From Deltaproteobacteria bacterium (GTDB lineage Bacteria > SAR324 > JACQKK01), in contig JAOUEW010000002.1 of assembly GCA_029858505.1 (NCBI GenBank), positions 354,851 through 418,850 of the forward strand: a stretch of DNA of 64,000 nucleotides, given 5' to 3'. This document shows positions 1 through 64,000 of the stretch, piece after piece. The notes beneath the pieces were generated by a model. The model saw nothing but the letters and a program-made list of their open reading frames with translations, was not told where the DNA came from and ran no database searches. Each line of letters starts with the position of its first letter. The first letter of the stretch is position 1. The position numbers and the translations under genes are program-made.

Positions 1-850
1 CGTTGGCTTCTTGGAAGGCAGCTTGGGTAATCCATTTCAGCTGAAGAAGTCGCTCCAACACCCGTTGACGGCGCACCATCAGGGGGTGGTCGGGGGGGAA
101 AAGATAGCGGGAAGGGTTCCCTTCCAGCACAACCCCGGCAAAATATCCCTCCGGCATGCGAATGAGGGCGGCCAGGAAAGCCGATTCTCCGAGCGTGAGT
201 TGCTGGGCCGGTTTATGGAAATACCCCTGGGCGGCCTTTTCTACCCCGTACGTGCCGTTTCCCAGGTAAATCTGGTTCAGGTAGTGTTCCAGGATGCTTT
301 TTTTCTCCAGTTGGCGTTCCAAGGCCATGGCCATGAACACTTCTTTCACCTTTCGCCGCAGGGTTTTCTCCGGCGAAAGCAGGGTGAGTTTCACCAACTG
401 CTGGGTAATGGTGCTGCCCCCCTGGGCGGCCTCCATGGAGGTGAGGTCGGCCCAGGCCGCCCCGGCCAGCCGCCAGGGGTCCATGCCCTTATGGTCAAAG
501 AATCGCTGGTCTTCCGTGGCCACCACCGCGCGCACCAGAGAAGAACTCATTTGTTCGATGGGGATGGTTGAGCGGTTTTCCAGGCCGGATACCCCCGCCA
601 CGGGTTGGCCGTTTCTGTCGAGAATCAGGGTGTTTTCGCCAGCACTGGCCAGGGCCCGTTGAAATTGGGTCATGACCTGGGGGGACCATAGCAGAAACCC
701 GGTCCACAGCCCCAACAGCAAAAAGAGCAGCCCCCCCCCGGCCCAGGCCAACATTTCACCCATTCCACGCCAGCCATCCGGCCACCCACTGGCCGGGATT
801 TTAGGCGTTCCTGAGGATTTTCGGGGGAATGGGTTGAACCGCATGGGCAT
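1..850 (-). CDS. Class A penicillin-binding protein (PBP1A type), 3' part cut by window edge
   Basis: A bifunctional peptidoglycan synthase of the inner membrane; only about the first 283 residues are in the window. After a short cytoplasmic N-terminus a transmembrane segment spans about residues 33-54. The GT51 glycosyltransferase domain follows, with ATEDQRFFDH at 111-120 (catalytic Glu113) and GGSTITQQ at 144-151. Near the edge the reading frame ends in an ERLLQLKWIT-like stretch typical of the end of the glycosyltransferase domain. The transpeptidase domain would lie outside. ATG at 850 is preceded by AAGGA at good spacing; ATG at 844 is an alternative. A monofunctional MtgA cannot be fully excluded from this part, but the motif spacing suits PBP1A. 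Confidence 0.85.
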   Translation of the reverse strand, partial: MPMRFNPFPRKSSGTPKIPASGWPDGWRGMGEMLAWAGGGLLFLLLGLWTGFLLWSPQVMTQFQRALASAGENTLILDRNGQPVAGVSGLENRSTIPIEQMSSSLVRAVVATEDQRFFDHKGMDPWRLAGAAWADLTSMEAAQGGSTITQQLVKLTLLSPEKTLRRKVKEVFMAMALERQLEKKSILEHYLNQIYLGNGTYGVEKAAQGYFHKPAQQLTLGESAFLAALIRMPEGYFAGVVLEGNPSRYLFPPDHPLMVRRQRVLERLLQLKWITQAAFQEAN

Positions 851-988
851 GCCCTGATCCTTGGGGGAGGCGCCGGGGGACTCCGTTCCCCCGCTGAAAC
901 CTTCGTTGTATTCATACCATGGAAACCCCAAAAGGAACCAGCCGGGATCTTTTTTCCTGGCCCTCTTTTTTCCCTGGGAGATTGTGGT

Positions 989-3084
<2,096 letters not shown>

Positions 3085-3136
3085 CCGCTCAGGTTTCGTT
3101 AGGAACCTCGTTGCCCAATCCAGACCGCGGCTGTGG

Positions 3137-4258
3137 ATGGCCGGTGTGGCCGCGGCGTGGCTGTTGGGGGCCACGGCCTTCGGGGTGGATGAATCACCGG
3201 AGGACCGAGACTGCCCCCCCTTTAACACCATGTGCCTGCGGGCCGATGGAGAGGGAGGGGTTGACCTGCAATCCAACACGGCCTATCTGGAGGGGAACGT
3301 GCGGGGGCGGGTGGTGAAACACCAGATCAGCTTGCGGGCTCAGGTGTTGAAGTTGATTCGCAATGAGCGGGATGACTTGGCCCGGTTGATGATGGACCGT
3401 GACGTGGTGGTGACACAACCAGGACGGGAAGTGATGGCCGACCATGGGCTGGTGGAGCAGGCCAGCGGGCTGGTGGTGGTGTGGGGGAACGCCACCCTGA
3501 CGGGGGGGAACCTCACCGTGCAGGCCGATGAAATCCGCATGGAAAACAAGGGCACGCTCGATCGAATGCGGGGAACGGCCACCGAGCCGTTTCAAATGAA
3601 ATACCTGGGCAAGAGCCCGCTGACGGAGAACGGCGCCCCCACTCCGGTCGATTTGCCCGATACTCTTACGGTGACCGCGGCCAACGGGGTGGTGGATCAC
3701 TCCAAGCGGCAAATTTCGCTCACCGGCAACGTGACCCTGGAGCGCGTGGAGCGGGCTTGGAAAATCACCGCCCAAAAAATCGTGCTGACGTTTTCTCCCC
3801 GCAATGAGTTAACCCAGTTTCAGGCATCGGGAGAGGCCGCTTTGGAACAGCCGGGGCGCACCGTGACCGCCGATAGCATTGTCAGCGGGAACCAGATGAC
3901 CACCGTTCTGCTGGTGGGTAACGCCAAAGTTCGCAAACCCGGGGAGTTTGACTTGGCGGGCGACCGCATTGAAGTGTATTCCGACGCGGGGAAGGGCATT
4001 GTGCAGAACGCCAATCAAAAGCCCCTGGTGCTCACCATTCCCGGTCAACGGCAGACCACTTATCAGTTGACTCAAGATGCCTTGAATCGGCTAGAATTCG
4101 CTGGGGTGCCACGAAGTACCCTGGATAAACTGACCCCCCTTTCCAGCCGCTCTTTTTTGGGGCAAGAGGCCATGACCGCCGCCGTTCAACAAGCTTTGAC
4201 CAAAGAAGAAGCCGATCAATATTTGAATGCCATTGTGAAGCAGGCCAAACAAGAATAA
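3137..4258 (+). CDS. lptA: Periplasmic tandem OstA (LptA-like) LPS transport protein
   Basis: A 373-residue exported protein with a short hydrophobic N-terminus (about residues 3-16). It contains two OstA-type beta-jellyroll regions, recognisable by alternating short strands and phrases such as YLEGNVRG, VVVWGNATLTGG, ISLTGNVTLER and VLLVGNAKV. LptA and LptC are the periplasmic bridge carrying lipopolysaccharide from the LptB2FG transporter to the outer membrane; both are usually single-jellyroll proteins. The position directly upstream of lptB supports the role. No separate lptC is seen. The frame stays open into pyrG, so the start is inferred: ATG 3137 gives the signal-like N-terminus but has a weak ribosome site. 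It could be a fused LptC-LptA or a two-repeat LptA. Confidence 0.75.
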   Translation: MAGVAAAWLLGATAFGVDESPEDRDCPPFNTMCLRADGEGGVDLQSNTAYLEGNVRGRVVKHQISLRAQVLKLIRNERDDLARLMMDRDVVVTQPGREVMADHGLVEQASGLVVVWGNATLTGGNLTVQADEIRMENKGTLDRMRGTATEPFQMKYLGKSPLTENGAPTPVDLPDTLTVTAANGVVDHSKRQISLTGNVTLERVERAWKITAQKIVLTFSPRNELTQFQASGEAALEQPGRTVTADSIVSGNQMTTVLLVGNAKVRKPGEFDLAGDRIEVYSDAGKGIVQNANQKPLVLTIPGQRQTTYQLTQDALNRLEFAGVPRSTLDKLTPLSSRSFLGQEAMTAAVQQALTKEEADQYLNAIVKQAKQE

Positions 4259-4308
4259 GAGCGATTGGTGCACTCACGGCGAGAGCAGGGAACCCGAGGA
4301 ACCACGAC

Positions 4309-5154
4309 ATGGCGGCCAGAAAAACCAAACCAAGTTCAAAAAGCACCGCACCCTCCACCGAACCTGTGGAAAGCGCGGGGTCTGAATTCGCGGCCTCTGC
4401 CGAAAGGACCCACCCGGCGGGTGTTTCGCAGGGGGCCGTGTTGGAAGCCTTCGACTTGGTGAAATCCTATCGGAAGCGGAAGGTGGTGCGGGGGGTGAGC
4501 GTGTATGTGAACCCTGGCGAGGTGGTGGGGCTGTTGGGCCCCAACGGGGCGGGGAAAACCACCACGTTTTACATGATTGCCGGGGTGGTTCCCCCCGATG
4601 AGGGGCGGGTGATTCTAAAGGGGGGGGATGTGACGAGGCAGCCCCTGCACATCCGGGCCCGGCAGGGGTTGTGCTACCTGCCTCAGGAACGCAGTGTGTT
4701 TCGCCGCCTGACCGTGGAAGACAACCTGCGGGCCGCCGTACAGCAATTAGACGTGCCCAAGCGCGAAGCCGAAGAACGGATAGAGCTGGCTCTGACGGAA
4801 CTGGGGTTGTTGCAAATTCGGAAGTCGTTGGGTTTTCAATTATCGGGGGGGGAAGCCCGTCGCACCGAAATCGCCAGGGCCTTGGTGATGAACCCCGCGG
4901 TGATTCTGCTAGACGAACCCTTTGCCGGGGTGGACCCCATTGCCGTGTTGGATATTCAAGATGTGGTCAACCGCATTAAACAAATGGGCATTGGGGTGTT
5001 AATCACCGACCACAACGTGCGGGAAACCCTGGGCATCACCGACCGGGCGTATATTGTTAGCCAGGGGCAGGTGTTGGTGTCGGGGAACCCGGATGAACTG
5101 GTGCATAACGAAATCGCCCGGAAAATTTACCTGGGAGATTCTTTCACGTTGTAG
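4309..5154 (+). CDS. lptB: LPS export ABC transporter ATPase LptB
   Basis: The cytoplasmic ATPase that powers lipopolysaccharide extraction from the inner membrane. Walker A is GPNGAGKTT (about residue 77), the signature is LSGGEARR (about 178), Walker B is VILLDEP (about 200), and the switch histidine lies in LITDHN (about 235). The LPQERSVFRRLTVEDN stretch is characteristic of LptB. At 281 residues it has roughly 40 extra, low-complexity Ser/Ala/Pro-rich residues at the N-terminus. ATG 4309 has GAGGA at good spacing; an internal GTG at 4438 would give a standard-length protein. It follows the OstA gene with a 50-base gap, probably as one operon. Confidence 0.93.
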   Translation: MAARKTKPSSKSTAPSTEPVESAGSEFAASAERTHPAGVSQGAVLEAFDLVKSYRKRKVVRGVSVYVNPGEVVGLLGPNGAGKTTTFYMIAGVVPPDEGRVILKGGDVTRQPLHIRARQGLCYLPQERSVFRRLTVEDNLRAAVQQLDVPKREAEERIELALTELGLLQIRKSLGFQLSGGEARRTEIARALVMNPAVILLDEPFAGVDPIAVLDIQDVVNRIKQMGIGVLITDHNVRETLGITDRAYIVSQGQVLVSGNPDELVHNEIARKIYLGDSFTL

Positions 5155-5580
5155 TGAGATGGTTTTGTCCCCTGGGTGATTGCCGTGAACCGGGGGCTGG
5201 GCAATACTACAATGATTTCAACTAATTCAACCCTACTTCACCTCTCCCTTCGCAAGTCCCTCCTCAAGTTCAACCCCCAAATATTGACCCGCCCGTTGAA
5301 GCCGTTTTGCTCTGCTGGTCGTCTGATTTGAAAAGATGGACAAACCAGAACCGCCGATGGGGGCGAATCCAGAAGTTGGCATGAACAAGCTAGGCCAGAA
5401 TGGGTCGGTCAAAAACCGGGCCAAATTTGCAAGAAAGGTTTGTTTTTCTCCTCCGGGAGGGGTAAGAAAGAGGATAGGAATAACCAAGGAAGGTTTTTCC
5501 TCGGGGCCGGACTTGCCACCTCTGGCCCTTAGATCAGACACACGGGCAGGCCTTTACGGGCTTTTCGCGGGACGAACACC
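5155..5580. other. Intergenic region between lptB and rpoN
   Basis: A 426-base stretch. A frame open at 5336-5590 has no ribosome site, no recognisable domain and ends inside rpoN, so I do not call it. No tRNA, clear terminator or clear promoter is visible. It presumably carries the rpoN promoter. Confidence 0.5.
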
Positions 5581-7266
5581 ATGGCCATGAATCTCAAGCT
5601 TCAGATGCGGCTGAGCCAACAGCTCATCATGACGCCGCAATTGCAGCAGGCCATTAAGCTGCTGCAATTGTCTCGGGTTGAACTGGAAGAGTTGATTGAC
5701 CAAGCCCTGGTGGAAAATCCCGTGCTAGAAGAATCCGCCGAACATGAGGCGGCCCCGGAAGAATCCGACGAAGCTGGGCGGCTGCGGGAGGAGCGCGAGG
5801 CGGCTGAACTGAGGGCCAAAGAAACGGGCCTGAACGACCAAGAGTGGCAGCAATATATCGAATCTGGCAGCGGGGTCATTAACGAACGCTATTCGTCTTC
5901 GGAGGGCGACGAGCCCAACCTGGAGGCTACCCTGGCCACCGCCGACTCCCTCCCCGACCATCTTTCGTGGCAATTGGAAATGTCGAACCTGTCTCCCATC
6001 GAAACCGCCCTGGGGGAGCAGATGATCGGCAACTTGGATGAAGACGGTTACCTGACGGTGTCTCTGGGGGAAATCTTCCACTGGAACCCGGAGATGCAGG
6101 CCGAAATTCTCCAAGAAATGAAAAAGGGGGGCCTGCGCCTGCCCATTCCTGAATTTACCGACTCCAGCTTGTTTGACTCGAAACACCAATCCCAAGAAAA
6201 AGCCCCCCCCCGCCAGCGGAAAAAACGCGGCCCCAAAGAAGCCCCCGTGTTCGAGGAAGACGCCGTTCAGGAAGAAGACGGCGCAGTGCCGATGAGCGTG
6301 GACCCCGCCGTGGTGGCCGTGGCCGAAGGGGTGCTGCGGTTTATTCAAACCTTTGACCCCACCGGGGTGGGCGCCCGGAACCTGCAAGAGTGCCTGCAAA
6401 TTCAACTGCGGGCCATGAAGCTGGAAGACCAGCTTCCCTATGCCATGGTGACCGAAGACCTGAAACTTTTGGAAAGCAAAGACCTGCGCCGCATCGCCCG
6501 CCGCCACAAGGTGGAGTTGGAAGAAGTGGTGGACGCCTATAAGCTGATTATGTCGCTGGAACCCAAGCCCGGCCGCCCCTTTGGGGGAGACAGGCCCCAG
6601 CACATCATTCCGGACGTGTTTATTTTCAAAACCGCCGGTGAAAACACCGAGAACGAAAACCAGGTGGGCCATTACCGGGTGGTGCTGAATGAAAGCGGCA
6701 TCCCCCGCCTTCGCATCAACGACTACTACCGCAGGCTGTCCGAGGTCAACACCGCCGGAGACGGTTCCTTGACCAGGGAATACATTCAAGAGAAAATCAA
6801 GGCGGGCAACTGGCTGATGAAAAGCATCGAACAACGCCAGAAAACCATTCTTAAAGTCACCCGCAGCATTCTGAAGCACCAATACGAGTTCTTCGAGAAG
6901 GGCATTAGCCACCTGCGCCCGCTGGTGTTGAAAGACGTGGCGGAGGACATCCAGGTGCATGAATCCACCGTCAGCCGCATCACCACCAACAAATACGTGC
7001 ATTCGCCCCAGGGATTGTTCGAGCTAAAATACTTCTTCACCAGCGGCATTGATCAGGGCCAGGGAGAGGTGATCTCTTCGAAGAAGATCAAAGACATGAT
7101 TCAACGGATTATTGAAGGGGAAGACGTGAAGGAACCCCTCACCGACATTCAAATTGCGGATATTCTGTTTCAGAAAAGCAAAATTCGGGTGGCCCGCCGC
7201 ACCGTGGCCAAGTATCGGGAGGCCCTGAACTTACTGCCCTCCAATCGTCGCAAGCAAATGTTTTAG
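5581..7266 (+). CDS. rpoN: RNA polymerase sigma-54 factor
   Basis: The alternative sigma factor for -24/-12 promoters that needs AAA+ activators. The N-terminal activator-interaction region is clear (Leu/Gln-rich, MTPQLQQAIKLLQLSRVEL). The core-binding domain includes DPTGVGARNLQECL, followed by the HTH and the near-invariant RpoN box ARRTVAKYRE (about 538-547). At 561 residues it is longer than the usual 470-500. The excess is a charged, Pro/Lys/Glu-rich segment at about residues 185-240, between the acidic region and the core-binding domain. The gene stands alone; the usual neighbours hpf, ptsN and a full-length rapZ are not adjacent, though a RapZ C-terminal domain gene follows. Confidence 0.96.
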   Translation: MAMNLKLQMRLSQQLIMTPQLQQAIKLLQLSRVELEELIDQALVENPVLEESAEHEAAPEESDEAGRLREEREAAELRAKETGLNDQEWQQYIESGSGVINERYSSSEGDEPNLEATLATADSLPDHLSWQLEMSNLSPIETALGEQMIGNLDEDGYLTVSLGEIFHWNPEMQAEILQEMKKGGLRLPIPEFTDSSLFDSKHQSQEKAPPRQRKKRGPKEAPVFEEDAVQEEDGAVPMSVDPAVVAVAEGVLRFIQTFDPTGVGARNLQECLQIQLRAMKLEDQLPYAMVTEDLKLLESKDLRRIARRHKVELEEVVDAYKLIMSLEPKPGRPFGGDRPQHIIPDVFIFKTAGENTENENQVGHYRVVLNESGIPRLRINDYYRRLSEVNTAGDGSLTREYIQEKIKAGNWLMKSIEQRQKTILKVTRSILKHQYEFFEKGISHLRPLVLKDVAEDIQVHESTVSRITTNKYVHSPQGLFELKYFFTSGIDQGQGEVISSKKIKDMIQRIIEGEDVKEPLTDIQIADILFQKSKIRVARRTVAKYREALNLLPSNRRKQMF

Positions 7267-7607
7267 GAAAGAAAGTTTGCTTGGCGGTGTTCCTCTTTTG
7301 TTGGGGTGTTCTGGCTGGCGGATATGAAAAAATGGGTTCACGGCAGGCAGGCTCTATCCATGCGATATGCTGGGCCTGCTAGGGCTGGGGCGTTTCCGTT
7401 GGCCTAGAACAAGCCATTCAGGGGTTCAGGCCGGGGTCGCGCCGGGAACGTACCGGGGACGTTCTGGGAAGACACAAGGCAAGCATGACAAGTCATATTG
7501 ACAAGTTTAAAAAAAGAGCCGCTTTCCAAGGTTTGGCTTATTTCATCTATTGATTTCCTATCCATTCCTTTCTCACCCATTTATTTTCCTATCCCTTTTG
7601 CCCTCTT
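7267..7607. other. Intergenic region between rpoN and the RapZ-C gene
   Basis: A 341-base stretch without a supportable gene. A TTGACA hexamer lies at 7498-7503, but no convincing -10 element follows at 16-18 bases. The last 100 bases are T-rich. I see no tRNA or terminator. Confidence 0.4.
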
Positions 7608-8069
7608 ATGAGCGATTCCCCCGCGGTTTCTTCTCTGCCGGTCATTCAGGTGTTCAGTTTTGGTTTCAAACATTCCGGTATTCCCGCCGACCAGGGGGGG
7701 CATGGGGGGGGCTTTGTGTTCGACTGCCGCTGCCTGCCCAACCCCTTTTGGGATGAAGCCCTGCGGCCCTTTTCTGGATTGGATGAACCCGTGGTGCGCT
7801 TTATGGAGGCCAGCGCCGAAACCCAAACCTTTGCCCGGCTGGCCGAAGAGATGGTGCTGATTTCTGTTCGTGAGTACCGCCGCCGGGAATACCCCCAGTT
7901 GATGGTTTCTTTTGGCTGTACCGGGGGCCGCCACCGTTCGGTATATCAGGCCGCCCGGCTGGGGGCTCGGTTGACCAGCCTAGGGTTCTCGGCCCAGGTG
8001 ACCCACCGGGATATGTTGAAGGCCGAAGAGCAATCCTCCCAGCCGTCCAGTCAGGCCGCCCGCTCATGA
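7608..8069 (+). CDS. Stand-alone RapZ C-terminal domain protein
   Basis: A 153-residue protein matching only the C-terminal half of RapZ. FGFKHSGIP, VFDCRCLPNPFW and the hallmark GCTGGRHRSV (residues 103-112) are all present, while the N-terminal P-loop kinase-like half is absent. In Enterobacteria RapZ senses glucosamine-6-phosphate and guides RNase E to sRNA GlmZ, with RNA binding in this C-terminal domain. Stand-alone versions occur in bacteria without GlmZ, sometimes next to or fused with sugar kinases and nucleotidyltransferases. Here the stop overlaps the start of a MurU-like gene (ATGA, 4 bases), implying translational coupling and a role near amino-sugar or cell-wall recycling. That link is inference. 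Confidence 0.85.
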   Translation: MSDSPAVSSLPVIQVFSFGFKHSGIPADQGGHGGGFVFDCRCLPNPFWDEALRPFSGLDEPVVRFMEASAETQTFARLAEEMVLISVREYRRREYPQLMVSFGCTGGRHRSVYQAARLGARLTSLGFSAQVTHRDMLKAEEQSSQPSSQAARS

Positions 8070-8872
8070 AGGCCATGATTCTGGCGGCGGGGCTGGGCAC
8101 CCGGCTGCGACCCTTGACGGAGCACACCCCTAAAATTCTGGTGCCCTTGGCGGGACAGCCTATGCTGGACCGGCTGACGGCGTTTCTGGTGGGCCGTGGC
8201 GTTTCCCGCGTGGCGGTGAATACCCACTATTTGGCGGACCAAGTGGCCGAGCGGTTGCTGGTTCTGGCGGCTCGTTATCCCAGGGTGGCCTTTCAGCGCT
8301 TTCACGAGCCAGACATTTTGGGCACTGGGGGCGGGGTGGCCAACCTGGGCGAATTTTGGGGAAAGAGTGATCTGCTGGTGTGGAATGGTGACATTGTGGC
8401 CGAGGTGGATGTGAGGGCGTTGTTTGCCGCTCACCGGTCGGCCTTGGGAGGGGAGCGGCCCTTGGCCACCCTGGTGCTGCAGGACCGTCCCTCCAACTCC
8501 CGGCTGGTGGTGGATGCCTTCTCCCGCATTGTGGGCATTGATTCCCCCCGCCGCAACCGCCACCAGATATTCATTCCCCCCCAGGGGCAAACCCAAACCT
8601 TGGCTTACAATGGAATCGCCCTGCTGTCTCCCTCCCTGCGGCCCCTGCTGCCCCCCCCCGATCATTCTTACGACTTGATTGACGCCCTGTTGGCGGTGCT
8701 GGAGCAGGGCCGCCCCCTGGCGGGGTTCAACATGGGGGCCGGTTTCTTTGGCACCACCGGCAACCTGGAACAATTGCGTGGGATGGAACGAGCGTTTGAA
8801 CAGCGGGAAGCGCTGGCGGGGGCGTTTTCGGAGGGTGGCGGGATATGTGTGAATATGATAGAAATGGTTTAG
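8066..8872 (+). CDS. NDP-sugar pyrophosphorylase, MurU-like
   Basis: A sugar-1-phosphate nucleotidyltransferase of 268 residues. The N-terminal signature LAAGLGTRLRPLTEHTPK (about residues 6-23) contains the nucleotide-binding GxGxRxxPxT..K motif. GTGGG and WNGDIV (metal-binding Asp) follow, with a YNGIALLSP-like stretch later. The closest familiar family is MurU (MurNAc-1-phosphate uridylyltransferase) of cell-wall recycling; mannose-1-phosphate guanylyltransferase-like enzymes are possible. The usual partner kinase AmgK is not adjacent. The start overlaps the RapZ-C gene by 4 bases. Confidence 0.8.
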   Translation: MKAMILAAGLGTRLRPLTEHTPKILVPLAGQPMLDRLTAFLVGRGVSRVAVNTHYLADQVAERLLVLAARYPRVAFQRFHEPDILGTGGGVANLGEFWGKSDLLVWNGDIVAEVDVRALFAAHRSALGGERPLATLVLQDRPSNSRLVVDAFSRIVGIDSPRRNRHQIFIPPQGQTQTLAYNGIALLSPSLRPLLPPPDHSYDLIDALLAVLEQGRPLAGFNMGAGFFGTTGNLEQLRGMERAFEQREALAGAFSEGGGICVNMIEMV

Positions 8873-8955
8873 ACACAAAATGGATTCGTAGGGGGGAGCC
8901 TGCGTCATTCTCTCCCCCGCTGTTGTTTCCCTCATCCCTTCAAGGAATGGCACCC

Positions 8956-9462
8956 GTGAACATGAGGATTCCACGGCTTATGGTTCTGGTTGGGTGGGAA
9001 GTGATCACCCTTGCCGTGGGGGCATGCCATGCGGGTCCGGTTTCGCCCCCAGCGGTCGCAAGCCATCCCTGGGCGGTGGAATTTGTGGTGTCTGGGGGGA
9101 TAGATGGCCGCCAATGGCGCCTGACCCTGGATCATCAGGGAAACTGTCTGGTGGAAAATCAAAAGAGAGGGATAAAAAAAACAGCCACGGTGAGCCAGGC
9201 ATGGCTGGCCCAGGCCGATGAACAAGTGACTCTGTTATGGGCAAGCCGGGAACGCGGGAAACATCTTCCAAAAAAAAATCCTGAGAACAGATTGACCGGT
9301 GGGTGGTGCCGGGACTGCTTGACCTATCGTTTGGTTCTCCGTGACAGACCGGAGGGCGAAACCCAAGATGCCTGGGAAGGGCAGGTGGAACAACCCGGAG
9401 ATCAACCGGAACGGAAACTGGTAGGAATGCTGATGGGTGTGATGGAAGAAACTTTACGATAA
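8956..9462 (+). CDS. Hypothetical exported protein, possible lipoprotein
   Basis: I do not recognise this protein of about 168 residues. The N-terminus has a signal-like hydrophobic stretch ending in VGAC, which could be a lipobox. The mature part has beta-type patterns (WAVEFVVSGGIDGRQWRLTLDHQG) and one Cys pair around WCRDCLTY. AAGGA lies 9 bases before GTG 8956; ATG 8947 and ATG 8962 are in the same frame. The frame also stays open upstream into the preceding gene, but that part has no ribosome site. It sits between the nucleotidyltransferase and the M4 protease gene, both on the same strand. Confidence 0.6.
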   Translation: MNMRIPRLMVLVGWEVITLAVGACHAGPVSPPAVASHPWAVEFVVSGGIDGRQWRLTLDHQGNCLVENQKRGIKKTATVSQAWLAQADEQVTLLWASRERGKHLPKKNPENRLTGGWCRDCLTYRLVLRDRPEGETQDAWEGQVEQPGDQPERKLVGMLMGVMEETLR

Positions 9463-9500
9463 AAAAATACACTTTAACACTTCAAAACGGGAGGAGTGCC

Positions 9501-12236
9501 ATGCAACGTCTGCTCGTGGGAACCAGACGGTGGAGTATCCGTGGCCAAGGATTGGCTCTAGTGTTCGCCGTACTTTGGAGTCTGCCCGTAGGGATGGCCT
9601 ATGGCCAAGGCAAACATGACCCTATGGTGATGGATTTGCAGAGCCAAGGGGCCCAGGTAACCTTCTCTCGCGCCAGCAAACAGGTGGGGTTCATTGGCAC
9701 CAAGGCTGGGCGGCCATTGGCCCTGCCCGGCGGGGTGGTCCCACGCTCTCCCCAGGAGGCCGCTTGGGCTCACATTTCGGCGTATGGGCCATTGTTTGGC
9801 GTGGCCAACCCCGCCCATGATCTGACGGTAATGAGTTCCCATACAGACCGTCTGGGGAACACCATGACCCGCTTCCAGCAGGTTCACCAGGGGGTTCCGG
9901 TGATGGGGGGGGAGATCATCGTGAACACCAACCCTGCCGGAGGCATGATCTCCGCCATTGGCAAGGCGTCTCCCAAGCTGGCGATGAGCACGACCCCGGC
10001 CATTTCTGCCCGGCAAGCCCAAAACACGGCCTTGGAACTGACGGCCAAAGGTTATCAAACCGACAGGGCAAGTCTTGCGGCGGGTCTGCCAACGCTGACG
10101 GTGTATGATCCACTGCTGCTGGGGGCCGGAAACAGCCCCGCCCGGCTGGTGTGGCGCATGGAGATTACGGCGGGCGGGGGGGAACCCATCAAGGAACTGG
10201 TGCTGGTGGACGCCCAGACCGGTGGGGTGCTTTTGCGCTTTAACCAAGTGGACGCGGTGAAGAACCGGGTGACCTACGATGCCAACAGTTCCAGCGCACT
10301 GCCCGGAACCCAGGTGTGTACTGAGGCCAGCAACAACACCAATTGCACCACCGGGACCATCATTACGGATGCCGACCATGCCCACCGCTACGCGGGGGAT
10401 TTTTACGATTTCCTCTTTAGCCAGCACGGCCGAGACAGCATTGATAACGCCGGGATGACGCTCAAATCCACCGTTCGTTACTGCCCCTTTGGTGGCCCCT
10501 GCCCCTTCGGCAATGCGTATTGGGACGGCACCCAGATGGTTTATGGCGCGGGCTATCCTGTGCAAGACGTGGTGGCCCACGAATTAACCCATGGGTTCAC
10601 CAGCAAAACCTCCAATCTTTTTTATGTTTATCAGTCTGGGGCCATCAACGAATCTCTATCCGATGTGTGGGGAGAATTCGTTGACCTTACCTATGCCGAT
10701 GCCGGTAGCGATGCCGCGGCTGACCGCTGGAAGTTGGGGGAAGACCTGGCCATCGGGGCCATCCGTAACATGGCTAACCCCACTTTGTTCAACGACCCGG
10801 ACAGGATGACCAGCCTGTTGTATGTGGTGAATGATGCCAACGCCGCTGGTTGGGACAACGGGGGCGTGCACACCAACAGCGGGGTGAACAACAAGGCGGC
10901 CTTTTTAATGGTGGATGGGGGAACCTTCAATGGCAAGACCATCACCGGTATTGGCATTCCCAAAACGGCGGCCATGTATTATCTGGCCCAGACCACCCTG
11001 CTGACCTCGGCATCGGACTATTTGGACTTGTACAATGCCCTGAACCAAGCTTGCCAGACCCTGGTGGGCGGGGCGGCCGGGATTACCGCCGCGGATTGTA
11101 CTCAGGTGGACAACGCCCTGTTGGCGGTGGAAATGAATCTTTCCCCCGTGGCGGGTTATAACCCTGAAGCGGCCGTGTGCCCGGTGGGGGCGACCCAGGT
11201 GGCGGTGTTTGCCGATGATTTTGAAGGGGGAACCGCTAAATGGTCCGCCAACGGATGGTATCTTTTGAATCAAACCAATGGGGGCCCCTATGCTACCTCA
11301 GGGGTCAATTCCCTGGCGGCAGATGACGTGGCCGTTGTGTCTGACCAAAAGGCCACCATTACGGTGAAAGTACCGAAGCAGCCCACAGCCGTAACCGCGC
11401 TGTATTTCCGGCACATGTTTTTGCTGGATTGGTGGGGGGCTTCATATTATGACGGTGGGGTGGTGGAGTATTCCACCGATGGCGGTGCTACCTGGACGGA
11501 TGCTGGCCCCCTGATGGACAGCGGGAAAACCTATGGCGGGGTGTTATCCACTCTTTATCAAAACCCTTTAGGTGGGCGTAATGCTTTCGTGGGGGATTCC
11601 CATGGGTTTGTGTCTACCCGGATCGATCTTAGCGGGTTCAAGGGGCAAACCCTTAAATTCCGCTGGCGGTTGGGAACGGATAATGCTGTAAGTTACTTAG
11701 GTTGGGTGGTGGATGACGTGAAGGCGTATAGCTGCAATTTTCCTCCCACGGCTCCGGTGTTAACCACCCCGGCGGATATGGCCACGGGGGTGGACCCAGC
11801 GGCTCCGGGGTTTGCGTACACGGCCTCTACCGATGCCAACGCCGATGTTTTAACCTACACCACCAAGGTCTGCACTAACGCGGCCTTAACCACGGGCTGC
11901 ATGGCCAACGTGCAGGTGGTGATGTTGGGGTTCAACCGGAAGGAATGGCTGGCGGGGCTGGGAGGCTTGGGAAGCACGGGATTGTTCGTGGCGGGGCTGG
12001 CGTGGCTGCCCCGAAGGAGATTCCGCCTGGGGCTGGCAGTCTTGCTCGTCTTTGCGGCCATGACCTTGCTGGCCTCTTGTGGCGGTGGTGGTGGTGGTGG
12101 CGGGGGAGGAGGAGGTACGCCCGCTCTTCCTCCGGTAAACTTGTCTCCGGCCACCACGTATTATTGGCAGGTGACGGTGGATGATGGCTTTACCGGCAAA
12201 GCTTCTAGCCCGGTGTGGAGCTTCACCACCCTGTAA
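9501..12236 (+). CDS. Secreted thermolysin-type (M4) metalloprotease
   Basis: A 911-residue zinc protease. The signal peptide lies at about residues 1-36, followed by an FTP/PepSY-type propeptide to about 245. The catalytic domain has HELTH at 360-364, Glu384 in GAINESLSDVWGE as third zinc ligand, and GVHTNSGVNNKA. A jelly-roll-like region begins at DDFEGG (about 573), then an Fn3-like repeat begins at PTAPVLTTPAD and finishes with TTYYWQVTVDD and SPVWSFTTL. Between the halves of that repeat lies an odd segment: hydrophobic about 817-836, RRR at 838-840, hydrophobic 843-859, then LLASC (Cys860) and 12 glycines. The start has an excellent GGGAGGAG site. It probably acts in the periplasm or outside the cell. 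Confidence 0.9.
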   Translation: MQRLLVGTRRWSIRGQGLALVFAVLWSLPVGMAYGQGKHDPMVMDLQSQGAQVTFSRASKQVGFIGTKAGRPLALPGGVVPRSPQEAAWAHISAYGPLFGVANPAHDLTVMSSHTDRLGNTMTRFQQVHQGVPVMGGEIIVNTNPAGGMISAIGKASPKLAMSTTPAISARQAQNTALELTAKGYQTDRASLAAGLPTLTVYDPLLLGAGNSPARLVWRMEITAGGGEPIKELVLVDAQTGGVLLRFNQVDAVKNRVTYDANSSSALPGTQVCTEASNNTNCTTGTIITDADHAHRYAGDFYDFLFSQHGRDSIDNAGMTLKSTVRYCPFGGPCPFGNAYWDGTQMVYGAGYPVQDVVAHELTHGFTSKTSNLFYVYQSGAINESLSDVWGEFVDLTYADAGSDAAADRWKLGEDLAIGAIRNMANPTLFNDPDRMTSLLYVVNDANAAGWDNGGVHTNSGVNNKAAFLMVDGGTFNGKTITGIGIPKTAAMYYLAQTTLLTSASDYLDLYNALNQACQTLVGGAAGITAADCTQVDNALLAVEMNLSPVAGYNPEAAVCPVGATQVAVFADDFEGGTAKWSANGWYLLNQTNGGPYATSGVNSLAADDVAVVSDQKATITVKVPKQPTAVTALYFRHMFLLDWWGASYYDGGVVEYSTDGGATWTDAGPLMDSGKTYGGVLSTLYQNPLGGRNAFVGDSHGFVSTRIDLSGFKGQTLKFRWRLGTDNAVSYLGWVVDDVKAYSCNFPPTAPVLTTPADMATGVDPAAPGFAYTASTDANADVLTYTTKVCTNAALTTGCMANVQVVMLGFNRKEWLAGLGGLGSTGLFVAGLAWLPRRRFRLGLAVLLVFAAMTLLASCGGGGGGGGGGGGTPALPPVNLSPATTYYWQVTVDDGFTGKASSPVWSFTTL
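12081..12116 (+). repeat. GGN codon run encoding Gly12 in the M4 protease
   Basis: Twelve consecutive glycine codons, mostly GGT at the start then GGG/GGA, directly after the Cys of the lipobox-like LLASC. Gains or losses of a repeat unit of three would keep the frame; slips in the G-run would truncate the last 40 residues. Confidence 0.9.
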
Positions 12237-12274
12237 CGGAGAACCGGCCTCAACGGAAGGTGGCAAGAAAAAAG

Positions 12275-12308
12275 CAGGGGTTGGCCATGCCAGCCCCTGT
12301 TTTATTTT
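12275..12308 (+). terminator. Rho-independent terminator after the M4 protease
   Basis: An 11-bp stem (CAGGGGTTGGC against GCCAGCCCCTG, one G-T pair) with loop CAT, followed by TTTTATTTT. An A-run precedes the stem. It lies 40 bases after the protease stop codon. Confidence 0.9.
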
Positions 12309-12483
12309 CCGGCTAGACGACCTCAACCACTTCCTTTCTGGCGTTCGCTGTATGGTGACGCCAGAGAGGTTGTACGAAAGGGCAAGTCGGGGGAGCACCT
12401 TTGACCTTTCCCCCGTGTGGTAATCCTCTGTAAAGAAATGGGTTAAGGTCAATATTTACTCCCAATCCTCAATGAGGGGCACC

Positions 12484-13107
12484 ATGGCAAGATTAGCACC
12501 GGAATATAAAATAAAGGATATAGAAGATAATATGATGGATTTGGATTTGTTTCCTAACAATCCATTTATTAATAAAACATGGAAGGCGCATATACTGCCG
12601 GATTCATTTATCACAACAGAGCAGTTGCATTGTATTGTTGGGGCGGACGATAAAACTGTCCGCTCTAAAAAAATAATTCTTATCGCCACAGGAGACTACG
12701 AAGATAAGATTTCAAGAGTAAACGAAATCCCAATTGTTCAGATCAATAATAATGCTGAATATTGCAAAATAAGTAAAATTATAACAGATAATGATGTTGA
12801 AAGTATTGATAATTATTATAATAACAGTGATTTTAGCTTTACTTTCTCAGCCTATATTTTTCCTGAAACAAAAAAATGGGGTATAGTAACCCATCTTCCA
12901 AGTGAGGTCGCCATCATTGGGGGGGAACAGGATTTTATAGAAGCATTTGAGGAGTCTATGGGGGGTCGAGATTTATTAATAAATGACATATTCGAAATAT
13001 ATAATAACATGAGGCCGTTACCACACGATTATTTTTACACGCTAATCAAAGGTATTTATGGAGATGACATAGAAATAGAAAAGGATGATTATAATAAACC
13101 AAAATAA
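12484..13107 (+). CDS. A/T-rich orphan protein of unknown function (possible immunity protein)
   Basis: A protein of 207 residues that I do not recognise. Base use differs sharply from the neighbours: A/T-rich, with many AAT, ATA and AAA codons, which suggests recent acquisition. It is rich in Asp, Asn, Ile and Tyr, acidic overall, and has no membrane segment or signal peptide. A WGIVTHLPSEVAIIGG stretch resembles the compact alpha/beta style of immunity proteins, but this is weak. ATG 12484 is preceded by AGGGG with short spacing; ATG 12472 is in the same frame. It lies directly upstream of an RHS core remnant, a setting where immunity genes are common. Confidence 0.65.
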   Translation: MARLAPEYKIKDIEDNMMDLDLFPNNPFINKTWKAHILPDSFITTEQLHCIVGADDKTVRSKKIILIATGDYEDKISRVNEIPIVQINNNAEYCKISKIITDNDVESIDNYYNNSDFSFTFSAYIFPETKKWGIVTHLPSEVAIIGGEQDFIEAFEESMGGRDLLINDIFEIYNNMRPLPHDYFYTLIKGIYGDDIEIEKDDYNKPK

Positions 13108-13153
13108 CCCACCAACTTTTCTTTACTTCCCCCTTTCAACTTAAAACTTTTGT

Positions 13154-13312
13154 CAGTCAGACGAGCACCTGGAATACTTCCCCTTCGGGGAAACCTGGCT
13201 TGACCAGCACCATAACGTAGACAAGACGAGTTATAGGTTCACCGGAAAAGAGTACGACCAGGAGACGGGGTTGTATTACTTTGGGGCGAGGTATTACGAT
13301 CCGAGGGGAGAT
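13154..13312 (+). pseudogene. Remnant of an RHS repeat-associated core domain
   Basis: An open stretch of about 53 codons that reads as the conserved end of an RHS core: HLEYFPFGETW, YRFTGKEYDQETGLYY and FGARYYDPR. This is the standard junction just before the variable toxin tip of RHS proteins. There is no start codon, no upstream repeats and no toxin tip. The sequence breaks off immediately after YYDPR, at the end of the opposite-strand ligase gene. It is a fragment left from a deleted or displaced rhs gene. Confidence 0.88.
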
Positions 13313-13314
13313 GT

Positions 13315-14295
13315 TCAGCCCTCCTTCTTCCAAGCAACCAGGGGTCTCCCCAGCCAGGCTTGGGTCAGGGCCGCCAGGTCCGCTTTCTCCCCCTTTTTTT
13401 TCTCTTCCAATGGTTCCCACTCAATCTGCTCGATCACTCCTTCCTTCACCAGCAGGGCGGCCCAGAGGTCTTTCCCAGGGGCGGGTATTTGACGGGCATG
13501 AATGTAGGCCCGGGCGGAAATTTTTAATTCGGTCAGCGGAGGAGTTTCACCCTCGCCATGGAGTTCTAAAAACTCCGGATCGGTGAGGGCTTGTTCCTCT
13601 TCCCGCACGGTTTCCCATTCTTCCGGGGTAAGCTCACCCGGCGCCACCGGGCGCCCAAGGGCCGGGGCCAGACTGGCGGCCAGGGTGGCTTCCACCTTCT
13701 CCATGCTGGCCTGGAGGCCTTCCTTTCGCAGGGTCGTCACTCGCTTGTCTAGGGCCTGGGCGGCCAAACGGGCGAAGGCCGGAAAGGGGCAGGGCCACAG
13801 GGCGGCCATGATGTCCGCGGGGAAATCCAACAAAATGTTGCCCACCACCACGGAGGCTTCTTCCACCCGGCCTCCGCCGATGCCAGCGATGCGGCGGTGG
13901 TTCACTTCAATTTCGTTCATGCCTTCCAGGGTGGCGGGGCAGCCCAATTGGTTCAAGGCCGCCACCGGGGCGGCCAGCAGCCGGGCGTATAAACGCTTGG
14001 GGACGGGAGGCAGACGGCTGTGGTGGAACACGAACTGGTAGAACAATTGCTGGGAGTCTAAGTAGGTCAGCCCGCCCCCCACCCGGCGGCGGATGACCGG
14101 CAGCCCCCGGCGGGCGGCTTCGGCCCGGTGGATCACCTGTCCATAGGTTTGGTGATAGCCCAAACACAGGTAGGGCTGGGCGGGGGAACACAGCACCACC
14201 GTATCCTGAGACTGGGGGGTCATGCGGCGGGCCAGGGCATGGTACACCGCTTGGCTGGTGGCGGCCCCCACCGCCCCCAGCCGCACCAGCCGCAC
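13315..14295 (-). CDS. Lipoate-protein ligase/octanoyltransferase family protein
   Basis: A 326-residue member of the LplA/LipM/LipB (BPL-like) fold. The substrate-binding loop RRRVGGGLTY lies at residues 69-78, and the later NEIEVNHRRIAGIGGG (127-142) corresponds to the region holding the catalytic lysine in ligases and LipM. That residue is Arg135 here, so activity may be altered. It is last in the lipoate-assembly gene run. The frame opens with GTG 14295 without a good ribosome site; a CTG further upstream, at about 14322, is preceded by GGAGG and is in frame. Its stop codon sits at the edge of the RHS remnant, so its 3' end may have been reshaped. Confidence 0.8.
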   Translation of the reverse strand: MRLVRLGAVGAATSQAVYHALARRMTPQSQDTVVLCSPAQPYLCLGYHQTYGQVIHRAEAARRGLPVIRRRVGGGLTYLDSQQLFYQFVFHHSRLPPVPKRLYARLLAAPVAALNQLGCPATLEGMNEIEVNHRRIAGIGGGRVEEASVVVGNILLDFPADIMAALWPCPFPAFARLAAQALDKRVTTLRKEGLQASMEKVEATLAASLAPALGRPVAPGELTPEEWETVREEEQALTDPEFLELHGEGETPPLTELKISARAYIHARQIPAPGKDLWAALLVKEGVIEQIEWEPLEEKKKGEKADLAALTQAWLGRPLVAWKKEG

Positions 14296-14312
14296 GGGGG
14301 CGGTGTCTGGGG

Positions 14313-15407
14313 TTACGGGCGCCAGATGTCCTCCAACCGCATTTCTTTGCCAATCACCGCCAGGTCATCGGCTTCGGGGCGGAAGGGGTAATCGCGGAAG
14401 GGTTCCCCCGGCCGGTAGGAACCATAGGGGCGGTTGCAGGTCATTTCCCCCTGGCGGTCCGGGCAACCGTCGGTCATGAAGGCCTTTCCTCCGGCAATGG
14501 CCCGCCGCACCATCAACTCTGGGGCCTCCAGCCGGGCAATCTCTCCCGCGTCGTTGAACCCCACGGCTTCCCGGGGCAGGCCGTGTTCTTCCACCAGGTT
14601 TTTCACCAACTGCACCCGTCGCAGCCGGTGCAGGGGGGCCCTGGGGGCGGCCTCCATGGCGGTGCCTTCTTCTGGGTTGAAGCTAAACAAATAAGCGGCG
14701 ATCTGTTCTTCCTTCAGGTTATGGAACAACTCCATCAAGTCTCGGTCGGTTTCTCCCAGCCCCACCATGATGTGGCAGTTCACCTTCATGGGTCCAAACA
14801 GGCGGCGTGCGGCCCGGATCATTTTCCAATGGTATTCCCAAGAATGGGGCCCCTTGGCGCCCTTGCCCCGGGTGTTGCTGAACAGTTCGGGGGTCACGGC
14901 GTCCAGCCCCACCCCAATAATATCCACCCCCACGTCTTTCACTTCCACCAGCCGTTCTTCGTTCAGGGTGCTGGCGCTGACCAGGGCCGACAGCGGCACG
15001 GCTGGGGCCGCCTGGTGAATGGCCTGGGAAATGGCGATCAAATCGGGGTAGGCCCGGGGGTGGTGCACCTGCGACACGCACACCCGCCCCACGCCAGAGC
15101 GGGCTTCTTTTTCGGCCACTTTCTCGGCCACCAACGAGGTTGGATACAAGGGCCAATCTACCCGGATGAAACTTTTGTCCACGCTTTCCCCTTCTCGGGT
15201 GCGGGCCAGCCCGCAGTAAGTGCAGTTGGCCGTGCAGCTGACATCATAGTTTTGCAGCAGGTTGATGCAGCCGCAGCTGCAATCCCGCAGGAAGCGCCCC
15301 CGCACCAGGCGGAGTTCCATGGCGGCGGCGGCGGAGATGCGCACGTAATCGGGGCTTTGTTTGCCGGCGTCTTCCGCCGGGTTGTCGGCGCATTGGGCAA
15401 GGGTCAT
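14313..15407 (-). CDS. Radical SAM protein, LipS1/LipS2-like lipoyl synthase component
   Basis: A 364-residue radical SAM enzyme with the cluster motif CTANCTYC at 58-65 (CxxxCxxC). An extra cysteine group, CSCGC at 43-47, and two more in GCPDRQGEMTC near the C-terminus could hold an auxiliary iron-sulfur cluster. Sulfur-inserting radical SAM enzymes (LipA, BioB) need such a second cluster. Its neighbours are a second radical SAM protein, lipoate ligases and a GcvH-like carrier. This matches the LipS1/LipS2 two-protein lipoyl synthase known from archaea and some sulfur-oxidising bacteria. I cannot say which of the two it is. ATG 15407 fits; TTG 15440 is an upstream alternative. Confidence 0.75.
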   Translation of the reverse strand: MTLAQCADNPAEDAGKQSPDYVRISAAAAMELRLVRGRFLRDCSCGCINLLQNYDVSCTANCTYCGLARTREGESVDKSFIRVDWPLYPTSLVAEKVAEKEARSGVGRVCVSQVHHPRAYPDLIAISQAIHQAAPAVPLSALVSASTLNEERLVEVKDVGVDIIGVGLDAVTPELFSNTRGKGAKGPHSWEYHWKMIRAARRLFGPMKVNCHIMVGLGETDRDLMELFHNLKEEQIAAYLFSFNPEEGTAMEAAPRAPLHRLRRVQLVKNLVEEHGLPREAVGFNDAGEIARLEAPELMVRRAIAGGKAFMTDGCPDRQGEMTCNRPYGSYRPGEPFRDYPFRPEADDLAVIGKEMRLEDIWRP

Positions 15408-15440
15408 GGCAGGCTCTCGGTGAAAGGAGTGAAACAACAA

Positions 15441-16379
15441 TTACCACGGCACGCCGCAGCAGGCATCATGAAAGGTGGGGGCCAGGGCCCGTTCTTTGGC
15501 ATAGCCCACGCTGCCTTCGGCGGGGTAGGCAATGCCATTCAATCCGGCGTCGATGGCCATGCGGTCGATCACCCCCTTGGCCGGGCCCAGGGGCCGGGCG
15601 CAGCCCAGCACAATGGGGGTGGCGGGCAGGCGCTGCCGGGCCCGCTGAAAGAACGCTCCCATGTCTTCCGGTGGGGGGAGCTTCACCCCTTCCATGGGGG
15701 TTCCGGAAAGGGGCGTTAGCACCACCAGCACCAGCAGTTTGGGCGGGTGGCGGGCGATGATGTCGAGGGAGGCGTCTTCTCCCAGCATTTTTCCGTAGTG
15801 CAGCCCCAAAATAATGTGGGGGATGCTGGGCACTTGGTATTCCTCCAGCCAGGCCAGGCTTTGTTCGTAATCGGCCGGGGTAAGGTCCAGGTGATACACC
15901 TGCCGAATGGTGTCGGGGTGACCGATGATGTCCATCATGGCGCCGTCGATGCCCACCTGCCCCAGGGCTTTGGCGGTGGCCTGGTCCGGCACGCCGGGGT
16001 GCACCCGGATCAGCAGCCCCAATTCGTTTTTCACACGGGCCAGTTCATCCATGTGGGCCAGCAGGGGCACCCGCCCCTGTTTGTCGCTGCCGCCAGAAAT
16101 CAACACCCCCTGGGCGCCCTCGTCTTTGGCTTTTTGGCAGGCTTGAAACAGCCCCCCCGGCCCCTTGGGCAAGGGGGCCATGCCTTTCAGTTTTTCCGTG
16201 CCGCAATGGTCGCAGGCCAGGGCGCAGCCCCCCCCGGTCAGAGACACCGTGACGAACCGGTGAGCGCTTTGTTGGGCGTATTCACTGGTTTTGAATCGGC
16301 GAAACCCCGGCGCGTAGAACGAGATCTCATCGGGGAAGTTCTCTCGACGCAACGCCATCAAGTTTTCGGGTGGGTTCAT
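15441..16379 (-). CDS. Radical SAM protein, second LipS1/LipS2-like component
   Basis: A 312-residue radical SAM protein with CALACDHC at 52-59 (CxxxCxxC), followed by a TIM-barrel pattern (GVLISGGSD, IDGAMMDIIG, PSIPHIILGLHYGKM, GCARPLG). Two adjacent cysteines near the C-terminus (DACCGVPW) could help bind an auxiliary cluster. It is distinct from its neighbour and from LipA. The two-gene arrangement beside a fused lipoate ligase supports a paired lipoyl synthase in which each protein inserts one sulfur into the bound octanoyl chain. ATG 16379 is preceded by a GGACAGG-like site; the frame is open to 16463. The gap to the next gene is 33 bases. Confidence 0.75.
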   Translation of the reverse strand: MNPPENLMALRRENFPDEISFYAPGFRRFKTSEYAQQSAHRFVTVSLTGGGCALACDHCGTEKLKGMAPLPKGPGGLFQACQKAKDEGAQGVLISGGSDKQGRVPLLAHMDELARVKNELGLLIRVHPGVPDQATAKALGQVGIDGAMMDIIGHPDTIRQVYHLDLTPADYEQSLAWLEEYQVPSIPHIILGLHYGKMLGEDASLDIIARHPPKLLVLVVLTPLSGTPMEGVKLPPPEDMGAFFQRARQRLPATPIVLGCARPLGPAKGVIDRMAIDAGLNGIAYPAEGSVGYAKERALAPTFHDACCGVPW

Positions 16380-16475
16380 GGCCTGTCCGATGGAGTGAAT
16401 GGCGTGAAGTGAAACGTTTGAGATAGCTCTTTGCCTGGAGGAAACATCTCCAACCTGGACCAATCCATGACCTAA

Positions 16476-17606
16476 TTATACGGGCAGAGCCTGACCGTCG
16501 GGGTTTAAAAAACACCCGTACAGCGCGGCATCCCTGGCTTCTCCACCCCCAGCCAACCGAACGGCGGTGGCCACGGCCTTGGCTAGGGGCTCCAGGGGCA
16601 GGGCGGCCAGTTCGTTGGCATGGGCGGCATGGGCGGCCCGCAGGGTCGCCTCCACCGCGGCGGGGTCGGCGGAGTGCCAGCGCAGCCGGGCCTCCAGGTC
16701 GGCCACGGCCCCTTCCGGGGCAAAAAAATCTCCACCGATGTACACCGCCTTCACCACGGCCCCGGCGCGGGTGACACGCACTTCCAGCAGACCCGCCGGG
16801 GTCTTCTCCCTGGCCGTGGCAAAGGTGTCGGGGACGGCCACCGTTTGATGAACCCAACTGGGTTGGGTGTATTTCTCCGCTTGCAAGGCTCGAATCTGGG
16901 TCTGTTCCTCCGGGGTGTAGGCTCCCTGGCTCAGGGAGACCCCAAACTCCTTCCGGTATCCATCGGCCACTCGTTCCCGGGTTTCCTCCAGGGTCAGGTC
17001 GCTTCTTCCGGCCAGTTCCCGCACGGTGGCCGTGCGGGCGGCCACCTGGGAGATCTCTTTGTCGGTGATTTTTTCAAAGGGGGTGTTCAGCACCCGCAGC
17101 ATATGGGCTACATCTAGCCCCACCAACAAAGAGGCATGGAACAACATGCCGCCGGATGGCGCCCGGTATATTCCCAGCCCTGCCAGCTTCCGCCCCTGGG
17201 CTTCGATATCATTCTTCCCGCGAAAGGCCGCCTGAATGCCCAGGGCGGCCAGACCCTGGGTGAGGCCCAGCGAGAAGCGGGCCATGGTTTCCCTGGCTCT
17301 GGCCCAGGAGTCTTCTCCCGCCCCCGGCAGGGTGAGGGCCACCCCCAGTTGATCTGGCCCCATCACGATGGCGCCGCCCCCGGTGGGCCGCCGGTTGACT
17401 GGCAGGCCCATGGCCTGGCAAGCGTCTAGGTGAATCTCGTTTCCCAGCGTTTGGAACCGACCCACCAGGGCGCAGGGGGCATAGGTGTACAGCCGCAGGG
17501 TGGGGGGGCTGGTGCCCTCGCCGGCCCGGACGGCCATCACCTCATCGGCGGCCAGCCCATAGTCGTGGGCCACTCCGTCTTCCTTCACCAGCCGCCAAGG
17601 AATCAT
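16476..17606 (-). CDS. Lipoate-protein ligase with C-terminal accessory domain, sLpl(AB)-like
   Basis: A 376-residue ligase that attaches lipoate or octanoate to carrier proteins. RRPTGGG (72-78) forms the lipoate-binding loop, and KNDIEAQGRKLAG (131-143) holds the catalytic Lys140. From about residue 265 a second domain resembles LplB, the accessory domain needed for adenylation (VRVTRAGAVVKAVYIGGDFF, then an arginine/alanine-rich helical part). The fused layout matches the sLpl(AB) ligases that act with LipS1/LipS2. It lies between the GcvH-like gene and the radical SAM genes on the same strand. ATG start. Confidence 0.88.
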   Translation of the reverse strand: MIPWRLVKEDGVAHDYGLAADEVMAVRAGEGTSPPTLRLYTYAPCALVGRFQTLGNEIHLDACQAMGLPVNRRPTGGGAIVMGPDQLGVALTLPGAGEDSWARARETMARFSLGLTQGLAALGIQAAFRGKNDIEAQGRKLAGLGIYRAPSGGMLFHASLLVGLDVAHMLRVLNTPFEKITDKEISQVAARTATVRELAGRSDLTLEETRERVADGYRKEFGVSLSQGAYTPEEQTQIRALQAEKYTQPSWVHQTVAVPDTFATAREKTPAGLLEVRVTRAGAVVKAVYIGGDFFAPEGAVADLEARLRWHSADPAAVEATLRAAHAAHANELAALPLEPLAKAVATAVRLAGGGEARDAALYGCFLNPDGQALPV

Positions 17607-17852
17607 GGGGTTCTCGGTTTTATTACACGATTTTTTATGGCCCTATTTCTGGCTCTGCCCTAAATTTTTCAAAATTCATTTCTAGTCTTGCTGAACTTTC
17701 TGCATCCCGTTTGAATCATTGATCCCCCTTCTCCTGTCCTTCTTTCTCAATTCCTTTGGGCTTGGCCGGATATGTCCTGTCTTCTTACGCGCAGTGTTCT
17801 CTCGGGCTTTGTTCTGCATCTACATGAATACATAACGGGGAACTCGAGCCGG

Positions 17853-18290
17853 TTAATCAATCCAGCCCTGTTCCTTGTAGCGCAGAATTTCTTGTTGAGA
17901 CCAAACCCCCAAGTCTGGACCCCCGACCAATTCTTTGGATTCTTTCTCCCAATGGTCTGGGCGGATTTTCATCATCCAGCCCTGGCCGAAGGGGTCGTGG
18001 TTCACCAGGGCGGGGTTTTTTTCGGCCCCGGTGTTGCGGGCGGTCACCACTCCGCTTACTGGGGAAATCAACTCTCCGGTCATTTTGGCGGCTTCTAGAG
18101 AGCCCGCCGGGCGGCTGCGGGACACCTGGGTGCCCTCGGCGGGCAGAGTCAGGTAGGCCAAATCTCCCAGGGATTCCAGCCCCAACAGGTCAATGCCCAC
18201 CAGAATCTCGCCCTCTGGCGTGGGGCAAGCCCACATATGGGTGGAGCGGTCATACCAACGGTCGGCGGGAAAGGGATAGGAAGCGCCCAT
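17853..18290 (-). CDS. gcvH: GcvH-like lipoyl carrier protein
   Basis: A 145-residue lipoyl-domain protein with GSLEAAKMTGELISPVSG at about 63-80; Lys69 is the expected lipoylation site. The GIDLLGLESLGDLAYLTLP stretch before it is typical of glycine cleavage H proteins. The C-terminus (WSQQEILRYKEQGWID) is slightly longer than usual. No glycine cleavage partners (gcvT, gcvP) are near; instead it leads the lipoate ligase and radical SAM genes. It may therefore be the scaffold on which lipoate is built, or a dedicated carrier like LbpA of sulfur oxidisers. A 246-base gap separates it from the ligase gene. Confidence 0.85.
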   Translation of the reverse strand: MGASYPFPADRWYDRSTHMWACPTPEGEILVGIDLLGLESLGDLAYLTLPAEGTQVSRSRPAGSLEAAKMTGELISPVSGVVTARNTGAEKNPALVNHDPFGQGWMMKIRPDHWEKESKELVGGPDLGVWSQQEILRYKEQGWID

Positions 18291-18387
18291 GGATGTTTCC
18301 AGGAAAAGGGTGACTGGGAGAAAATCTCAACTTGCTGCTGGATTCTATTCCCATATCAAACTGAAGGGAAATAGCCTTGTGATTTCC

Positions 18388-19146
18388 TCACATTGTCAAA
18401 TACGCCAGGGCCAGCCGAAAGGACCGATGGGCCAGGGTTCCCTGGCTCCAGGCCCGAAAGGGCTTTCCCAGGGCTTCTCCTTGCCATTCCCCGTCGTGTG
18501 GCCCCGCCGCCCCAGAAAAGGGGTTTTTCAAAGGCCGGGCGGTCACGGCCAGATAGGGCAGGCTCCACCCCTGGCCCAGGGCTTTTACAGCGGCTTCTTT
18601 CACGCACCACAAATCCAGCAATGCGGATGCGCGCTCCGGTTGGTCCGCCAGCCATTCCCGCTCCAGGGGGGTGAATACCATGGCTTCCAGGGCCGGGTGC
18701 ACCGGGGTGACGGGCTCCAGGTCAATCCCCACCCCCGGTAAGGTTGTGGGGGGAAGGGTCTCGGGGGTCTGCCATACCGCCGCCAGGGCGGTTCCCCCGG
18801 CGTGGGCCAGGCTGACCCCCAGCCCCGGCTGGGCAAACACCGGCTGGCCGGAGGGCAACGAACGGAGTTCATCCTGTGGGAAAAGAGAGAGGGGCTTGGT
18901 GGGGGAAAACCGGCTGGCCACCGCCTGTTTGGCCGCCCACCGGGCGCTGGCCCACTCCCCCCGCCGCTTGGGAATTCGCAAACGGGCCAGTTGGGCTTGT
19001 TCTTCCGGCGAAAGAAACGGGGGCAGATTTTCCGGTGGCTCCACGGCCACCCAAGTCAGGGTCACGTTTCGCTGACGGGCCGCCAGGGTCACGGCCCCAG
19101 GGGGAATCGGCAGGGGAGTAGGCATGGGTATGGGCAAGGGGGGCAT
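18388..19146 (-). CDS. 4'-phosphopantetheinyl transferase, Sfp type
   Basis: A 252-residue enzyme that moves phosphopantetheine from CoA to carrier proteins. The diagnostic motifs are GVGIDLEPV (Mg-binding Asp and Glu) and LWCVKEAAVKALGQG (W-x-x-KEA-x-K). The Sfp class, at double the AcpS size, often serves polyketide, peptide or fatty-acid carriers. The N-terminus is a proline-rich run of about 17 residues, probably disordered. It is first in the minus-strand run that continues with the lipoyl carrier. Activated acyl carrier protein supplies the octanoyl group for lipoate, so the placement is sensible, though the gap of 97 bases leaves operon membership open. Confidence 0.9.
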   Translation of the reverse strand: MPPLPIPMPTPLPIPPGAVTLAARQRNVTLTWVAVEPPENLPPFLSPEEQAQLARLRIPKRRGEWASARWAAKQAVASRFSPTKPLSLFPQDELRSLPSGQPVFAQPGLGVSLAHAGGTALAAVWQTPETLPPTTLPGVGIDLEPVTPVHPALEAMVFTPLEREWLADQPERASALLDLWCVKEAAVKALGQGWSLPYLAVTARPLKNPFSGAAGPHDGEWQGEALGKPFRAWSQGTLAHRSFRLALAYLTM

Positions 19147-19496
19147 AGAAAAACCGTTTTTTTGTTTTCTTCGGGGACAGAGGGGCTCTCTGAATGTATC
19201 AAATTCTATATTTCCGCTTCTATCTCTTCGTGTGTTTTTTCAAATGCGCGCTTTTCATCCAATCATGAAACAGAGACCTTTGCATAACCAGGGTTTTTGC
19301 CGTGAAAAGGGGGAATGGGGGCGAAGCCCCAAATAAAATCAAACGATCCTTACTCGATCTGCCCTAAAGATATTCTATCACGGTCTTCCCTAGGATCTTT
19401 CTGGTGGAGCCAGTGGGAAACCCCCGTTGAGTATGCGAAGATGGATTAGAGTAACGGTCTTTACACGCCATTCATCATTTATCCATGGGGATTGCC
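19147..19496. other. Divergent intergenic region with a dispersed repeat
   Basis: A 350-base A/T-rich stretch between the divergent PPTase and ApaH genes. It holds one copy of the dispersed repeat at 19273-19342. Promoters for both genes should lie here, but I cannot assign them. No gene is supportable. Confidence 0.6.
19273..19342 (+). repeat. Dispersed intergenic repeat, copy 1
   Basis: This copy shares AACCAGGGTTTTTGCCGTGA and neighbouring bases with copies at 27214-27258 and 38287-38354. It ends in a GGGGCGAAGCCCC hairpin and an AATAAAATCAA tail, both also in copy 3. Confidence 0.88.
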
Positions 19497-20222
19497 ATGA
19501 AACGGGAGATCCTGTTTGTGGGAGACATTCAGGGTTGCTCCCAGGAATTGGCGGAGCTGCTGAAGATCGCCGGGTTTCAGGCCGGGCGCCATCGGTTGAT
19601 TCCCGTGGGAGACACCATCAACCGGGGGCCCGATGCCCCAGGGGTGCTGCGAATGCTGCGAGAGGTTCAGGCTGAACCCATTTTGGGGAACCACGAATGG
19701 GCCCTGTTGCGCTACATGGAGTCGGGGGAGATTCCCGACTGGCCCAGGGGGGGCAATGCCATGGAACAGTTGCTGGGGGAGGCCATGCTGGAGGAGTCGG
19801 TGTCTTGGATCAAGTCTTGGCCCTTCAGTCGAGAGGGAGAAGACTGGGTGGCGGTTCATGCCGGTCTGCACCCGGTGCTGCCCGTGGCCGAAACCCAGCC
19901 GGGGTTTCTCACCCGGGTGCGCTTCTGCGACCGGGACGGCAACCTGCCCCCCTTCAAGCACAATCATTTAACCGAGCCCCCCGCCGGATTCTTGCCATGG
20001 TTTGATTACTACCAGGGGCCGCGCACGGTGATGTTTGGCCATTGGGCCCGGCTGGGCTTGGTGAACCGGGGAAAACTGAGGGGTTTGGATACCGGCTGCG
20101 TGTATGGCGGGGAGCTTACGGGCTTGTGGTGGCCAGAAGATCACTTGGTGCGGGTAAGCAGCCGTCAACCCTACCGGCGTCTTCCGGCAGAATCCCCTCC
20201 AGGTTCAGCAAAAACCGTTTGA
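19497..20222 (+). CDS. apaH: Bis(5'-nucleosyl)-tetraphosphatase (ApaH-type metallophosphoesterase)
   Basis: Symmetrically hydrolyses diadenosine tetraphosphate to ADP. Calcineurin-like metal motifs are present in order: VGDIQGC (8-14), GDTINRGPD, GNHEWA, VHAGLHP, FGHWA and DTGCVYGGELTG. The 241-residue length is slightly short of E. coli ApaH (280). ATG 19497 has GGGGA just upstream; ATG 19485 is in frame. The last 107 bases overlap the opposite-strand ogt gene. The C-terminal tail beyond the core is Pro/Arg-rich and poorly conserved in appearance. Confidence 0.88.
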   Translation: MKREILFVGDIQGCSQELAELLKIAGFQAGRHRLIPVGDTINRGPDAPGVLRMLREVQAEPILGNHEWALLRYMESGEIPDWPRGGNAMEQLLGEAMLEESVSWIKSWPFSREGEDWVAVHAGLHPVLPVAETQPGFLTRVRFCDRDGNLPPFKHNHLTEPPAGFLPWFDYYQGPRTVMFGHWARLGLVNRGKLRGLDTGCVYGGELTGLWWPEDHLVRVSSRQPYRRLPAESPPGSAKTV

Positions 20223-20649
20223 TCTCCAATCCGCTGGAATACCCCCCCAGGCCGTTCCCCGCCACCACCCGGTGGCAGGGGATCAGCAAGGGCAGGGGGT
20301 TGGCGCCGTTGGCTCCCCCCACCGCCCGGGCGGCGGAAGGTTGGCCGATCCGGGCGGCCAACGCCCCATAGGTCATGGTTTGCCCGTGGGGAATCCGGCT
20401 GAGTTCCTGCCAGACTTGCCGCTGGAAGGGGGTGCCCTGGGGTGCCAGGGGCAATTGAAAGGCCCGGCGCTTTCCCGCGAAATATTCCCCGATTTGACGA
20501 ACGCCCTCCACAAACCCTGCCGGATTCTCGATCCATCCCGGATCGGGCTGGGGGGGCTTTCCCTGGGGCAGTCTTAACTCTCTCAACACATTGTTTTCCC
20601 CCGCCAGCAGCAGGGTTCCCAGGGGGCTGGAAAAGAGAACGTATTCCAT
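20116..20649 (-). CDS. ogt: Methylated-DNA-protein-cysteine methyltransferase
   Basis: A suicide repair enzyme that takes the alkyl group from O6-alkylguanine. The acceptor cysteine is in IPCHRVV (about Cys125). TPFQRQVWQ and the helix-turn-helix region YGALAARIG fit Ogt/MGMT. ATG 20649 gives MEYVLFSSPLG, the standard family start; the frame is open to 20700. The C-terminal tail extends about 25 residues past the usual end and lies within the antiparallel overlap with apaH. Confidence 0.9.
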   Translation of the reverse strand: MEYVLFSSPLGTLLLAGENNVLRELRLPQGKPPQPDPGWIENPAGFVEGVRQIGEYFAGKRRAFQLPLAPQGTPFQRQVWQELSRIPHGQTMTYGALAARIGQPSAARAVGGANGANPLPLLIPCHRVVAGNGLGGYSSGLEIKRFLLNLEGILPEDAGRVDGCLPAPSDLLATTSP

Positions 20650-20753
20650 GGCGGGTTTGTCCTTTCCGGGGTATCTTGAACGGGAGGGTGGTTGAGCCAT
20701 GTGTTGAATGTACTCCTTTTCTCTATTATTTTCTCTTTCATTCTGAACAGGTC

Positions 20754-22139
20754 ATGACGAAAAAAAGCGGTGGAAAATCTCAGCCGAAACGCCCCCCCAA
20801 GGGCAGCAATCCACGGATAGAGGCAGCCAGGGCCTATACCCGGTTTTTACAGGGTCAGGGGCTGCCTTCGGCCCCGCCAGCGGCCATGACCCAAGAGGAG
20901 GACCGGCGGTTCTTCCAAAACCTGTTGTCTACTCTGGTGCGCCACCGGCGGCTGTTGGCCGAGTTAACCACCCGCTTTGCCGGGCGACCGGTGGATCAAC
21001 TGGATCCATCGGTGGCGGCCCTGGCCGCCCTGGGGCTGGCCCAGCTGCGGTTTCTTCCGCATATTCCAGCCCACGCGGCTTTGTTTGAAACGGTGGAGGC
21101 CACCGCGGCCCTGGGGGTGGGGCGGGCTAGGGGAATGGTGAACGGCCTGCTGAGAAACGCCCAACGGAAATTGCAGGGAACGGAGGCCCCCCGTTGGCCG
21201 GAGGAGGCGGAATTGCCCCTGGCGGTGGCGGAGTCGTACCCCGACTGGATGGTGAACCGCTGGCAAACACGCCTGGGCGAGGAAGCCACCGGAAACCTGT
21301 GCCGGGAGGGCAACCGCTTTGAAGGGGTGACCCTGCGGGTGGAAACCCGGCGGATTGGAATGGAGGAATTGATGACCCGGCTGGGAGAGGAAGGGGTGGA
21401 AACCTTTCGCCACCCACTGTGGTCCCGAATGTTGACGACCACCCAAACCGGGCTGCTGATCCGCTCTCAACCGTTTCGCCAGGGGTTGTGTTACATCCAG
21501 GATGCTTCCAGCCAAGTGTTGATGGGTTGGGTATCGCCCCGCATGTCGGGGCGGGTGCTGGATGTGGCGGCGGCGCCGGGGGGCAAGCTGGGCTGGCTGG
21601 CCGGGCTGGAAAAAGGCCGGCCCTGGCTGGCCGGGGCCGACCATGACCCCGGACGGTTGGCCATGGTGCGGGAAAACCTGACCCGCCTGCGTCTGCCCCC
21701 GGCGGCGCTGCTGGCCGCCGATGGCAGGGCCCTGCCCTTTCCCCATCGGGTGATGAACGGGGTGGTGGTAGACGCGCCCTGCTCGGCCACCGGGCAAATC
21801 CGAAAATACCCAGAGTTAAAATGGCAGCGACGGCTGGAGGACCTGACCGGATACGTGGAGAAACAATCCGTCATGCTGGCCGAGGCCGGGCGGGTGACGG
21901 CTCCGGGGGGGATTGTGCTGTACATCACCTGCTCTTTGGAGCCGGAAGAAAATGAAGACCAAGTGGAGGCTTTTTTGAAAACCCACCCGCACTTTCACCG
22001 GGTTTCTTTTGGCACCCTGCCGCCTCCAGAGGGGTTGAACGGCCCAGGACGGTTCATTACTCGCAAAGGGGACTTTCAGGTGTATCCGGGGGATCACATC
22101 ATGGGGCTGTACGCGGCCTTCCTGCGCCGGGAGGGCTAG
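20754..22139 (+). CDS. rsmB: 16S rRNA m5C967 methyltransferase RsmB-like
   Basis: A 461-residue protein with an N-terminal NusB-like RNA-binding domain and a C-terminal Rossmann methyltransferase domain. The SAM loop is LDVAAAPGGKLG; the two catalytic cysteines are in DAPCSATG (about Cys343) and ITCSLEPEEN (about Cys393). It methylates cytosine in 16S rRNA. ATG 20754 follows a short AGG site; the frame extends upstream without a ribosome site. The next gene, sfsA, starts 3 bases after the stop, so they are probably co-transcribed. Confidence 0.92.
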   Translation: MTKKSGGKSQPKRPPKGSNPRIEAARAYTRFLQGQGLPSAPPAAMTQEEDRRFFQNLLSTLVRHRRLLAELTTRFAGRPVDQLDPSVAALAALGLAQLRFLPHIPAHAALFETVEATAALGVGRARGMVNGLLRNAQRKLQGTEAPRWPEEAELPLAVAESYPDWMVNRWQTRLGEEATGNLCREGNRFEGVTLRVETRRIGMEELMTRLGEEGVETFRHPLWSRMLTTTQTGLLIRSQPFRQGLCYIQDASSQVLMGWVSPRMSGRVLDVAAAPGGKLGWLAGLEKGRPWLAGADHDPGRLAMVRENLTRLRLPPAALLAADGRALPFPHRVMNGVVVDAPCSATGQIRKYPELKWQRRLEDLTGYVEKQSVMLAEAGRVTAPGGIVLYITCSLEPEENEDQVEAFLKTHPHFHRVSFGTLPPPEGLNGPGRFITRKGDFQVYPGDHIMGLYAAFLRREG

Positions 22140-22142
22140 CCG

Positions 22143-22841
22143 ATGCGTTTTTCACCGCCGCTGCTGACTGGGCGGCTGCTGCGCCGCTACAAACGGTTTT
22201 TCGCCGAGGTGGAGTTGGAGGACGGACAGGTGGTGACGGCCCACACCCCCAACACCGGCAGCATGAAGGGCTGCTCGGACCCTGGCAGCCCGGTGAGGCT
22301 GTCCATCAGCCAAAACCCCGCCCGAAAGCTGCCCTTTACCCTGGAAATGGTGGGGGCGGGGGGCGGATGGGTGGGGGTGAACACCAGCCTGGCCAACACC
22401 CTGGCCCAAGAAGCCATCGAGACGGGGGGCATTCCTCCCCTGGCCGGGTATGGTTCTCTGCGCCGGGAGGTGCCCTATGGCCACCGCAGCCGGGTGGACT
22501 TTCTGCTGGAATCTCCCGACCGAAAGCCTTGCTTTGTGGAGGTAAAGAACGTGACCCTGGCCAGGGATGGAACGGCCCTGTTCCCCGATGCCCCCACCGA
22601 ACGGGGGCAGAAGCACCTGCAAGAACTTGCCGCCCAGGTGTTGGCGGGGGACCGGGCGGTGATGCTGTTTGTGGTTCAGCGAGAAGATGCCGACCGTTTT
22701 TCTCCCGCCGATGACATTGACCCCCGCTATGGGGAATTGTTGCGGAAGGTTCAGGACGATGGGGTGGAGTTGCTGGCCTGGGGGGCCAGGGTCTCTCCAG
22801 AGGAAATCATCTTGCACAGGCCTTTGAAAATTCAGTTGTGA
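22143..22841 (+). CDS. sfsA: SfsA family DNA-binding/nuclease-like protein
   Basis: A 232-residue SfsA protein. Family markers include RYKRFFAEVEL, AHTPNTGSMKGC, GVNTSLAN, the PD-(D/E)XK-like core RVDFLL...CFVEVKNVTL, and FPDAPTERGQKHL. SfsA was named for sugar-fermentation stimulation in E. coli; biochemical function is unsettled. It follows rsmB by 3 bases. Confidence 0.95.
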   Translation: MRFSPPLLTGRLLRRYKRFFAEVELEDGQVVTAHTPNTGSMKGCSDPGSPVRLSISQNPARKLPFTLEMVGAGGGWVGVNTSLANTLAQEAIETGGIPPLAGYGSLRREVPYGHRSRVDFLLESPDRKPCFVEVKNVTLARDGTALFPDAPTERGQKHLQELAAQVLAGDRAVMLFVVQREDADRFSPADDIDPRYGELLRKVQDDGVELLAWGARVSPEEIILHRPLKIQL

Positions 22842-22977
22842 GTGTGGGGTCTGTTCCCCGACGGCAGACTTGACAATCGGCTTGAAATTGACTATGGTTC
22901 ACCATCCTAATTATCTGTCTGAAAAAAGAATTCTCCACTTTTTATACGTTTTTCTTACAACGCAGAGGACTGCCCGG

Positions 22978-24093
22978 ATGCAACCAAACAGAAAAGGGGG
23001 GCGTGTTACGGTGTACCAATGGCTGGGGCTTACCCTGGCCCTGGTGTTCTTCACCGTGATGCTGGGGGGAGGCTTTACCGGAAATCTCTCGGTGTTTCAA
23101 AGTGAAACCCTGCCTACCCCCATCTCATCTGAAAATCCGTTCTCTCTGGTTAGCCTGCATAAACGGTTAGACGCCAAGGCCATCCAGCGGGTGCAAAACT
23201 TTGTGCATTATTACTCCCGCACCACCCGGGTGGGTTTCGAGGGCTCTCTGGCCCGCTCCACCCGTTATGTCGAGGCCTTCCGGCGCATCTTCCGGCAAAA
23301 AGGGCTCCCCGAGGAATTGGCTTACCTGCCCCTGATTGAAAGCGGGTTTCAAGAACACGCCGTATCAAACGCCAACGCGGTGGGGGTGTGGCAGTTCATT
23401 GATTCCACCGGTTCTCGCTTTAACTTGAAACGCACCGAATACACCGATGCCAAGCGCGACCCCATCGCCAGCGCCGAGGCCGCCGCCGCGTACTTTCAGT
23501 ATCTCCACCGCATGTTTGGCAACTGGGAAATGGCCCTGGCCGCCTACAACGCCGGAGAAGGCACCATCCGTCGGGCCATCCGCGAAAACCAGAAAGCGGG
23601 CAAACCCACCGGGTATTGGTCATTAGACCTGCCAGCCGAAACCCAGGGATACGTTCCCGCGTTTTTGGCCTCGATGATCATTGCCAAAAACCCAGGGGCC
23701 TTTGGGTTTCATCGGATTGACTTCCAGCCCGCCATGGCCTTCGACCAAATCAAGGTGCATCCGGGAACCCGGCTGTCGGCCTTGGCCGACCAGCTGGAGC
23801 TTTCTCTGAGCGACCTGCTGGAGCTGAACCCGGAACTGCTGGCGGGGGTGGTTCCTCCAGATGGCGGCATTTATCACCTGAAAATCCCTCGGGGGCTGAA
23901 ACGCTCCCTGGCCCAGCGCATTGGGGCCATTCAACCCAAGCAGGATTGGATGCTCTACCCGGCGGGCCCCAACCAAACCGTGTCTGAAGTGGCCGCCACC
24001 CTGCGCAAGCCCAGCAAGCCCATTCAGCAGTTGAACCGCCTGTCGGGGGATTCTCCCGTTGCCCCCGGGCGGCTGCTCATCATTCCGCTGTAA
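22978..24093 (+). CDS. mltD: Membrane-bound lytic transglycosylase, MltD type
   Basis: A 371-residue peptidoglycan-cleaving enzyme. An N-terminal hydrophobic segment (about residues 15-30) anchors or exports it. The SLT domain holds the catalytic Glu in LPLIESGFQ (Glu121), then NANAVGVWQFIDSTG and AAYNAGEGTI. The C-terminal part has LysM-like stretches (VHPGTRLSALADQLELSLSD and GPNQTVSEVAATL). ATG 22978 is preceded by GAGG at 9 bases; an upstream open stretch to 22870 has no good ribosome site. No lipobox is seen, unlike E. coli MltD. Confidence 0.92.
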   Translation: MQPNRKGGRVTVYQWLGLTLALVFFTVMLGGGFTGNLSVFQSETLPTPISSENPFSLVSLHKRLDAKAIQRVQNFVHYYSRTTRVGFEGSLARSTRYVEAFRRIFRQKGLPEELAYLPLIESGFQEHAVSNANAVGVWQFIDSTGSRFNLKRTEYTDAKRDPIASAEAAAAYFQYLHRMFGNWEMALAAYNAGEGTIRRAIRENQKAGKPTGYWSLDLPAETQGYVPAFLASMIIAKNPGAFGFHRIDFQPAMAFDQIKVHPGTRLSALADQLELSLSDLLELNPELLAGVVPPDGGIYHLKIPRGLKRSLAQRIGAIQPKQDWMLYPAGPNQTVSEVAATLRKPSKPIQQLNRLSGDSPVAPGRLLIIPL

Positions 24094-24161
24094 CCTTATT
24101 TTCCTCCGGCAGATAGAGTTTGTTTTTTGATTCTTCTCAAATCTAAAAACAATGGTGACCT

Positions 24162-25760
24162 ATGAGACTGTCGTCAATACGCATTCAAAATTATAAAAGC
24201 ATAGAAGACATAACAATTGATATTGATAAGATGAGCGACGGCTCCTACACCTATGGCTTGCTTGGCATTAACGAGGCTGGCAAAAGTAGCATTTTAAAGG
24301 CAATTGCCTTAAAGGATGACGACTTAAAGTCACTTACTTTAGATAGTTTTATGGACAAAACCAAACCCATTTATGTGTCGTATAATTATGGCGATATTAA
24401 GGTAGACGAATTCGCAGAAAAAACAAAAATACATCTTTCGGATGACACTGAAGATGAAGATGAAGATGAAGATGAAGATGAAGATGAAGTCGGAACAAAA
24501 AAAGATGAAAATTTAGACAAGGATGGTTGGTTAATAAAAAAAGACTACCTAAGTAAAATAAAAACTATTGAGGTGAATTACTCCTTTTCACTTACATCTG
24601 GGGTGGAAAGGTCCGTAAAATATCACCTAATAAATAACGAACAGACAAAAGAAACAGATAAAGAATATGATGATATTTTTGATGGGCTTGATGAATTAGT
24701 AGAAAAGGGTGAGTTATCTTGTACCTATTGGGCGGTAAGTGAAAAATACTATATTACAAAGTCTATTAATTTAGATACTTTTCATAAAACGCCAGATATA
24801 TCTTACCCGCTGAATAATTGCTTTAAACTTGTTTCCCCTAAAATTAGGGAGATGACAAAGCAACCGATGTCTTCAATAGATAAGGAAGAGGTGCAGAAGG
24901 CCCTGGGGGAAGGCGTTACAACACATATTAAAGAGAAATGGAGTGGGCATCCAATTGAAATTACATTTGATATTGATGGAAGGGAAATTAATTTTCATGT
25001 GAAAGACCTTGATCAGAAAAGGTCACAATTGGTTGGCCAACGGAGTGATGGTTTCAGGCAAATGATTTCTTTTTTGATGACGATTTCGGCGGATAACAAA
25101 AACAAACAAATCAGTGATTCTATTCTGTTGTTGGATGAACCCGAAAGGCATCTTCATCCACAATCTCAATTGAATTTTCTAAGCGAATTAATAGAGATTA
25201 CTAAAAATGAAAGAAATAACATCTTATTATACGCCACCCATTCCAACCATATGGTAGATAAAAAACTTCCATTTAGAAATTTTATAGTTAAAAAAGAACA
25301 AGGAAAAACGGACCTTCATAAGATTAAAAAAGAGGAATATACCTATAATGCTATAAATTATGAAGTATTTGATGTTTCGGCGGTTGAATACCACAATGAG
25401 CTTTATGGGGCATTACACAGCAGGTATGCGGAAGCCACTGGTAAAGGAAGATTAACTGATTTTGATGGGTTTTTAATTTCGGAATATGGAGAAAAATATG
25501 ACCTTAAAAAGGAAAAACCGAACACAAAGACAAGGGCTGAAAATGACCAGACACTTTCATCATACATCCGAAACTGTATACACCATTCAGAGCATGGGTT
25601 CGTATTTGAACCTGATGAAATAAAAAAATCAATAGGTATCCTTAAGGGTATTTTAGACGAGTACAAGCCTTCGCAAGAAATTCAGCCAACAAATGAAGGG
25701 GGAAGAGAGGAAAGCGAAACGAATAAACCCAGCAACTCTTCCCCACCCATAACATCCTAA
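24162..25760 (+). CDS. AAA (AAA15/21-type) ATPase with C-terminal HEPN-like motif, putative defence protein
   Basis: A 532-residue ATPase of the OLD/ABC-like group. It begins with MRLSSIRIQNYKSIED, has Walker A GINEAGKSS (35-43), Walker B SILLLDEPERHLHPQ (about 320-334) and the switch histidine in ATHSNH (about 356). An acidic repeat (ED)6E lies near residue 100. The C-terminus carries SYIRNCIHHSEH, where R470-N-C-I-H-H475 fits the RNxxxH catalytic motif of HEPN ribonucleases. This layout recalls RloC/PrrC-like or AAA-HEPN abortive-infection proteins. The gene is strongly A/T-rich compared with both neighbours and stands alone, which points to horizontal transfer. No partner gene is present. 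Confidence 0.8.
   Translation: MRLSSIRIQNYKSIEDITIDIDKMSDGSYTYGLLGINEAGKSSILKAIALKDDDLKSLTLDSFMDKTKPIYVSYNYGDIKVDEFAEKTKIHLSDDTEDEDEDEDEDEDEVGTKKDENLDKDGWLIKKDYLSKIKTIEVNYSFSLTSGVERSVKYHLINNEQTKETDKEYDDIFDGLDELVEKGELSCTYWAVSEKYYITKSINLDTFHKTPDISYPLNNCFKLVSPKIREMTKQPMSSIDKEEVQKALGEGVTTHIKEKWSGHPIEITFDIDGREINFHVKDLDQKRSQLVGQRSDGFRQMISFLMTISADNKNKQISDSILLLDEPERHLHPQSQLNFLSELIEITKNERNNILLYATHSNHMVDKKLPFRNFIVKKEQGKTDLHKIKKEEYTYNAINYEVFDVSAVEYHNELYGALHSRYAEATGKGRLTDFDGFLISEYGEKYDLKKEKPNTKTRAENDQTLSSYIRNCIHHSEHGFVFEPDEIKKSIGILKGILDEYKPSQEIQPTNEGGREESETNKPSNSSPPITS
24450..24488 (+). repeat. Hexamer tandem repeat (GAAGAT)6GAA inside the AAA-HEPN gene
   Basis: Six perfect GAAGAT units plus GAA encode alternating Glu/Asp. 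Because the unit is six bases, slippage would change length without breaking the frame. Confidence 0.95.
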
Positions 25761-25767
25761 CCTTGGT

Positions 25768-26235
25768 TTAATCACTTTTCACCGCCAGAATCATGTCTAC
25801 CTCCACGGCGGCCCCCAGGGGCAGGCTGGAGCAGCCCACCGAGGCCCGGGCATGACGGCCCTGCTCTCCGAACAGTTCTCCCAGCAAGTCCGACACCCCG
25901 TTGATCACCTTGGGGTGCCCGGTAAAGTCTTCCGCCGCGTTGACAAACCCCCCCACCCGCACCACCCGCCGGATGAGGTCTAGACTTCCCAAGGCCTGCT
26001 TGGCCTGGGCCAGGGCGTTCAAGCCACACATGCGGGCGGCTTGGTAGGCGGAGGCTTCGTCAATCTCACGCCCCACTTTGCCCACGTGGTGCAGTTTGCC
26101 GTCGGCCCCCCAGGGGATTTGCCCGGCGATGAACAGCAGGTTGCCCTCCCGCACAAACGGAACGTAATTGGCGGCGGGGTTGGGGGCGGGGGGCAGGTCG
26201 TGACCCATGGCTTTCAGTTTGGCTTCGATGGACAA
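25768..26235 (-). CDS. RidA/YjgF family enamine/imine deaminase-like protein
   Basis: A RidA-family protein of about 155 residues. SIEAKLKAMGHDLPP at the start, FIAGQIPWGADG, VRRVVRVGGFVNA, DFTGHPKVINGVSDLL and GRHARASVGCSSLPLGAAVEVDM are all family-typical; the Arg in HARASVG is the residue that binds the substrate carboxylate. RidA proteins clear reactive 2-aminoacrylate. The frame opens at TTG 26250, but TTG 26235 has GGAG 8 bases upstream and gives the standard N-terminus MSIEAKL, so I prefer it. The gene is convergent with the AAA-HEPN gene, only 7 bases apart. Confidence 0.9.
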   Translation of the reverse strand: MSIEAKLKAMGHDLPPAPNPAANYVPFVREGNLLFIAGQIPWGADGKLHHVGKVGREIDEASAYQAARMCGLNALAQAKQALGSLDLIRRVVRVGGFVNAAEDFTGHPKVINGVSDLLGELFGEQGRHARASVGCSSLPLGAAVEVDMILAVKSD

Positions 26236-26410
26236 GAGAGGCTCCGGCAAGGGGTGAACCGCGAAAACGGGGGAACAAACCCCCGTTGGTTTTCGGCCTT
26301 ATTCTAGCGGAAGATGAAACGTTGATGAAGAGGCCGGGGGAGGTTTATAATCAAACAGCGAACCGGCGGTGGGGGCTGCCACGAAGTTGAACCTTTCTTC
26401 CCATAAGCCC

Positions 26411-27019
26411 ATGCAATTGTTCATTGATATCGACGGCGTGATTTTGAATTTTGAGCGCACCTTCGTGCGGTTTTTGAACCAGGAATACCAAGTGGGGCTG
26501 CCAGAGGACTATCAGACCGACACCTTTGAGTTTGACCAGGTGCTGAAGCCGAACAACATTGAAGACGCTTGGTGGCGGTTCTTGGAGTCGGACATGGCCG
26601 GGGATCTTTCCCCCATGGTGGACGTGGAGCGCCTGAACCGTCTGGCTGCCCGCCACACGGTGCACCTGCTCACCAACTTTCCGGAGCGGGAGATGGCCAA
26701 GCGGGCCGACAACTTGGCCAGGTTGGGCTTAAAGTATCATTCGCTGCACCACTGCGGGTTTCACCAGTTTACCGCCGAGCCCCCCCTGACCAAGGGGCAG
26801 ATGGTGACCCAGCTTCTTCAGCAAGAAGCCAAGGGGTTGTTCATCGACGACCACCCCAACAATTGTTTAGACGTGAAAACCCATTGCCCCGACCTGGAAG
26901 TGTGGCTGATGACCCAGCGCTTCAACCGGGATTTTTCTCACCCAGAGGTGCGGCGGGCCGTGGATTGGGGCTGTTTGTACGCCCGGCTGGAGGAAATCCA
27001 CCGTGAGCAGGCCGCTTAA
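26411..27019 (+). CDS. HAD-superfamily 5'-nucleotidase-like phosphatase
   Basis: A 202-residue HAD hydrolase. Motif I is FIDIDGVIL (Asp6 and Asp8), motif II is HLLTNFPE, a lysine near TKGQMV may be motif III, and motif IV is GLFIDDHPNNC. This set resembles small 5'(3')-deoxyribonucleotidase or NIF/HAD-like phosphatases; the substrate is unknown. ATG 26411 gives the motif-proximal start; the frame is open to 26369. It is divergent from the RidA gene. Confidence 0.82.
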   Translation: MQLFIDIDGVILNFERTFVRFLNQEYQVGLPEDYQTDTFEFDQVLKPNNIEDAWWRFLESDMAGDLSPMVDVERLNRLAARHTVHLLTNFPEREMAKRADNLARLGLKYHSLHHCGFHQFTAEPPLTKGQMVTQLLQQEAKGLFIDDHPNNCLDVKTHCPDLEVWLMTQRFNRDFSHPEVRRAVDWGCLYARLEEIHREQAA

Positions 27020-27213
27020 GCAACAGACACCCGTTTATTGCGCCGGGATGTGTACGATCGGATTCCCTGAGGATTCTGTGTCTGCGGTCTCTTTGCGGGC
27101 TGAATCTTTGTTGGTTGCGGCTTTGAGCCTCAGAATCCACACCCCGGCCCGTTCATTCCATCCCACCGAAATTCACCCGTGTTTCTTTCTGCTGGCTGGG
27201 AAACAGGATTCCG

Positions 27214-27258
27214 GAGACCTCTCCATAACCAGGGTTTTTGCCGTGAAATGGGGGGGTT
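27214..27258 (+). repeat. Dispersed intergenic repeat, copy 2 (partial)
   Basis: This copy shares CATAACCAGGGTTTTTGCCG with copy 1 (19273-19342), and GAGACCT lies just before in both. It is cut off after the G-run, and lacks the GGGGCGAAGCCCC hairpin and the AATAAAATCAA tail of the other two copies. Confidence 0.85.
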
Positions 27259-27266
27259 AACCAAAC

Positions 27267-27304
27267 AAAAGCCCCCGGCCTGTTTGCGCAGACCGGGGGC
27301 TTTT
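27267..27304. terminator. Bidirectional rho-independent terminator
   Basis: Stem AAAAGCCCCCGG against CCGGGGGCTTTT with an inner CTG/CAG pairing and a short loop. It has an A-run on one side and a T-run on the other, suitable for both the HAD gene and dsbD. Confidence 0.92.
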
Positions 27305-27347
27305 GAGTTGGTCAAGTTGACAGAGATTGCTCCCCGCCACGCTTGCG

Positions 27348-29300
27348 TTATTTCTTTCCCAGCCCCTGAGACAGGAATTGCGCGAAATCCGCGGGGTTGC
27401 TCATGATGCCGCCATAGCGGTTGACCACGGCGTTGCTGGGGGTGAGCACCACGTAGAACGGCAGCGCCAGGGTTTGGAAGCGTTCCACCTGCACCTGCTG
27501 GTTTTCCTCGGCGTGGGGGCCGCCGTCTGTGTAGAGTTTGGCCACCACGAAGTTGTTTTTCAGCAGGTTGTACACTTCCTTGTGGGGGAACACCCGCTTT
27601 TCCATCCAGCGGCAGTTCACGCAGGTGTACCCGGTAAAGTCGAGGAAGATGGGCTTGCCGGTTTTCTTGGCTTCCACCAGGGCTTCGGCCAGGGTGGCTT
27701 TCCAGGGGAGTTCATCCACCAGCTGGTTCGACACCATGTCTTCAGGCAGTGCCCCGCCGTAACTGTTTTGGCCGTACTGCACTTCTTTCAGACTGGGGGG
27801 CATGAAGGCTTCCGTCCAGGCGTCCAACTCTTTCCCGGCGGAACCCATGGCCACGTAAACCCCGCCAGCCACCACCACGGCGCTAACCAGGGTGCGCTTG
27901 GTGGAAACCCCACCCCAGGGCATACCACCCCGCGGCCATTGATACAGAATGAGGAACACGATGCCCAGGGCACCCAGGGCCCAAGAGGCCAAGATGGTTT
28001 CCCGGGTGAATATTCCCCAGCCCCAAAACACATCGGCGTTGCTGATGAACTTCATGGCGGCCATCAATTCCATCACCCCGAACACCGCCAGAACCTGCTT
28101 CATCCAGGGGCCGCTTTTCCCCCTGAAGAACGACAAATACTGGGGGAACAAGGCCAGCAAAAAGAACGGCAAGGCGAACACGAAGGAAAACACCAACATG
28201 CCCAAAATGGGCCAGAACACCTGACCTTTCAGGGCGGCGATCAACAGGGTGCCCACAAACTGCACGGTGCAGGTGAAGGCGGTGGCGGTGAAGGCCACCC
28301 CCATCAACATCACCCCGAACGGCCCCTTGATGTGGCGGGCGCGGTTATCCAGGTTGTTCACAATGTCGGGGGGGAGAACAATGTTGAAGGCCCCCAGCAG
28401 GCTAAGGGCGAACACCACGAAAAACAGGCCCACCACCAGGTTGACCACGGGGCTGCTGGCGAACATGCTGGCACCTGCGGCCCCCAGCAAAAAGGTGAGC
28501 AGCAGGCCCAGCCCGGTGTAGGTACCCATGATGCCCAGCCCAAACAACGAGGCCAGTTTTAGGGTGCTCTTTTTATCGTGCTTGGCCGCGGCAAAGAAAG
28601 ACACGGTCAGGGGAATCATGGGGAACACGCAGGGCGTGAGCAGCGATAGCGCCCCGAACCCCGCCGCCAACAGCAAGAACCCCAGTAGGCCACCAGTTAA
28701 AGCCTCTTCCAGCGAATCGGCCCGCAGATGGAATTGGCCGTTGGCGTCGAGGGTGTCTACCGTTCGCTCCATGAACATATAGGCCGGGCGTACCGATCCG
28801 GATTTTATTTGGAGGGGGGCGGCCAGATCCAATTTTTTCGGCGGGTCGCACACCTGGTTGCTGCAGGTGGTGTATTGCACCGTGGCGGAAACGTTGATGG
28901 GTTTCGCCGACAGCGTTTCTGGAACCCGCAAGTTTTGATAAAAGCGCACGGCTTTTTCGTGATAGGTCAGCTGCATGTCGAACACTTTGTCTCGCAGCCG
29001 CAGGGGGTTGGTTTCGTACAGGGGGCTTTCCGGAACCAAACCGCCCGGAATAACGGTGATCCGAGTGGGGGGGGGAGCCAGTTCCCCCACGGAAGGTTCC
29101 AGCGAATACAAATGCCAACCCTCGTCCAACCAAGCGGTGATGATCAGCCTGACATGCTCGCCGGGGCGGGCTTGGGCGGGTTCCATTTTTACTTCAAACC
29201 GGGCGTGAGACTGACCCAAGCCAGGAAAAGGGGATTCGGCCCATACCGTAACGGTGATTGCCGCAAGGGCGGCAATGGCGAAAACCAGCGTTTTTTTCAT
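27348..29300 (-). CDS. dsbD: Thiol:disulfide interchange protein DsbD
   Basis: A 650-residue inner-membrane electron carrier that brings reducing power from cytoplasmic thioredoxin to periplasmic proteins. Signal peptide at about 1-21. The N-terminal alpha domain has a YTTCSNQVCDPP cysteine pair. The membrane domain has eight or so segments with LLTPCVFPMIPL and FTCTVQF, the paired cysteines of the CcdA/DsbD core. The C-terminal thioredoxin domain has TCVNCRW (Cys560, Cys563). ATG 29300 gives the signal peptide; the frame is open to 29381. It ends at the shared terminator. Confidence 0.95.
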   Translation of the reverse strand: MKKTLVFAIAALAAITVTVWAESPFPGLGQSHARFEVKMEPAQARPGEHVRLIITAWLDEGWHLYSLEPSVGELAPPPTRITVIPGGLVPESPLYETNPLRLRDKVFDMQLTYHEKAVRFYQNLRVPETLSAKPINVSATVQYTTCSNQVCDPPKKLDLAAPLQIKSGSVRPAYMFMERTVDTLDANGQFHLRADSLEEALTGGLLGFLLLAAGFGALSLLTPCVFPMIPLTVSFFAAAKHDKKSTLKLASLFGLGIMGTYTGLGLLLTFLLGAAGASMFASSPVVNLVVGLFFVVFALSLLGAFNIVLPPDIVNNLDNRARHIKGPFGVMLMGVAFTATAFTCTVQFVGTLLIAALKGQVFWPILGMLVFSFVFALPFFLLALFPQYLSFFRGKSGPWMKQVLAVFGVMELMAAMKFISNADVFWGWGIFTRETILASWALGALGIVFLILYQWPRGGMPWGGVSTKRTLVSAVVVAGGVYVAMGSAGKELDAWTEAFMPPSLKEVQYGQNSYGGALPEDMVSNQLVDELPWKATLAEALVEAKKTGKPIFLDFTGYTCVNCRWMEKRVFPHKEVYNLLKNNFVVAKLYTDGGPHAEENQQVQVERFQTLALPFYVVLTPSNAVVNRYGGIMSNPADFAQFLSQGLGKK

Positions 29301-29467
29301 GGTGTGTGCGAAGAAGATGGAGGCCAAAAGGGGGCCTCTCCCTACAAAAGCCTTTGGGGAGGACCAAAAGCCCCCCAACATTTGTTAGTCTTTTGTTAGA
29401 ATATTTTCCCTCAATTTGGGCAGAGGGACAAGGGGGTGCGGGCTTAGATGTCCGAAATTCAGACAAA

Positions 29468-29496
29468 TCCTGACGGAACAGTATGTTCCGTCAGGA
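29468..29496 (-). terminator. Perfect 13-bp inverted repeat at the end of cheY
   Basis: TCCTGACGGAACA and its exact complement flank the loop GTA. It overlaps the cheY stop codon. On the cheY strand the stem is followed by only a short T-run (TTTG), so it may be a weak terminator or an mRNA 3'-end stabiliser. Confidence 0.7.
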
Positions 29497-29871
29497 GAAG
29501 ATTTTGTTGATTTTGTCGGCCAAGGTCTGGGCGTCGAAGGGCTTTACAATGTAGTTATTCACCCCAGCCTGGGCAGCGGCGATGATATTTTCTTGGAGCG
29601 CCTCCGCCGTGACCATCAGCACCGGAATGTTCTTCCACTTGGGTGAAGACCGGATGCTCTTCAGCAGATCAAGACCCGACATTTGGGGCATGTTCCAATC
29701 GGTGATCACGAAATCCACCGGTTGCGTTTCCAGCAAGGTCAGGGCCTTGGTGCCATCTTCGGCTTCGATGATGTTGTCAAACCCCAACTGCCGGAGCACG
29801 TTGGAAACAATTCTTCTCATGGTGGCAAAATCGTCTACCACCAGGATGCGCATTTTCAGGTCCGCAGGCAT
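29491..29871 (-). CDS. cheY: Chemotaxis response regulator CheY
   Basis: A 126-residue single receiver domain. The acidic pocket is in ILVVDDF (Asp13/14), the phosphorylation site is Asp58 in FVITDWNMP, and Thr88 and Lys110 complete the active site. Phospho-CheY binds the flagellar switch. ATG 29871 has a GAGAG site upstream; GTG 29877 is in frame. cheZ lies directly upstream on the same strand with a 41-base gap, so the two are probably co-transcribed. Confidence 0.95.
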
Positions 29872-29912
29872 TGCCACGCTCTCTTGTAGGGTGGGTGATT
29901 AAGCCGCCCGGG

Positions 29913-31064
29913 TTAAAAACCCAGATCGGCCAGCAAAGAATCTACTTCCGCCTGTGATTTGATGGCGGCGGGTTTTTCGCCCTGTTGCGTTGGGGTACTG
30001 GGTTCGGGAACTTCTTTACCAGTCATCCTCGCGCGACGGGCGTATTTTTCAAGCAACTCCACCAGTTGAGATTGAAGAGACTCTACGAATTCGATGACCC
30101 GGCGCAGGGTTTGACCGGTTAGGTCTTGAAACCCCTGGTTGGAAATCAGGTTCAATAAAAACTGCCCTTGCTGGGACTCGGTGGCTTCTAAGAAAGCCAC
30201 CTGAGGGGTTACGTTCTCTGCCAGCGATAAGCGGAGGAGGGAAAGCTCTTCCTCCAGCTCTGGATGGGCCGCCCCCAATGATTCCATGTCACGAATGCAC
30301 TCTACTATAATCTTCCCTGATTCATCAAGGTAGGTTTTGTGGCGGCCTGTCTCGGCGCTTAAACGCTCCAGTTGATCCAAATTTTTGTTGGCCGCGTCCT
30401 CCAACCGGGAAATCACCGATTTCATTTTGACGACGGCGTCGGGGATTTCCTCTGTTGAGTGGGTGAGATTATCCAGGGAAAAATCTTCGGAAAAAGAATT
30501 GAGCGAATTATAGATTTCTCGGGCGATTTTGGCGATTTGTTCCACCAAGTCTCCCCGTTCTCGGGAAGTGGTGATCAGGTTAATGTGCGCCAGGAAAATC
30601 TCCACATCGGCCCAGTCTTGCCGCAGCAGGCCTTTAAACAGCGAGGTGATGCTTTCCAGCAAGACGGGAATTTTTTCCCGGTCCGGAAGCTGTTCTCCCA
30701 CCAAAACGCTGGAAATATCGGCCAGAATGGCGTCGACCGGCTCGGCATAGCGCTTGAGCCGGTTAGACAATTCGAGAATTTCTTCGTTTTCCGCTTCCGG
30801 CAGAATAGCCATCCGGGTGGGCAGACGAAAGGTAAACTGATCTTGTTTCAGCCGGTGCAAAAAAAACTGGGTAATGCCCAGAAACAGGCTGAAGTCGGCC
30901 AAGGGGTCCTGCCCCAACAGAAAACGCTCGTGGTGGGTGTTCACCATGGCCAGGGCAGGCTCTTGCCAGCCCTCGTCTTCGGCCACATGGTCTAAAATTT
31001 CCCCATATTCATCGCCAAAGGTCTGAACGGCCTTTAACCGTTGCGACAACTCCTGCTTATTCAT
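29913..31064 (-). CDS. cheZ: CheY-P phosphatase CheZ-like protein with long N-terminus
   Basis: A 383-residue protein; E. coli CheZ has 214. The C-terminal half is recognisable: NQGFQDLTGQTLRRVIEFV contains the catalytic DLTGQ glutamine region, and the last residues QAEVDSLLADLGF match the CheY-binding peptide of CheZ. The first 170 or so residues are an extra helical domain of unknown role. CheZ dephosphorylates CheY and shortens the tumble signal; the adjacent cheY supports this. ATG 31064 gives MNKQELSQR; GTG 31127 is in frame. Confidence 0.87.
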   Translation of the reverse strand: MNKQELSQRLKAVQTFGDEYGEILDHVAEDEGWQEPALAMVNTHHERFLLGQDPLADFSLFLGITQFFLHRLKQDQFTFRLPTRMAILPEAENEEILELSNRLKRYAEPVDAILADISSVLVGEQLPDREKIPVLLESITSLFKGLLRQDWADVEIFLAHINLITTSRERGDLVEQIAKIAREIYNSLNSFSEDFSLDNLTHSTEEIPDAVVKMKSVISRLEDAANKNLDQLERLSAETGRHKTYLDESGKIIVECIRDMESLGAAHPELEEELSLLRLSLAENVTPQVAFLEATESQQGQFLLNLISNQGFQDLTGQTLRRVIEFVESLQSQLVELLEKYARRARMTGKEVPEPSTPTQQGEKPAAIKSQAEVDSLLADLGF

Positions 31065-31324
31065 GACCACAGGGTCGCCTTCCAGAGAAAGGGACGGATC
31101 TGAAATTGTAGAGTTTTGCCTAGTCACCGGCTTGCCCTGGCAGGGGTGGAGAATAGAGTGGGGATGTCCCCTGAGTTTTTATACGAACAATCGAAAAAAA
31201 CGGTTTTCCTTCCCTATAAAATCATAACCCCCCCAGGGTGTCTAGTTTCATTCTTCATGGGGTTGATTTGGCAGGAAAGGGGATAGCCTTCCTCCTGGAA
31301 CCCATGATATAGAATGCAGATTGA

Positions 31325-32659
<1,335 letters not shown>

Positions 32660-32665
32660 GGCATC

Positions 32666-33079
32666 ATGCGGTTCCCTCCATCTCTCATTCGCTTCTTGTT
32701 CCGGCGGGGGATTCCCCGCCCGGAAGACCTGTGGGTTTGGTTGTTGGCCTGGAAAAACTGGCAGCTGGCAGCCGACCGTAACTTTCGTCGGAAGGACGCC
32801 CTCACCCGCTCGTTTTTGGTGTTTGCGCTGTTGTTTGGGGCGGGGGTCATTTTAACGGGGGTGTTTGGAGACCAGGGCCTGTTGGCCTGGATGGGGTTGC
32901 GGGAGGAACGATCTCGGCTGGTGGAGCGGTTGAAGGGGTTGGAGGAGCGCCGCCAGGTGTTAGAAAGTCAGATTGACGCATTGAAGCACGACCCGGCCTA
33001 CATCCGGTTTTTAGCCCGGCGGGATTTAGGCCTGGTGAGCCCCGGAGAGGTGGTGGTCATTCGGGCGGAAAACCCATGA
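32666..33079 (+). CDS. ftsB: Cell division protein FtsB/DivIC
   Basis: A 137-residue bitopic membrane protein of the divisome (FtsQLB). One transmembrane segment at about 49-68, then a coiled-coil heptad region at about 76-108 (EERSRLVERLKGLEERRQVL) and the conserved end YIRFLARRDLGLVSPGEVVV. The N-terminal cytoplasmic part is longer (about 48 residues) than in E. coli. It follows eno, as in many proteobacteria, and overlaps the ankyrin gene by 4 bases (ATGA). Confidence 0.9.
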   Translation: MRFPPSLIRFLFRRGIPRPEDLWVWLLAWKNWQLAADRNFRRKDALTRSFLVFALLFGAGVILTGVFGDQGLLAWMGLREERSRLVERLKGLEERRQVLESQIDALKHDPAYIRFLARRDLGLVSPGEVVVIRAENP

Positions 33080-33948
33080 ACACCCGAACGGGGATAGGGG
33101 TGAATGCCCTGCTGTATGTTTTTTTGATATTGGGGGGGGGGATGCTTGTGGCCCTGTCTGGCTGCGCCTCCCAGGCTACCTTGGTGGAAGCCGCGGCGGA
33201 GGGAAACCCAGCCGGGGTAGAAGCCCTGCTGGCCCAGGGAATGTCTGCCGACCAGCGGGACACCCCGGAAGGCCCCACCCCCCTGATGGCCGCCGCCCGA
33301 GGGGGCCACATGGAACTGGTGGAGCGGTTGTTGGCCCGGGGGGCTTCTCCCGATGCCAGGGATGGGAAGGGGTCCACGGCGTTGATGGTGGCCGCCTGGG
33401 AAGGGCATGAGCGGATCGTGGAAAAACTGTTGGCAGCGGGGGCCGATCCGGCCGCCTTGAATCCCAACCGAGATACCCCCCTTCATTTTGCCGCTGGCCA
33501 AGGCCGATTGGCCGTGGTGAACCGGCTGCTCGCCGCGGGCGTGGCCCTGGACCCCCGAAACCGGATGGGGAACACCCCCCTGATGGCCGCAGCCGGGCAG
33601 GGCCATGCTCCAGTGGTCGAGGCGTTGCTGAAGGGTGGTGCCCGCAAGGATACGCGCAATGCCATGGGATGGACTGCCGCCCGATGGGCGGTGGAAGAGG
33701 GGCGCCTGGAAACTCTGAAGATATTACTGCAAGCCGAAGCTGACCCCGATGCCACGGACGCGGCAGGAGTAACCCTGCTTCGGGTGGCCGCCGCCAAGGG
33801 CCATGAAGCCATGATTCAACGCTTGCTCGATGCCCGGGCCACGGTGAATGCCCGGGGGAAAGATGGCCTGACCCCCCTGGCCCTGGCCCGTCGCAATGGA
33901 TGGGTCGGAGCGGCACGACTGCTGGAACATGCTGGGGGAGTTGAATAA
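33076..33948 (+). CDS. Ankyrin-repeat lipoprotein
   Basis: A 290-residue protein with a lipoprotein signal peptide ending in VALSGC (Cys30). At least seven ankyrin repeats follow from about residue 35 (TPLMAAARGGHMELVERLLARG, TPLHFAAGQG and so on). Ankyrin repeats bind other proteins; the target is unknown. The lipobox places it on the inner or outer membrane facing the periplasm. Translation is likely coupled to ftsB by a 4-base overlap. Confidence 0.92.
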   Translation: MNTRTGIGVNALLYVFLILGGGMLVALSGCASQATLVEAAAEGNPAGVEALLAQGMSADQRDTPEGPTPLMAAARGGHMELVERLLARGASPDARDGKGSTALMVAAWEGHERIVEKLLAAGADPAALNPNRDTPLHFAAGQGRLAVVNRLLAAGVALDPRNRMGNTPLMAAAGQGHAPVVEALLKGGARKDTRNAMGWTAARWAVEEGRLETLKILLQAEADPDATDAAGVTLLRVAAAKGHEAMIQRLLDARATVNARGKDGLTPLALARRNGWVGAARLLEHAGGVE

Positions 33949-34330
33949 CCCGCCGTTGTCTTCTTTCCGAAACATCAACAAAACAGGTGACGCTCAAAAT
34001 GGGTGACTAGTTCTCTTTGCTGGATTTGCTGTAAACTAGGGAAAGGTGCGAAGCCCCCGGAATTTCAGCTTGTCGGTCCAATGCCTATTTTACTGGAGTG
34101 GGCAGGGGGGGGATGGAAGGGGGAAGTAAGAGAGCATAGAGCATAGAGCATAGAGCAAAGAACAGGGTGTAAAGATGTAGAAGACCATCGGGATGAAAAA
34201 AAAAGATGGGGAAAAACTTTTTGAAGTAAACGGGGGGATTTGTAGAAGAGTTCTTAAAAGAGATCGGTTTTCTAGACCCTGATTGTTTTCACCTCACACG
34301 AAAATCACTTTCAAACAGGAAAAACCCACG
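33949..34330. other. Intergenic region between two ankyrin genes
   Basis: A 382-base stretch holding a heptamer tandem repeat (34132-34157) but no gene, tRNA or clear terminator. Confidence 0.5.
34132..34157 (+). repeat. Heptamer tandem repeat (GAGCATA)3GAGCA
   Basis: Three perfect GAGCATA units plus a partial fourth, then a diverged unit (GAGCAAA). It lies about 170 bases upstream of the second ankyrin gene. Unit number could vary by slippage. Confidence 0.9.
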
Positions 34331-35011
34331 ATGATCCCCAAGTTTCGGATGATTCAGGTGTTGGCTTTTGTGGCATGGCTGCCGCTGGTTTCAGGTTGTT
34401 CCGCCATCGCGGACTATCACAAAGAACTGCAGTCCGGGGCCACGCCCATGATGGCCGCCGTGTTCCGCCAAGACCCCGGTGAAATTAGCGATTTGCTAGA
34501 CAAAGGCCACGACCCCAACGAAGTGAACGACAAGGGCCGTTCTGTGCTGATGTTTGCCTCTTGGTATGGGCATTTGCCCACCATGCGCATGCTGTTAGAT
34601 CGCGGGGCCAACCCAGCGGTGCTAGATATGAACGGCCAGTCGGCCCTGCATTGGGCCGCCGGAGCTGGACGGAGCCAAGCGGTGCGACTGTTGATTGAGC
34701 GCAAAGCCCCCTTGAACCCCCAAGACAACGATGGCAACACTCCGCTGAATTTGGCCATTCGAGAAGGCAAAGAGGAGGCCGTGATGGCCTTGCTGGAGGG
34801 TGGAGCCAACCCCAACCTGCCCAACAAGGTGGGATTCTCTCCCCTCATCATGGCCATCCGCAAGGGAGAGGATGATGTTGTCCGAGCCTTGCTGGCCCGG
34901 GGGGTGGATGTGAACTATGTGACGCCCCAGGGGCAAACCCCCCTGAAAATGGCCATTGCCAAGGGGCAATATGAAATTGCGGAAGAGTTGAAAAGAGCCG
35001 GGGCGAAGTAG
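34331..35011 (+). CDS. Second ankyrin-repeat lipoprotein
   Basis: A 226-residue protein with a signal peptide and lipobox LVSGC (Cys23). About six ankyrin repeats start near residue 38 (TPMMAAVFRQDP, VLMFASWYGHLPTMRMLLDRG, SALHWAAGAGR, TPLNLAIREGK and others). Its overall layout matches the gene at 33076-33948, so the two look like an old duplication. ATG 34331 has CAGGA at 10 bases; the frame is open to 34283. Confidence 0.9.
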   Translation: MIPKFRMIQVLAFVAWLPLVSGCSAIADYHKELQSGATPMMAAVFRQDPGEISDLLDKGHDPNEVNDKGRSVLMFASWYGHLPTMRMLLDRGANPAVLDMNGQSALHWAAGAGRSQAVRLLIERKAPLNPQDNDGNTPLNLAIREGKEEAVMALLEGGANPNLPNKVGFSPLIMAIRKGEDDVVRALLARGVDVNYVTPQGQTPLKMAIAKGQYEIAEELKRAGAK

Positions 35012-35113
35012 CCCGACACTTGACTTCTCCAGGCCTCTCTTTCATGCTCAGGTCTCATACTCAGGGTCTGAACAAAAAGACACAACACGAACAGACAAAC
35101 CAGAGAATCCGCG

Positions 35114-35647
35114 ATGTTAATCCTACTTAAATCACTGGCAAAAGTTCTAAAGGTGTTGAAAGACGGTGCCACGCCCAACCAGATAGCCGGGGGGGTGGCC
35201 CTGGGGTTTGTGCTAGGGATGACCCCCGGCTGGCCCCTGCAAATGCTGCTGATTTTGTTTATTACCCTGCTGCTGAACGTGAACCTGACCATGGCCGGGG
35301 TGGCCACGCTGCTGGGGGCCACCATGGGGTTGCTGCTCGACCCTCTCATCAACATGTTCGGCCGGATTCTGCTGCAGGACCTGACGGCCTTCAAAGGCTT
35401 GTACACCGCCATGTACAATAATCCGTTCCTCATGCTTACCCGGTTCAACAACACGGTGGTGATGGGAAGTTTGGTGGTTTCTTTGCTGTTGGCCGCCCCG
35501 GTGTTTTTTCTTTCTCGGCGAGGGGTGGTGGTCTACCGGAAAAAATACCTTCCTAAAATGGACAAATTCAAAGTGATCCAATTGTTGAAGGGATCTAAAC
35601 TTTATGGTCTATACGTTCGGTTGGACCGCATGGGGGTGATGAAATGA
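35114..35647 (+). CDS. TIGR03546-like (DUF2062-related) membrane protein
   Basis: A 177-residue integral membrane protein with three to four hydrophobic segments (about 28-45, 48-75 and 118-135). The motif GATPNQIAGGVALGFVLGMTPG resembles the DUF2062/TIGR03546 start. In other genomes such proteins lie beside TIGR03545 proteins, as here: the next gene overlaps by 4 bases (ATGA). The function is unknown; a paired membrane or envelope role is likely. Confidence 0.8.
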   Translation: MLILLKSLAKVLKVLKDGATPNQIAGGVALGFVLGMTPGWPLQMLLILFITLLLNVNLTMAGVATLLGATMGLLLDPLINMFGRILLQDLTAFKGLYTAMYNNPFLMLTRFNNTVVMGSLVVSLLLAAPVFFLSRRGVVVYRKKYLPKMDKFKVIQLLKGSKLYGLYVRLDRMGVMK

Positions 35648-37542
35648 TCCGCAAATCCTTTCTGGCCGTAATCGGCGTGGTGACCCTGCTGTTTGTGGCG
35701 GGAGTATGGCTGTTAGATGACATCGTGGTGGCGGGCATGGTGGAAAAAACCATCGAGGCCATGACTGATGGTCCGACCACCCTGCGGGGGCTGGACCTGG
35801 CCCCCACCGATATGCGGGTGACATGGGGCTCGCTGTCCATTCAGGACCCCGATAAACCCTGGTTGAACATGGTGCAAACCGGGTCGGCAGACTTTGACGT
35901 GAAGGGAATGCAGTTGTTCGCCAAGAAACTGGTGGTGAACCGGATGGCCCTGCGGGATATTTCTCTGGGCCGCCTGCGCCCAGGGCAGGGAATCCCCGAG
36001 CCCGGCAAAGAGCCCCCTTCTTTGCGCCCGCGAAAAAAAGTGGAGGAAGACAAACCCGAGAGCGGCGGTGGGTTTTTGTCCTTGGAAAACCTGAAGGGAA
36101 CCCTGCCCAAAGTGGATTTGACGGGCAAGGCGAAAAAGGAGATGAACCTTGATCAGGTGTTGAAACCCGATCAGATGAAAAGCGTTCAGGCCGTCAACCG
36201 AACCTCGGCCATGGCCGAAGAGCGCAGTGCCTATTGGGAAAAGCGGCTGGCTTCCTCTACCCTGGAACAAGATATCGCGGCCATTCAACGGGATTCCAAA
36301 AAAATAAAAATGGGCGGCTATGCCAATGCCCTGGAAGCCGCCCAGGCGCTGGAAGAATTGAACAAGTTGAACCAGCGCATCAGCAAAGCCAACGCCGAAT
36401 ACCAGGAAATTCAACAAGGCATTGACCGTGACAACAAGGCCATTCAAAAAAGTTACGCCGAGGCCCAGGCCCTGGTGGAGCAAGACGTGGCCGCGGCGAA
36501 AAGCTTGGCTGGGGTGGGAGGACTGAACCCCAAGGAAGCGTCTTCCATGTTGTTTGGCCCAATGGTGATCGGCCAGTTTCAGCAGGTGATGGGCTACTTG
36601 CAAATGGCCCGCAAAGGTATTTCTGGGTCGGGGGAACCCAAACCCCAGGGTTTGGCCCTGCGCCAGGGGCAATGGATTTCGTTCCCGGTGACCAGCCGGG
36701 TGTACCCCCGCTTTTTGGTGGAACGGATTGATTTGGGGGGAAACCTGATCGACACCTATGGAAACCCCACCATGACCCTGAAGGGGACCTTCACCGGGTT
36801 AAGCTCCGACGCGCGGCTGTATGGCAAACCCGCCCTGCTGAATGCCGAGGCCCTGGAAGTGAACGGTGGTACAGGCCGCTATGTGGTCACGGGCCGGTTC
36901 GACCACCTGCATGACGTTTCGGTAGATACCCTGGACATCAAAGGAACGGGGTTGCGGTGGGATGACATCCAAATCAGCCGTGACTCAGAGGGAACCTGGC
37001 CAAAAACCATGAGCACCCGAAAGGGAGCCACCACCGTGCATTTTGTGCTGAAAGACAGCGAAATGGACGGTACCCTGACCATGGAAGCCCACGACCCCCA
37101 GTTTATATTCTCTGGCAATCCCAGAACCGAGTCTCAGCGGGCCATGCAACAGATGTTTCAAGATTTTGGAACGTTGAGCCTGACGGCCCGGCTGCGGGGT
37201 TCTTTGCAAGCCCCCCGGATGGATGTGAGCTCTAACCTAGACAAGGCGCTGAGTTCCCAAATTTCTAAACTGGTGGGCAAACAACAAAAAGACGCGGAAG
37301 ACCGCGTTCGCAAGGGGGTGACCGGGCAGTTTAGCAAATCGCAAGATCAAGCCCGCCAAAAAATGGATCAAAGCCGCCAGAAGTTAAACGGCAGGATGAA
37401 CGCCATGAAGCAGCCCCTGGATTCTGTTTCGGGTGAAGTGAACAAAGCCAAGGCCGAAGCCGAGCGGAAGGCCAAAAAAGAAGCCGAAGATAAATTAAAG
37501 AAAGAGGCGGGAAAGCAATTGCAGAACTTGATGCCCCGTTAA
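35644..37542 (+). CDS. TIGR03545-like envelope protein
   Basis: A 632-residue protein with an N-terminal membrane segment (about 8-28) and a large periplasmic part. It has beta-rich AsmA-like stretches (LRGLDLAPTDMRVTWGSLSI and VERIDLGGNLIDTYGNPTM) with a coiled-coil centre (about 200-300) and a strongly charged Lys/Glu/Ala helix at the end. It matches the style of TIGR03545 proteins that pair with TIGR03546. The function is unknown; a role in envelope lipid traffic is only a guess from the AsmA-like look. Confidence 0.75.
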   Translation: MIRKSFLAVIGVVTLLFVAGVWLLDDIVVAGMVEKTIEAMTDGPTTLRGLDLAPTDMRVTWGSLSIQDPDKPWLNMVQTGSADFDVKGMQLFAKKLVVNRMALRDISLGRLRPGQGIPEPGKEPPSLRPRKKVEEDKPESGGGFLSLENLKGTLPKVDLTGKAKKEMNLDQVLKPDQMKSVQAVNRTSAMAEERSAYWEKRLASSTLEQDIAAIQRDSKKIKMGGYANALEAAQALEELNKLNQRISKANAEYQEIQQGIDRDNKAIQKSYAEAQALVEQDVAAAKSLAGVGGLNPKEASSMLFGPMVIGQFQQVMGYLQMARKGISGSGEPKPQGLALRQGQWISFPVTSRVYPRFLVERIDLGGNLIDTYGNPTMTLKGTFTGLSSDARLYGKPALLNAEALEVNGGTGRYVVTGRFDHLHDVSVDTLDIKGTGLRWDDIQISRDSEGTWPKTMSTRKGATTVHFVLKDSEMDGTLTMEAHDPQFIFSGNPRTESQRAMQQMFQDFGTLSLTARLRGSLQAPRMDVSSNLDKALSSQISKLVGKQQKDAEDRVRKGVTGQFSKSQDQARQKMDQSRQKLNGRMNAMKQPLDSVSGEVNKAKAEAERKAKKEAEDKLKKEAGKQLQNLMPR

Positions 37543-37659
37543 CGGGTAGACCCGGCAGCGGCTGGCCCCCTTTTGCGCCAAGCAGCGTTTCAATAAAAGT
37601 GATGGATTGTACGTATCTTTTCACAAACAGGCTTTCTTCAACGCTTATTGAGCACGATC

Positions 37660-38112
37660 ATGACTCTGCTAAATGCTGGAATGAAGGCCCCCGGGTTTTC
37701 CTTGGCCGATCAAGATGGAAAAACCGTGCGGTTGAGCGACTTGGCCGGGAAAAACGTGGTGCTGTGGTTCTATCCCAAGGCCGACACCCCGGTTTGAACC
37801 ATCGAAGGCAACGGATTCCGTGATCGAATCCGAGAACTCGAAGCGAAAAAAGCAGTGGTGCTGGGGGTGAGCGTGGACTCTCCCGAGGCCAACAAGGCGT
37901 TTCAGAAGAAATTTCAGTTTCCCTATGCCCTGTTATCGGACCCCGACCAGCACACGGCCAAGGCCTATGGCGCCGACCAAGGCCCCAAGCCGGGTTTGGA
38001 TCAACGGGTCACCTTTGTCATTGGGCCGGACCAGACCATCAAAAGCGTGCTGGCGGTGAACAACGCCGATGATGCCGGTGCCCATGCGGATCAAGTGTTG
38101 GCGGTGTTGTGA
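37660..38112 (+). CDS. Peroxiredoxin (BCP/AhpC-TSA family) with in-frame TGA at the peroxidatic position, probable selenoprotein
   Basis: Reading through TGA 37795-37797 gives a 150-residue peroxiredoxin: KAPGFSLADQDGKTV, VVLWFYPKADTPV-U-TIEGNGFRD, GVSVDSPEANKAFQ, FPYALLSDPD and RVTFVIGPDQ. Codon 46 stands where the family has its peroxidatic Cys (TPGCT). Both halves are in the same frame without other damage. A hairpin of bacterial SECIS form follows at 37812-37832. There is no cysteine in the protein, so it would act as a 1-Sec enzyme reducing peroxides with external thiols. A nonsense mutation is the alternative. A terminator lies about 60 bases after the stop. Confidence 0.85.
37812..37832 (+). 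promoter_or_regulatory. Candidate bacterial SECIS hairpin
   Basis: A perfect 7-bp stem (CGGATTC with GAATCCG) closes a 7-base loop CGTGATC. It starts 14 bases after TGA 37797, and the loop GU is about 22 bases downstream, within the range known for bacterial SECIS elements bound by SelB. Confidence 0.75.
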
Positions 38113-38174
38113 TGGATAACTGGAAGATTCCTGAGTGGTAGGGTTGTGTCGGAGCATTTCTTTTCTTTAAAAAC

Positions 38175-38214
38175 AAAAAACCGGCGGGAACGAGAGTTCC
38201 AGCCGGTTTTTTTT
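38175..38214 (+). terminator. Rho-independent terminator after the peroxiredoxin gene
   Basis: An A-run, then stem CCGGC-GGAAC with GTTCC-GCCGG (one internal mismatch), loop GAGA, and a run of eight T. Confidence 0.93.
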
Positions 38215-38286
38215 GGGGGGTTAACAAGACTTTCGCGTAACCTATTTTTTTCCCATCCCCCTGCCCCCTTCCCCAAGGGAAGAGGG

Positions 38287-38354
38287 TTGATTTTATTGGG
38301 GGGCTTCGCCCCCATCCCCCTTTTCACGGCAAAAACCCTGTTATGCAGAGGTTT
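38287..38354 (-). repeat. Dispersed intergenic repeat, copy 3
   Basis: The reverse complement of copy 1 (19273-19342). It contains CAGGGTTTTTGCCGTGAAAA, the GGGGGCGAAGCCCCC hairpin and the AATAAAATCAA tail. One C is lost in AACCAGGG relative to copies 1 and 2. Confidence 0.88.
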
Positions 38355-38399
38355 TCATTGGAAATTGGATGGGGGAAAAAGGGGATGGGGCGACCAATC

Positions 38400-38519
38400 T
38401 TAAACCAATAGGCCGATCACCATGGCCAACCCCAGTAAATTCAACCCAGCAAACACGCCCCAATAGGCAGGGGTACCGGGGGGGGCAATCTCAGCCAGTT
38501 TTTTCTCCAAGTGTTTCAT
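38400..38519 (-). CDS. 39-residue membrane protein of unknown function
   Basis: A short frame starting MKHLEKKLAEIAPPGTPAYW and then one hydrophobic stretch (about 19-39) up to the stop. The N-terminus is charged and amphipathic, the C-terminus a single membrane segment. The start has a near-ideal GGAGG site 7 bases upstream, which supports real translation. It lies 107 bases downstream of the alanine dehydrogenase gene on the same strand. I do not recognise a family. Confidence 0.75.
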   Translation of the reverse strand: MKHLEKKLAEIAPPGTPAYWGVFAGLNLLGLAMVIGLLV

Positions 38520-38626
38520 AGGTTTCCTCCAAAGATGGGATGTTCGGGACAGGAATTTCCCAACGAGGGTCCTGCTGGAGGAAGAAATGCAAGGGTTGTT
38601 CCGTGGGCGCTCTGGGGTTTCTTGGC

Positions 38627-39715
38627 TTATGGCGTAAGGCCCATGGCCCGGGCCACGGCGGGGTGAACGACCCGGCCATCGCGCACGTTCACCCCCGCCG
38701 CCAAAGCGGGGTCTTGGGCCAGGGCGTCTTGGCCGCCAGAGGCCAAGGCCAATATGTAGGGCAGGGTGGCGTTGGTGAGGCCAAAGGTAGAGGTGCGGGC
38801 TACGGCCCCCGGCATGTTGGTGACCCCATAATGCACCACCCCTTCCTCCACGAAGGTGGGGTGGTCGTGGGTGGTGGGGCGGCTGGTTTCCACGCAGCCC
38901 CCCTGGTCAATGTCTACGTCTACAATGACCGAACCCGGCTGCATGGCGGCCACCATGGCGCGGCTGACCAGATGAGGGGTTTCGGCGCCGGTGACCAGCA
39001 CAGCCCCCACCACCAGGTCTGCCTGGGCCAGTTCCTCCGCCAGGGTATAGGCATTCGAAACAAGGGTTTTCAGCCGCCCGTGAAAGGCCAGGTCCAGGGC
39101 CGCCAGCCGCTCGGGGCGGATGTCCATCAGCACCACGTCGGCCCCCAGGCCCACGGCCATTTGGGCGGCATGGGTGCCCACCACTCCCCCGCCGATAATC
39201 ACCACCTTGCCCGGCCGAACCCCTGGGATGCCCCCCAGCAGAACCCCCCGACCCCCCGCGTGTTTTTCCAGGGCCCAGGCCCCCACCTGAATGGCCATCC
39301 GCCCCGCTACTTCACTCATGGGCACCAGCAGGGGCAGGGTGCCATCGGCCCGCTGCACGGTTTCGTAGGCCACGGCCGTGGCGCCGCTGGCCATCAACCC
39401 GCGGGTCAACTGGGGCTGGGGGGCCAAGTGCAGGTAGGTGAACAGCCATTGCTGGGGGCGCAGCATGGCCACCTCCTGGGGCAGGGGTTCTTTCACCTTC
39501 ACCACCAGTTCGGCCTGGGCAAACACCTGTTGGGGGGTGGGGGCCAAGCGGGCCCCGGCCTGGGTGTAATCTTGGTCCGAAAAGCCAGAACCCATGCCAG
39601 CCCCTTCTTGCACCAGCACCCCGTGGCCCGCTTGCACCAGCCGATGGGCTCCCGCGGGGGTCAGGGCCACCCGGTGTTCTTGGGGTTTGATCTCTTTGGG
39701 GATGCCTACAATCAT
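38627..39715 (-). CDS. ald: Alanine dehydrogenase
   Basis: Converts L-alanine to pyruvate and ammonia with NAD. The 362-residue length is normal. VGIPKEIKPQEHRVALTPAG is the family signature, VKVKEPLP follows, and the NAD fold is KVVIIGGGVVGTHAA. The catalytic region includes YETVQ and DVDIDQGGCVETSRPTTHDHP, and VTNMPGAVARTSTFGLTNA is typical. ATG 39715 overlaps the stop of the DUF721 gene by 4 bases, so expression is coupled. Confidence 0.96.
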   Translation of the reverse strand: MIVGIPKEIKPQEHRVALTPAGAHRLVQAGHGVLVQEGAGMGSGFSDQDYTQAGARLAPTPQQVFAQAELVVKVKEPLPQEVAMLRPQQWLFTYLHLAPQPQLTRGLMASGATAVAYETVQRADGTLPLLVPMSEVAGRMAIQVGAWALEKHAGGRGVLLGGIPGVRPGKVVIIGGGVVGTHAAQMAVGLGADVVLMDIRPERLAALDLAFHGRLKTLVSNAYTLAEELAQADLVVGAVLVTGAETPHLVSRAMVAAMQPGSVIVDVDIDQGGCVETSRPTTHDHPTFVEEGVVHYGVTNMPGAVARTSTFGLTNATLPYILALASGGQDALAQDPALAAGVNVRDGRVVHPAVARAMGLTP

Positions 39716-40197
39716 GGGGCGCTGGGGGGGAGGGTGCCGGAGGAGCGGGCCTGTTTCAATTTGCTGAAGGCCCTCACAAAGGCCTCTCGGATGGCCGGGT
39801 CGGGGATGACCTCGGCGGTTTTGGCCACCTCTGGGTCTGGGCAAAACGGGGTGAGGGCGGGGGGTATGGGCTCGCTGGGGGCGGCGTCCGAGGAAATATC
39901 CCCCGCCTTGAAGCGGATGTCTCGAACCTCCAAAGACTGCAGCCAAGCCCGCACTCCGTTCAGCAGTTGCCCGCCCATGAACCGCAGGTTATAGGCCCAG
40001 CTGCCATCGGCGGTGTGCACCCACAACACACCGTTTTCCAACCGGGTGGGGCGGGTGCGGCGGGCCAGGTCTTCTCCCACCACCTGGGCCCAGTTCTGGG
40101 TCAGCCGCTGCAGGGTGAGGTGGTGCTGGCGGTGGTTTTGGCGGAACCAGTCCTCGGCCAACAGCGCCAGTTTTCCGGTGGTGTGTTCAGGGGGCAT
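39712..40197 (-). CDS. DUF721/DciA-family protein
   Basis: A 161-residue protein with the DUF721 pattern WAQVVGEDLARRTRPTRLENGVLWV...SWAYNLRFMGGQLL at about 35-80. DciA in this family helps load the replicative helicase DnaB. The C-terminal half is Pro/Ala-rich and probably flexible. It sits between mlaD and ald on the minus strand. Confidence 0.8.
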   Translation of the reverse strand: MPPEHTTGKLALLAEDWFRQNHRQHHLTLQRLTQNWAQVVGEDLARRTRPTRLENGVLWVHTADGSWAYNLRFMGGQLLNGVRAWLQSLEVRDIRFKAGDISSDAAPSEPIPPALTPFCPDPEVAKTAEVIPDPAIREAFVRAFSKLKQARSSGTLPPSAP

Positions 40198-40202
40198 GGG
40201 CT

Positions 40203-41453
40203 TTAAGGCTGAGAAATGGCGTTCAACGGCAGGCTGCCCATCAGCGGGCGCAGAGAGTCTTCGTTGAAGGTCATGCCGATGCCGAAAAAGGCGTCTACGT
40301 ATTTGGGGTCACTGCTGGCGGCATCGTCTATCCCCACCATCATATAGCCGCTGGAGAAGAACCGCCACGTGGCAAATCCTTTCACGTGGGGGCCGGTTTT
40401 CCCCCCGAAATCCCATACTTCCAACCCAATGGCCCACTGGTCGGCCGAGCCGAAATATTGGTTGACCCCCATGCCGAAGGTTGATTCCATCAACCCCCCG
40501 TAGATCAACGTATCGTAATAGCGTTGGGCAATCAGCAGCCCAATTTGCAATTGATAGGTGGTGATCTCATCGGTGGTAACGGTAGTGACCCCCCCCACGG
40601 TGGAACTGGTGACCTTTTTCGTGAGTTTTCCCCGAGGGTTGTCCACCAGTTGAATCATGTACCAGCGGTCGGGCCGGGGCTGAAGTTTGATGTCGAGGTA
40701 GGACTTGTTCATTCCCTGCTTCATTAAAAACTCGGTGCGGATGCCAATGTCTAGTTTCAACCGGTAGGCATCGGCAAAATAACTGTTGATCCCCACCAGG
40801 GCTTCGTTCAATTGGTCTATGGTGGTTTCATCGTTCACCAGCCGACCAATGGTGCCTTCGCCGCGGTCAATCTTGCCCGTGATGGAATCGAGGTTGGCCA
40901 GGGTGCCCTGAAGCTTTTTCAGCGCGTCGGATACTTCTTGCTTGTTTTCTGACATCACCTGCCGCAGATCGGCCGAAAAGACCGCCAAGTCTTTCATCAC
41001 GGCCTTTAATTCCACCATTACATCACCCGCGTCAACCATCAGGGTGTCCAGGTCTCCCTGGTTGCGGGTAATGCCAATGTTCTGGCCGTTTTCCAAGGGG
41101 GGCTGGCCGGGGGTTCCCGGTTGGAGATCCATGTATTTATCACCCAGCAGACCCATGGATCGGACGGCGGCGGAGGAATCGGCGTACATGGTGTACTTGG
41201 GGTCCATGGAAAGCTCCACCTGGGCTTTTCCGTTGACCAGTTGAATGTCTTGGATGGTGCCCACCTTGATGCCAGCCACCTGAACGGGGGTGCCCCTGGT
41301 GAGTCCGGAAGCGTTTTCAACCGTCACATACAGGGTGTAAGAGCCCCCCATGGAGGGTTTCCAGCCCGTCACCAACACGCTGCTGAGAATAATGGCCAGG
41401 GTTCCCGCCAACACAAACAGGCCGACCTTCAGCTCGGTGGTCATGTTTTGCAT
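40203..41453 (-). CDS. mlaD: MlaD-type MCE protein with long C-terminal beta-rich domain
   Basis: A 416-residue protein. One N-terminal membrane segment (about 9-29), then an MCE domain with ENASGLTRGTPVQVAGIKVG and SAAVRSMGLLGDKYMDL. A helical central region follows (about 145-215), and from about 225 to the end a beta-rich domain with alternating hydrophobic residues (YQLQIGLLIAQRYYD, VKGFATWRFFSSGYMMVG). MlaD belongs to the phospholipid transport system between the two membranes. The extra domain is absent from E. coli MlaD. mlaE lies 82 bases upstream. ATG 41444 is an alternative start. Confidence 0.87.
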   Translation of the reverse strand: MQNMTTELKVGLFVLAGTLAIILSSVLVTGWKPSMGGSYTLYVTVENASGLTRGTPVQVAGIKVGTIQDIQLVNGKAQVELSMDPKYTMYADSSAAVRSMGLLGDKYMDLQPGTPGQPPLENGQNIGITRNQGDLDTLMVDAGDVMVELKAVMKDLAVFSADLRQVMSENKQEVSDALKKLQGTLANLDSITGKIDRGEGTIGRLVNDETTIDQLNEALVGINSYFADAYRLKLDIGIRTEFLMKQGMNKSYLDIKLQPRPDRWYMIQLVDNPRGKLTKKVTSSTVGGVTTVTTDEITTYQLQIGLLIAQRYYDTLIYGGLMESTFGMGVNQYFGSADQWAIGLEVWDFGGKTGPHVKGFATWRFFSSGYMMVGIDDAASSDPKYVDAFFGIGMTFNEDSLRPLMGSLPLNAISQP

Positions 41454-41535
41454 GGAGAAGCGGCCTGAGAAAATAGGGTGAACGGCAAAGGATATATGTC
41501 AGTATACCGGGGAATCTTTCCGCCCGGCCAGGGGG

Positions 41536-42345
41536 TTACGACTGCCAAAAAACGGTAATGATGTAATCCGAAAACAAGATCAGGATAGACGCGGCCACCA
41601 CAGCTTCGGTGGTGGCCCGGCCCACACCTTCGGCCCCTCCCTGGGTGGTGTAGCCCTTATAAGAGCCCACCAGGGTGAGAATCAGCCCAAACACCATGGA
41701 TTTCACGGTGCCTTGCATGATGTCTCCAAAGGTAACAAAGTCGTACACCTTGGAAAGAAAGACTCCCCCATCCACACCCAGCAGAGAAACCCCCACCAAA
41801 TACGAGCCCAGCACCCCAATCAAGTCGGAAAATACGGCCAGGAAGGGCATCATCAGCAGACCAGCCACCAGGCGGGGGGTCACCAAATACTGAACGGGGT
41901 CCACTGCCATGGCTTCCAGGGCGTCAATTTGTTCGGTCACCCGCATGGAGCCAATCTCCGCCGCCACCGCCGACCCGGCCCGGGCCGTGACCATCAACGA
42001 CGACAGCACTGGCCCCAGTTCGCGCACCATAGACACCGCCACCAGCCCCCCCACCACGGTTTCCGAACCAAAATCCTTCAATGTCCGGTAGGATTGAAAG
42101 GTCATCACCATTCCGGTGAACATGCCCGTCAGCAGCACCACTCCCAAAGACTTGTTGCCGATAAACTCCATGTGACGAAACAGCAGGGGCACCCGGAAGG
42201 GGGGGTGAAACAGCATCCGCACGGCTTTGGCAAACAACAGCGCACACTCTCCCACCCCCTGTATGGATTCCAGGGTGGTGTGCCCCAAGGATTCAACCTG
42301 GCCAATGGCCCAGGTATGGGGTGAGTATGATTTTTTAGTCGCCAT
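41536..42345 (-). CDS. mlaE: MlaE family lipid ABC transporter permease
   Basis: A 269-residue permease with five to six membrane segments. RELGPVLSSLMVTARAGSAVAAEIGSMRVTEQIDALEAM is the family signature. With MlaD, an ATPase and other components it moves phospholipids between the membranes to keep the outer leaflet lipid-poor. The ATPase gene mlaF, usually adjacent, is not here. ATG 42345 start. Confidence 0.94.
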   Translation of the reverse strand: MATKKSYSPHTWAIGQVESLGHTTLESIQGVGECALLFAKAVRMLFHPPFRVPLLFRHMEFIGNKSLGVVLLTGMFTGMVMTFQSYRTLKDFGSETVVGGLVAVSMVRELGPVLSSLMVTARAGSAVAAEIGSMRVTEQIDALEAMAVDPVQYLVTPRLVAGLLMMPFLAVFSDLIGVLGSYLVGVSLLGVDGGVFLSKVYDFVTFGDIMQGTVKSMVFGLILTLVGSYKGYTTQGGAEGVGRATTEAVVAASILILFSDYIITVFWQS

Positions 42346-42911
42346 GATGATCTCTTGTTATATCAAGTATTCCCCCGATGCGCGCTGAGGGCAAGGTCCC
42401 GCCTTTCCAAGGAGAAGCAAGTTTTAACCCCTTTTCAGCCCAAAAGGAGATCCGTGTTTCACTTTCCAGCCAAGCAGGGTGAAAATTCCGCATCACCTGT
42501 TTTTTTCCTCCAAGCAACCGCCCCTAATGGCTTTCGACCCACCGGGAAACCCCCGGTTATGCGGCAACCGGGGGGGCAATGGGCTTTCCTGGGTAAAACT
42601 GACCAGATTGACCTGAATAGCTTCCAAATCCAGGGAAAACCCCCCAGAACCAGGGGATTTTTAAGGAAAGCGGATGGATTTATGGGGGGAGAGGAAGGGA
42701 AATCCCTGGTTAATCAGGGCAAACACAAAAAAAATCAAAAAAAATGAAATTTCTATGAAAAAAATGGAAAAATATATTGCATACGAATTGCCCTGCTGGT
42801 AGAAATGGAGATTCAGAAATTTCGGTGAAACAGGCCGAAATGGCCGGGATCACAAAACAGCGGGTGACGTCTGCCTTTAAGGCAGGTCAAAAAAATGAAT
42901 CAGGAGAAGAC
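42346..42911. other. Leader/intergenic region upstream of the str operon
   Basis: A 566-base stretch before rpsL. The first part has many C/G-runs; the last 200 bases are A-rich. TTGCAT at 42777-42782 followed at 17 bases by TAGAAA is a weak promoter candidate. A frame open from 42777 into rpsL does not have a ribosome site and is not the start used. No tRNA is seen. Confidence 0.4.
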
Positions 42912-43280
42912 ATGCCGACGTTGAATCAACTGGTCCGCAAGGGGCGGAAAGCCAAAGTGATGAAAAAGAAGAACCCCGCCCTGCAAGAGTGCCCCCAAAA
43001 ACGGGGCGTGTGCGTGCGGGTGTACACCACCACCCCCAAAAAACCCAACTCCGCCATGCGGAAGGTGGCCCGGGTTCGGTTGTCGAACGGATACGAGGTG
43101 GCGAGTTACATTCCCGGTGAAGGGCACAACCTGCAAGAGCACTCCGTGGTGATGATCCGCGGGGGCCGGGTGAAGGACTTGCCCGGTGTGCGCTACCACA
43201 CCCTGCGGGGCGTGTTGGATGCGGCTCCGGTGGCCAACCGCAAGCAAGGCCGCTCCAAATACGGCGCGAAGAAGGGCTAA
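42912..43280 (+). CDS. rpsL: 30S ribosomal protein S12
   Basis: 122 residues starting [14 protein letters not shown]. The decoding-centre stretch [19 protein letters not shown] and the [13 protein letters not shown] motif are intact, including the Lys and Pro positions where streptomycin resistance arises (TTTPKKPNS and [11 protein letters not shown]). ATG 42912 is preceded by AGGAGA. It opens the str operon. Confidence 0.98.
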
Positions 43281-43536
43281 GAGGGGCGACTGGAAGGGTG
43301 GGGGGTGGGGGGATAAACGGCCCACGGCCCCGAGCAAAACTCAAGACCGTGAGAAGGTATAAGTTGGTCTGAAGCGGGCTTATGATGGGGGCAACGAGCA
43401 AGCGGTCCCCGCGGCGCAAGAAAAAACAAAACAAAACAGCACGAAATAAAAAACCGGGAAATAAAACCAGGGAGCCAAATACAATCCCGGTGAATACATC
43501 CCCAACCAACGGCAACCGAGAGAATAGGTTAGACAT
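43281..43536. other. Gap between rpsL and rpsG
   Basis: 256 bases, A-rich at the end, without a gene or clear hairpin. A long spacer for this gene pair, which is normally tight. Confidence 0.5.
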
Positions 43537-44010
43537 ATGTCCAGACGGCACGGAGCGGAAACCCGAAGAATTCTTCCCGATCCCAAATTTAACGATTTGC
43601 TGATCGCCAAATTCATCAACACCCTGATGATCGAGGGGAAGAAGAGCGTGGCCCGTCAGATTCTGTACTCCGCCATGGATGAAATTGGCGACAAGGAAAA
43701 AGAGTCCCCCTCCCTGGAAGTGGTGCGGATGGCCGTGGACAAAGTGAAGCCTTCGCTGGAAGTGAAGAGCCGCCGGGTGGGTGGTTCCACCTATCAGGTT
43801 CCCGTGGAAGTGCGCCCCGAGCGGCGTCAGAGTTTGGCCATCCGCTGGATTATCAACAGCGCCAAGGGCCGCAGCGGAAAAAACATGGAGTCTAAGCTGG
43901 CCGCCGAACTGCTGGACGCTTTCCACGGTCGGGGTGGATCCATCCGCAAAAAGGAAGACGTGCACAAGATGGCCGATGCCAACCGGGCCTTCGCTCATTT
44001 CCGCTGGTAG
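43537..44010 (+). CDS. rpsG: 30S ribosomal protein S7
   Basis: 157 residues, [19 protein letters not shown]7 nucleates the 30S head and regulates the str operon in E. coli. [17 protein letters not shown] and the AFAHFRW end are typical of S7 family members. Confidence 0.97.
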
Positions 44011-44274
44011 CAAGCGGGTTGAGTCCAGGCCAGTAAAACGGATGGGGGAGTTCAACGAGGGGGAGCGGCGTGGATATCGGGGCGGGAAGTCGGGATGAGA
44101 TAGGCAGTAGTATGCGTATGGCAGTAATGGCCGGGACGGAAAAACAGAAAGACATGAACATAAATTTTTAAGATGTAAAGAATTTAAGATTTTAAAATTC
44201 ATTGTGATGAACGCCGGAACCACCGGCAATAGACCACGCCGGAAACCCGGCAAACTTTTGACGAGGACTTCACC

Positions 44275-46365
44275 GTGCCCAGGCAAACGCCCCTAAACCG
44301 GTACCGAAATATTGGCATCATGGCCCATATTGACGCCGGAAAAACCACCACCACCGAGCGCGTGCTGTTTTACACCGGACGCAGCCACAAAATCGGCGAG
44401 GTGCACGATGGCGCCGCCACCATGGACTGGATGGTGCAGGAGCAGGAGCGCGGGATCACCATTACCTCGGCGGCCACCACCTGCCAGTGGTCCGTGGAGG
44501 GCACCAGTTACCAGATCAACATCATCGATACCCCCGGCCACGTAGACTTCACCATCGAGGTGGAGCGTTCGTTGCGGGTGCTGGACGGCGCGGTGGCGGT
44601 GTTTGACGCGGTGAGCGGCGTGGAGCCCCAATCGGAAACGGTGTGGCGCCAGGCCAATAAATACAACGTGCCTCGGGTGGCGTTCGTCAACAAAATGGAC
44701 CGCATGGGGGCCGACTTCCCCCGTTGCATCGCCATGATGCAAGACCGGTTGAAAGCCAACGTGGTGGCCATCCAGATTCCCATCGGCAAGGAAGACAAGT
44801 TCAAGGGTATGGTGGACCTGATCAACATGAAGGCCATCTACTTCCACGACGAAACCATGGGGGCCAAGTTCGACGTGGAAGAAATTCCCGCCGACCTGAA
44901 GGCCGAAGCGGAAAAATACCGGGAAAAAATGCTGGACGTGATTTCTCACTTCGATGACGCCCTGACCGAAAAATTGCTGGAGGGCAAGGAAGTGACCCCC
45001 AAAGAAATTGAAGCCGTGCTGCGCAAGGCCACGGTGGCGGGCCAAGTGAACCCCGTGATCTGCGGCGCGGCCTTTAAGAACAAAGGCGTGCAGCACCTGT
45101 TGGACTCGGTGGTGAAATACCTGCCCTCTCCCTTGGATATTCCCCCCGTGCAGGGCGTGGCGGTGAAGGGCGACGATAAACTGACCCGGGAAACCAACGA
45201 CGAAGCCCCGTTCTCGGCTCTGGCCTTTAAGGTGATGACCGACCCCTACGTGGGGCAGTTGACCTTCTTCCGGGTGTATTCCGGCAAGGTGACCCAGGGC
45301 ATGACGGTGCTGAACTCGACCAAGGATAAGAAAGAGAGAATTGGGCGGATTGTGCGGATGCACGCCAACAAGCGGGAAGAGGTGGATGAAGTGTTGGCGG
45401 GCGACATCGCCGCCGCCATCGGCCTGGGGTCGGCCTATACCGGCGACACCCTGTGCGACCCGGCCAAGCCCATCATGCTGGAAAAAATCGTGTTCCCCGA
45501 GCCGGTGATCGACATCGCCGTGGAGCCCAAAACCAAGGCCGACTCGGAAAAGATGGGTCTGGCCCTGCAGAAGCTGGCCCAGGAAGACCCTTCTTTCCGG
45601 GTGCATACCGACCATGAAACTAAGCAGACCATCATCTCTGGGATGGGGGAGCTGCACTTGGAAATCATCATGGACCGGTTGATGCGCGAGTTTAAAGTGG
45701 AATGCGGCGTGGGCAAGCCCCAGGTGGCCTACCGCGAGACCATCACCGAAACGGCGGAAATCAACCACAAGTACGCCAAGCAAACCGGCGGCCGCGGCCA
45801 GTTCGCCCACGTCATCATGCGCTTCGAACCCCTGCCCGCCGGTTCGGGTTTTGAGTTTGAAAACGCCGTGGTGGGGGGTACCGTTCCCAAGGAATACATT
45901 CCCGCCGTGGAAAAGGGCGTTCGGGAGGTTTTGGTGACCGGCGTGTTGGCTGGGTTCCCCTTGATTGACATGAAGGCTTCTCTGCTGGATGGCGCCTACC
46001 ACGAGGTGGATTCGAACGAGATGGCGTTTAAAATTGCCGCCATCGCCGCCACCAAAGAAGGGGTGAAAAAAGCCAAAGGAATTTTGCTGGAACCCATCAT
46101 GAAAGTAGAAGTGGTGGTGCCCTCTGAGTATATGGGCGATGTGATCGGCGACCTGAACTCTCGTCGCGGCCGCATTAAAGGCATGGAAGAGCGCCACGGC
46201 GCCCAGGTGGTGGATTCGGAAGTCCCCCTGGCCGAAATGTTTGGTTATTCCACCGATCTGCGGTCGGCCACTCAGGGGCGGGCCACGTATACCATGCAGT
46301 TTTCGCATTACGAGCGCGTTCCGGCCTCGGTCTCAGAGACCCTGCTGACCAAGTCGGCCAGTTAA
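44275..46365 (+). CDS. fusA: Elongation factor G
   Basis: A 696-residue GTPase driving translocation. G1 [13 protein letters not shown]2 [11 protein letters not shown]3 DTPGHVDF, G4 NKMDRMGAD and G5-like CGAAFKNKG are all present, followed by domains II-V. It starts with GTG 44275. The 264-base spacer before it contains no gene. tuf follows after 80 bases. Confidence 0.97.
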
Positions 46366-46445
46366 TCAGGCGAAATACCGGAAAAAAACAATTAAAAATT
46401 AACAAAACACTTCAAACCGCAACCCAAACTTAGGAGAAAAACACC

Positions 46446-47645
<1,200 letters not shown>

Positions 47646-47665
47646 TACGAAACGGACCAAAACGA

Positions 47666-47974
47666 ATGGAACAGAAAATCAAAGTCCGTTTCAAAGCCTA
47701 TGATCCGAACCTGTTGGATCAGACGGTGAAGGAAATCGTGAACGCGGTCCGCCGCACCGGTGCCAAGGTGGATGGTCCCATCCCCTTGCCCACCCGGCGG
47801 ACCATGGTCACCGTGCTGCGGTCTCCTCACGGGGATAAAAAATCCCGTGAGCAGTTCGAGACCCGAACGCACAAGCGGCTGATGTACATCATCGAGCCCA
47901 CCCCCCAAACCATGGATGCCCTGATGAAACTGGACATCTCGGCGGGGGTGGATATCGCGATGAAGCAGGGCTGA
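47666..47974 (+). CDS. rpsJ: 30S ribosomal protein S10
   Basis: 102 residues starting [13 protein letters not shown] with [26 protein letters not shown], the S10 loop. Also part of the NusB antitermination complex. The following gene is rplD, so L3 is missing from its usual place. Confidence 0.97.
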
Positions 47975-48021
47975 TACGCAATTTGCTAAAATAATTGTAC
48001 AGATAACCCAAAACGGAACGT

Positions 48022-48645
48022 ATGGCGAAGATGAAAGTGATCCGCATGGATCAAACCGAAGCGGAACCGTTGGAGGTTTCGGATCAATTGGCGGGAACCC
48101 CTTTCCGCCCCTATGTGATCCGCGATGCGGTGGTGTATCACCGGGCCAAAACACGGGCTGGAACTCACCACACCAAAGGACGCAGTGATGTGAGCGGTTC
48201 TACCCGCAAGCTGTTCAAACAGAAGGGCACCGGTAACGCGCGGCAAGGCTCTATCCGGGCTCCGCACCGGCGGCACGGGGGGGTTGTGTTCGGGCCGCTG
48301 TATCGCAGCCACGCCATTGGCATGAACAAAAAAAGCCGCAAGCTGGCTTTGGCCTCGGTCATTGCGGAGAAAATCCGCAAAAACAGCCTGATGGTGGTGG
48401 ACTCTTTGGAGCCCAAAACCCACAAAACCAAAGAACTGGCCCAGTGGTTGAAGAAACTGGAACTGAACAAATTGCTGATTGTGGTGGAAGACGTGAACGA
48501 GAACTTGGTGCTGGCTTCGGCCAACTTGCCCGGCGTGGAACTGATTCACTTCACCCAATTGAATGTGTATAACCTGCTGCGCTACCCCAAGGCATTGTTT
48601 ACCCGGGGCGCCGTGAGCCGGATTCAGGAAAGGCTGGTGGGATAA
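48022..48645 (+). CDS. rplD: 50S ribosomal protein L4
   Basis: 207 residues. The tunnel loop KGRSDVSGSTRKLFKQKGTGNARQGS and the C-terminal Rossmann-like part are typical. In E. coli L4 is the autoregulator of the S10 operon. It begins 47 bases after rpsJ and its stop overlaps rplW by one base. Confidence 0.96.
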   Translation: MAKMKVIRMDQTEAEPLEVSDQLAGTPFRPYVIRDAVVYHRAKTRAGTHHTKGRSDVSGSTRKLFKQKGTGNARQGSIRAPHRRHGGVVFGPLYRSHAIGMNKKSRKLALASVIAEKIRKNSLMVVDSLEPKTHKTKELAQWLKKLELNKLLIVVEDVNENLVLASANLPGVELIHFTQLNVYNLLRYPKALFTRGAVSRIQERLVG

Positions 48646-48926
48646 TGAACCTGCACCTGTTGAAACTGCCCCACCTGACCGAAAAGGTGATGATTCAAAA
48701 AGAAACCATGAACAAAGTGGCGTTCCTGGTGGACCCCAAGGCCAACAAAACGGAAATCAAACGGGTGGTGGAAACCCACTTTGGGGTGACCGTGCTGGCC
48801 GTGAACACCACCAAGGTGTTGGGCAAGCTAAAGCGCATGGGCCGGCATTCTGGAAAACGCCCGGACTTGAAAAAAGCCGTGGTGACCCTGAAAGCGGGCG
48901 ATAAGATCGAATACTTCGAGGGTTAA
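48645..48926 (+). CDS. rplW: 50S ribosomal protein L23
   Basis: 93 residues; sits at the tunnel exit and docks trigger factor and [36 protein letters not shown] is characteristic. Its start overlaps the rplD stop (TAATG). Confidence 0.96.
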
Positions 48927-48985
48927 TTCTCCCCCCGAAAACCTTGAACCGGCCCCTTTGTGGGGCGACAAGAAGCGGAAACAAC

Positions 48986-49813
48986 ATGGGCATTCGAAAA
49001 TACAAACCGACTACACCCAGCCGACGGGCCATGAGCGTCTCCACGTTTGAGGAGATTACTTCTATCGCCCCGGAAAAGTCTCTGCTGGAACCCCTTCCCC
49101 GGAAGGGCGGGCGGAACAACAACGGACGGATTACCACCCGGCACCAGGGCGGCGGCCACAAGCGGAAATACCGCGTGATTGACTTTAAACGGGACAAAAC
49201 CGGAATCCCCGGCAAGGTCACCACCGTGGAATACGACCCGAACCGGTCGGCCCGGATTTCCCTGGTTGTCTATGCCGATGGGGAAAAGCGCTATATCATT
49301 TCTCCTGAAGGCTTGAAGGTGGGAGATTCCATCTTGGCCAGCGAAACGGCCGACATTAAAGTGGGAAATGCCCTGCCCCTGCGGGCGATCCCGGTGGGAT
49401 CCGTGGTGCACTGCGTGGAAATGAAGCCCGGCAAAGGGGCCCAGTTGGCCCGTTCGGCGGGAGCCTCGGTGCAAATCGTGTCTCGGGAAGAAACCGGATA
49501 CATTCAACTGCGGCTGCGCTCTGGAGAAATCCGCCGTGTGGCTCAGAACTGTTTGGCCACCATTGGGGTGGTGGGCAATGCCGACCATGCCAACATCGAA
49601 ATAGGTAAAGCTGGCCGTAACCGCTGGAAGGGCCTGCGGCCCACGGTGCGGGGTGTGGTGATGAACCCCATCGATCACCCCCACGGGGGTGGAGAGGGGC
49701 GAACCTCTGGCGGGCGCCATCCGGTGACCCCCTGGGGTCAGCCCACCAAGGGTTACCGCACCCGTAAAAATAAGCGTACCAACAACATGCGGGTGCAACG
49801 CCGCAAGAAGTAA
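48986..49813 (+). CDS. rplB: 50S ribosomal protein L2
   Basis: 275 residues from [14 protein letters not shown]. The RNA-binding stretch [23 protein letters not shown] and the C-terminal [21 protein letters not shown], part of the peptidyl transferase region, are intact. The frame extends upstream to 48944 without cause. Confidence 0.97.
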
Positions 49814-49893
49814 TAGCAGTAATCGTCGTAACGGGGTCGGCACGGGGAAATGAACCAGCCGATCAACCTGAAACCTTTGACCAGAATACCAAC

Positions 49894-50202
49894 GTGCCGA
49901 GATCGCTGAAAAAAGGTCCCTTTGTAGATGACCACCTGATGAAAAAGGCCAGCCGGGCCAAAGAAACCGACGACCGTCGGCCGATTAAAACCTGGTCTCG
50001 CCGGTCGGTGATTATGCCTGAATTCGTGGGCGTAAACTTGGCCATCCACAACGGCAACAAGTTCGTTCCGGTGTTCGTCACCGAAAACATGGTGGGCCAC
50101 AAGGTGGGAGAATTCGCCCCCACCCGCACCTACCGGGGCCATGCCGCCAAAACCGACAAGCGCGGCGCGGCTCCCGCGGCAGCGGCGCCAGCCAAAAAGT
50201 AA
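49894..50202 (+). CDS. rpsS: 30S ribosomal protein S19
   Basis: 102 residues with GTG start, [15 protein letters not shown] and [27 protein letters not shown]. The last 10-15 residues are Ala/Lys-rich and longer than usual. Confidence 0.96.
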
Positions 50203-50494
50203 ACCGGATTCCCGGCGAATAGGAACGGAATCGAGGGATGAAACGGTGATTCCCACGGTCGAGTAGGGTTTTGGTTGGAATTGTGAAGAAAAAAAGGGCC
50301 GGAAGAAAATAATGGTTTTGAAAATCAAAAAAGGGCGATAGAATAGCGGTTTAGTTCAACATGCCCCAAAACAGCTCGATGAAGAATGGGCTGCGAAGAA
50401 AAGAAGCATAAAAAGCATATTAAAAGAATAGTTTAGGAAAAAACGATAAAAGTTAGCCTAAAAAATAGACAGTTCCCAAGGAATCGGAAAAACG

Positions 50495-50869
50495 ATGAGC
50501 AAGCGAAAAACAGGAAACAAAGCGGCTTCCGAAACACCCGCCTATAAGGCGGCGGCCCTGCGGGTGCGCATTGCCCCCCGCAAAGCCCGGCTGGTGGTGG
50601 ATCTGATCCGCGGGAAAAACGTGGTGCAGGCGTTGGGAATTTTGGATGCCACCCAAAAGAAAGCCAGCCCCATCGTGAAAGATGTGCTGAAGTCAGCTAT
50701 TGCCAATGCCGAGCAAAAGAACCCCAGCGGGTTTGAAGTGGACAGGCTGAAAGTGTTGAGGGGCTGGGTTAACGAGGCGCCGGTGATGAAACGCTATACC
50801 GCCCGGGCATTTGGTCGGGGCGCTTTGATCAAGAAGCGGAGCTGCCACATTACGCTGTTTGTGGGCTAA
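50495..50869 (+). CDS. rplV: 50S ribosomal protein L22
   Basis: 124 residues; [21 protein letters not shown] and [18 protein letters not shown] fit L22, whose loop lines the exit tunnel. A 292-base spacer, A-rich and free of genes, separates it from rpsS. Confidence 0.95.
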
Positions 50870-50912
50870 CGCCGCCGGTAAGAAATCACTCCAACTTAAC
50901 AGGGAGATCGTT

Positions 50913-51569
50913 TTGGGACACAAGGTAAATCCAATCGGAATGCGGCTGGCGTTGACCCGCGACTGGGACAGCAAATGGTACGCCGATAAAAAGGCCTACG
51001 GACCCATGCTGGAACAAGACGTGAAGATTCAGAAACTCCTCAAGGAGAAACTGAAGAACGCTGGCGTGGCCCGGGTAGAGGTAGAGCGCTCGGCTCAAAA
51101 AATGAAGATCACCGTGCATTCCGCCCGGCCTGGCATTATCATTGGCCGCAACGGAGAAGCCGCCGATGAGTTGAAAAAAGATCTGTCTCGCCGCACGGGG
51201 CGGGACGTGACGGTGAACATTAAAGAGATCAAGCGGGCCGAAATCGAGCCAAACCTGATTGCCCAAAGCATTGCCCAGCAGCTGGAGCGGCGGATCGCCT
51301 TCCGGCGCGCCATCAAACGCTCCTTGCAGTCGGCCATGCGGCTGAATATTCAAGGTTGCAAAATCATGGTGGCGGGGCGGTTGAACGGGGCCGAAATGAG
51401 CCGCACCGAGTGGGTTCGCGAGGGACGGGTTCCCCTGCACACTTTGCGGGCGAACATCGAATACGGTTCGGCCACGGCCCAAACCACCTACGGCGCCATT
51501 GGCGTAAAGGTGTGGGTTTACAAGGGTGAAGATTTCCAGCAGCCCAAACCCATGCGGCGCAAGGCTTAA
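50913..51569 (+). CDS. rpsC: 30S ribosomal protein S3
   Basis: 218 residues beginning [14 protein letters not shown] at TTG 50913, which is preceded by AGGGAG at suitable spacing. The KH domain has [11 protein letters not shown] (GxxG loop) and the helicase-like site is near [10 protein letters not shown]. An upstream open stretch to 50859 overlaps rplV and is not needed. Confidence 0.95.
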
Positions 51570-51697
51570 GCCTTTTGGGTTCCTCACGCTTCCCTCATAT
51601 GGGTTCGTGAATGCCGGATGAATGAAGAAAAAGATTACAGATAGTAAGAGCGCAGAAAGAACGTCGTCATACAACGAGAGTCATCGAGAGAACACCT

Positions 51698-52108
51698 ATG
51701 TTGATGCCCAAACGCACAAAGTTCCGGAAAATGATGAAGGGTCGGATGGGAGGGGATGCCCACCGGGGATCCAAGCTCAATTTTGGTTCCATTGGCCTCC
51801 AAGCGGTGGAGCGGTCTTACGTGACCAACCGCCAAATTGAAGCCAGCCGCCGGGCCATTTCGCGGGAAGTGAAACGCAAAGGGAAATTGTGGATTTGCAT
51901 TTTCCCCGACAAGCCCGTCACCAAAAAACCCGCCGAAGTTCGGATGGGTGGGGGCAAAGGCGCCGTGGAAGGCTGGGTAAAAGTGGTGAAGCCCGGTCGG
52001 ATCTTGTTTGAGCTGGACGGGGTGGATGAACCCACCGCGTTGGTCGCGCTGAAACTGGCGGCCTATAAGCTCCCCCTGAAAACCACCATCGTGAAACGGG
52101 GGGCCTAA
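51698..52108 (+). CDS. rplP: 50S ribosomal protein L16
   Basis: 136 residues from [43 protein letters not shown] is diagnostic. L16 helps shape the A-site tRNA pocket. The gap to rpsC is 128 bases; rpmC follows after 3 bases. Confidence 0.97.
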
Positions 52109-52111
52109 ACC

Positions 52112-52303
52112 ATGGACTTTAAAGACATGAAGAGTCTTTCCAAAGACGATCTGCGCAAAAAAGTGGAAGACTGGCAAAAAGACATGTTTCGTTTCCGGTG
52201 CGAGAAAAAAACCGGACAGTTGGAAAATACCACCGTCATCCCCAAAACGCGCAAGAGCATTGCCCGGGCCAAAACGCTTTTGAACAGGAAAGACAATGGC
52301 TGA
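52112..52303 (+). CDS. rpmC: 50S ribosomal protein L29
   Basis: 63 residues; two-helix protein with [19 protein letters not shown] and [16 protein letters not shown]. It overlaps rpsQ by 8 bases. Confidence 0.93.
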
Positions 52304-52574
52304 AACACAAACAACAGAAGCCCGCGGACACCGCAAAGTGCGGCAGGGTACCGTGGTTAGCAACAAAATGGATAAATCCATTGTGGTGCGGGTGCTGCGG
52401 ACGTACAAGCACCCGATTTATCAAAAGGTGATGAAACGCACCAAGAACTACATGGCCCACGACGAACAAAACGCCTGTAAAGAGGGCGATGTGGTGAGGA
52501 TCATGGAATGCCGGCCCCTCAGCCGCAGCAAACGCTGGCGGGTGGTGGAGGTGATCTCCCGCAAGGAAGCTTAA
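52296..52574 (+). CDS. rpsQ: 30S ribosomal protein S17
   Basis: 92 residues; [40 protein letters not shown] and [17 protein letters not shown] are S17 hallmarks. The N-terminus carries about 10 extra Thr/Glu-rich residues. Confidence 0.96.
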
Positions 52575-52576
52575 AG

Positions 52577-52945
52577 ATGATTCAAATGCAAACCATGCTC
52601 CGCGCAGCCGACAACAGCGGAGCCAAAAAACTGATGTGCATTAAAGTGCTGGGCGGCAGCAAGCGGCGCTACGCCTCCATCGGCGACATTATCGTGTGCA
52701 GCGTGCGGGAAGCCATTCCCAACAGCCGGGTAAAAGCCGGTGACGTGGTGAAGGCCGTGGTGGTGAGGACCTCGAAGGAGGTTGGCCGCAACGATGGAAC
52801 GCTCATTAAGTTTGATGAAAACGCGGCTGTGCTGATTGATAACAAAAAAGAGCCGGTGGGAACCCGTATTTTTGGGCCCGTTGGTCGTGAACTGCGGGCC
52901 AAACGATTTATCAAAATCATTTCCCTGGCCCCGGAAGTGCTGTAA
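52577..52945 (+). CDS. rplN: 50S ribosomal protein L14
   Basis: 122 residues from [38 protein letters not shown] and [21 protein letters not shown] are typical. ATG 52577 follows the rpsQ stop by 2 bases. A frame open from 52508 only extends into rpsQ. Confidence 0.97.
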
Positions 52946-53044
52946 GCCGGGACAGGCAGAAGGAAAAAACAGGATGACCAGTCGTGCGGGGCATCCAAGA
53001 GCGGTTGAGCAAAAACCGGATCACAAAACAGGCCACGGATATAC

Positions 53045-53392
53045 ATGAGCAGCCAAGTTAAAAAAGAAGAAGCGCCCAAATACAAAATCCGCAAGGAAGA
53101 CCAGGTGCAGGTCATCTCCGGAAAAGCCAAAGGCAAAACCGGCAAGGTTCTGCGGGTAGACAAAGAAAAAGGACGCGTGTACGTGGAAGGCTTGAACATG
53201 CTCCACAAGCACTCCAAGCCCCGCAAACAGGGCGAAAAGGGCGGCATTATAAAGTTGGAGGGGCCCATCAACATCTCCAACGTGCAATTGTATTGCTCTA
53301 AGTGCAAACGGGGGGTGCGTACTCGCATCCGCCTCCAAGACAGCGGCGCGCGAAATCGGGTGTGCGCTAAATGCAGCGAAGTGATCGGATAA
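53045..53392 (+). CDS. rplX: 50S ribosomal protein L24
   Basis: 115 residues. KOW motif [22 protein letters not shown] at about 19-40. The C-terminal half has CSKC and CAKC pairs, so it is a zinc-ribbon type of L24, as in Thermus, rather than the E. coli form. L24 starts 50S assembly. Confidence 0.94.
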
Positions 53393-53405
53393 AGGCAGAA
53401 CGAAC

Positions 53406-53984
53406 GTGGCGAAGACCCAAACAAAAAGCAAAACCAGGATTTTGACCAAAATCCAGGAGAAGTATCAAAAAGAAGTGGCCCCGGTCCTGATGAAGGAATT
53501 TGGGTATACCAACGTGATGCAGGTTCCCCGTATTTCTAAAATCACGGTGAACATGGGCGTGGGTGAAGCGGTGTCGAACCCCAAGGTGATGGAAGCGGCC
53601 CTGCGGGACCTGACTGCCATTACCGGGCAGAAACCGCTGGTGACCAAGGCCAAGAAGGCCATTTCCACCTTTAAACTGCGGGTGGGGATGGAAATTGGCG
53701 CCATGACCACCCTGCGCCGGGACATGATGTGGAACTTCTTGGAGCGGCTGATTACCATTGGCCTTCCCCGGGTGCGTGACTTTCGCGGCATTCCCCGCAA
53801 ATCGTTTGACGGCCACGGAAATTACTCCATGGGCCTGAAGGAGCAAATCATCTTCCCGGAAGTGAACTACGAAGAAATTGATAAAATTCGGGGAATGAAC
53901 ATTACCATCAACACCACTGCCAAGAGTGACCAAGAAGCCTTCCGGCTGCTGGAACTGATGGGTATGCCCTTCCGCAAAGCGTAA
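53406..53984 (+). CDS. rplE: 50S ribosomal protein L5
   Basis: 192 residues, GTG start; E. coli L5 has 179. [51 protein letters not shown] and [14 protein letters not shown] are L5 signatures. Binds 5S rRNA. The extra residues are a Lys-rich N-terminus. Confidence 0.96.
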
Positions 53985-54049
53985 GCAAAGCAAGGTTTGA
54001 AACGAACCGGAATACACTGGCAAGAAACAAATTTTCGAAAGAGTGAAAG

Positions 54050-54235
54050 ATGGCGAAGAAGAGCATGATTGCCAAGGCCAAGCGCAAGGCCAAATTCAAG
54101 GTGCGTCAGCATAACCGCTGCCATTTCTGCGGCCGCCCCAGGAGCTACCTGCGCAAATTTCAGATGTGCCGTCTGTGCTTCCGGGACAAAGCGCTGAAAG
54201 GCGAACTTCCCGGCGTGATCAAAGCCAGCTGGTAA
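54050..54235 (+). CDS. rpsN: 30S ribosomal protein S14, zinc-binding type
   Basis: 61 residues with [20 protein letters not shown], the four-cysteine zinc knuckle of the short (C+) S14 class. [20 protein letters not shown] leads into it. Confidence 0.96.
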
Positions 54236-54274
54236 ACGCACACAGCAGAATCACCAAGATAGAGAGAATCCAAT

Positions 54275-54673
54275 ATGTCGTTCAATGACCCAGTGGCCGA
54301 CTTTTTAACCCGCATCCGCAACGCTTTGTTGCGCAAGCACGAAACCGTGTCTATCCCGGCTTCGAAGCTGAAAGCTTCTCTTGCCCAAGTGCTGAAGCAG
54401 GAAGGGTTTATTGAAGACTTTCAGATGGTCAAGGATGACCGAGGCCACGATGCCATTTCCATTACCCTGAAGTACGTGAAGGGCGCCAGCGTGATTCGCG
54501 GTCTGAAGCGCATCAGCTCTCCAGGTTTGCGGCAGTACGCTGGTTACCGGGATGTAAAGCCGGTCATGGCGGGGCAGGGCGTGTCCATTCTGTCTACCTC
54601 CAAAGGAGTGATGACCGAGTTGAAGTGTCAGGAGGAAAAAGCGGGCGGTGAACTTCTTTGCCAAGTTTGGTAA
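54275..54673 (+). CDS. rpsH: 30S ribosomal protein S8
   Basis: 132 residues, MSFNDPVADFLTRIRNALL; GLKRISSPGLRQYA and GVSILSTSKGVMT are diagnostic. In E. coli S8 is the repressor of the spc operon. The gap to rplF is 158 bases. Confidence 0.97.
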   Translation: MSFNDPVADFLTRIRNALLRKHETVSIPASKLKASLAQVLKQEGFIEDFQMVKDDRGHDAISITLKYVKGASVIRGLKRISSPGLRQYAGYRDVKPVMAGQGVSILSTSKGVMTELKCQEEKAGGELLCQVW

Positions 54674-54831
54674 CCCCAAGAAGGCCCTCTGTTGCGCGAA
54701 TAGACATAGAAAAAGACATAGAAAAAGAAGAAACAGAAAGAACCACTGAACTGAAATAAAAAAGCGCCAATAAAAAGCAACACGCAAGATTTGCAACGAT
54801 CACAGACTTCATTGAAGGAATAAAAATCGCC

Positions 54832-55374
54832 ATGTCCAGAATCGGTAAACGCCCCATTGTTCTCCCCGCCGGGGTTAAAGTGGAACAAAAGGGCCAAGTG
54901 GTGACGATCCAGGGCCCCAAGGGCCGGCAGGAATTTCACATGAACCCCTTGGTGGGGCTGGATATCTCTGCCCAGCAATTGCTGGTGAAAAAGAACGACG
55001 ACCAAAACCGCCAGGCCGATGCCCTGATGGGTACCACCCAGTCCATTCTGCAAAACATGGTGGAGGGGGTAAGCAAGGGGTTCTCCAAGAAACTGATCCT
55101 GAACGGGGTGGGTTACCGGGCCGCCGTGTCGGGCCGGAAATTGGATCTGACCCTGGGGTTTTCTCATCCGGTGAACTACCCCCTGCCCGAGGGCGTGAAC
55201 GCTCAGGTGGAGGGGAATAACATCGTGATTTTGAACAGCCACGACAAAGTGCTGTTGGGCCAAGTCGCGGCCAAGATTCGATCTTACCGGGAGCCCGAGC
55301 CTTACCAAGGAAAAGGCGTGGCCTACGAGGGCGAGCGGATTCGGCGTAAAGCTGGCAAAACCGGTAAAAAGTAA
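54832..55374 (+). CDS. rplF: 50S ribosomal protein L6
   Basis: 180 residues, MSRIGKRPIVLPAGVKV; two similar beta-alpha domains, ending EPEPYQGKGVAYEGERIRRKAGKTGKK as usual. Confidence 0.97.
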   Translation: MSRIGKRPIVLPAGVKVEQKGQVVTIQGPKGRQEFHMNPLVGLDISAQQLLVKKNDDQNRQADALMGTTQSILQNMVEGVSKGFSKKLILNGVGYRAAVSGRKLDLTLGFSHPVNYPLPEGVNAQVEGNNIVILNSHDKVLLGQVAAKIRSYREPEPYQGKGVAYEGERIRRKAGKTGKK

Positions 55375-55437
55375 ACCCATAGCAGTTGATCATCCTTTAG
55401 ACTTTTTCACCCGATCAGAACAATACAGCCGGACACC

Positions 55438-55809
55438 ATGGCCAAGAAGACAAGCAGAAAAGAACGGCAAGAACTCCGCCATCGGCGGATTCGGAAGAAA
55501 ATCAGCGGCACCACCGAACGGCCCCGGCTGGCGGTGTTCCGCACAGCCAAGCATATATATGCCCAGGTGATTGATGACCTGCAGGGGAAAACCCTGTCTC
55601 AGGCTTCTACCGTAGACAAAGAATTGCGGGGAACCCTAAAGGGGTACACTGGCAACAAAGAAAGCGCCCAGGCGGTAGGTCGGGCCGTGGCCCAGCGGGC
55701 CATCAAGGCGGGCATCACCCAAGTGGTGTTCGACCGCGGCGGCTGCGCGTTTCACGGAAGAGTAAAAGCCTTGGCCGAGGCGGCCAGGGAAGCGGGATTG
55801 AACCTGTAA
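55438..55809 (+). CDS. rplR: 50S ribosomal protein L18
   Basis: 123 residues; [34 protein letters not shown] and [24 protein letters not shown] are typical. Binds 5S rRNA with L5. Confidence 0.96.
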
Positions 55810-55866
55810 CACGAGAACGGGTGTTGAACCTCACCCTTCCGGATAGAACCAACCAGGAGTGCGAAC

Positions 55867-56388
55867 TTGACCGAGCGGATGGAAGAAAAGAGTGACCTGA
55901 TTGAAAAGGTCATCAAGGTAAACCGGGTGGCCAAAGTGGTTAAAGGCGGCCGCCGGTTCAGTTTCTCTGCCATTGTGGTGGTGGGAGATGGACGGGCCAA
56001 GGTAGGCGTGGGTCTTGGAAAAGCCAACGAGGTGACCGAGGCGATTCGCAAAGGCGTGGATCAGGCCAAACGGCGGATGCGGTTTCTGGTATCGGAAGGC
56101 CGTACCATTCCACACCCCGTGCTGGGGCACTTTGGCGCGTCGAAAGTGGTGATGAAGCCAGGCATGCCGGGAAGCGGCATCATCGCGGCGGCTCCGGTGC
56201 GCGCCGTGATGGAATGCGGTGGCATTCAAGATATCTCCGTGAAGAGCATGGGGTCCACCAACCCCCACAACCTCATCAAAGCCGCCATGAATGGGCTGAA
56301 CCAACTGGTTTCGTTTGAGGACGTGGCGGCTCGTCGGGGTGTTCCGGTAGAAAAACTTCGCGCGGCCAGCCACGGCGTGAAAGGCTAA
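55867..56388 (+). CDS. rpsE: 30S ribosomal protein S5
   Basis: 173 residues from TTG 55867; ATG 55879 would give MEEKSDL and is possible. VVKGGRRFSFSAIVVVGDGRAKVGVGLGKANEV and GSGIIAAAPVRAVMECGGI are S5 marks. S5 influences decoding accuracy. Confidence 0.96.
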   Translation: MTERMEEKSDLIEKVIKVNRVAKVVKGGRRFSFSAIVVVGDGRAKVGVGLGKANEVTEAIRKGVDQAKRRMRFLVSEGRTIPHPVLGHFGASKVVMKPGMPGSGIIAAAPVRAVMECGGIQDISVKSMGSTNPHNLIKAAMNGLNQLVSFEDVAARRGVPVEKLRAASHGVKG

Positions 56389-56577
56389 TGGGCACATGCC
56401 AGGCGGGAAGTTTGCTTGGGTGGGAAACCTGAGCAATCCGCGGGAATGAATTGCCAACAAATAGCCGATCATTGTTCTGGAAAGACAAAACGCATAGGCA
56501 AAAACGTACAGAGACCTTGATCTTAAAAACATTCAGTCACGCAACAGAACACAGCAGGAATAAAAACAGGAATAAAA

Positions 56578-56769
56578 ATGGCCACGGGAAAAACCGGAAA
56601 AATCAAAGTGACACTGATTAAAAGCCCCATTGGGTTTCACCGGATTCAACGGGAACACCTGAAAGGCCTGGGGTTGCGGAAACTCCACAGCACCAAAGAG
56701 CTGAACGACAACGCCACCGTGCGGGGTTTGATTGCCAAGGTTCCCCATCTGCTCAAAGTAGAGGGTTAA
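56578..56769 (+). CDS. rpmD: 50S ribosomal protein L30
   Basis: 63 residues; IKVTLIKSPIGFHRIQREHLKGLGLRKLHSTKELND is characteristic. The gap from rpsE is 189 bases with no gene. Confidence 0.95.
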   Translation: MATGKTGKIKVTLIKSPIGFHRIQREHLKGLGLRKLHSTKELNDNATVRGLIAKVPHLLKVEG

Positions 56770-56834
56770 TATTTTTTCTCCATCTCACAAAGAAATTAAA
56801 CAAAGATAGAAATTAATCAAAGATAACGGCCACC

Positions 56835-57284
56835 ATGCTTGATCAACTGAAAACTTCTCCCGGCGCCACCAAAGAACCCTTGCGCAAAGGGCGGGGGCAG
56901 GGAAGCACCCTGGGGAAAACCGCCGGACGTGGTCAAAAAGGCCAATACGCCAGAAACACAGTCCGTCGTGGATTTGAAGGGGGCCAAACCCCCCTGCACC
57001 GCAGATTGCCGCGCCGGGGTTTTAAAAACCTGTTTAAAACCCAGTTCGCCATCGTGAACCTGAACCGCATTGCGACCTGCAAAAAACTGGACGGCGTGAA
57101 AGAAATTGACCCCCAAGTATTGGCCGATGCCGGGTTGATCCGGGGAACCAGCCTGCCAGTGAAGGTGCTGGGAACGGGTGAAATCAAACGGGCGATCAAA
57201 TTGAAAGCCCATCACTTCAGCCAAGCCTCTGCCGATAAAATCAAAGCGGCGGGCGGTGAAGCCCTGGTGATTCAAGGCGATTAA
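56835..57284 (+). CDS. rplO: 50S ribosomal protein L15
   Basis: 149 residues; RKGRGQGSTLGKTAGRGQKGQYAR and GGQTPLHRRLPRRGFKN are L15 landmarks. secY starts 3 bases after the stop. Confidence 0.96.
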   Translation: MLDQLKTSPGATKEPLRKGRGQGSTLGKTAGRGQKGQYARNTVRRGFEGGQTPLHRRLPRRGFKNLFKTQFAIVNLNRIATCKKLDGVKEIDPQVLADAGLIRGTSLPVKVLGTGEIKRAIKLKAHHFSQASADKIKAAGGEALVIQGD

Positions 57285-57287
57285 CCC

Positions 57288-58622
57288 ATGCTGAGTACCT
57301 TCCAAAACGCGTTTAAAATTGAGGAACTTCGCAACAGGATTTATTTCACCCTGGCCATGTTGCTGGTGTTCCGAATAGGCGCCCATATTCCCACTCCGGG
57401 AATCGACTCCAACGCGCTGGCGGTGTTTTTTCAACGCCAGAGGGAAGAAGGCTCTATCCTCACTTTTTTCGATATGTTTTCCGGCGGGGCACTCCAACGG
57501 TTAACGGTGTTTGCCCTGGGCATTATGCCCTACATCACCGCCAGCATCGTCATTCAGTTGCTGACCATCGTGTTTCCCCTGCTGGAACGCCTCAGCAAAG
57601 AAGGTGAAGCGGGCCGCCGCAAGATCACCCTGTACACCCGTTACGCCACCATTGGCCTAGCGTTGGTGCAGGGTTTTACGATTTCGGTTGGGCTTCAAAA
57701 CATGACCGCGCCCGACGGCTCTCCGCTGGTGCAAACGGGGATGAGCCCCTGGGCTTTCCGTTTGTTGACCATGATTACGCTCACCGCCGGCACGGCATTT
57801 TTAATGTGGCTGGGGGAGCAGATTAGCGAGCGAGGGGTAGGCAACGGAATTTCCCTTATCATTTTCGCGGGGATCGTCACCGACATCCCCTCGGCGGTGT
57901 TGAACTCCTTCCGTCAATTTCAGGCCGGAAATCTACAGTTGATTTCCCTGGTGGTGGTGTTGGTCATGATGCTGGCAATCATTATTGCCGTGATTTTCAT
58001 GGAAACCGCCTACCGTAAAATTCCGGTGCAATACGCCAAGCGGCAGCAGGGGAACAAAGTCTTTGGAGGGCAGTCTTCACACCTTCCGTTGAAAATCAAT
58101 TCAGCGGGCGTGATTCCCCCCATTTTTGCTTCCTCTATTCTGGCTTTTCCTGCTACAATAGCGGGATTCATACAAATCCCTTGGGTGCAGGGATTGGCCA
58201 ATCAGTTTTTGCCCCAGGCGTTTATGTACAACGCCCTGTATGTATTGATGATCTTCTTCTTTAGTTACTTTTACACCGCAATTCAATACAACCCGGTGAA
58301 AATCTCGGATGAGATGAAAAAACACGGCGGGTTTGTTCCGGGGATACGGCCAGGGCAAAAAACGGCCGAACATTTGAACGAAGTTTTGACCCGCCTGACG
58401 TTTGCCGGAGCCGTGTATTTGTCGGTGGTGTCGGTGCTGCCCATTTTGCTGATTCGCTACATGAACGTTCCTTTCTATTTTGGTGGAACGGCGCTGTTGA
58501 TCGTGGTTGGGGTGGGATTAGATACGGTTCGGCAGATGGAAGCCTTTCTGCTGAACAGCAATTACGATGGGTTTTTACGAAAAACCAAGAAGCGCACGGG
58601 GACAAGGACGCTACGGATATGA
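57288..58622 (+). CDS. secY: Protein translocase subunit SecY
   Basis: 444 residues with ten membrane segments. FRIGAHIPTPGID near the start (TM1), FSGGALQRLTVFALGIMPYITASIVIQLL (plug and TM2), INSAGVIPPIFASSILAFP, and the conserved end TRLTFAGAVYLSVVSVLP. The channel for secreted and membrane proteins. Its stop overlaps adk by 4 bases. Confidence 0.97.
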   Translation: MLSTFQNAFKIEELRNRIYFTLAMLLVFRIGAHIPTPGIDSNALAVFFQRQREEGSILTFFDMFSGGALQRLTVFALGIMPYITASIVIQLLTIVFPLLERLSKEGEAGRRKITLYTRYATIGLALVQGFTISVGLQNMTAPDGSPLVQTGMSPWAFRLLTMITLTAGTAFLMWLGEQISERGVGNGISLIIFAGIVTDIPSAVLNSFRQFQAGNLQLISLVVVLVMMLAIIIAVIFMETAYRKIPVQYAKRQQGNKVFGGQSSHLPLKINSAGVIPPIFASSILAFPATIAGFIQIPWVQGLANQFLPQAFMYNALYVLMIFFFSYFYTAIQYNPVKISDEMKKHGGFVPGIRPGQKTAEHLNEVLTRLTFAGAVYLSVVSVLPILLIRYMNVPFYFGGTALLIVVGVGLDTVRQMEAFLLNSNYDGFLRKTKKRTGTRTLRI

Positions 58623-59263
58623 GACTGGTGTTCCTGGGCCCTCCGGGATGCGGAAAAGGGACCCAGGCCAAACGAGTGACGACCAAACTGGGGATTCCCC
58701 AAATATCCACGGGGGATCTGCTCAGAGAAGCGGTTCGGCAGGGCACCCCAGTCGGCTTGGAAGCCAAGGGGTACATGGAATCCGGCCAGTTGGTTCCGGA
58801 CCAAGTGGTGATTCAGTTGATTGGCGCCAGGTTAAATCAACCCGACTGCGCCAAAGGGTTTATCCTGGATGGTTTTCCTCGGACGGTGCATCAGGCCGAA
58901 ACCCTGGACAAGGAACTTCGGCAAGCGGGTAGGCCGCTGCAAGCCGTGGTGAGTTTTGAGATTCCGTTGGAGATGCTGGTGGAGCGGTTGGTGGGGCGCC
59001 GGATTTGCCCCAATGGCCATGGAGAGTACCACATCCGGTTCAACCCCCCGAAAAAAGAAGGGGTGTGCAACCAGTGCGGAGAAACCCTGGTCCACCGCAA
59101 AGACGACCACGAGGCGGAAATTCGAACCCGCATGGAGGCCTATCGGCGGCAAACGCAACCATTGGCCCAATATTACGCAAGCCAAGGTTTGCTGAAAGAA
59201 ATTGAAGCCGAGGGCAACCTGGAGGACGTGACCGCGCGGATACAGTCTTCGTTGGGGATTTAA
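58619..59263 (+). CDS. adk: Adenylate kinase
   Basis: 214 residues; balances AMP, ADP and ATP. P-loop FLGPPGCGKGTQAKR, AMP site ISTGDLLREAV, and DGFPRTVHQAE. The lid has CPNGHGEYH...CNQCGE, so it carries part of a zinc-type lid. ATG overlaps the secY stop (ATGA). In many genomes map follows; here infA does, after 231 bases. Confidence 0.97.
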   Translation: MRLVFLGPPGCGKGTQAKRVTTKLGIPQISTGDLLREAVRQGTPVGLEAKGYMESGQLVPDQVVIQLIGARLNQPDCAKGFILDGFPRTVHQAETLDKELRQAGRPLQAVVSFEIPLEMLVERLVGRRICPNGHGEYHIRFNPPKKEGVCNQCGETLVHRKDDHEAEIRTRMEAYRRQTQPLAQYYASQGLLKEIEAEGNLEDVTARIQSSLGI

Positions 59264-59494
59264 TCAGAGAGTAGCGCCCGAGGGAAAGGGGAAAAAGATT
59301 GGCTGGTCTTACGGTTTGTAAGCAGGGGAGACGGGGAGACAGGTAGGGGGGGGGGGATAAGAACATAGATAAGAATATAATAGAAAAGTATACGTATAAC
59401 AGAACGATGTACAAGGAAAGCGGAGCATCGTTTCAGTCACCAGGGAGCCGCGACCGTTAACCTTTGGGCAAATTGACCCGCCCCAGGAGGATGC
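59264..59494. promoter_or_regulatory. Spacer upstream of infA with a -10-like TATAAT
   Basis: A 231-base spacer. TATAAT occurs exactly at 59376-59381; no good -35 lies 17 bases upstream because the region is a G-run. It may hold an internal promoter for infA to rplQ. A run of about 11 G lies at 59346-59356. Confidence 0.35.
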
Positions 59495-59713
59495 TTGGCC
59501 AAAGAGGACAGCATTGAAATGGAAGGATCGGTGTTGGAATCCCTTCCCAATGCCATGTTCAGAGTACAGTTGAGCAATGGGCACACCATACTGGCTCATA
59601 TTTCGGGAAAGATGCGCATGAATTACATTCGTATTCTTCCTGGCGACATGGTGACCGTTGAAATGTCACCCTACGATCTCACCCGGGGACGCATCACCTA
59701 CCGGGCAAAATAA
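59495..59713 (+). CDS. infA: Translation initiation factor IF-1
   Basis: 72 residues, [48 protein letters not shown] is diagnostic. The start is TTG 59495 with AGGAGG 4 bases upstream; ATG 59491 is in another frame. Confidence 0.96.
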
Positions 59714-59729
59714 CTTTAAGGAACTCATC

Positions 59730-59843
59730 ATGAAAGTACGTTCTTCTGTGAAAAAGATTTGCGATAAATGCAAAGTCATTAAACGAAAAGGGGTTGTGCG
59801 CATTATCTGCGACATCCCTAAACACAAACAACGCCAGGGGTAA
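59730..59843 (+). CDS. rpmJ: 50S ribosomal protein L36
   Basis: 37 residues, [20 protein letters not shown], with Cys11, Cys14, Cys27 and His32 forming the zinc site of the C+ class. AAGGA lies upstream of ATG 59730. Confidence 0.95.
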
Positions 59844-59860
59844 CCCGGAAGGAGTGAAAC

Positions 59861-60241
59861 GTGGCACGGATCGCCGGGGTGGATCTGCCCAATAAACGGG
59901 TCGTGATCGCCTTGACCTACATTTACGGAATTGGCCGGACCACATCGGCCAAAATTCTGAAAAAAGTTAAAATTGACGAAGATATCCGGGTGAATGACCT
60001 GGCCGAAAACCAGCTCAATCAAATCCGCGAGGTGATTGAAAGCGACCTGAAGATTGAAGGGGAACTTCGTGGAGAAGTGAACCTGAACATCAAACGGCTG
60101 ATGGACCTGGGGAACTACCGGGGCCTGCGGCACCGCCGTGGACTGCCCGTCCATGGTCAACGCACCAAAACCAACGCCCGCACCCGGAAGGGTCCGCGCA
60201 AAGGGCAAACGGTCAGCCATAAAGCCGCCCCGGCCAAGTAG
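59861..60241 (+). CDS. rpsM: 30S ribosomal protein S13
   Basis: 126 residues with GTG start and a GGAAGGAG site. [29 protein letters not shown] and [28 protein letters not shown] are typical. Confidence 0.97.
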
Positions 60242-60438
60242 TTGGGAGGGGTGATGCACAGGCCCAAGCCTAGAAAATTGGATGAGTGGGAACATCACTC
60301 GGGCTTCAGCGGGAATATAGTTTGTAGGCTTTAAAGACTGTTCAGAGCATTCGTACCACTCGTATCCATGGCACTTGGTTTGATGAATAAACCAAGAGCC
60401 GAGAAAAACAGAAAACCATAACCGATTGCGAAAGACCA

Positions 60439-60831
60439 ATGGCCAAAGCAAAGCGCGTGGCGGGTAAGAAAAAAGAGAAAAAGAACGTGGCGGTGGGGGT
60501 GTGCCATATCCAGGCCACCTTCAACAACACCATCATCACCATTACCGACCCCGAGGGAAATACCCTGGCATGGTCTTCCACCGGTGTGGCCGGATTTAAG
60601 GGGTCGAGGAAAAGCACCCCCTTTGCCGCCAAAACCGCCACCGAAGACGCCGTGCGCAAGGCCAAAGAACACGGGCTGAAACAGGTAGAAGTGGAACTGC
60701 GTGGCCCTGGAACGGGACGGGAAGCGGCCCTGCGGGCCCTTGCTTCTGAGGGAATTAAAATCACGACCATTCGTGACATGACCCCGGTGCCCCACAACGG
60801 GTGTCGGCCTCCTAAACAGCGGAGAATGTAG
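60439..60831 (+). CDS. rpsK: 30S ribosomal protein S11
   Basis: 130 residues; [22 protein letters not shown] and [19 protein letters not shown], with [17 protein letters not shown] at the end. The gap from rpsM is 197 bases, with no gene. Confidence 0.97.
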
Positions 60832-60917
60832 GACAGAAACACCCCGCCGCCCTTCTGATTTGAAGCGCCGGGGAGAACAAGAGAACCACACTCAAGCCTT
60901 TCAACAGGAGAATCATT

Positions 60918-61547
60918 TTGGCTCGTTACAGAGATGCGGTGTGCAGGTTGTGCCGACGGGAAGGGTTAAAACTCTTTCTGAAGGGCGATCGTTGCTACAC
61001 AGACAAATGCGCCATGGAAAAACGCGGATATCCTCCCGGTCAGCACGGAAGCTCCTTCCGGGGTAAACTTTCCGAATATGGCGGGATGTTGCGGGAAAAA
61101 CAAAAGGTCAAACGCATTTACGGAATGCTGGAAAAGCAATTCCGAAAAAACTTGGCCGAAGCGGCCCGGGTAAAAGGCCTGACCGGCGAAAACATGCTGA
61201 AGCAACTGGAACGCCGTCTGGACAACGTGGTGTATCGGATGGGTTTCGCCGCTTCTCGGCGGGAGGCCCGGCAGATTGTATCTCACGGCCACATTTTGCT
61301 GAATGGCCGTCAAGCCACCATTCCTTCCATCTTGGTGAAAACCAACGACGTGGTGGCCGTGCGGGAAAAAAGCAAAAGCCATCCCCAGGTGAAAGCCGCC
61401 CTAGAAGCCGCCAAGCGGCGGGGTGCTTGCAGTTGGGTAGAGGTGGACGCAGATAAACGCACTGGAAAAATTTTAAGTGAACCCAATCGGGAAGAATTGA
61501 CCCTGCCGATTCAGGAACAATTGATTGTTGAACTCTATTCTCGTTAA
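60918..61547 (+). CDS. rpsD: 30S ribosomal protein S4, zinc-type
   Basis: 209 residues beginning [16 protein letters not shown] at TTG 60918, preceded by AGGAG. Four cysteines (CRLC, then RCYTDKC) mark the C+ class. The S4 RNA-binding domain is [30 protein letters not shown]. In E. coli S4 represses the alpha operon. Confidence 0.96.
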
Positions 61548-61558
61548 GGTGCCCGTTT

Positions 61559-62599
61559 ATGGACAAACCCATGTACGCCAAAAACTGGGAAGACCTGCAG
61601 CTGCCTAAGTCCATCGAGGTGGACAATGACAGCTATTCCAATACCTACGGAATGTTCACCGTGGAGCCGCTGGAAAAGGGCTTCGGCGTGACCGTGGGCC
61701 ATTCCCTTCGCCGGATTTTGTTGTCTTCGTTGCAGGGCAGCGCCGTGGTCGCCGTGAAAATCGACGGCGTCTCTCATGAATTTGAGGGAATTTCAGGGGT
61801 GCATGAGGATGTGGTTCAAATCATCCTCAACCTGAAGGCTTTAAGCATGCAGCAGTCTGATGAGGGCATTCACGAAATGGAGTTGGTGGGGGAAGGCCCC
61901 TGCCAGCTGAAGGCCAGTGACATCGTGACCGGCGGTAAGGTTGAAATGCTGAACCCAGACCAGGTGATCGCCACCCTGGACGAAGGCGGCAAGCTGGAAA
62001 TGCGGATGTACGCCACGCTGAACAAAGGTTACGTGACGGCGGAGGAAAACCACCGCGACCGCATTCCGGATGACGCCATCTACCTGGACAGCGTTCATAC
62101 CCCCATCAAGCGGGTGAATTACGAGGTGCAAACCACCCGGGTGGGTCAAAAGACCGACTATGACAAGCTGATTTTTGAAGTGTGGACCAATGGTTCCATC
62201 AACCCCCGGGAGGCCCTTTCTTTTGCCGCCAAAATCATGAAGGAGCACTTGATTCCGTTCATCGATTTTGACGAGCAGCAGATTGCCGCGCAACGCAGCC
62301 TGGAACGCGCCGAGATGACCCAGGAGTTGAACGAAAACCTGTACAAATCCGTGGCCGAACTGGAACTGTCCGTGCGGTCCATCAATTGCCTGCAAAGCGC
62401 CAAAATTGAAACCATCGGCGAATTGGTGCAAAAGACCGAAACGGAAATGCTGAAAACCAAAAATTTCGGTCGGAAATCTCTGAATGAAATTAAAAGTATT
62501 TTGAACAACATGGGGCTTTCCTTGGGAATGCGGCTGGATGGTTTTGATCCCAATAACAAACCCGCCCCGGTTCCCCCCCCCACCACTGAAACAACCTGA
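61559..62599 (+). CDS. rpoA: RNA polymerase alpha subunit
   Basis: 346 residues. The N-terminal dimer domain has [20 protein letters not shown]; the C-terminal DNA-binding domain has [28 protein letters not shown] and [25 protein letters not shown] short Pro/Thr tail ends it. Confidence 0.98.
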
Positions 62600-62612
62600 G
62601 GGCTGAACGACA

Positions 62613-63155
62613 ATGCGCCATTTGAAAGACGAAGCGGGGCTGGGGGTATCTCCCTCTCACCGTAAAGCGATGTTGCGGAACATGGTGACCTCCCTGCTGG
62701 AAAACGAGCGGATTCAAACCACGGTGGTGCGGGCCAAGGCCTTGCGCCGCGTGGCCGAAAAAATGATTACCCTGGGAAAAAAGGGCGATTTGAACGCCCG
62801 CCGCCGGGCCCTGGCCACGGTGAGAAGCAAACCAGCCATGGCCAATCTGTTTGGCGATTTGGCCGAGCGGTTTGCTTCCCGGAAGGGGGGTTACACCCGC
62901 ATTCTGAAGGCGGGAAACCGCAAGGGCGACAACGCCCAACTGGCCTACGTGGTGCTGGTGGACGGCCCCCGGGACCCCATGACGGATAAAACCGTGGAGC
63001 CAAAAAAAGAAACCAAGGCCAAAGCCAGCAAGCCTCAGCCCGGGAAAAAAGACCAGAAAGAGAAGAAAGAAAAAAAAGCCCCCGCCGCCAAGGCTTCGGC
63101 CAAAGACGCGGGTGACAAAAAGAAAAGCAGCAAACCGAAAGCCAAGGCCAAGTAA
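62613..63155 (+). CDS. rplQ: 50S ribosomal protein L17 with Lys/Ala-rich tail
   Basis: 180 residues; the core (1-120) is normal L17 (MRHLKDEAGLGVSPSHRKAMLRN). From about residue 124 an added tail rich in Lys, Ala and Glu (KKETKAKASKPQPGKKDQKE and on) extends it by about 55 residues beyond the common length. Last gene of the locus. Confidence 0.96.
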   Translation: MRHLKDEAGLGVSPSHRKAMLRNMVTSLLENERIQTTVVRAKALRRVAEKMITLGKKGDLNARRRALATVRSKPAMANLFGDLAERFASRKGGYTRILKAGNRKGDNAQLAYVVLVDGPRDPMTDKTVEPKKETKAKASKPQPGKKDQKEKKEKKAPAAKASAKDAGDKKKSSKPKAKAK

Positions 63156-63185
63156 GGCTACGGTAGAGATAAAAATAAAGGGTTG

Positions 63186-63220
63186 AAAAACCTCTCCCCC
63201 AAAGGGAGAGGTTTTTTTTT
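63186..63220. terminator. Strong bidirectional terminator after rplQ
   Basis: AAAAA, stem CCTCTCCC with GGGAGAGG, loop CCAAA and ten T. It ends the ribosomal protein run and also serves the opposite HD-domain gene. Confidence 0.95.
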
Positions 63221-63222
63221 GC

Positions 63223-64000
63223 CTAGGAAGGGACGGGAAGATGGTCGAGAATGGGGCGAATGAGGGACTCGGCTTTGGCTAGGTTTTCCTGGTCGCAGTG
63301 AATGTGGTCGATGCGGAAGGTGTGATTGTAATGCTGTAACAATTGAGAGGCCCTAGACAACGGATGGAGCAGGGTGCGGTTGAGCACCTGCTCCTCCACA
63401 TACAAGTATCCCATGGCGGGGTCTTGCTCCCCCAAGCTAGACAACCGGCGCTCTTCGGTAAGACGTAAAAAAGGGATGTTCGCGGCCTCTAGGGCGTGGA
63501 GCATGGCTTGCCGAGCGGCCTCGGGATGGTGGGCATCCAGCCGGATCAGCCGCGGCATGGTGACCCGCCGCACAATTTTACCGGCCCAGGGTTTTTGCCG
63601 GGCTTGAAACAACAAGTGCCCCACGGTGTCTTCCCTGGCGGCCAGCAGCCCCTCCATGCCTTCCAGGGGGAAGGAAATTTCTTTCGTTTCCACCGCCCTA
63701 CGGAGGTAATGGTCGAAGGGCAGAATGGTTTTGTGAAAATACACCTGCATGGCCATGTGAAACCGGGCCATTAAAAAATTTTCGTAGGCATATACCGAGC
63801 TTTGCCGCAGGGTCATCACCAGCCGGTCGCCCAGCACGGCGGCCCCCATGCCTTGAATCAGCCGGTCCAAGTCGAACAGCCCATAACTCACCCCCGCATA
63901 ATGAGAATCCCTCCGCAGGTAATCCATGCGGTCGGCGTCGATCTCTCCGCTCACAATCCCCCTCAACAGCGGGTGAATGGCCGGCACCCCCGGCCGCCCG
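63223..64000 (-). CDS. HD-domain phosphohydrolase, 5' part beyond the window
   Basis: A partial HD-superfamily protein. In the visible part HPLLRGIVSGEIDADRMDYLRRDSHYAG and LMTLRQSSVYAYENFLMAR match the dGTPase-like HD hydrolases (YdhJ/SAMHD1-like group). The leading HxxR...HD metal site lies upstream of the window. The frame stays open to 64000. The substrate is unknown; nucleotides are likely. Confidence 0.88.
   Translation of the reverse strand, partial: GRPGVPAIHPLLRGIVSGEIDADRMDYLRRDSHYAGVSYGLFDLDRLIQGMGAAVLGDRLVMTLRQSSVYAYENFLMARFHMAMQVYFHKTILPFDHYLRRAVETKEISFPLEGMEGLLAAREDTVGHLLFQARQKPWAGKIVRRVTMPRLIRLDAHHPEAARQAMLHALEAANIPFLRLTEERRLSSLGEQDPAMGYLYVEEQVLNRTLLHPLSRASQLLQHYNHTFRIDHIHCDQENLAKAESLIRPILDHLPVPS

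Follow-up and report, generated by a model that had tools for sequence, protein, structure and literature searches.

Lipoate, an essential cofactor, can also be assembled by the paired radical SAM proteins LipS1 and LipS2, a second route that was proven recently. The association of this route with sHdr sulfur oxidation has precedent (PMC6067878, PMC10332631), and LipA commonly co-occurs in LipS1/S2 bacteria (PMC10332631). The sHdr clusters designated type II are defined by shdrC1, B1, A, H, B3, and etfAB residing in one cluster (PMC11582611). Of interest in the LipS1/S2 pathway is how LbpA clients are told apart from GcvH and E2 proteins. Here, we describe a locus on a 64,000-nucleotide window from a SAR324 genome that is, in all likelihood, an operon dedicated to LipS1/S2 lipoate assembly for the LbpA-type carriers of a sulfur oxidizer with an sHdr system. 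The operon core is a new case of the published pathway (Tanabe 2023), to which two conserved additions are appended, namely a GcvH-like carrier (named LbpW here) and a second ligase-like protein (labeled Lig2 here).

Gene content and core enzymes of the operon

As the initial annotation had recorded, the locus genes share one strand. Domain and family assignments for the six ORFs were made with Pfam and NCBIfam profile models:

18388..19146, minus strand: PPTase, Sfp-type (ACPS, 66.9 bits)
17853..18290, minus strand: LbpW, GcvH-fold lipoyl carrier, 145 aa (GCV_H, Pfam, 89.1 bits)
16476..17606, minus strand: sLpl(AB)-type lipoate/octanoate:protein ligase, 376 aa (LplA-B_cat 125.6, Lip_prot_lig_C 24.9, LplB 28.5 bits)
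15441..16463, minus strand: LipS1-type radical SAM lipoyl synthase (NF053742, 211.8 bits)
14313..15440, minus strand: LipS2-type radical SAM lipoyl synthase (NF053743, 190.5 bits)
13315..14295, minus strand: Lig2, second LplA-fold protein, 326 aa (LplA-B_cat, 90.5 bits, cut-off 27)

The intergenic gaps, in this order, are 97, 246, 12, 0, and 17 nt. Because other genera of the family, as well as a further family within the order, show the same arrangement LbpW-sLpl(AB)-LipS1-LipS2-Lig2, it is not due to chance. Lig2 follows LipS2 in all eight operon-bearing genomes of the class, a count that leaves out one genome (G008) with only a LipS1 fragment in its contig. The second ligase-like protein, initially regarded as an unusual addition, is therefore a conserved member of the operon.

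The radical SAM proteins had been proposed to form a LipS1/LipS2-like pair with extra cysteine groups, which the family models, alignments, and phylogeny all bear out. NF053742 is the sole model matched by LipS1, while NF053743 is the best match of LipS2, followed by BioB (45.2 bits) and LipA (36.1 bits). Both proteins score under the NCBI curated cut-offs (230 bits for LipS1, 270 bits for LipS2), as do most of the LipS1/S2 proteins retrieved from other phyla, including four LipS2 homologues that we scored; the low scores were thus rejected as an argument against membership. Phylogenetically, the two proteins fall within the LipS1 and LipS2 clades (support 100/99).

Every cluster ligand mapped in Thermococcus kodakarensis (Tk) is kept. 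In LipS1, the radical SAM ligands C80/C84/C87 (Cx3Cx2C), the auxiliary ligands C288/C335/C336, and H216 align with C27/31/34, C230/276/277, and H159 of Tk LipS1. The LipS2 counterparts are C69/C73/C76 (Cx3Cx2C) and C121/C326/C335, which align with C39/43/46 and C85/276/279 of Tk LipS2; an additional N-terminal C54xC56xC58 is present. The auxiliary cysteines are invariant, in 12 homologues for LipS1 and in 9 for LipS2. With the top-scoring models, radical SAM motifs, and auxiliary cysteines, together with the conserved His of LipS1, the sequences place both proteins in their respective families. Homology sets in near Met29 of the listed LipS1 ORF and Met12 of the LipS2 ORF, so these residues are probably the real starts.

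The ligase had been called a two-domain sLpl(AB)-type enzyme, and LplA-B_cat together with Lip_prot_lig_C and LplB was indeed found. The catalytic Lys is retained (GRKLAG), the protein groups in the sLpl clade, and its gene is linked to lipS1/S2, features by which its sequence identifies it as sLpl(AB). By analogy with characterized homologues, sLpl(AB) would activate octanoate or lipoate with ATP and load it onto the acceptor lysine of the GcvH-like carrier. LipS2 would then insert sulfur at C8, followed by LipS1 at C6, each predicted to spend a sacrificial auxiliary [4Fe-4S] cluster.

Genomic context and a type II sHdr-like cluster

The initial annotation favored this pathway over LipA/LipB and suggested that the genome be checked for the latter. 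The alternative pathway stands, while the notion of replacement does not, since LipA is also encoded (score over the cut-off) along with a LipM-type octanoyltransferase (L015, contig C9). Searches of the genome with PF21948 and PF03099 returned three LplA-fold proteins, namely sLpl(AB), Lig2, and the protein on contig C9, which carries a Cys at the LipM-type position. A further PF03099 match at C5:46100 is presumably a biotin ligase, and no separate LipB was seen among the matches. A genome devoid of LipA can be dismissed, and the LipS1/S2 set is additional to the LipA pathway. The presence of LipA does not refute the alternative pathway, because co-occurrence is common and sHdr needs dedicated lipoylation.

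A type II sHdr-like cluster is located on a different contig (C14:118.8-132.8 kb), outside the sequence available to the initial annotation. It encodes HdrC, HdrB, HdrA, HdrD (a B3-like CCG protein), EtfAB, DsrE, DsrE2, and two canonical LbpAs, both with terminal cysteines; a 255-aa protein lies between HdrA and HdrD. In two relatives (G038 and G015), only 5-10 kb separate the lipoate locus and the sHdr cluster. Across the class, LipS1 and sHdrC were both found in 5 genomes, sHdrC only in 1, LipS1 only in 4, and neither in 42 (Fisher p = 2.7e-4, uncorrected for phylogeny).

The assignment to sHdr draws on the gene set, the catalytic and cluster residues, the conservation of five genes, the C14 cluster, and the co-occurrence and linkage in relatives. 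Counting against it, neither sHdrC nor HdrB was detected in three operon-bearing draft genomes (G005, G025, and G029; 74-91% complete), the lip locus and sHdr cluster occupy different contigs in the window genome, and LipT was not found within the lipoate locus. A single assembly gap could hide the sHdr cluster in these drafts, and the operon may have a client outside sHdr. The family models, cluster ligands, clustering with LipS1/LipS2, LipA co-occurrence, and sHdr presence and linkage place the core within the published pathway.

The LbpW carrier and Lig2

LbpW, correctly recognized from the outset as GcvH-like, retains an acceptor lysine (Lys69) that is invariant across 13 aligned carriers, and forms a clade apart from both GcvH and sHdr LbpA (support 100/99). 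We rejected its assignment as GcvH, as it scored below the cut-offs (91.1 and 84.2 bits against 117 and 115.85 bits, respectively) and falls outside that clade. The hallmarks of LbpA are incomplete: Lys69 is present, but the N- and C-terminal LbpA cysteines are missing in 6/6 LbpW proteins, one of which (the G005 copy) is truncated by its contig at the N terminus. Both cysteines are likewise missing from some archaeal LbpAs.

The enzymes BirA, LplA, and LipB need an active-site lysine. At this position, the operon Lig2 proteins contain Arg (Arg135, 8/8), whereas the other ligases and transferases compared all contain Lys (14/14). The C-terminal LplB motifs KTPGG and GDFF are also lost in the alignment. 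With the family lysine and LplB motifs missing, Lig2 probably does not act as another conventional ATP-dependent ligase. Identity as a LipM/LipB octanoyltransferase or as LipL was discarded on cysteine position: in the alignment, neither the LipM/LipL nor the LipB site is occupied by a conserved Cys. The RRxxGGG substrate loop is retained, and the pocket residues R69, R70, G73-75, N127, G138, and G140 are invariant. The fold of the AlphaFold model is closest to LplA (3r07, E 2.7e-20); the model (pLDDT 76) is of good confidence for residues 1-240 and poor after 247, where the C-terminal domain is not judgeable. The rough dN/dS of Lig2 is about 0.18, compared with 0.04-0.08 for its operon partners (dS is saturated), indicating that Lig2 is evolving faster, yet under constraint. 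From these features, we infer a role in either transfer or assistance.

One credible reading, short of an even chance, is that Lig2 serves as a non-catalytic partner of sLpl(AB) or LipS1/S2 (a scaffold, carrier-docking, or specificity subunit), with LbpW being a third LbpA in sulfur oxidation. The missing active-site Lys and C-terminal motifs and the faster but constrained evolution are consistent with such a partner, although the invariant pocket residues exceed what docking alone would need. For LbpW, EtfAB-linked clusters are known with two or three LbpAs in a genome (PMC6067878), but the cysteines thought to handle sulfur are missing.

More tentatively, LbpW and Lig2 may constitute a lipoyl relay, a sub-hypothesis compatible with the core operon reading. 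LbpW would be a dedicated assembly carrier, comparable to Bacillus GcvH or mitochondrial GCSH, that is octanoylated by sLpl(AB) and then lipoylated by LipS2/LipS1. The sHdr LbpAs would then receive the lipoyl group of LbpW through Lig2, working as an amidotransferase of the LipL/LIPT1 kind. This possibility accommodates an operon-encoded carrier that is distinct from the sHdr LbpA, with its Lys kept and two cysteines gone. It also fits Lig2 as a member of a two-domain ligase family that lost the LplB motifs and active-site Lys but kept its substrate loop, a parallel to the proposed loss of activation by LIPT1 through its C-terminal domain (PMC7253636). A single Cys (C44) is invariant in the operon Lig2 clade; however, some relatives that carry the Lys share this residue, and the LipM and LipB positions lack Cys. 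The lysine may be required for transfer as well, and published sLpl(AB) modifies LbpA directly. Moreover, the G025 draft encodes LbpW and Lig2, but no other LbpA was detected as a recipient.

An active ligase or octanoyltransferase function for Lig2, with Arg in place of Lys and a second acceptor or donor specificity, appears improbable; the well-predicted LplA fold and conserved glycine loops would suit this role, but the compared enzymes uniformly retain Lys and the LplB activation motifs are missing. Finally, the initial annotation raised the possibility that the PPTase marks an extended version. Such a system, with the PPTase providing the ligases with holo-ACP or a different carrier, is highly improbable even though the PPTase gene shares the strand and ends 97 nt before LbpW, as no PPTase adjoins the locus in any relative with a readable flank (including L037, L040, and L043), those of the searched relatives sit elsewhere in their genomes, and sLpl(AB) takes free acids, not acyl-ACP (PMC6067878). 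On synteny, we rejected the PPTase as a system part and regard it as a neighbor.

Comparison with described lipoylation systems

The closest described systems are those of the sHdr oxidizers Thioalkalivibrio and Hyphomicrobium (PMC10332631), which likewise combine LipS1, LipS2, sLpl(AB), and an acceptor resembling GcvH in a single operon, with the LipA pathway and sHdr likewise in the genome. Here, however, lipT is absent from the locus, the maturation genes lie outside the shdr cluster, the carrier lacks the LbpA cysteines, and an extra, Lys-less Lig2 follows lipS2. Relative to type II (EtfAB-linked, Group III) sHdr clusters (PMC11582611, PMC6067878), the C14 cluster is alike in HdrC, HdrB, HdrA, B3-like HdrD, EtfAB, and LbpAs, but adds a DsrK/TmcC-like pair and a second, membrane-bound HdrD; the lip genes are unlinked in the window genome and linked in G015 and G038. 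Compared with T. kodakarensis LipS1/LipS2 (PMC9585515), every radical SAM and auxiliary cluster ligand is shared, whereas the ligase is fused rather than split into Lpl-N/Lpl-C and LipS2 bears the extra N-terminal CxCxC.

A conserved operon that adds its own carrier and a seemingly retired ligase offers a direct test for a lipoyl relay in the LipS1/S2 pathway. If true, the relay would have an independent origin and, to our knowledge, would be the first to serve sulfur oxidation. Lig2 itself presents a case parallel to LIPT1, in which a lipoate ligase without activation function is retained for another use. The B. subtilis LipM-GcvH-LipL and human LIPT2-GCSH-LIPT1 relays (PMC7253636) share a GcvH-like carrier and a same-scaffold transferase without ligase activation features. 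In the present locus, by contrast, the synthase is LipS1/S2, a ligase would perform the first acyl step, the active-site Lys is missing from Lig2, and the relay is putative.

Gene content of the lip locus

Six ORFs occupy the minus strand at 13315-19146 of the window. Family models give their 5' to 3' order as a phosphopantetheinyl transferase (PPTase), a GcvH-like carrier (LbpW), a two-domain LplA-type ligase (sLpl(AB)), LipS1, LipS2, and a second LplA-fold protein (Lig2).

The lip locus and neighboring genes (window positions)
18388-19146, minus, PPTase
17853-18290, minus, LbpW
16476-17606, minus, sLpl(AB)
15441-16463, minus, LipS1
14313-15440, minus, LipS2
13315-14295, minus, Lig2
12472-13107, plus, orphan ORF, 211 aa, AT-rich (GC3 0.31), just past the lip operon on its 3' side
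9501-12236, plus, M4 thermolysin-like metallopeptidase, 911 aa, with propeptide motif, MAM-like domain and long glycine run
24162-25760, plus, AAA_15 ATPase, 532 aa, AT-rich (GC3 0.33) in an otherwise GC-rich window

Among the last four genes, the intergenic gaps are 12, 0, and 17 nt, and the carrier lies 246 nt upstream of the ligase, which it abuts or overlaps in four relatives (L037, L039, L040, L043). The PPTase, suggested in the initial annotation to mark an extended set, is a mere neighbor of the operon: no PPTase adjoins the carrier in the three relatives with a readable upstream flank (L037, L040, L043), and those of the searched relatives are located on other contigs. The orphan ORF, with zero matches in Pfam, NCBIfam, and PADLOC, looks foreign. 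The ATPase resembles Old/AriA-type defense ATPases and is possibly an acquired defense gene.

The radical SAM pair was correctly read as LipS1/LipS2-like. LipS1 was the sole model matched by the 340-aa protein (211.8 bits), while the 375-aa protein scored far higher with LipS2 (190.5 bits) than with BioB (45.2) or LipA (36.1). Both scores fall below the NCBI curated cut-offs, as do those of most LipS1/LipS2 proteins retrieved from other phyla, which are syntenic with sLpl and carriers. A tree including the genome's own LipA resolves LipS1 and LipS2 as distinct clades with full support, each holding one of the two proteins; the comparison with BioB used profiles alone. The ligand residues of the Thermococcus enzymes have been mapped by mutation (PMC9585515), and the alignment retains their counterparts, assigned by order and motif against the published positions with the Thermococcus sequences outside the alignment. 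In LipS1, the radical SAM ligands C80/84/87 match C27/31/34, and C288, C335, C336, and H216 match C230, C276, C277, and H159; in LipS2, C69/73/76 match C39/43/46, and C121, C326, and C335 match C85, C276, and C279. LipS2 proteins of this order carry extra N-terminal C54 and C56 beside C58 (CxCxC), absent from Thermococcus LipS2. One relative (G008) has a LipS1 fragment (L045 669-1259, query residues 159-336) without the remaining operon, perhaps a decayed copy.

The LbpW carrier and Lig2

LbpW proteins form a single clade (100/99) outside GcvH and the LbpAs, the lipoate-binding proteins of the sHdr sulfur-oxidation system. They keep the acceptor lysine, K69, and lack both LbpA cysteines, as does their closest relative in the tree set, a Desantisbacteria carrier encoded between an Hdr-like gene and lipS1.

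Lig2 had been flagged as an unusual addition, and it follows LipS2 in all eight class genomes with the operon. Apart from sLpl proteins, there are only two other significant matches in the class, a Lys-bearing relative within the sHdr cluster of G003 and another in G050. The fold of Lig2 resembles that of LplA, with 3r07 as the top PDB match (E 2.7e-20). Across 22 ligases, the active-site position is Arg in 8/8 operon Lig2 proteins and Lys in the 14/14 others, which include Lig2-family members from a Thorarchaeota contig, where the gene adjoins lipS2, and from G125 and G266. The C-terminal Lpl(AB) motifs KTPGG and GDFF are also gone. Invariant features include the RRxxGGG loop and many residues of the pocket, and a rough dN/dS is ~0.18; Lig2 is a protein under maintenance, not a dying gene.

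In the sHdr clusters of G125 and G266, the Lys-bearing ligases sit between DsrE2 and DsrE. The ligases listed below make up a second lineage linked to LbpA.

Lys-bearing Lig2-family ligases
L154 7801-8910, in a type II sHdr cluster, between DsrE2 and DsrE
L157 8183-9283, in a type II sHdr cluster, between DsrE2 and DsrE
L156 7799-8848, in a different Hdr/LbpA cluster

Relation to LipA and to sulfur oxidation

The 2.79 Mb genome also encodes a canonical LipA (contig C5, 375 bits, over cut-off), a LipM-like octanoyltransferase (contig C9, L015) with a Cys at the LipM-type position, and a normal GcvH. Because these share one genome, the LipS set is additional to the LipA route. The gene set of the proposed alternative pathway is present, but not as a replacement for LipA/LipB. 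In bacteria with a LipS set, the LipA pathway is usually also there (PMC10332631). A GcvH at identical coordinates (64471-64827) in contigs C6 and C11 suggests duplicated contigs in the assembly.

Profile matches place an sHdr-like cluster on another contig.

C14 118.8-132.8 kb (L013/L014), sHdr-like cluster

It encodes HdrC, LbpA, DsrE, DsrE2, a DsrK-like protein, a membrane anchor, a thioredoxin-like protein, a second LbpA, membrane HdrD, EtfA, EtfB, HdrD with a CCG domain, HdrA, and HdrB, consistent with the type II (EtfAB) arrangement (PMC11582611; Group III in PMC6067878). Both LbpAs have the marker N- and C-terminal cysteines. The DsrK-like/TmcC-like membrane pair and membrane-bound HdrD suggest that electrons are passed directly to the quinone pool.

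Among 52 class genomes, five have both LipS1 and sHdrC, one sHdrC only, four LipS1 only (one a fragment), and 42 neither (Fisher p = 2.7e-4, counting genomes as independent despite shared ancestry). In two genomes a single contig carries both the operon and the shdr cluster, ~5 kb apart in G038 and ~10 kb in G015. Against a strict link, genome searches detected no HdrB/HdrC in three operon-bearing genomes (G005, G025, G029), which draft gaps could explain; G005 retains LbpA and DsrE2 genes, and no LbpA besides LbpW was found in G025.

Proposed relay and comparison with known systems

Gene content, catalytic residues, synteny, and co-occurrence are the established part of the case. By homology, sLpl(AB) would perform ATP-dependent octanoylation, after which LipS2 and LipS1 would insert sulfur. 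We propose that LbpW may serve as the assembly carrier, from which Lig2 would transfer lipoyl to LbpA, by analogy with GcvH/LipL and GCSH/LIPT1. LIPT1 is thought to descend from a ligase that lost activation (PMC7253636); Lig2 likewise belongs to the ligase family and lacks activation features. An alternative that we consider about as probable, and that the missing lysine could also reflect, is that Lig2 acts as a non-catalytic partner.

The core is a further member of an already published pathway. The five-gene form, which includes LbpW and a Lys-less Lig2, is a new variant of that pathway; within a limited check of open-access literature, we are aware of no earlier account of it.
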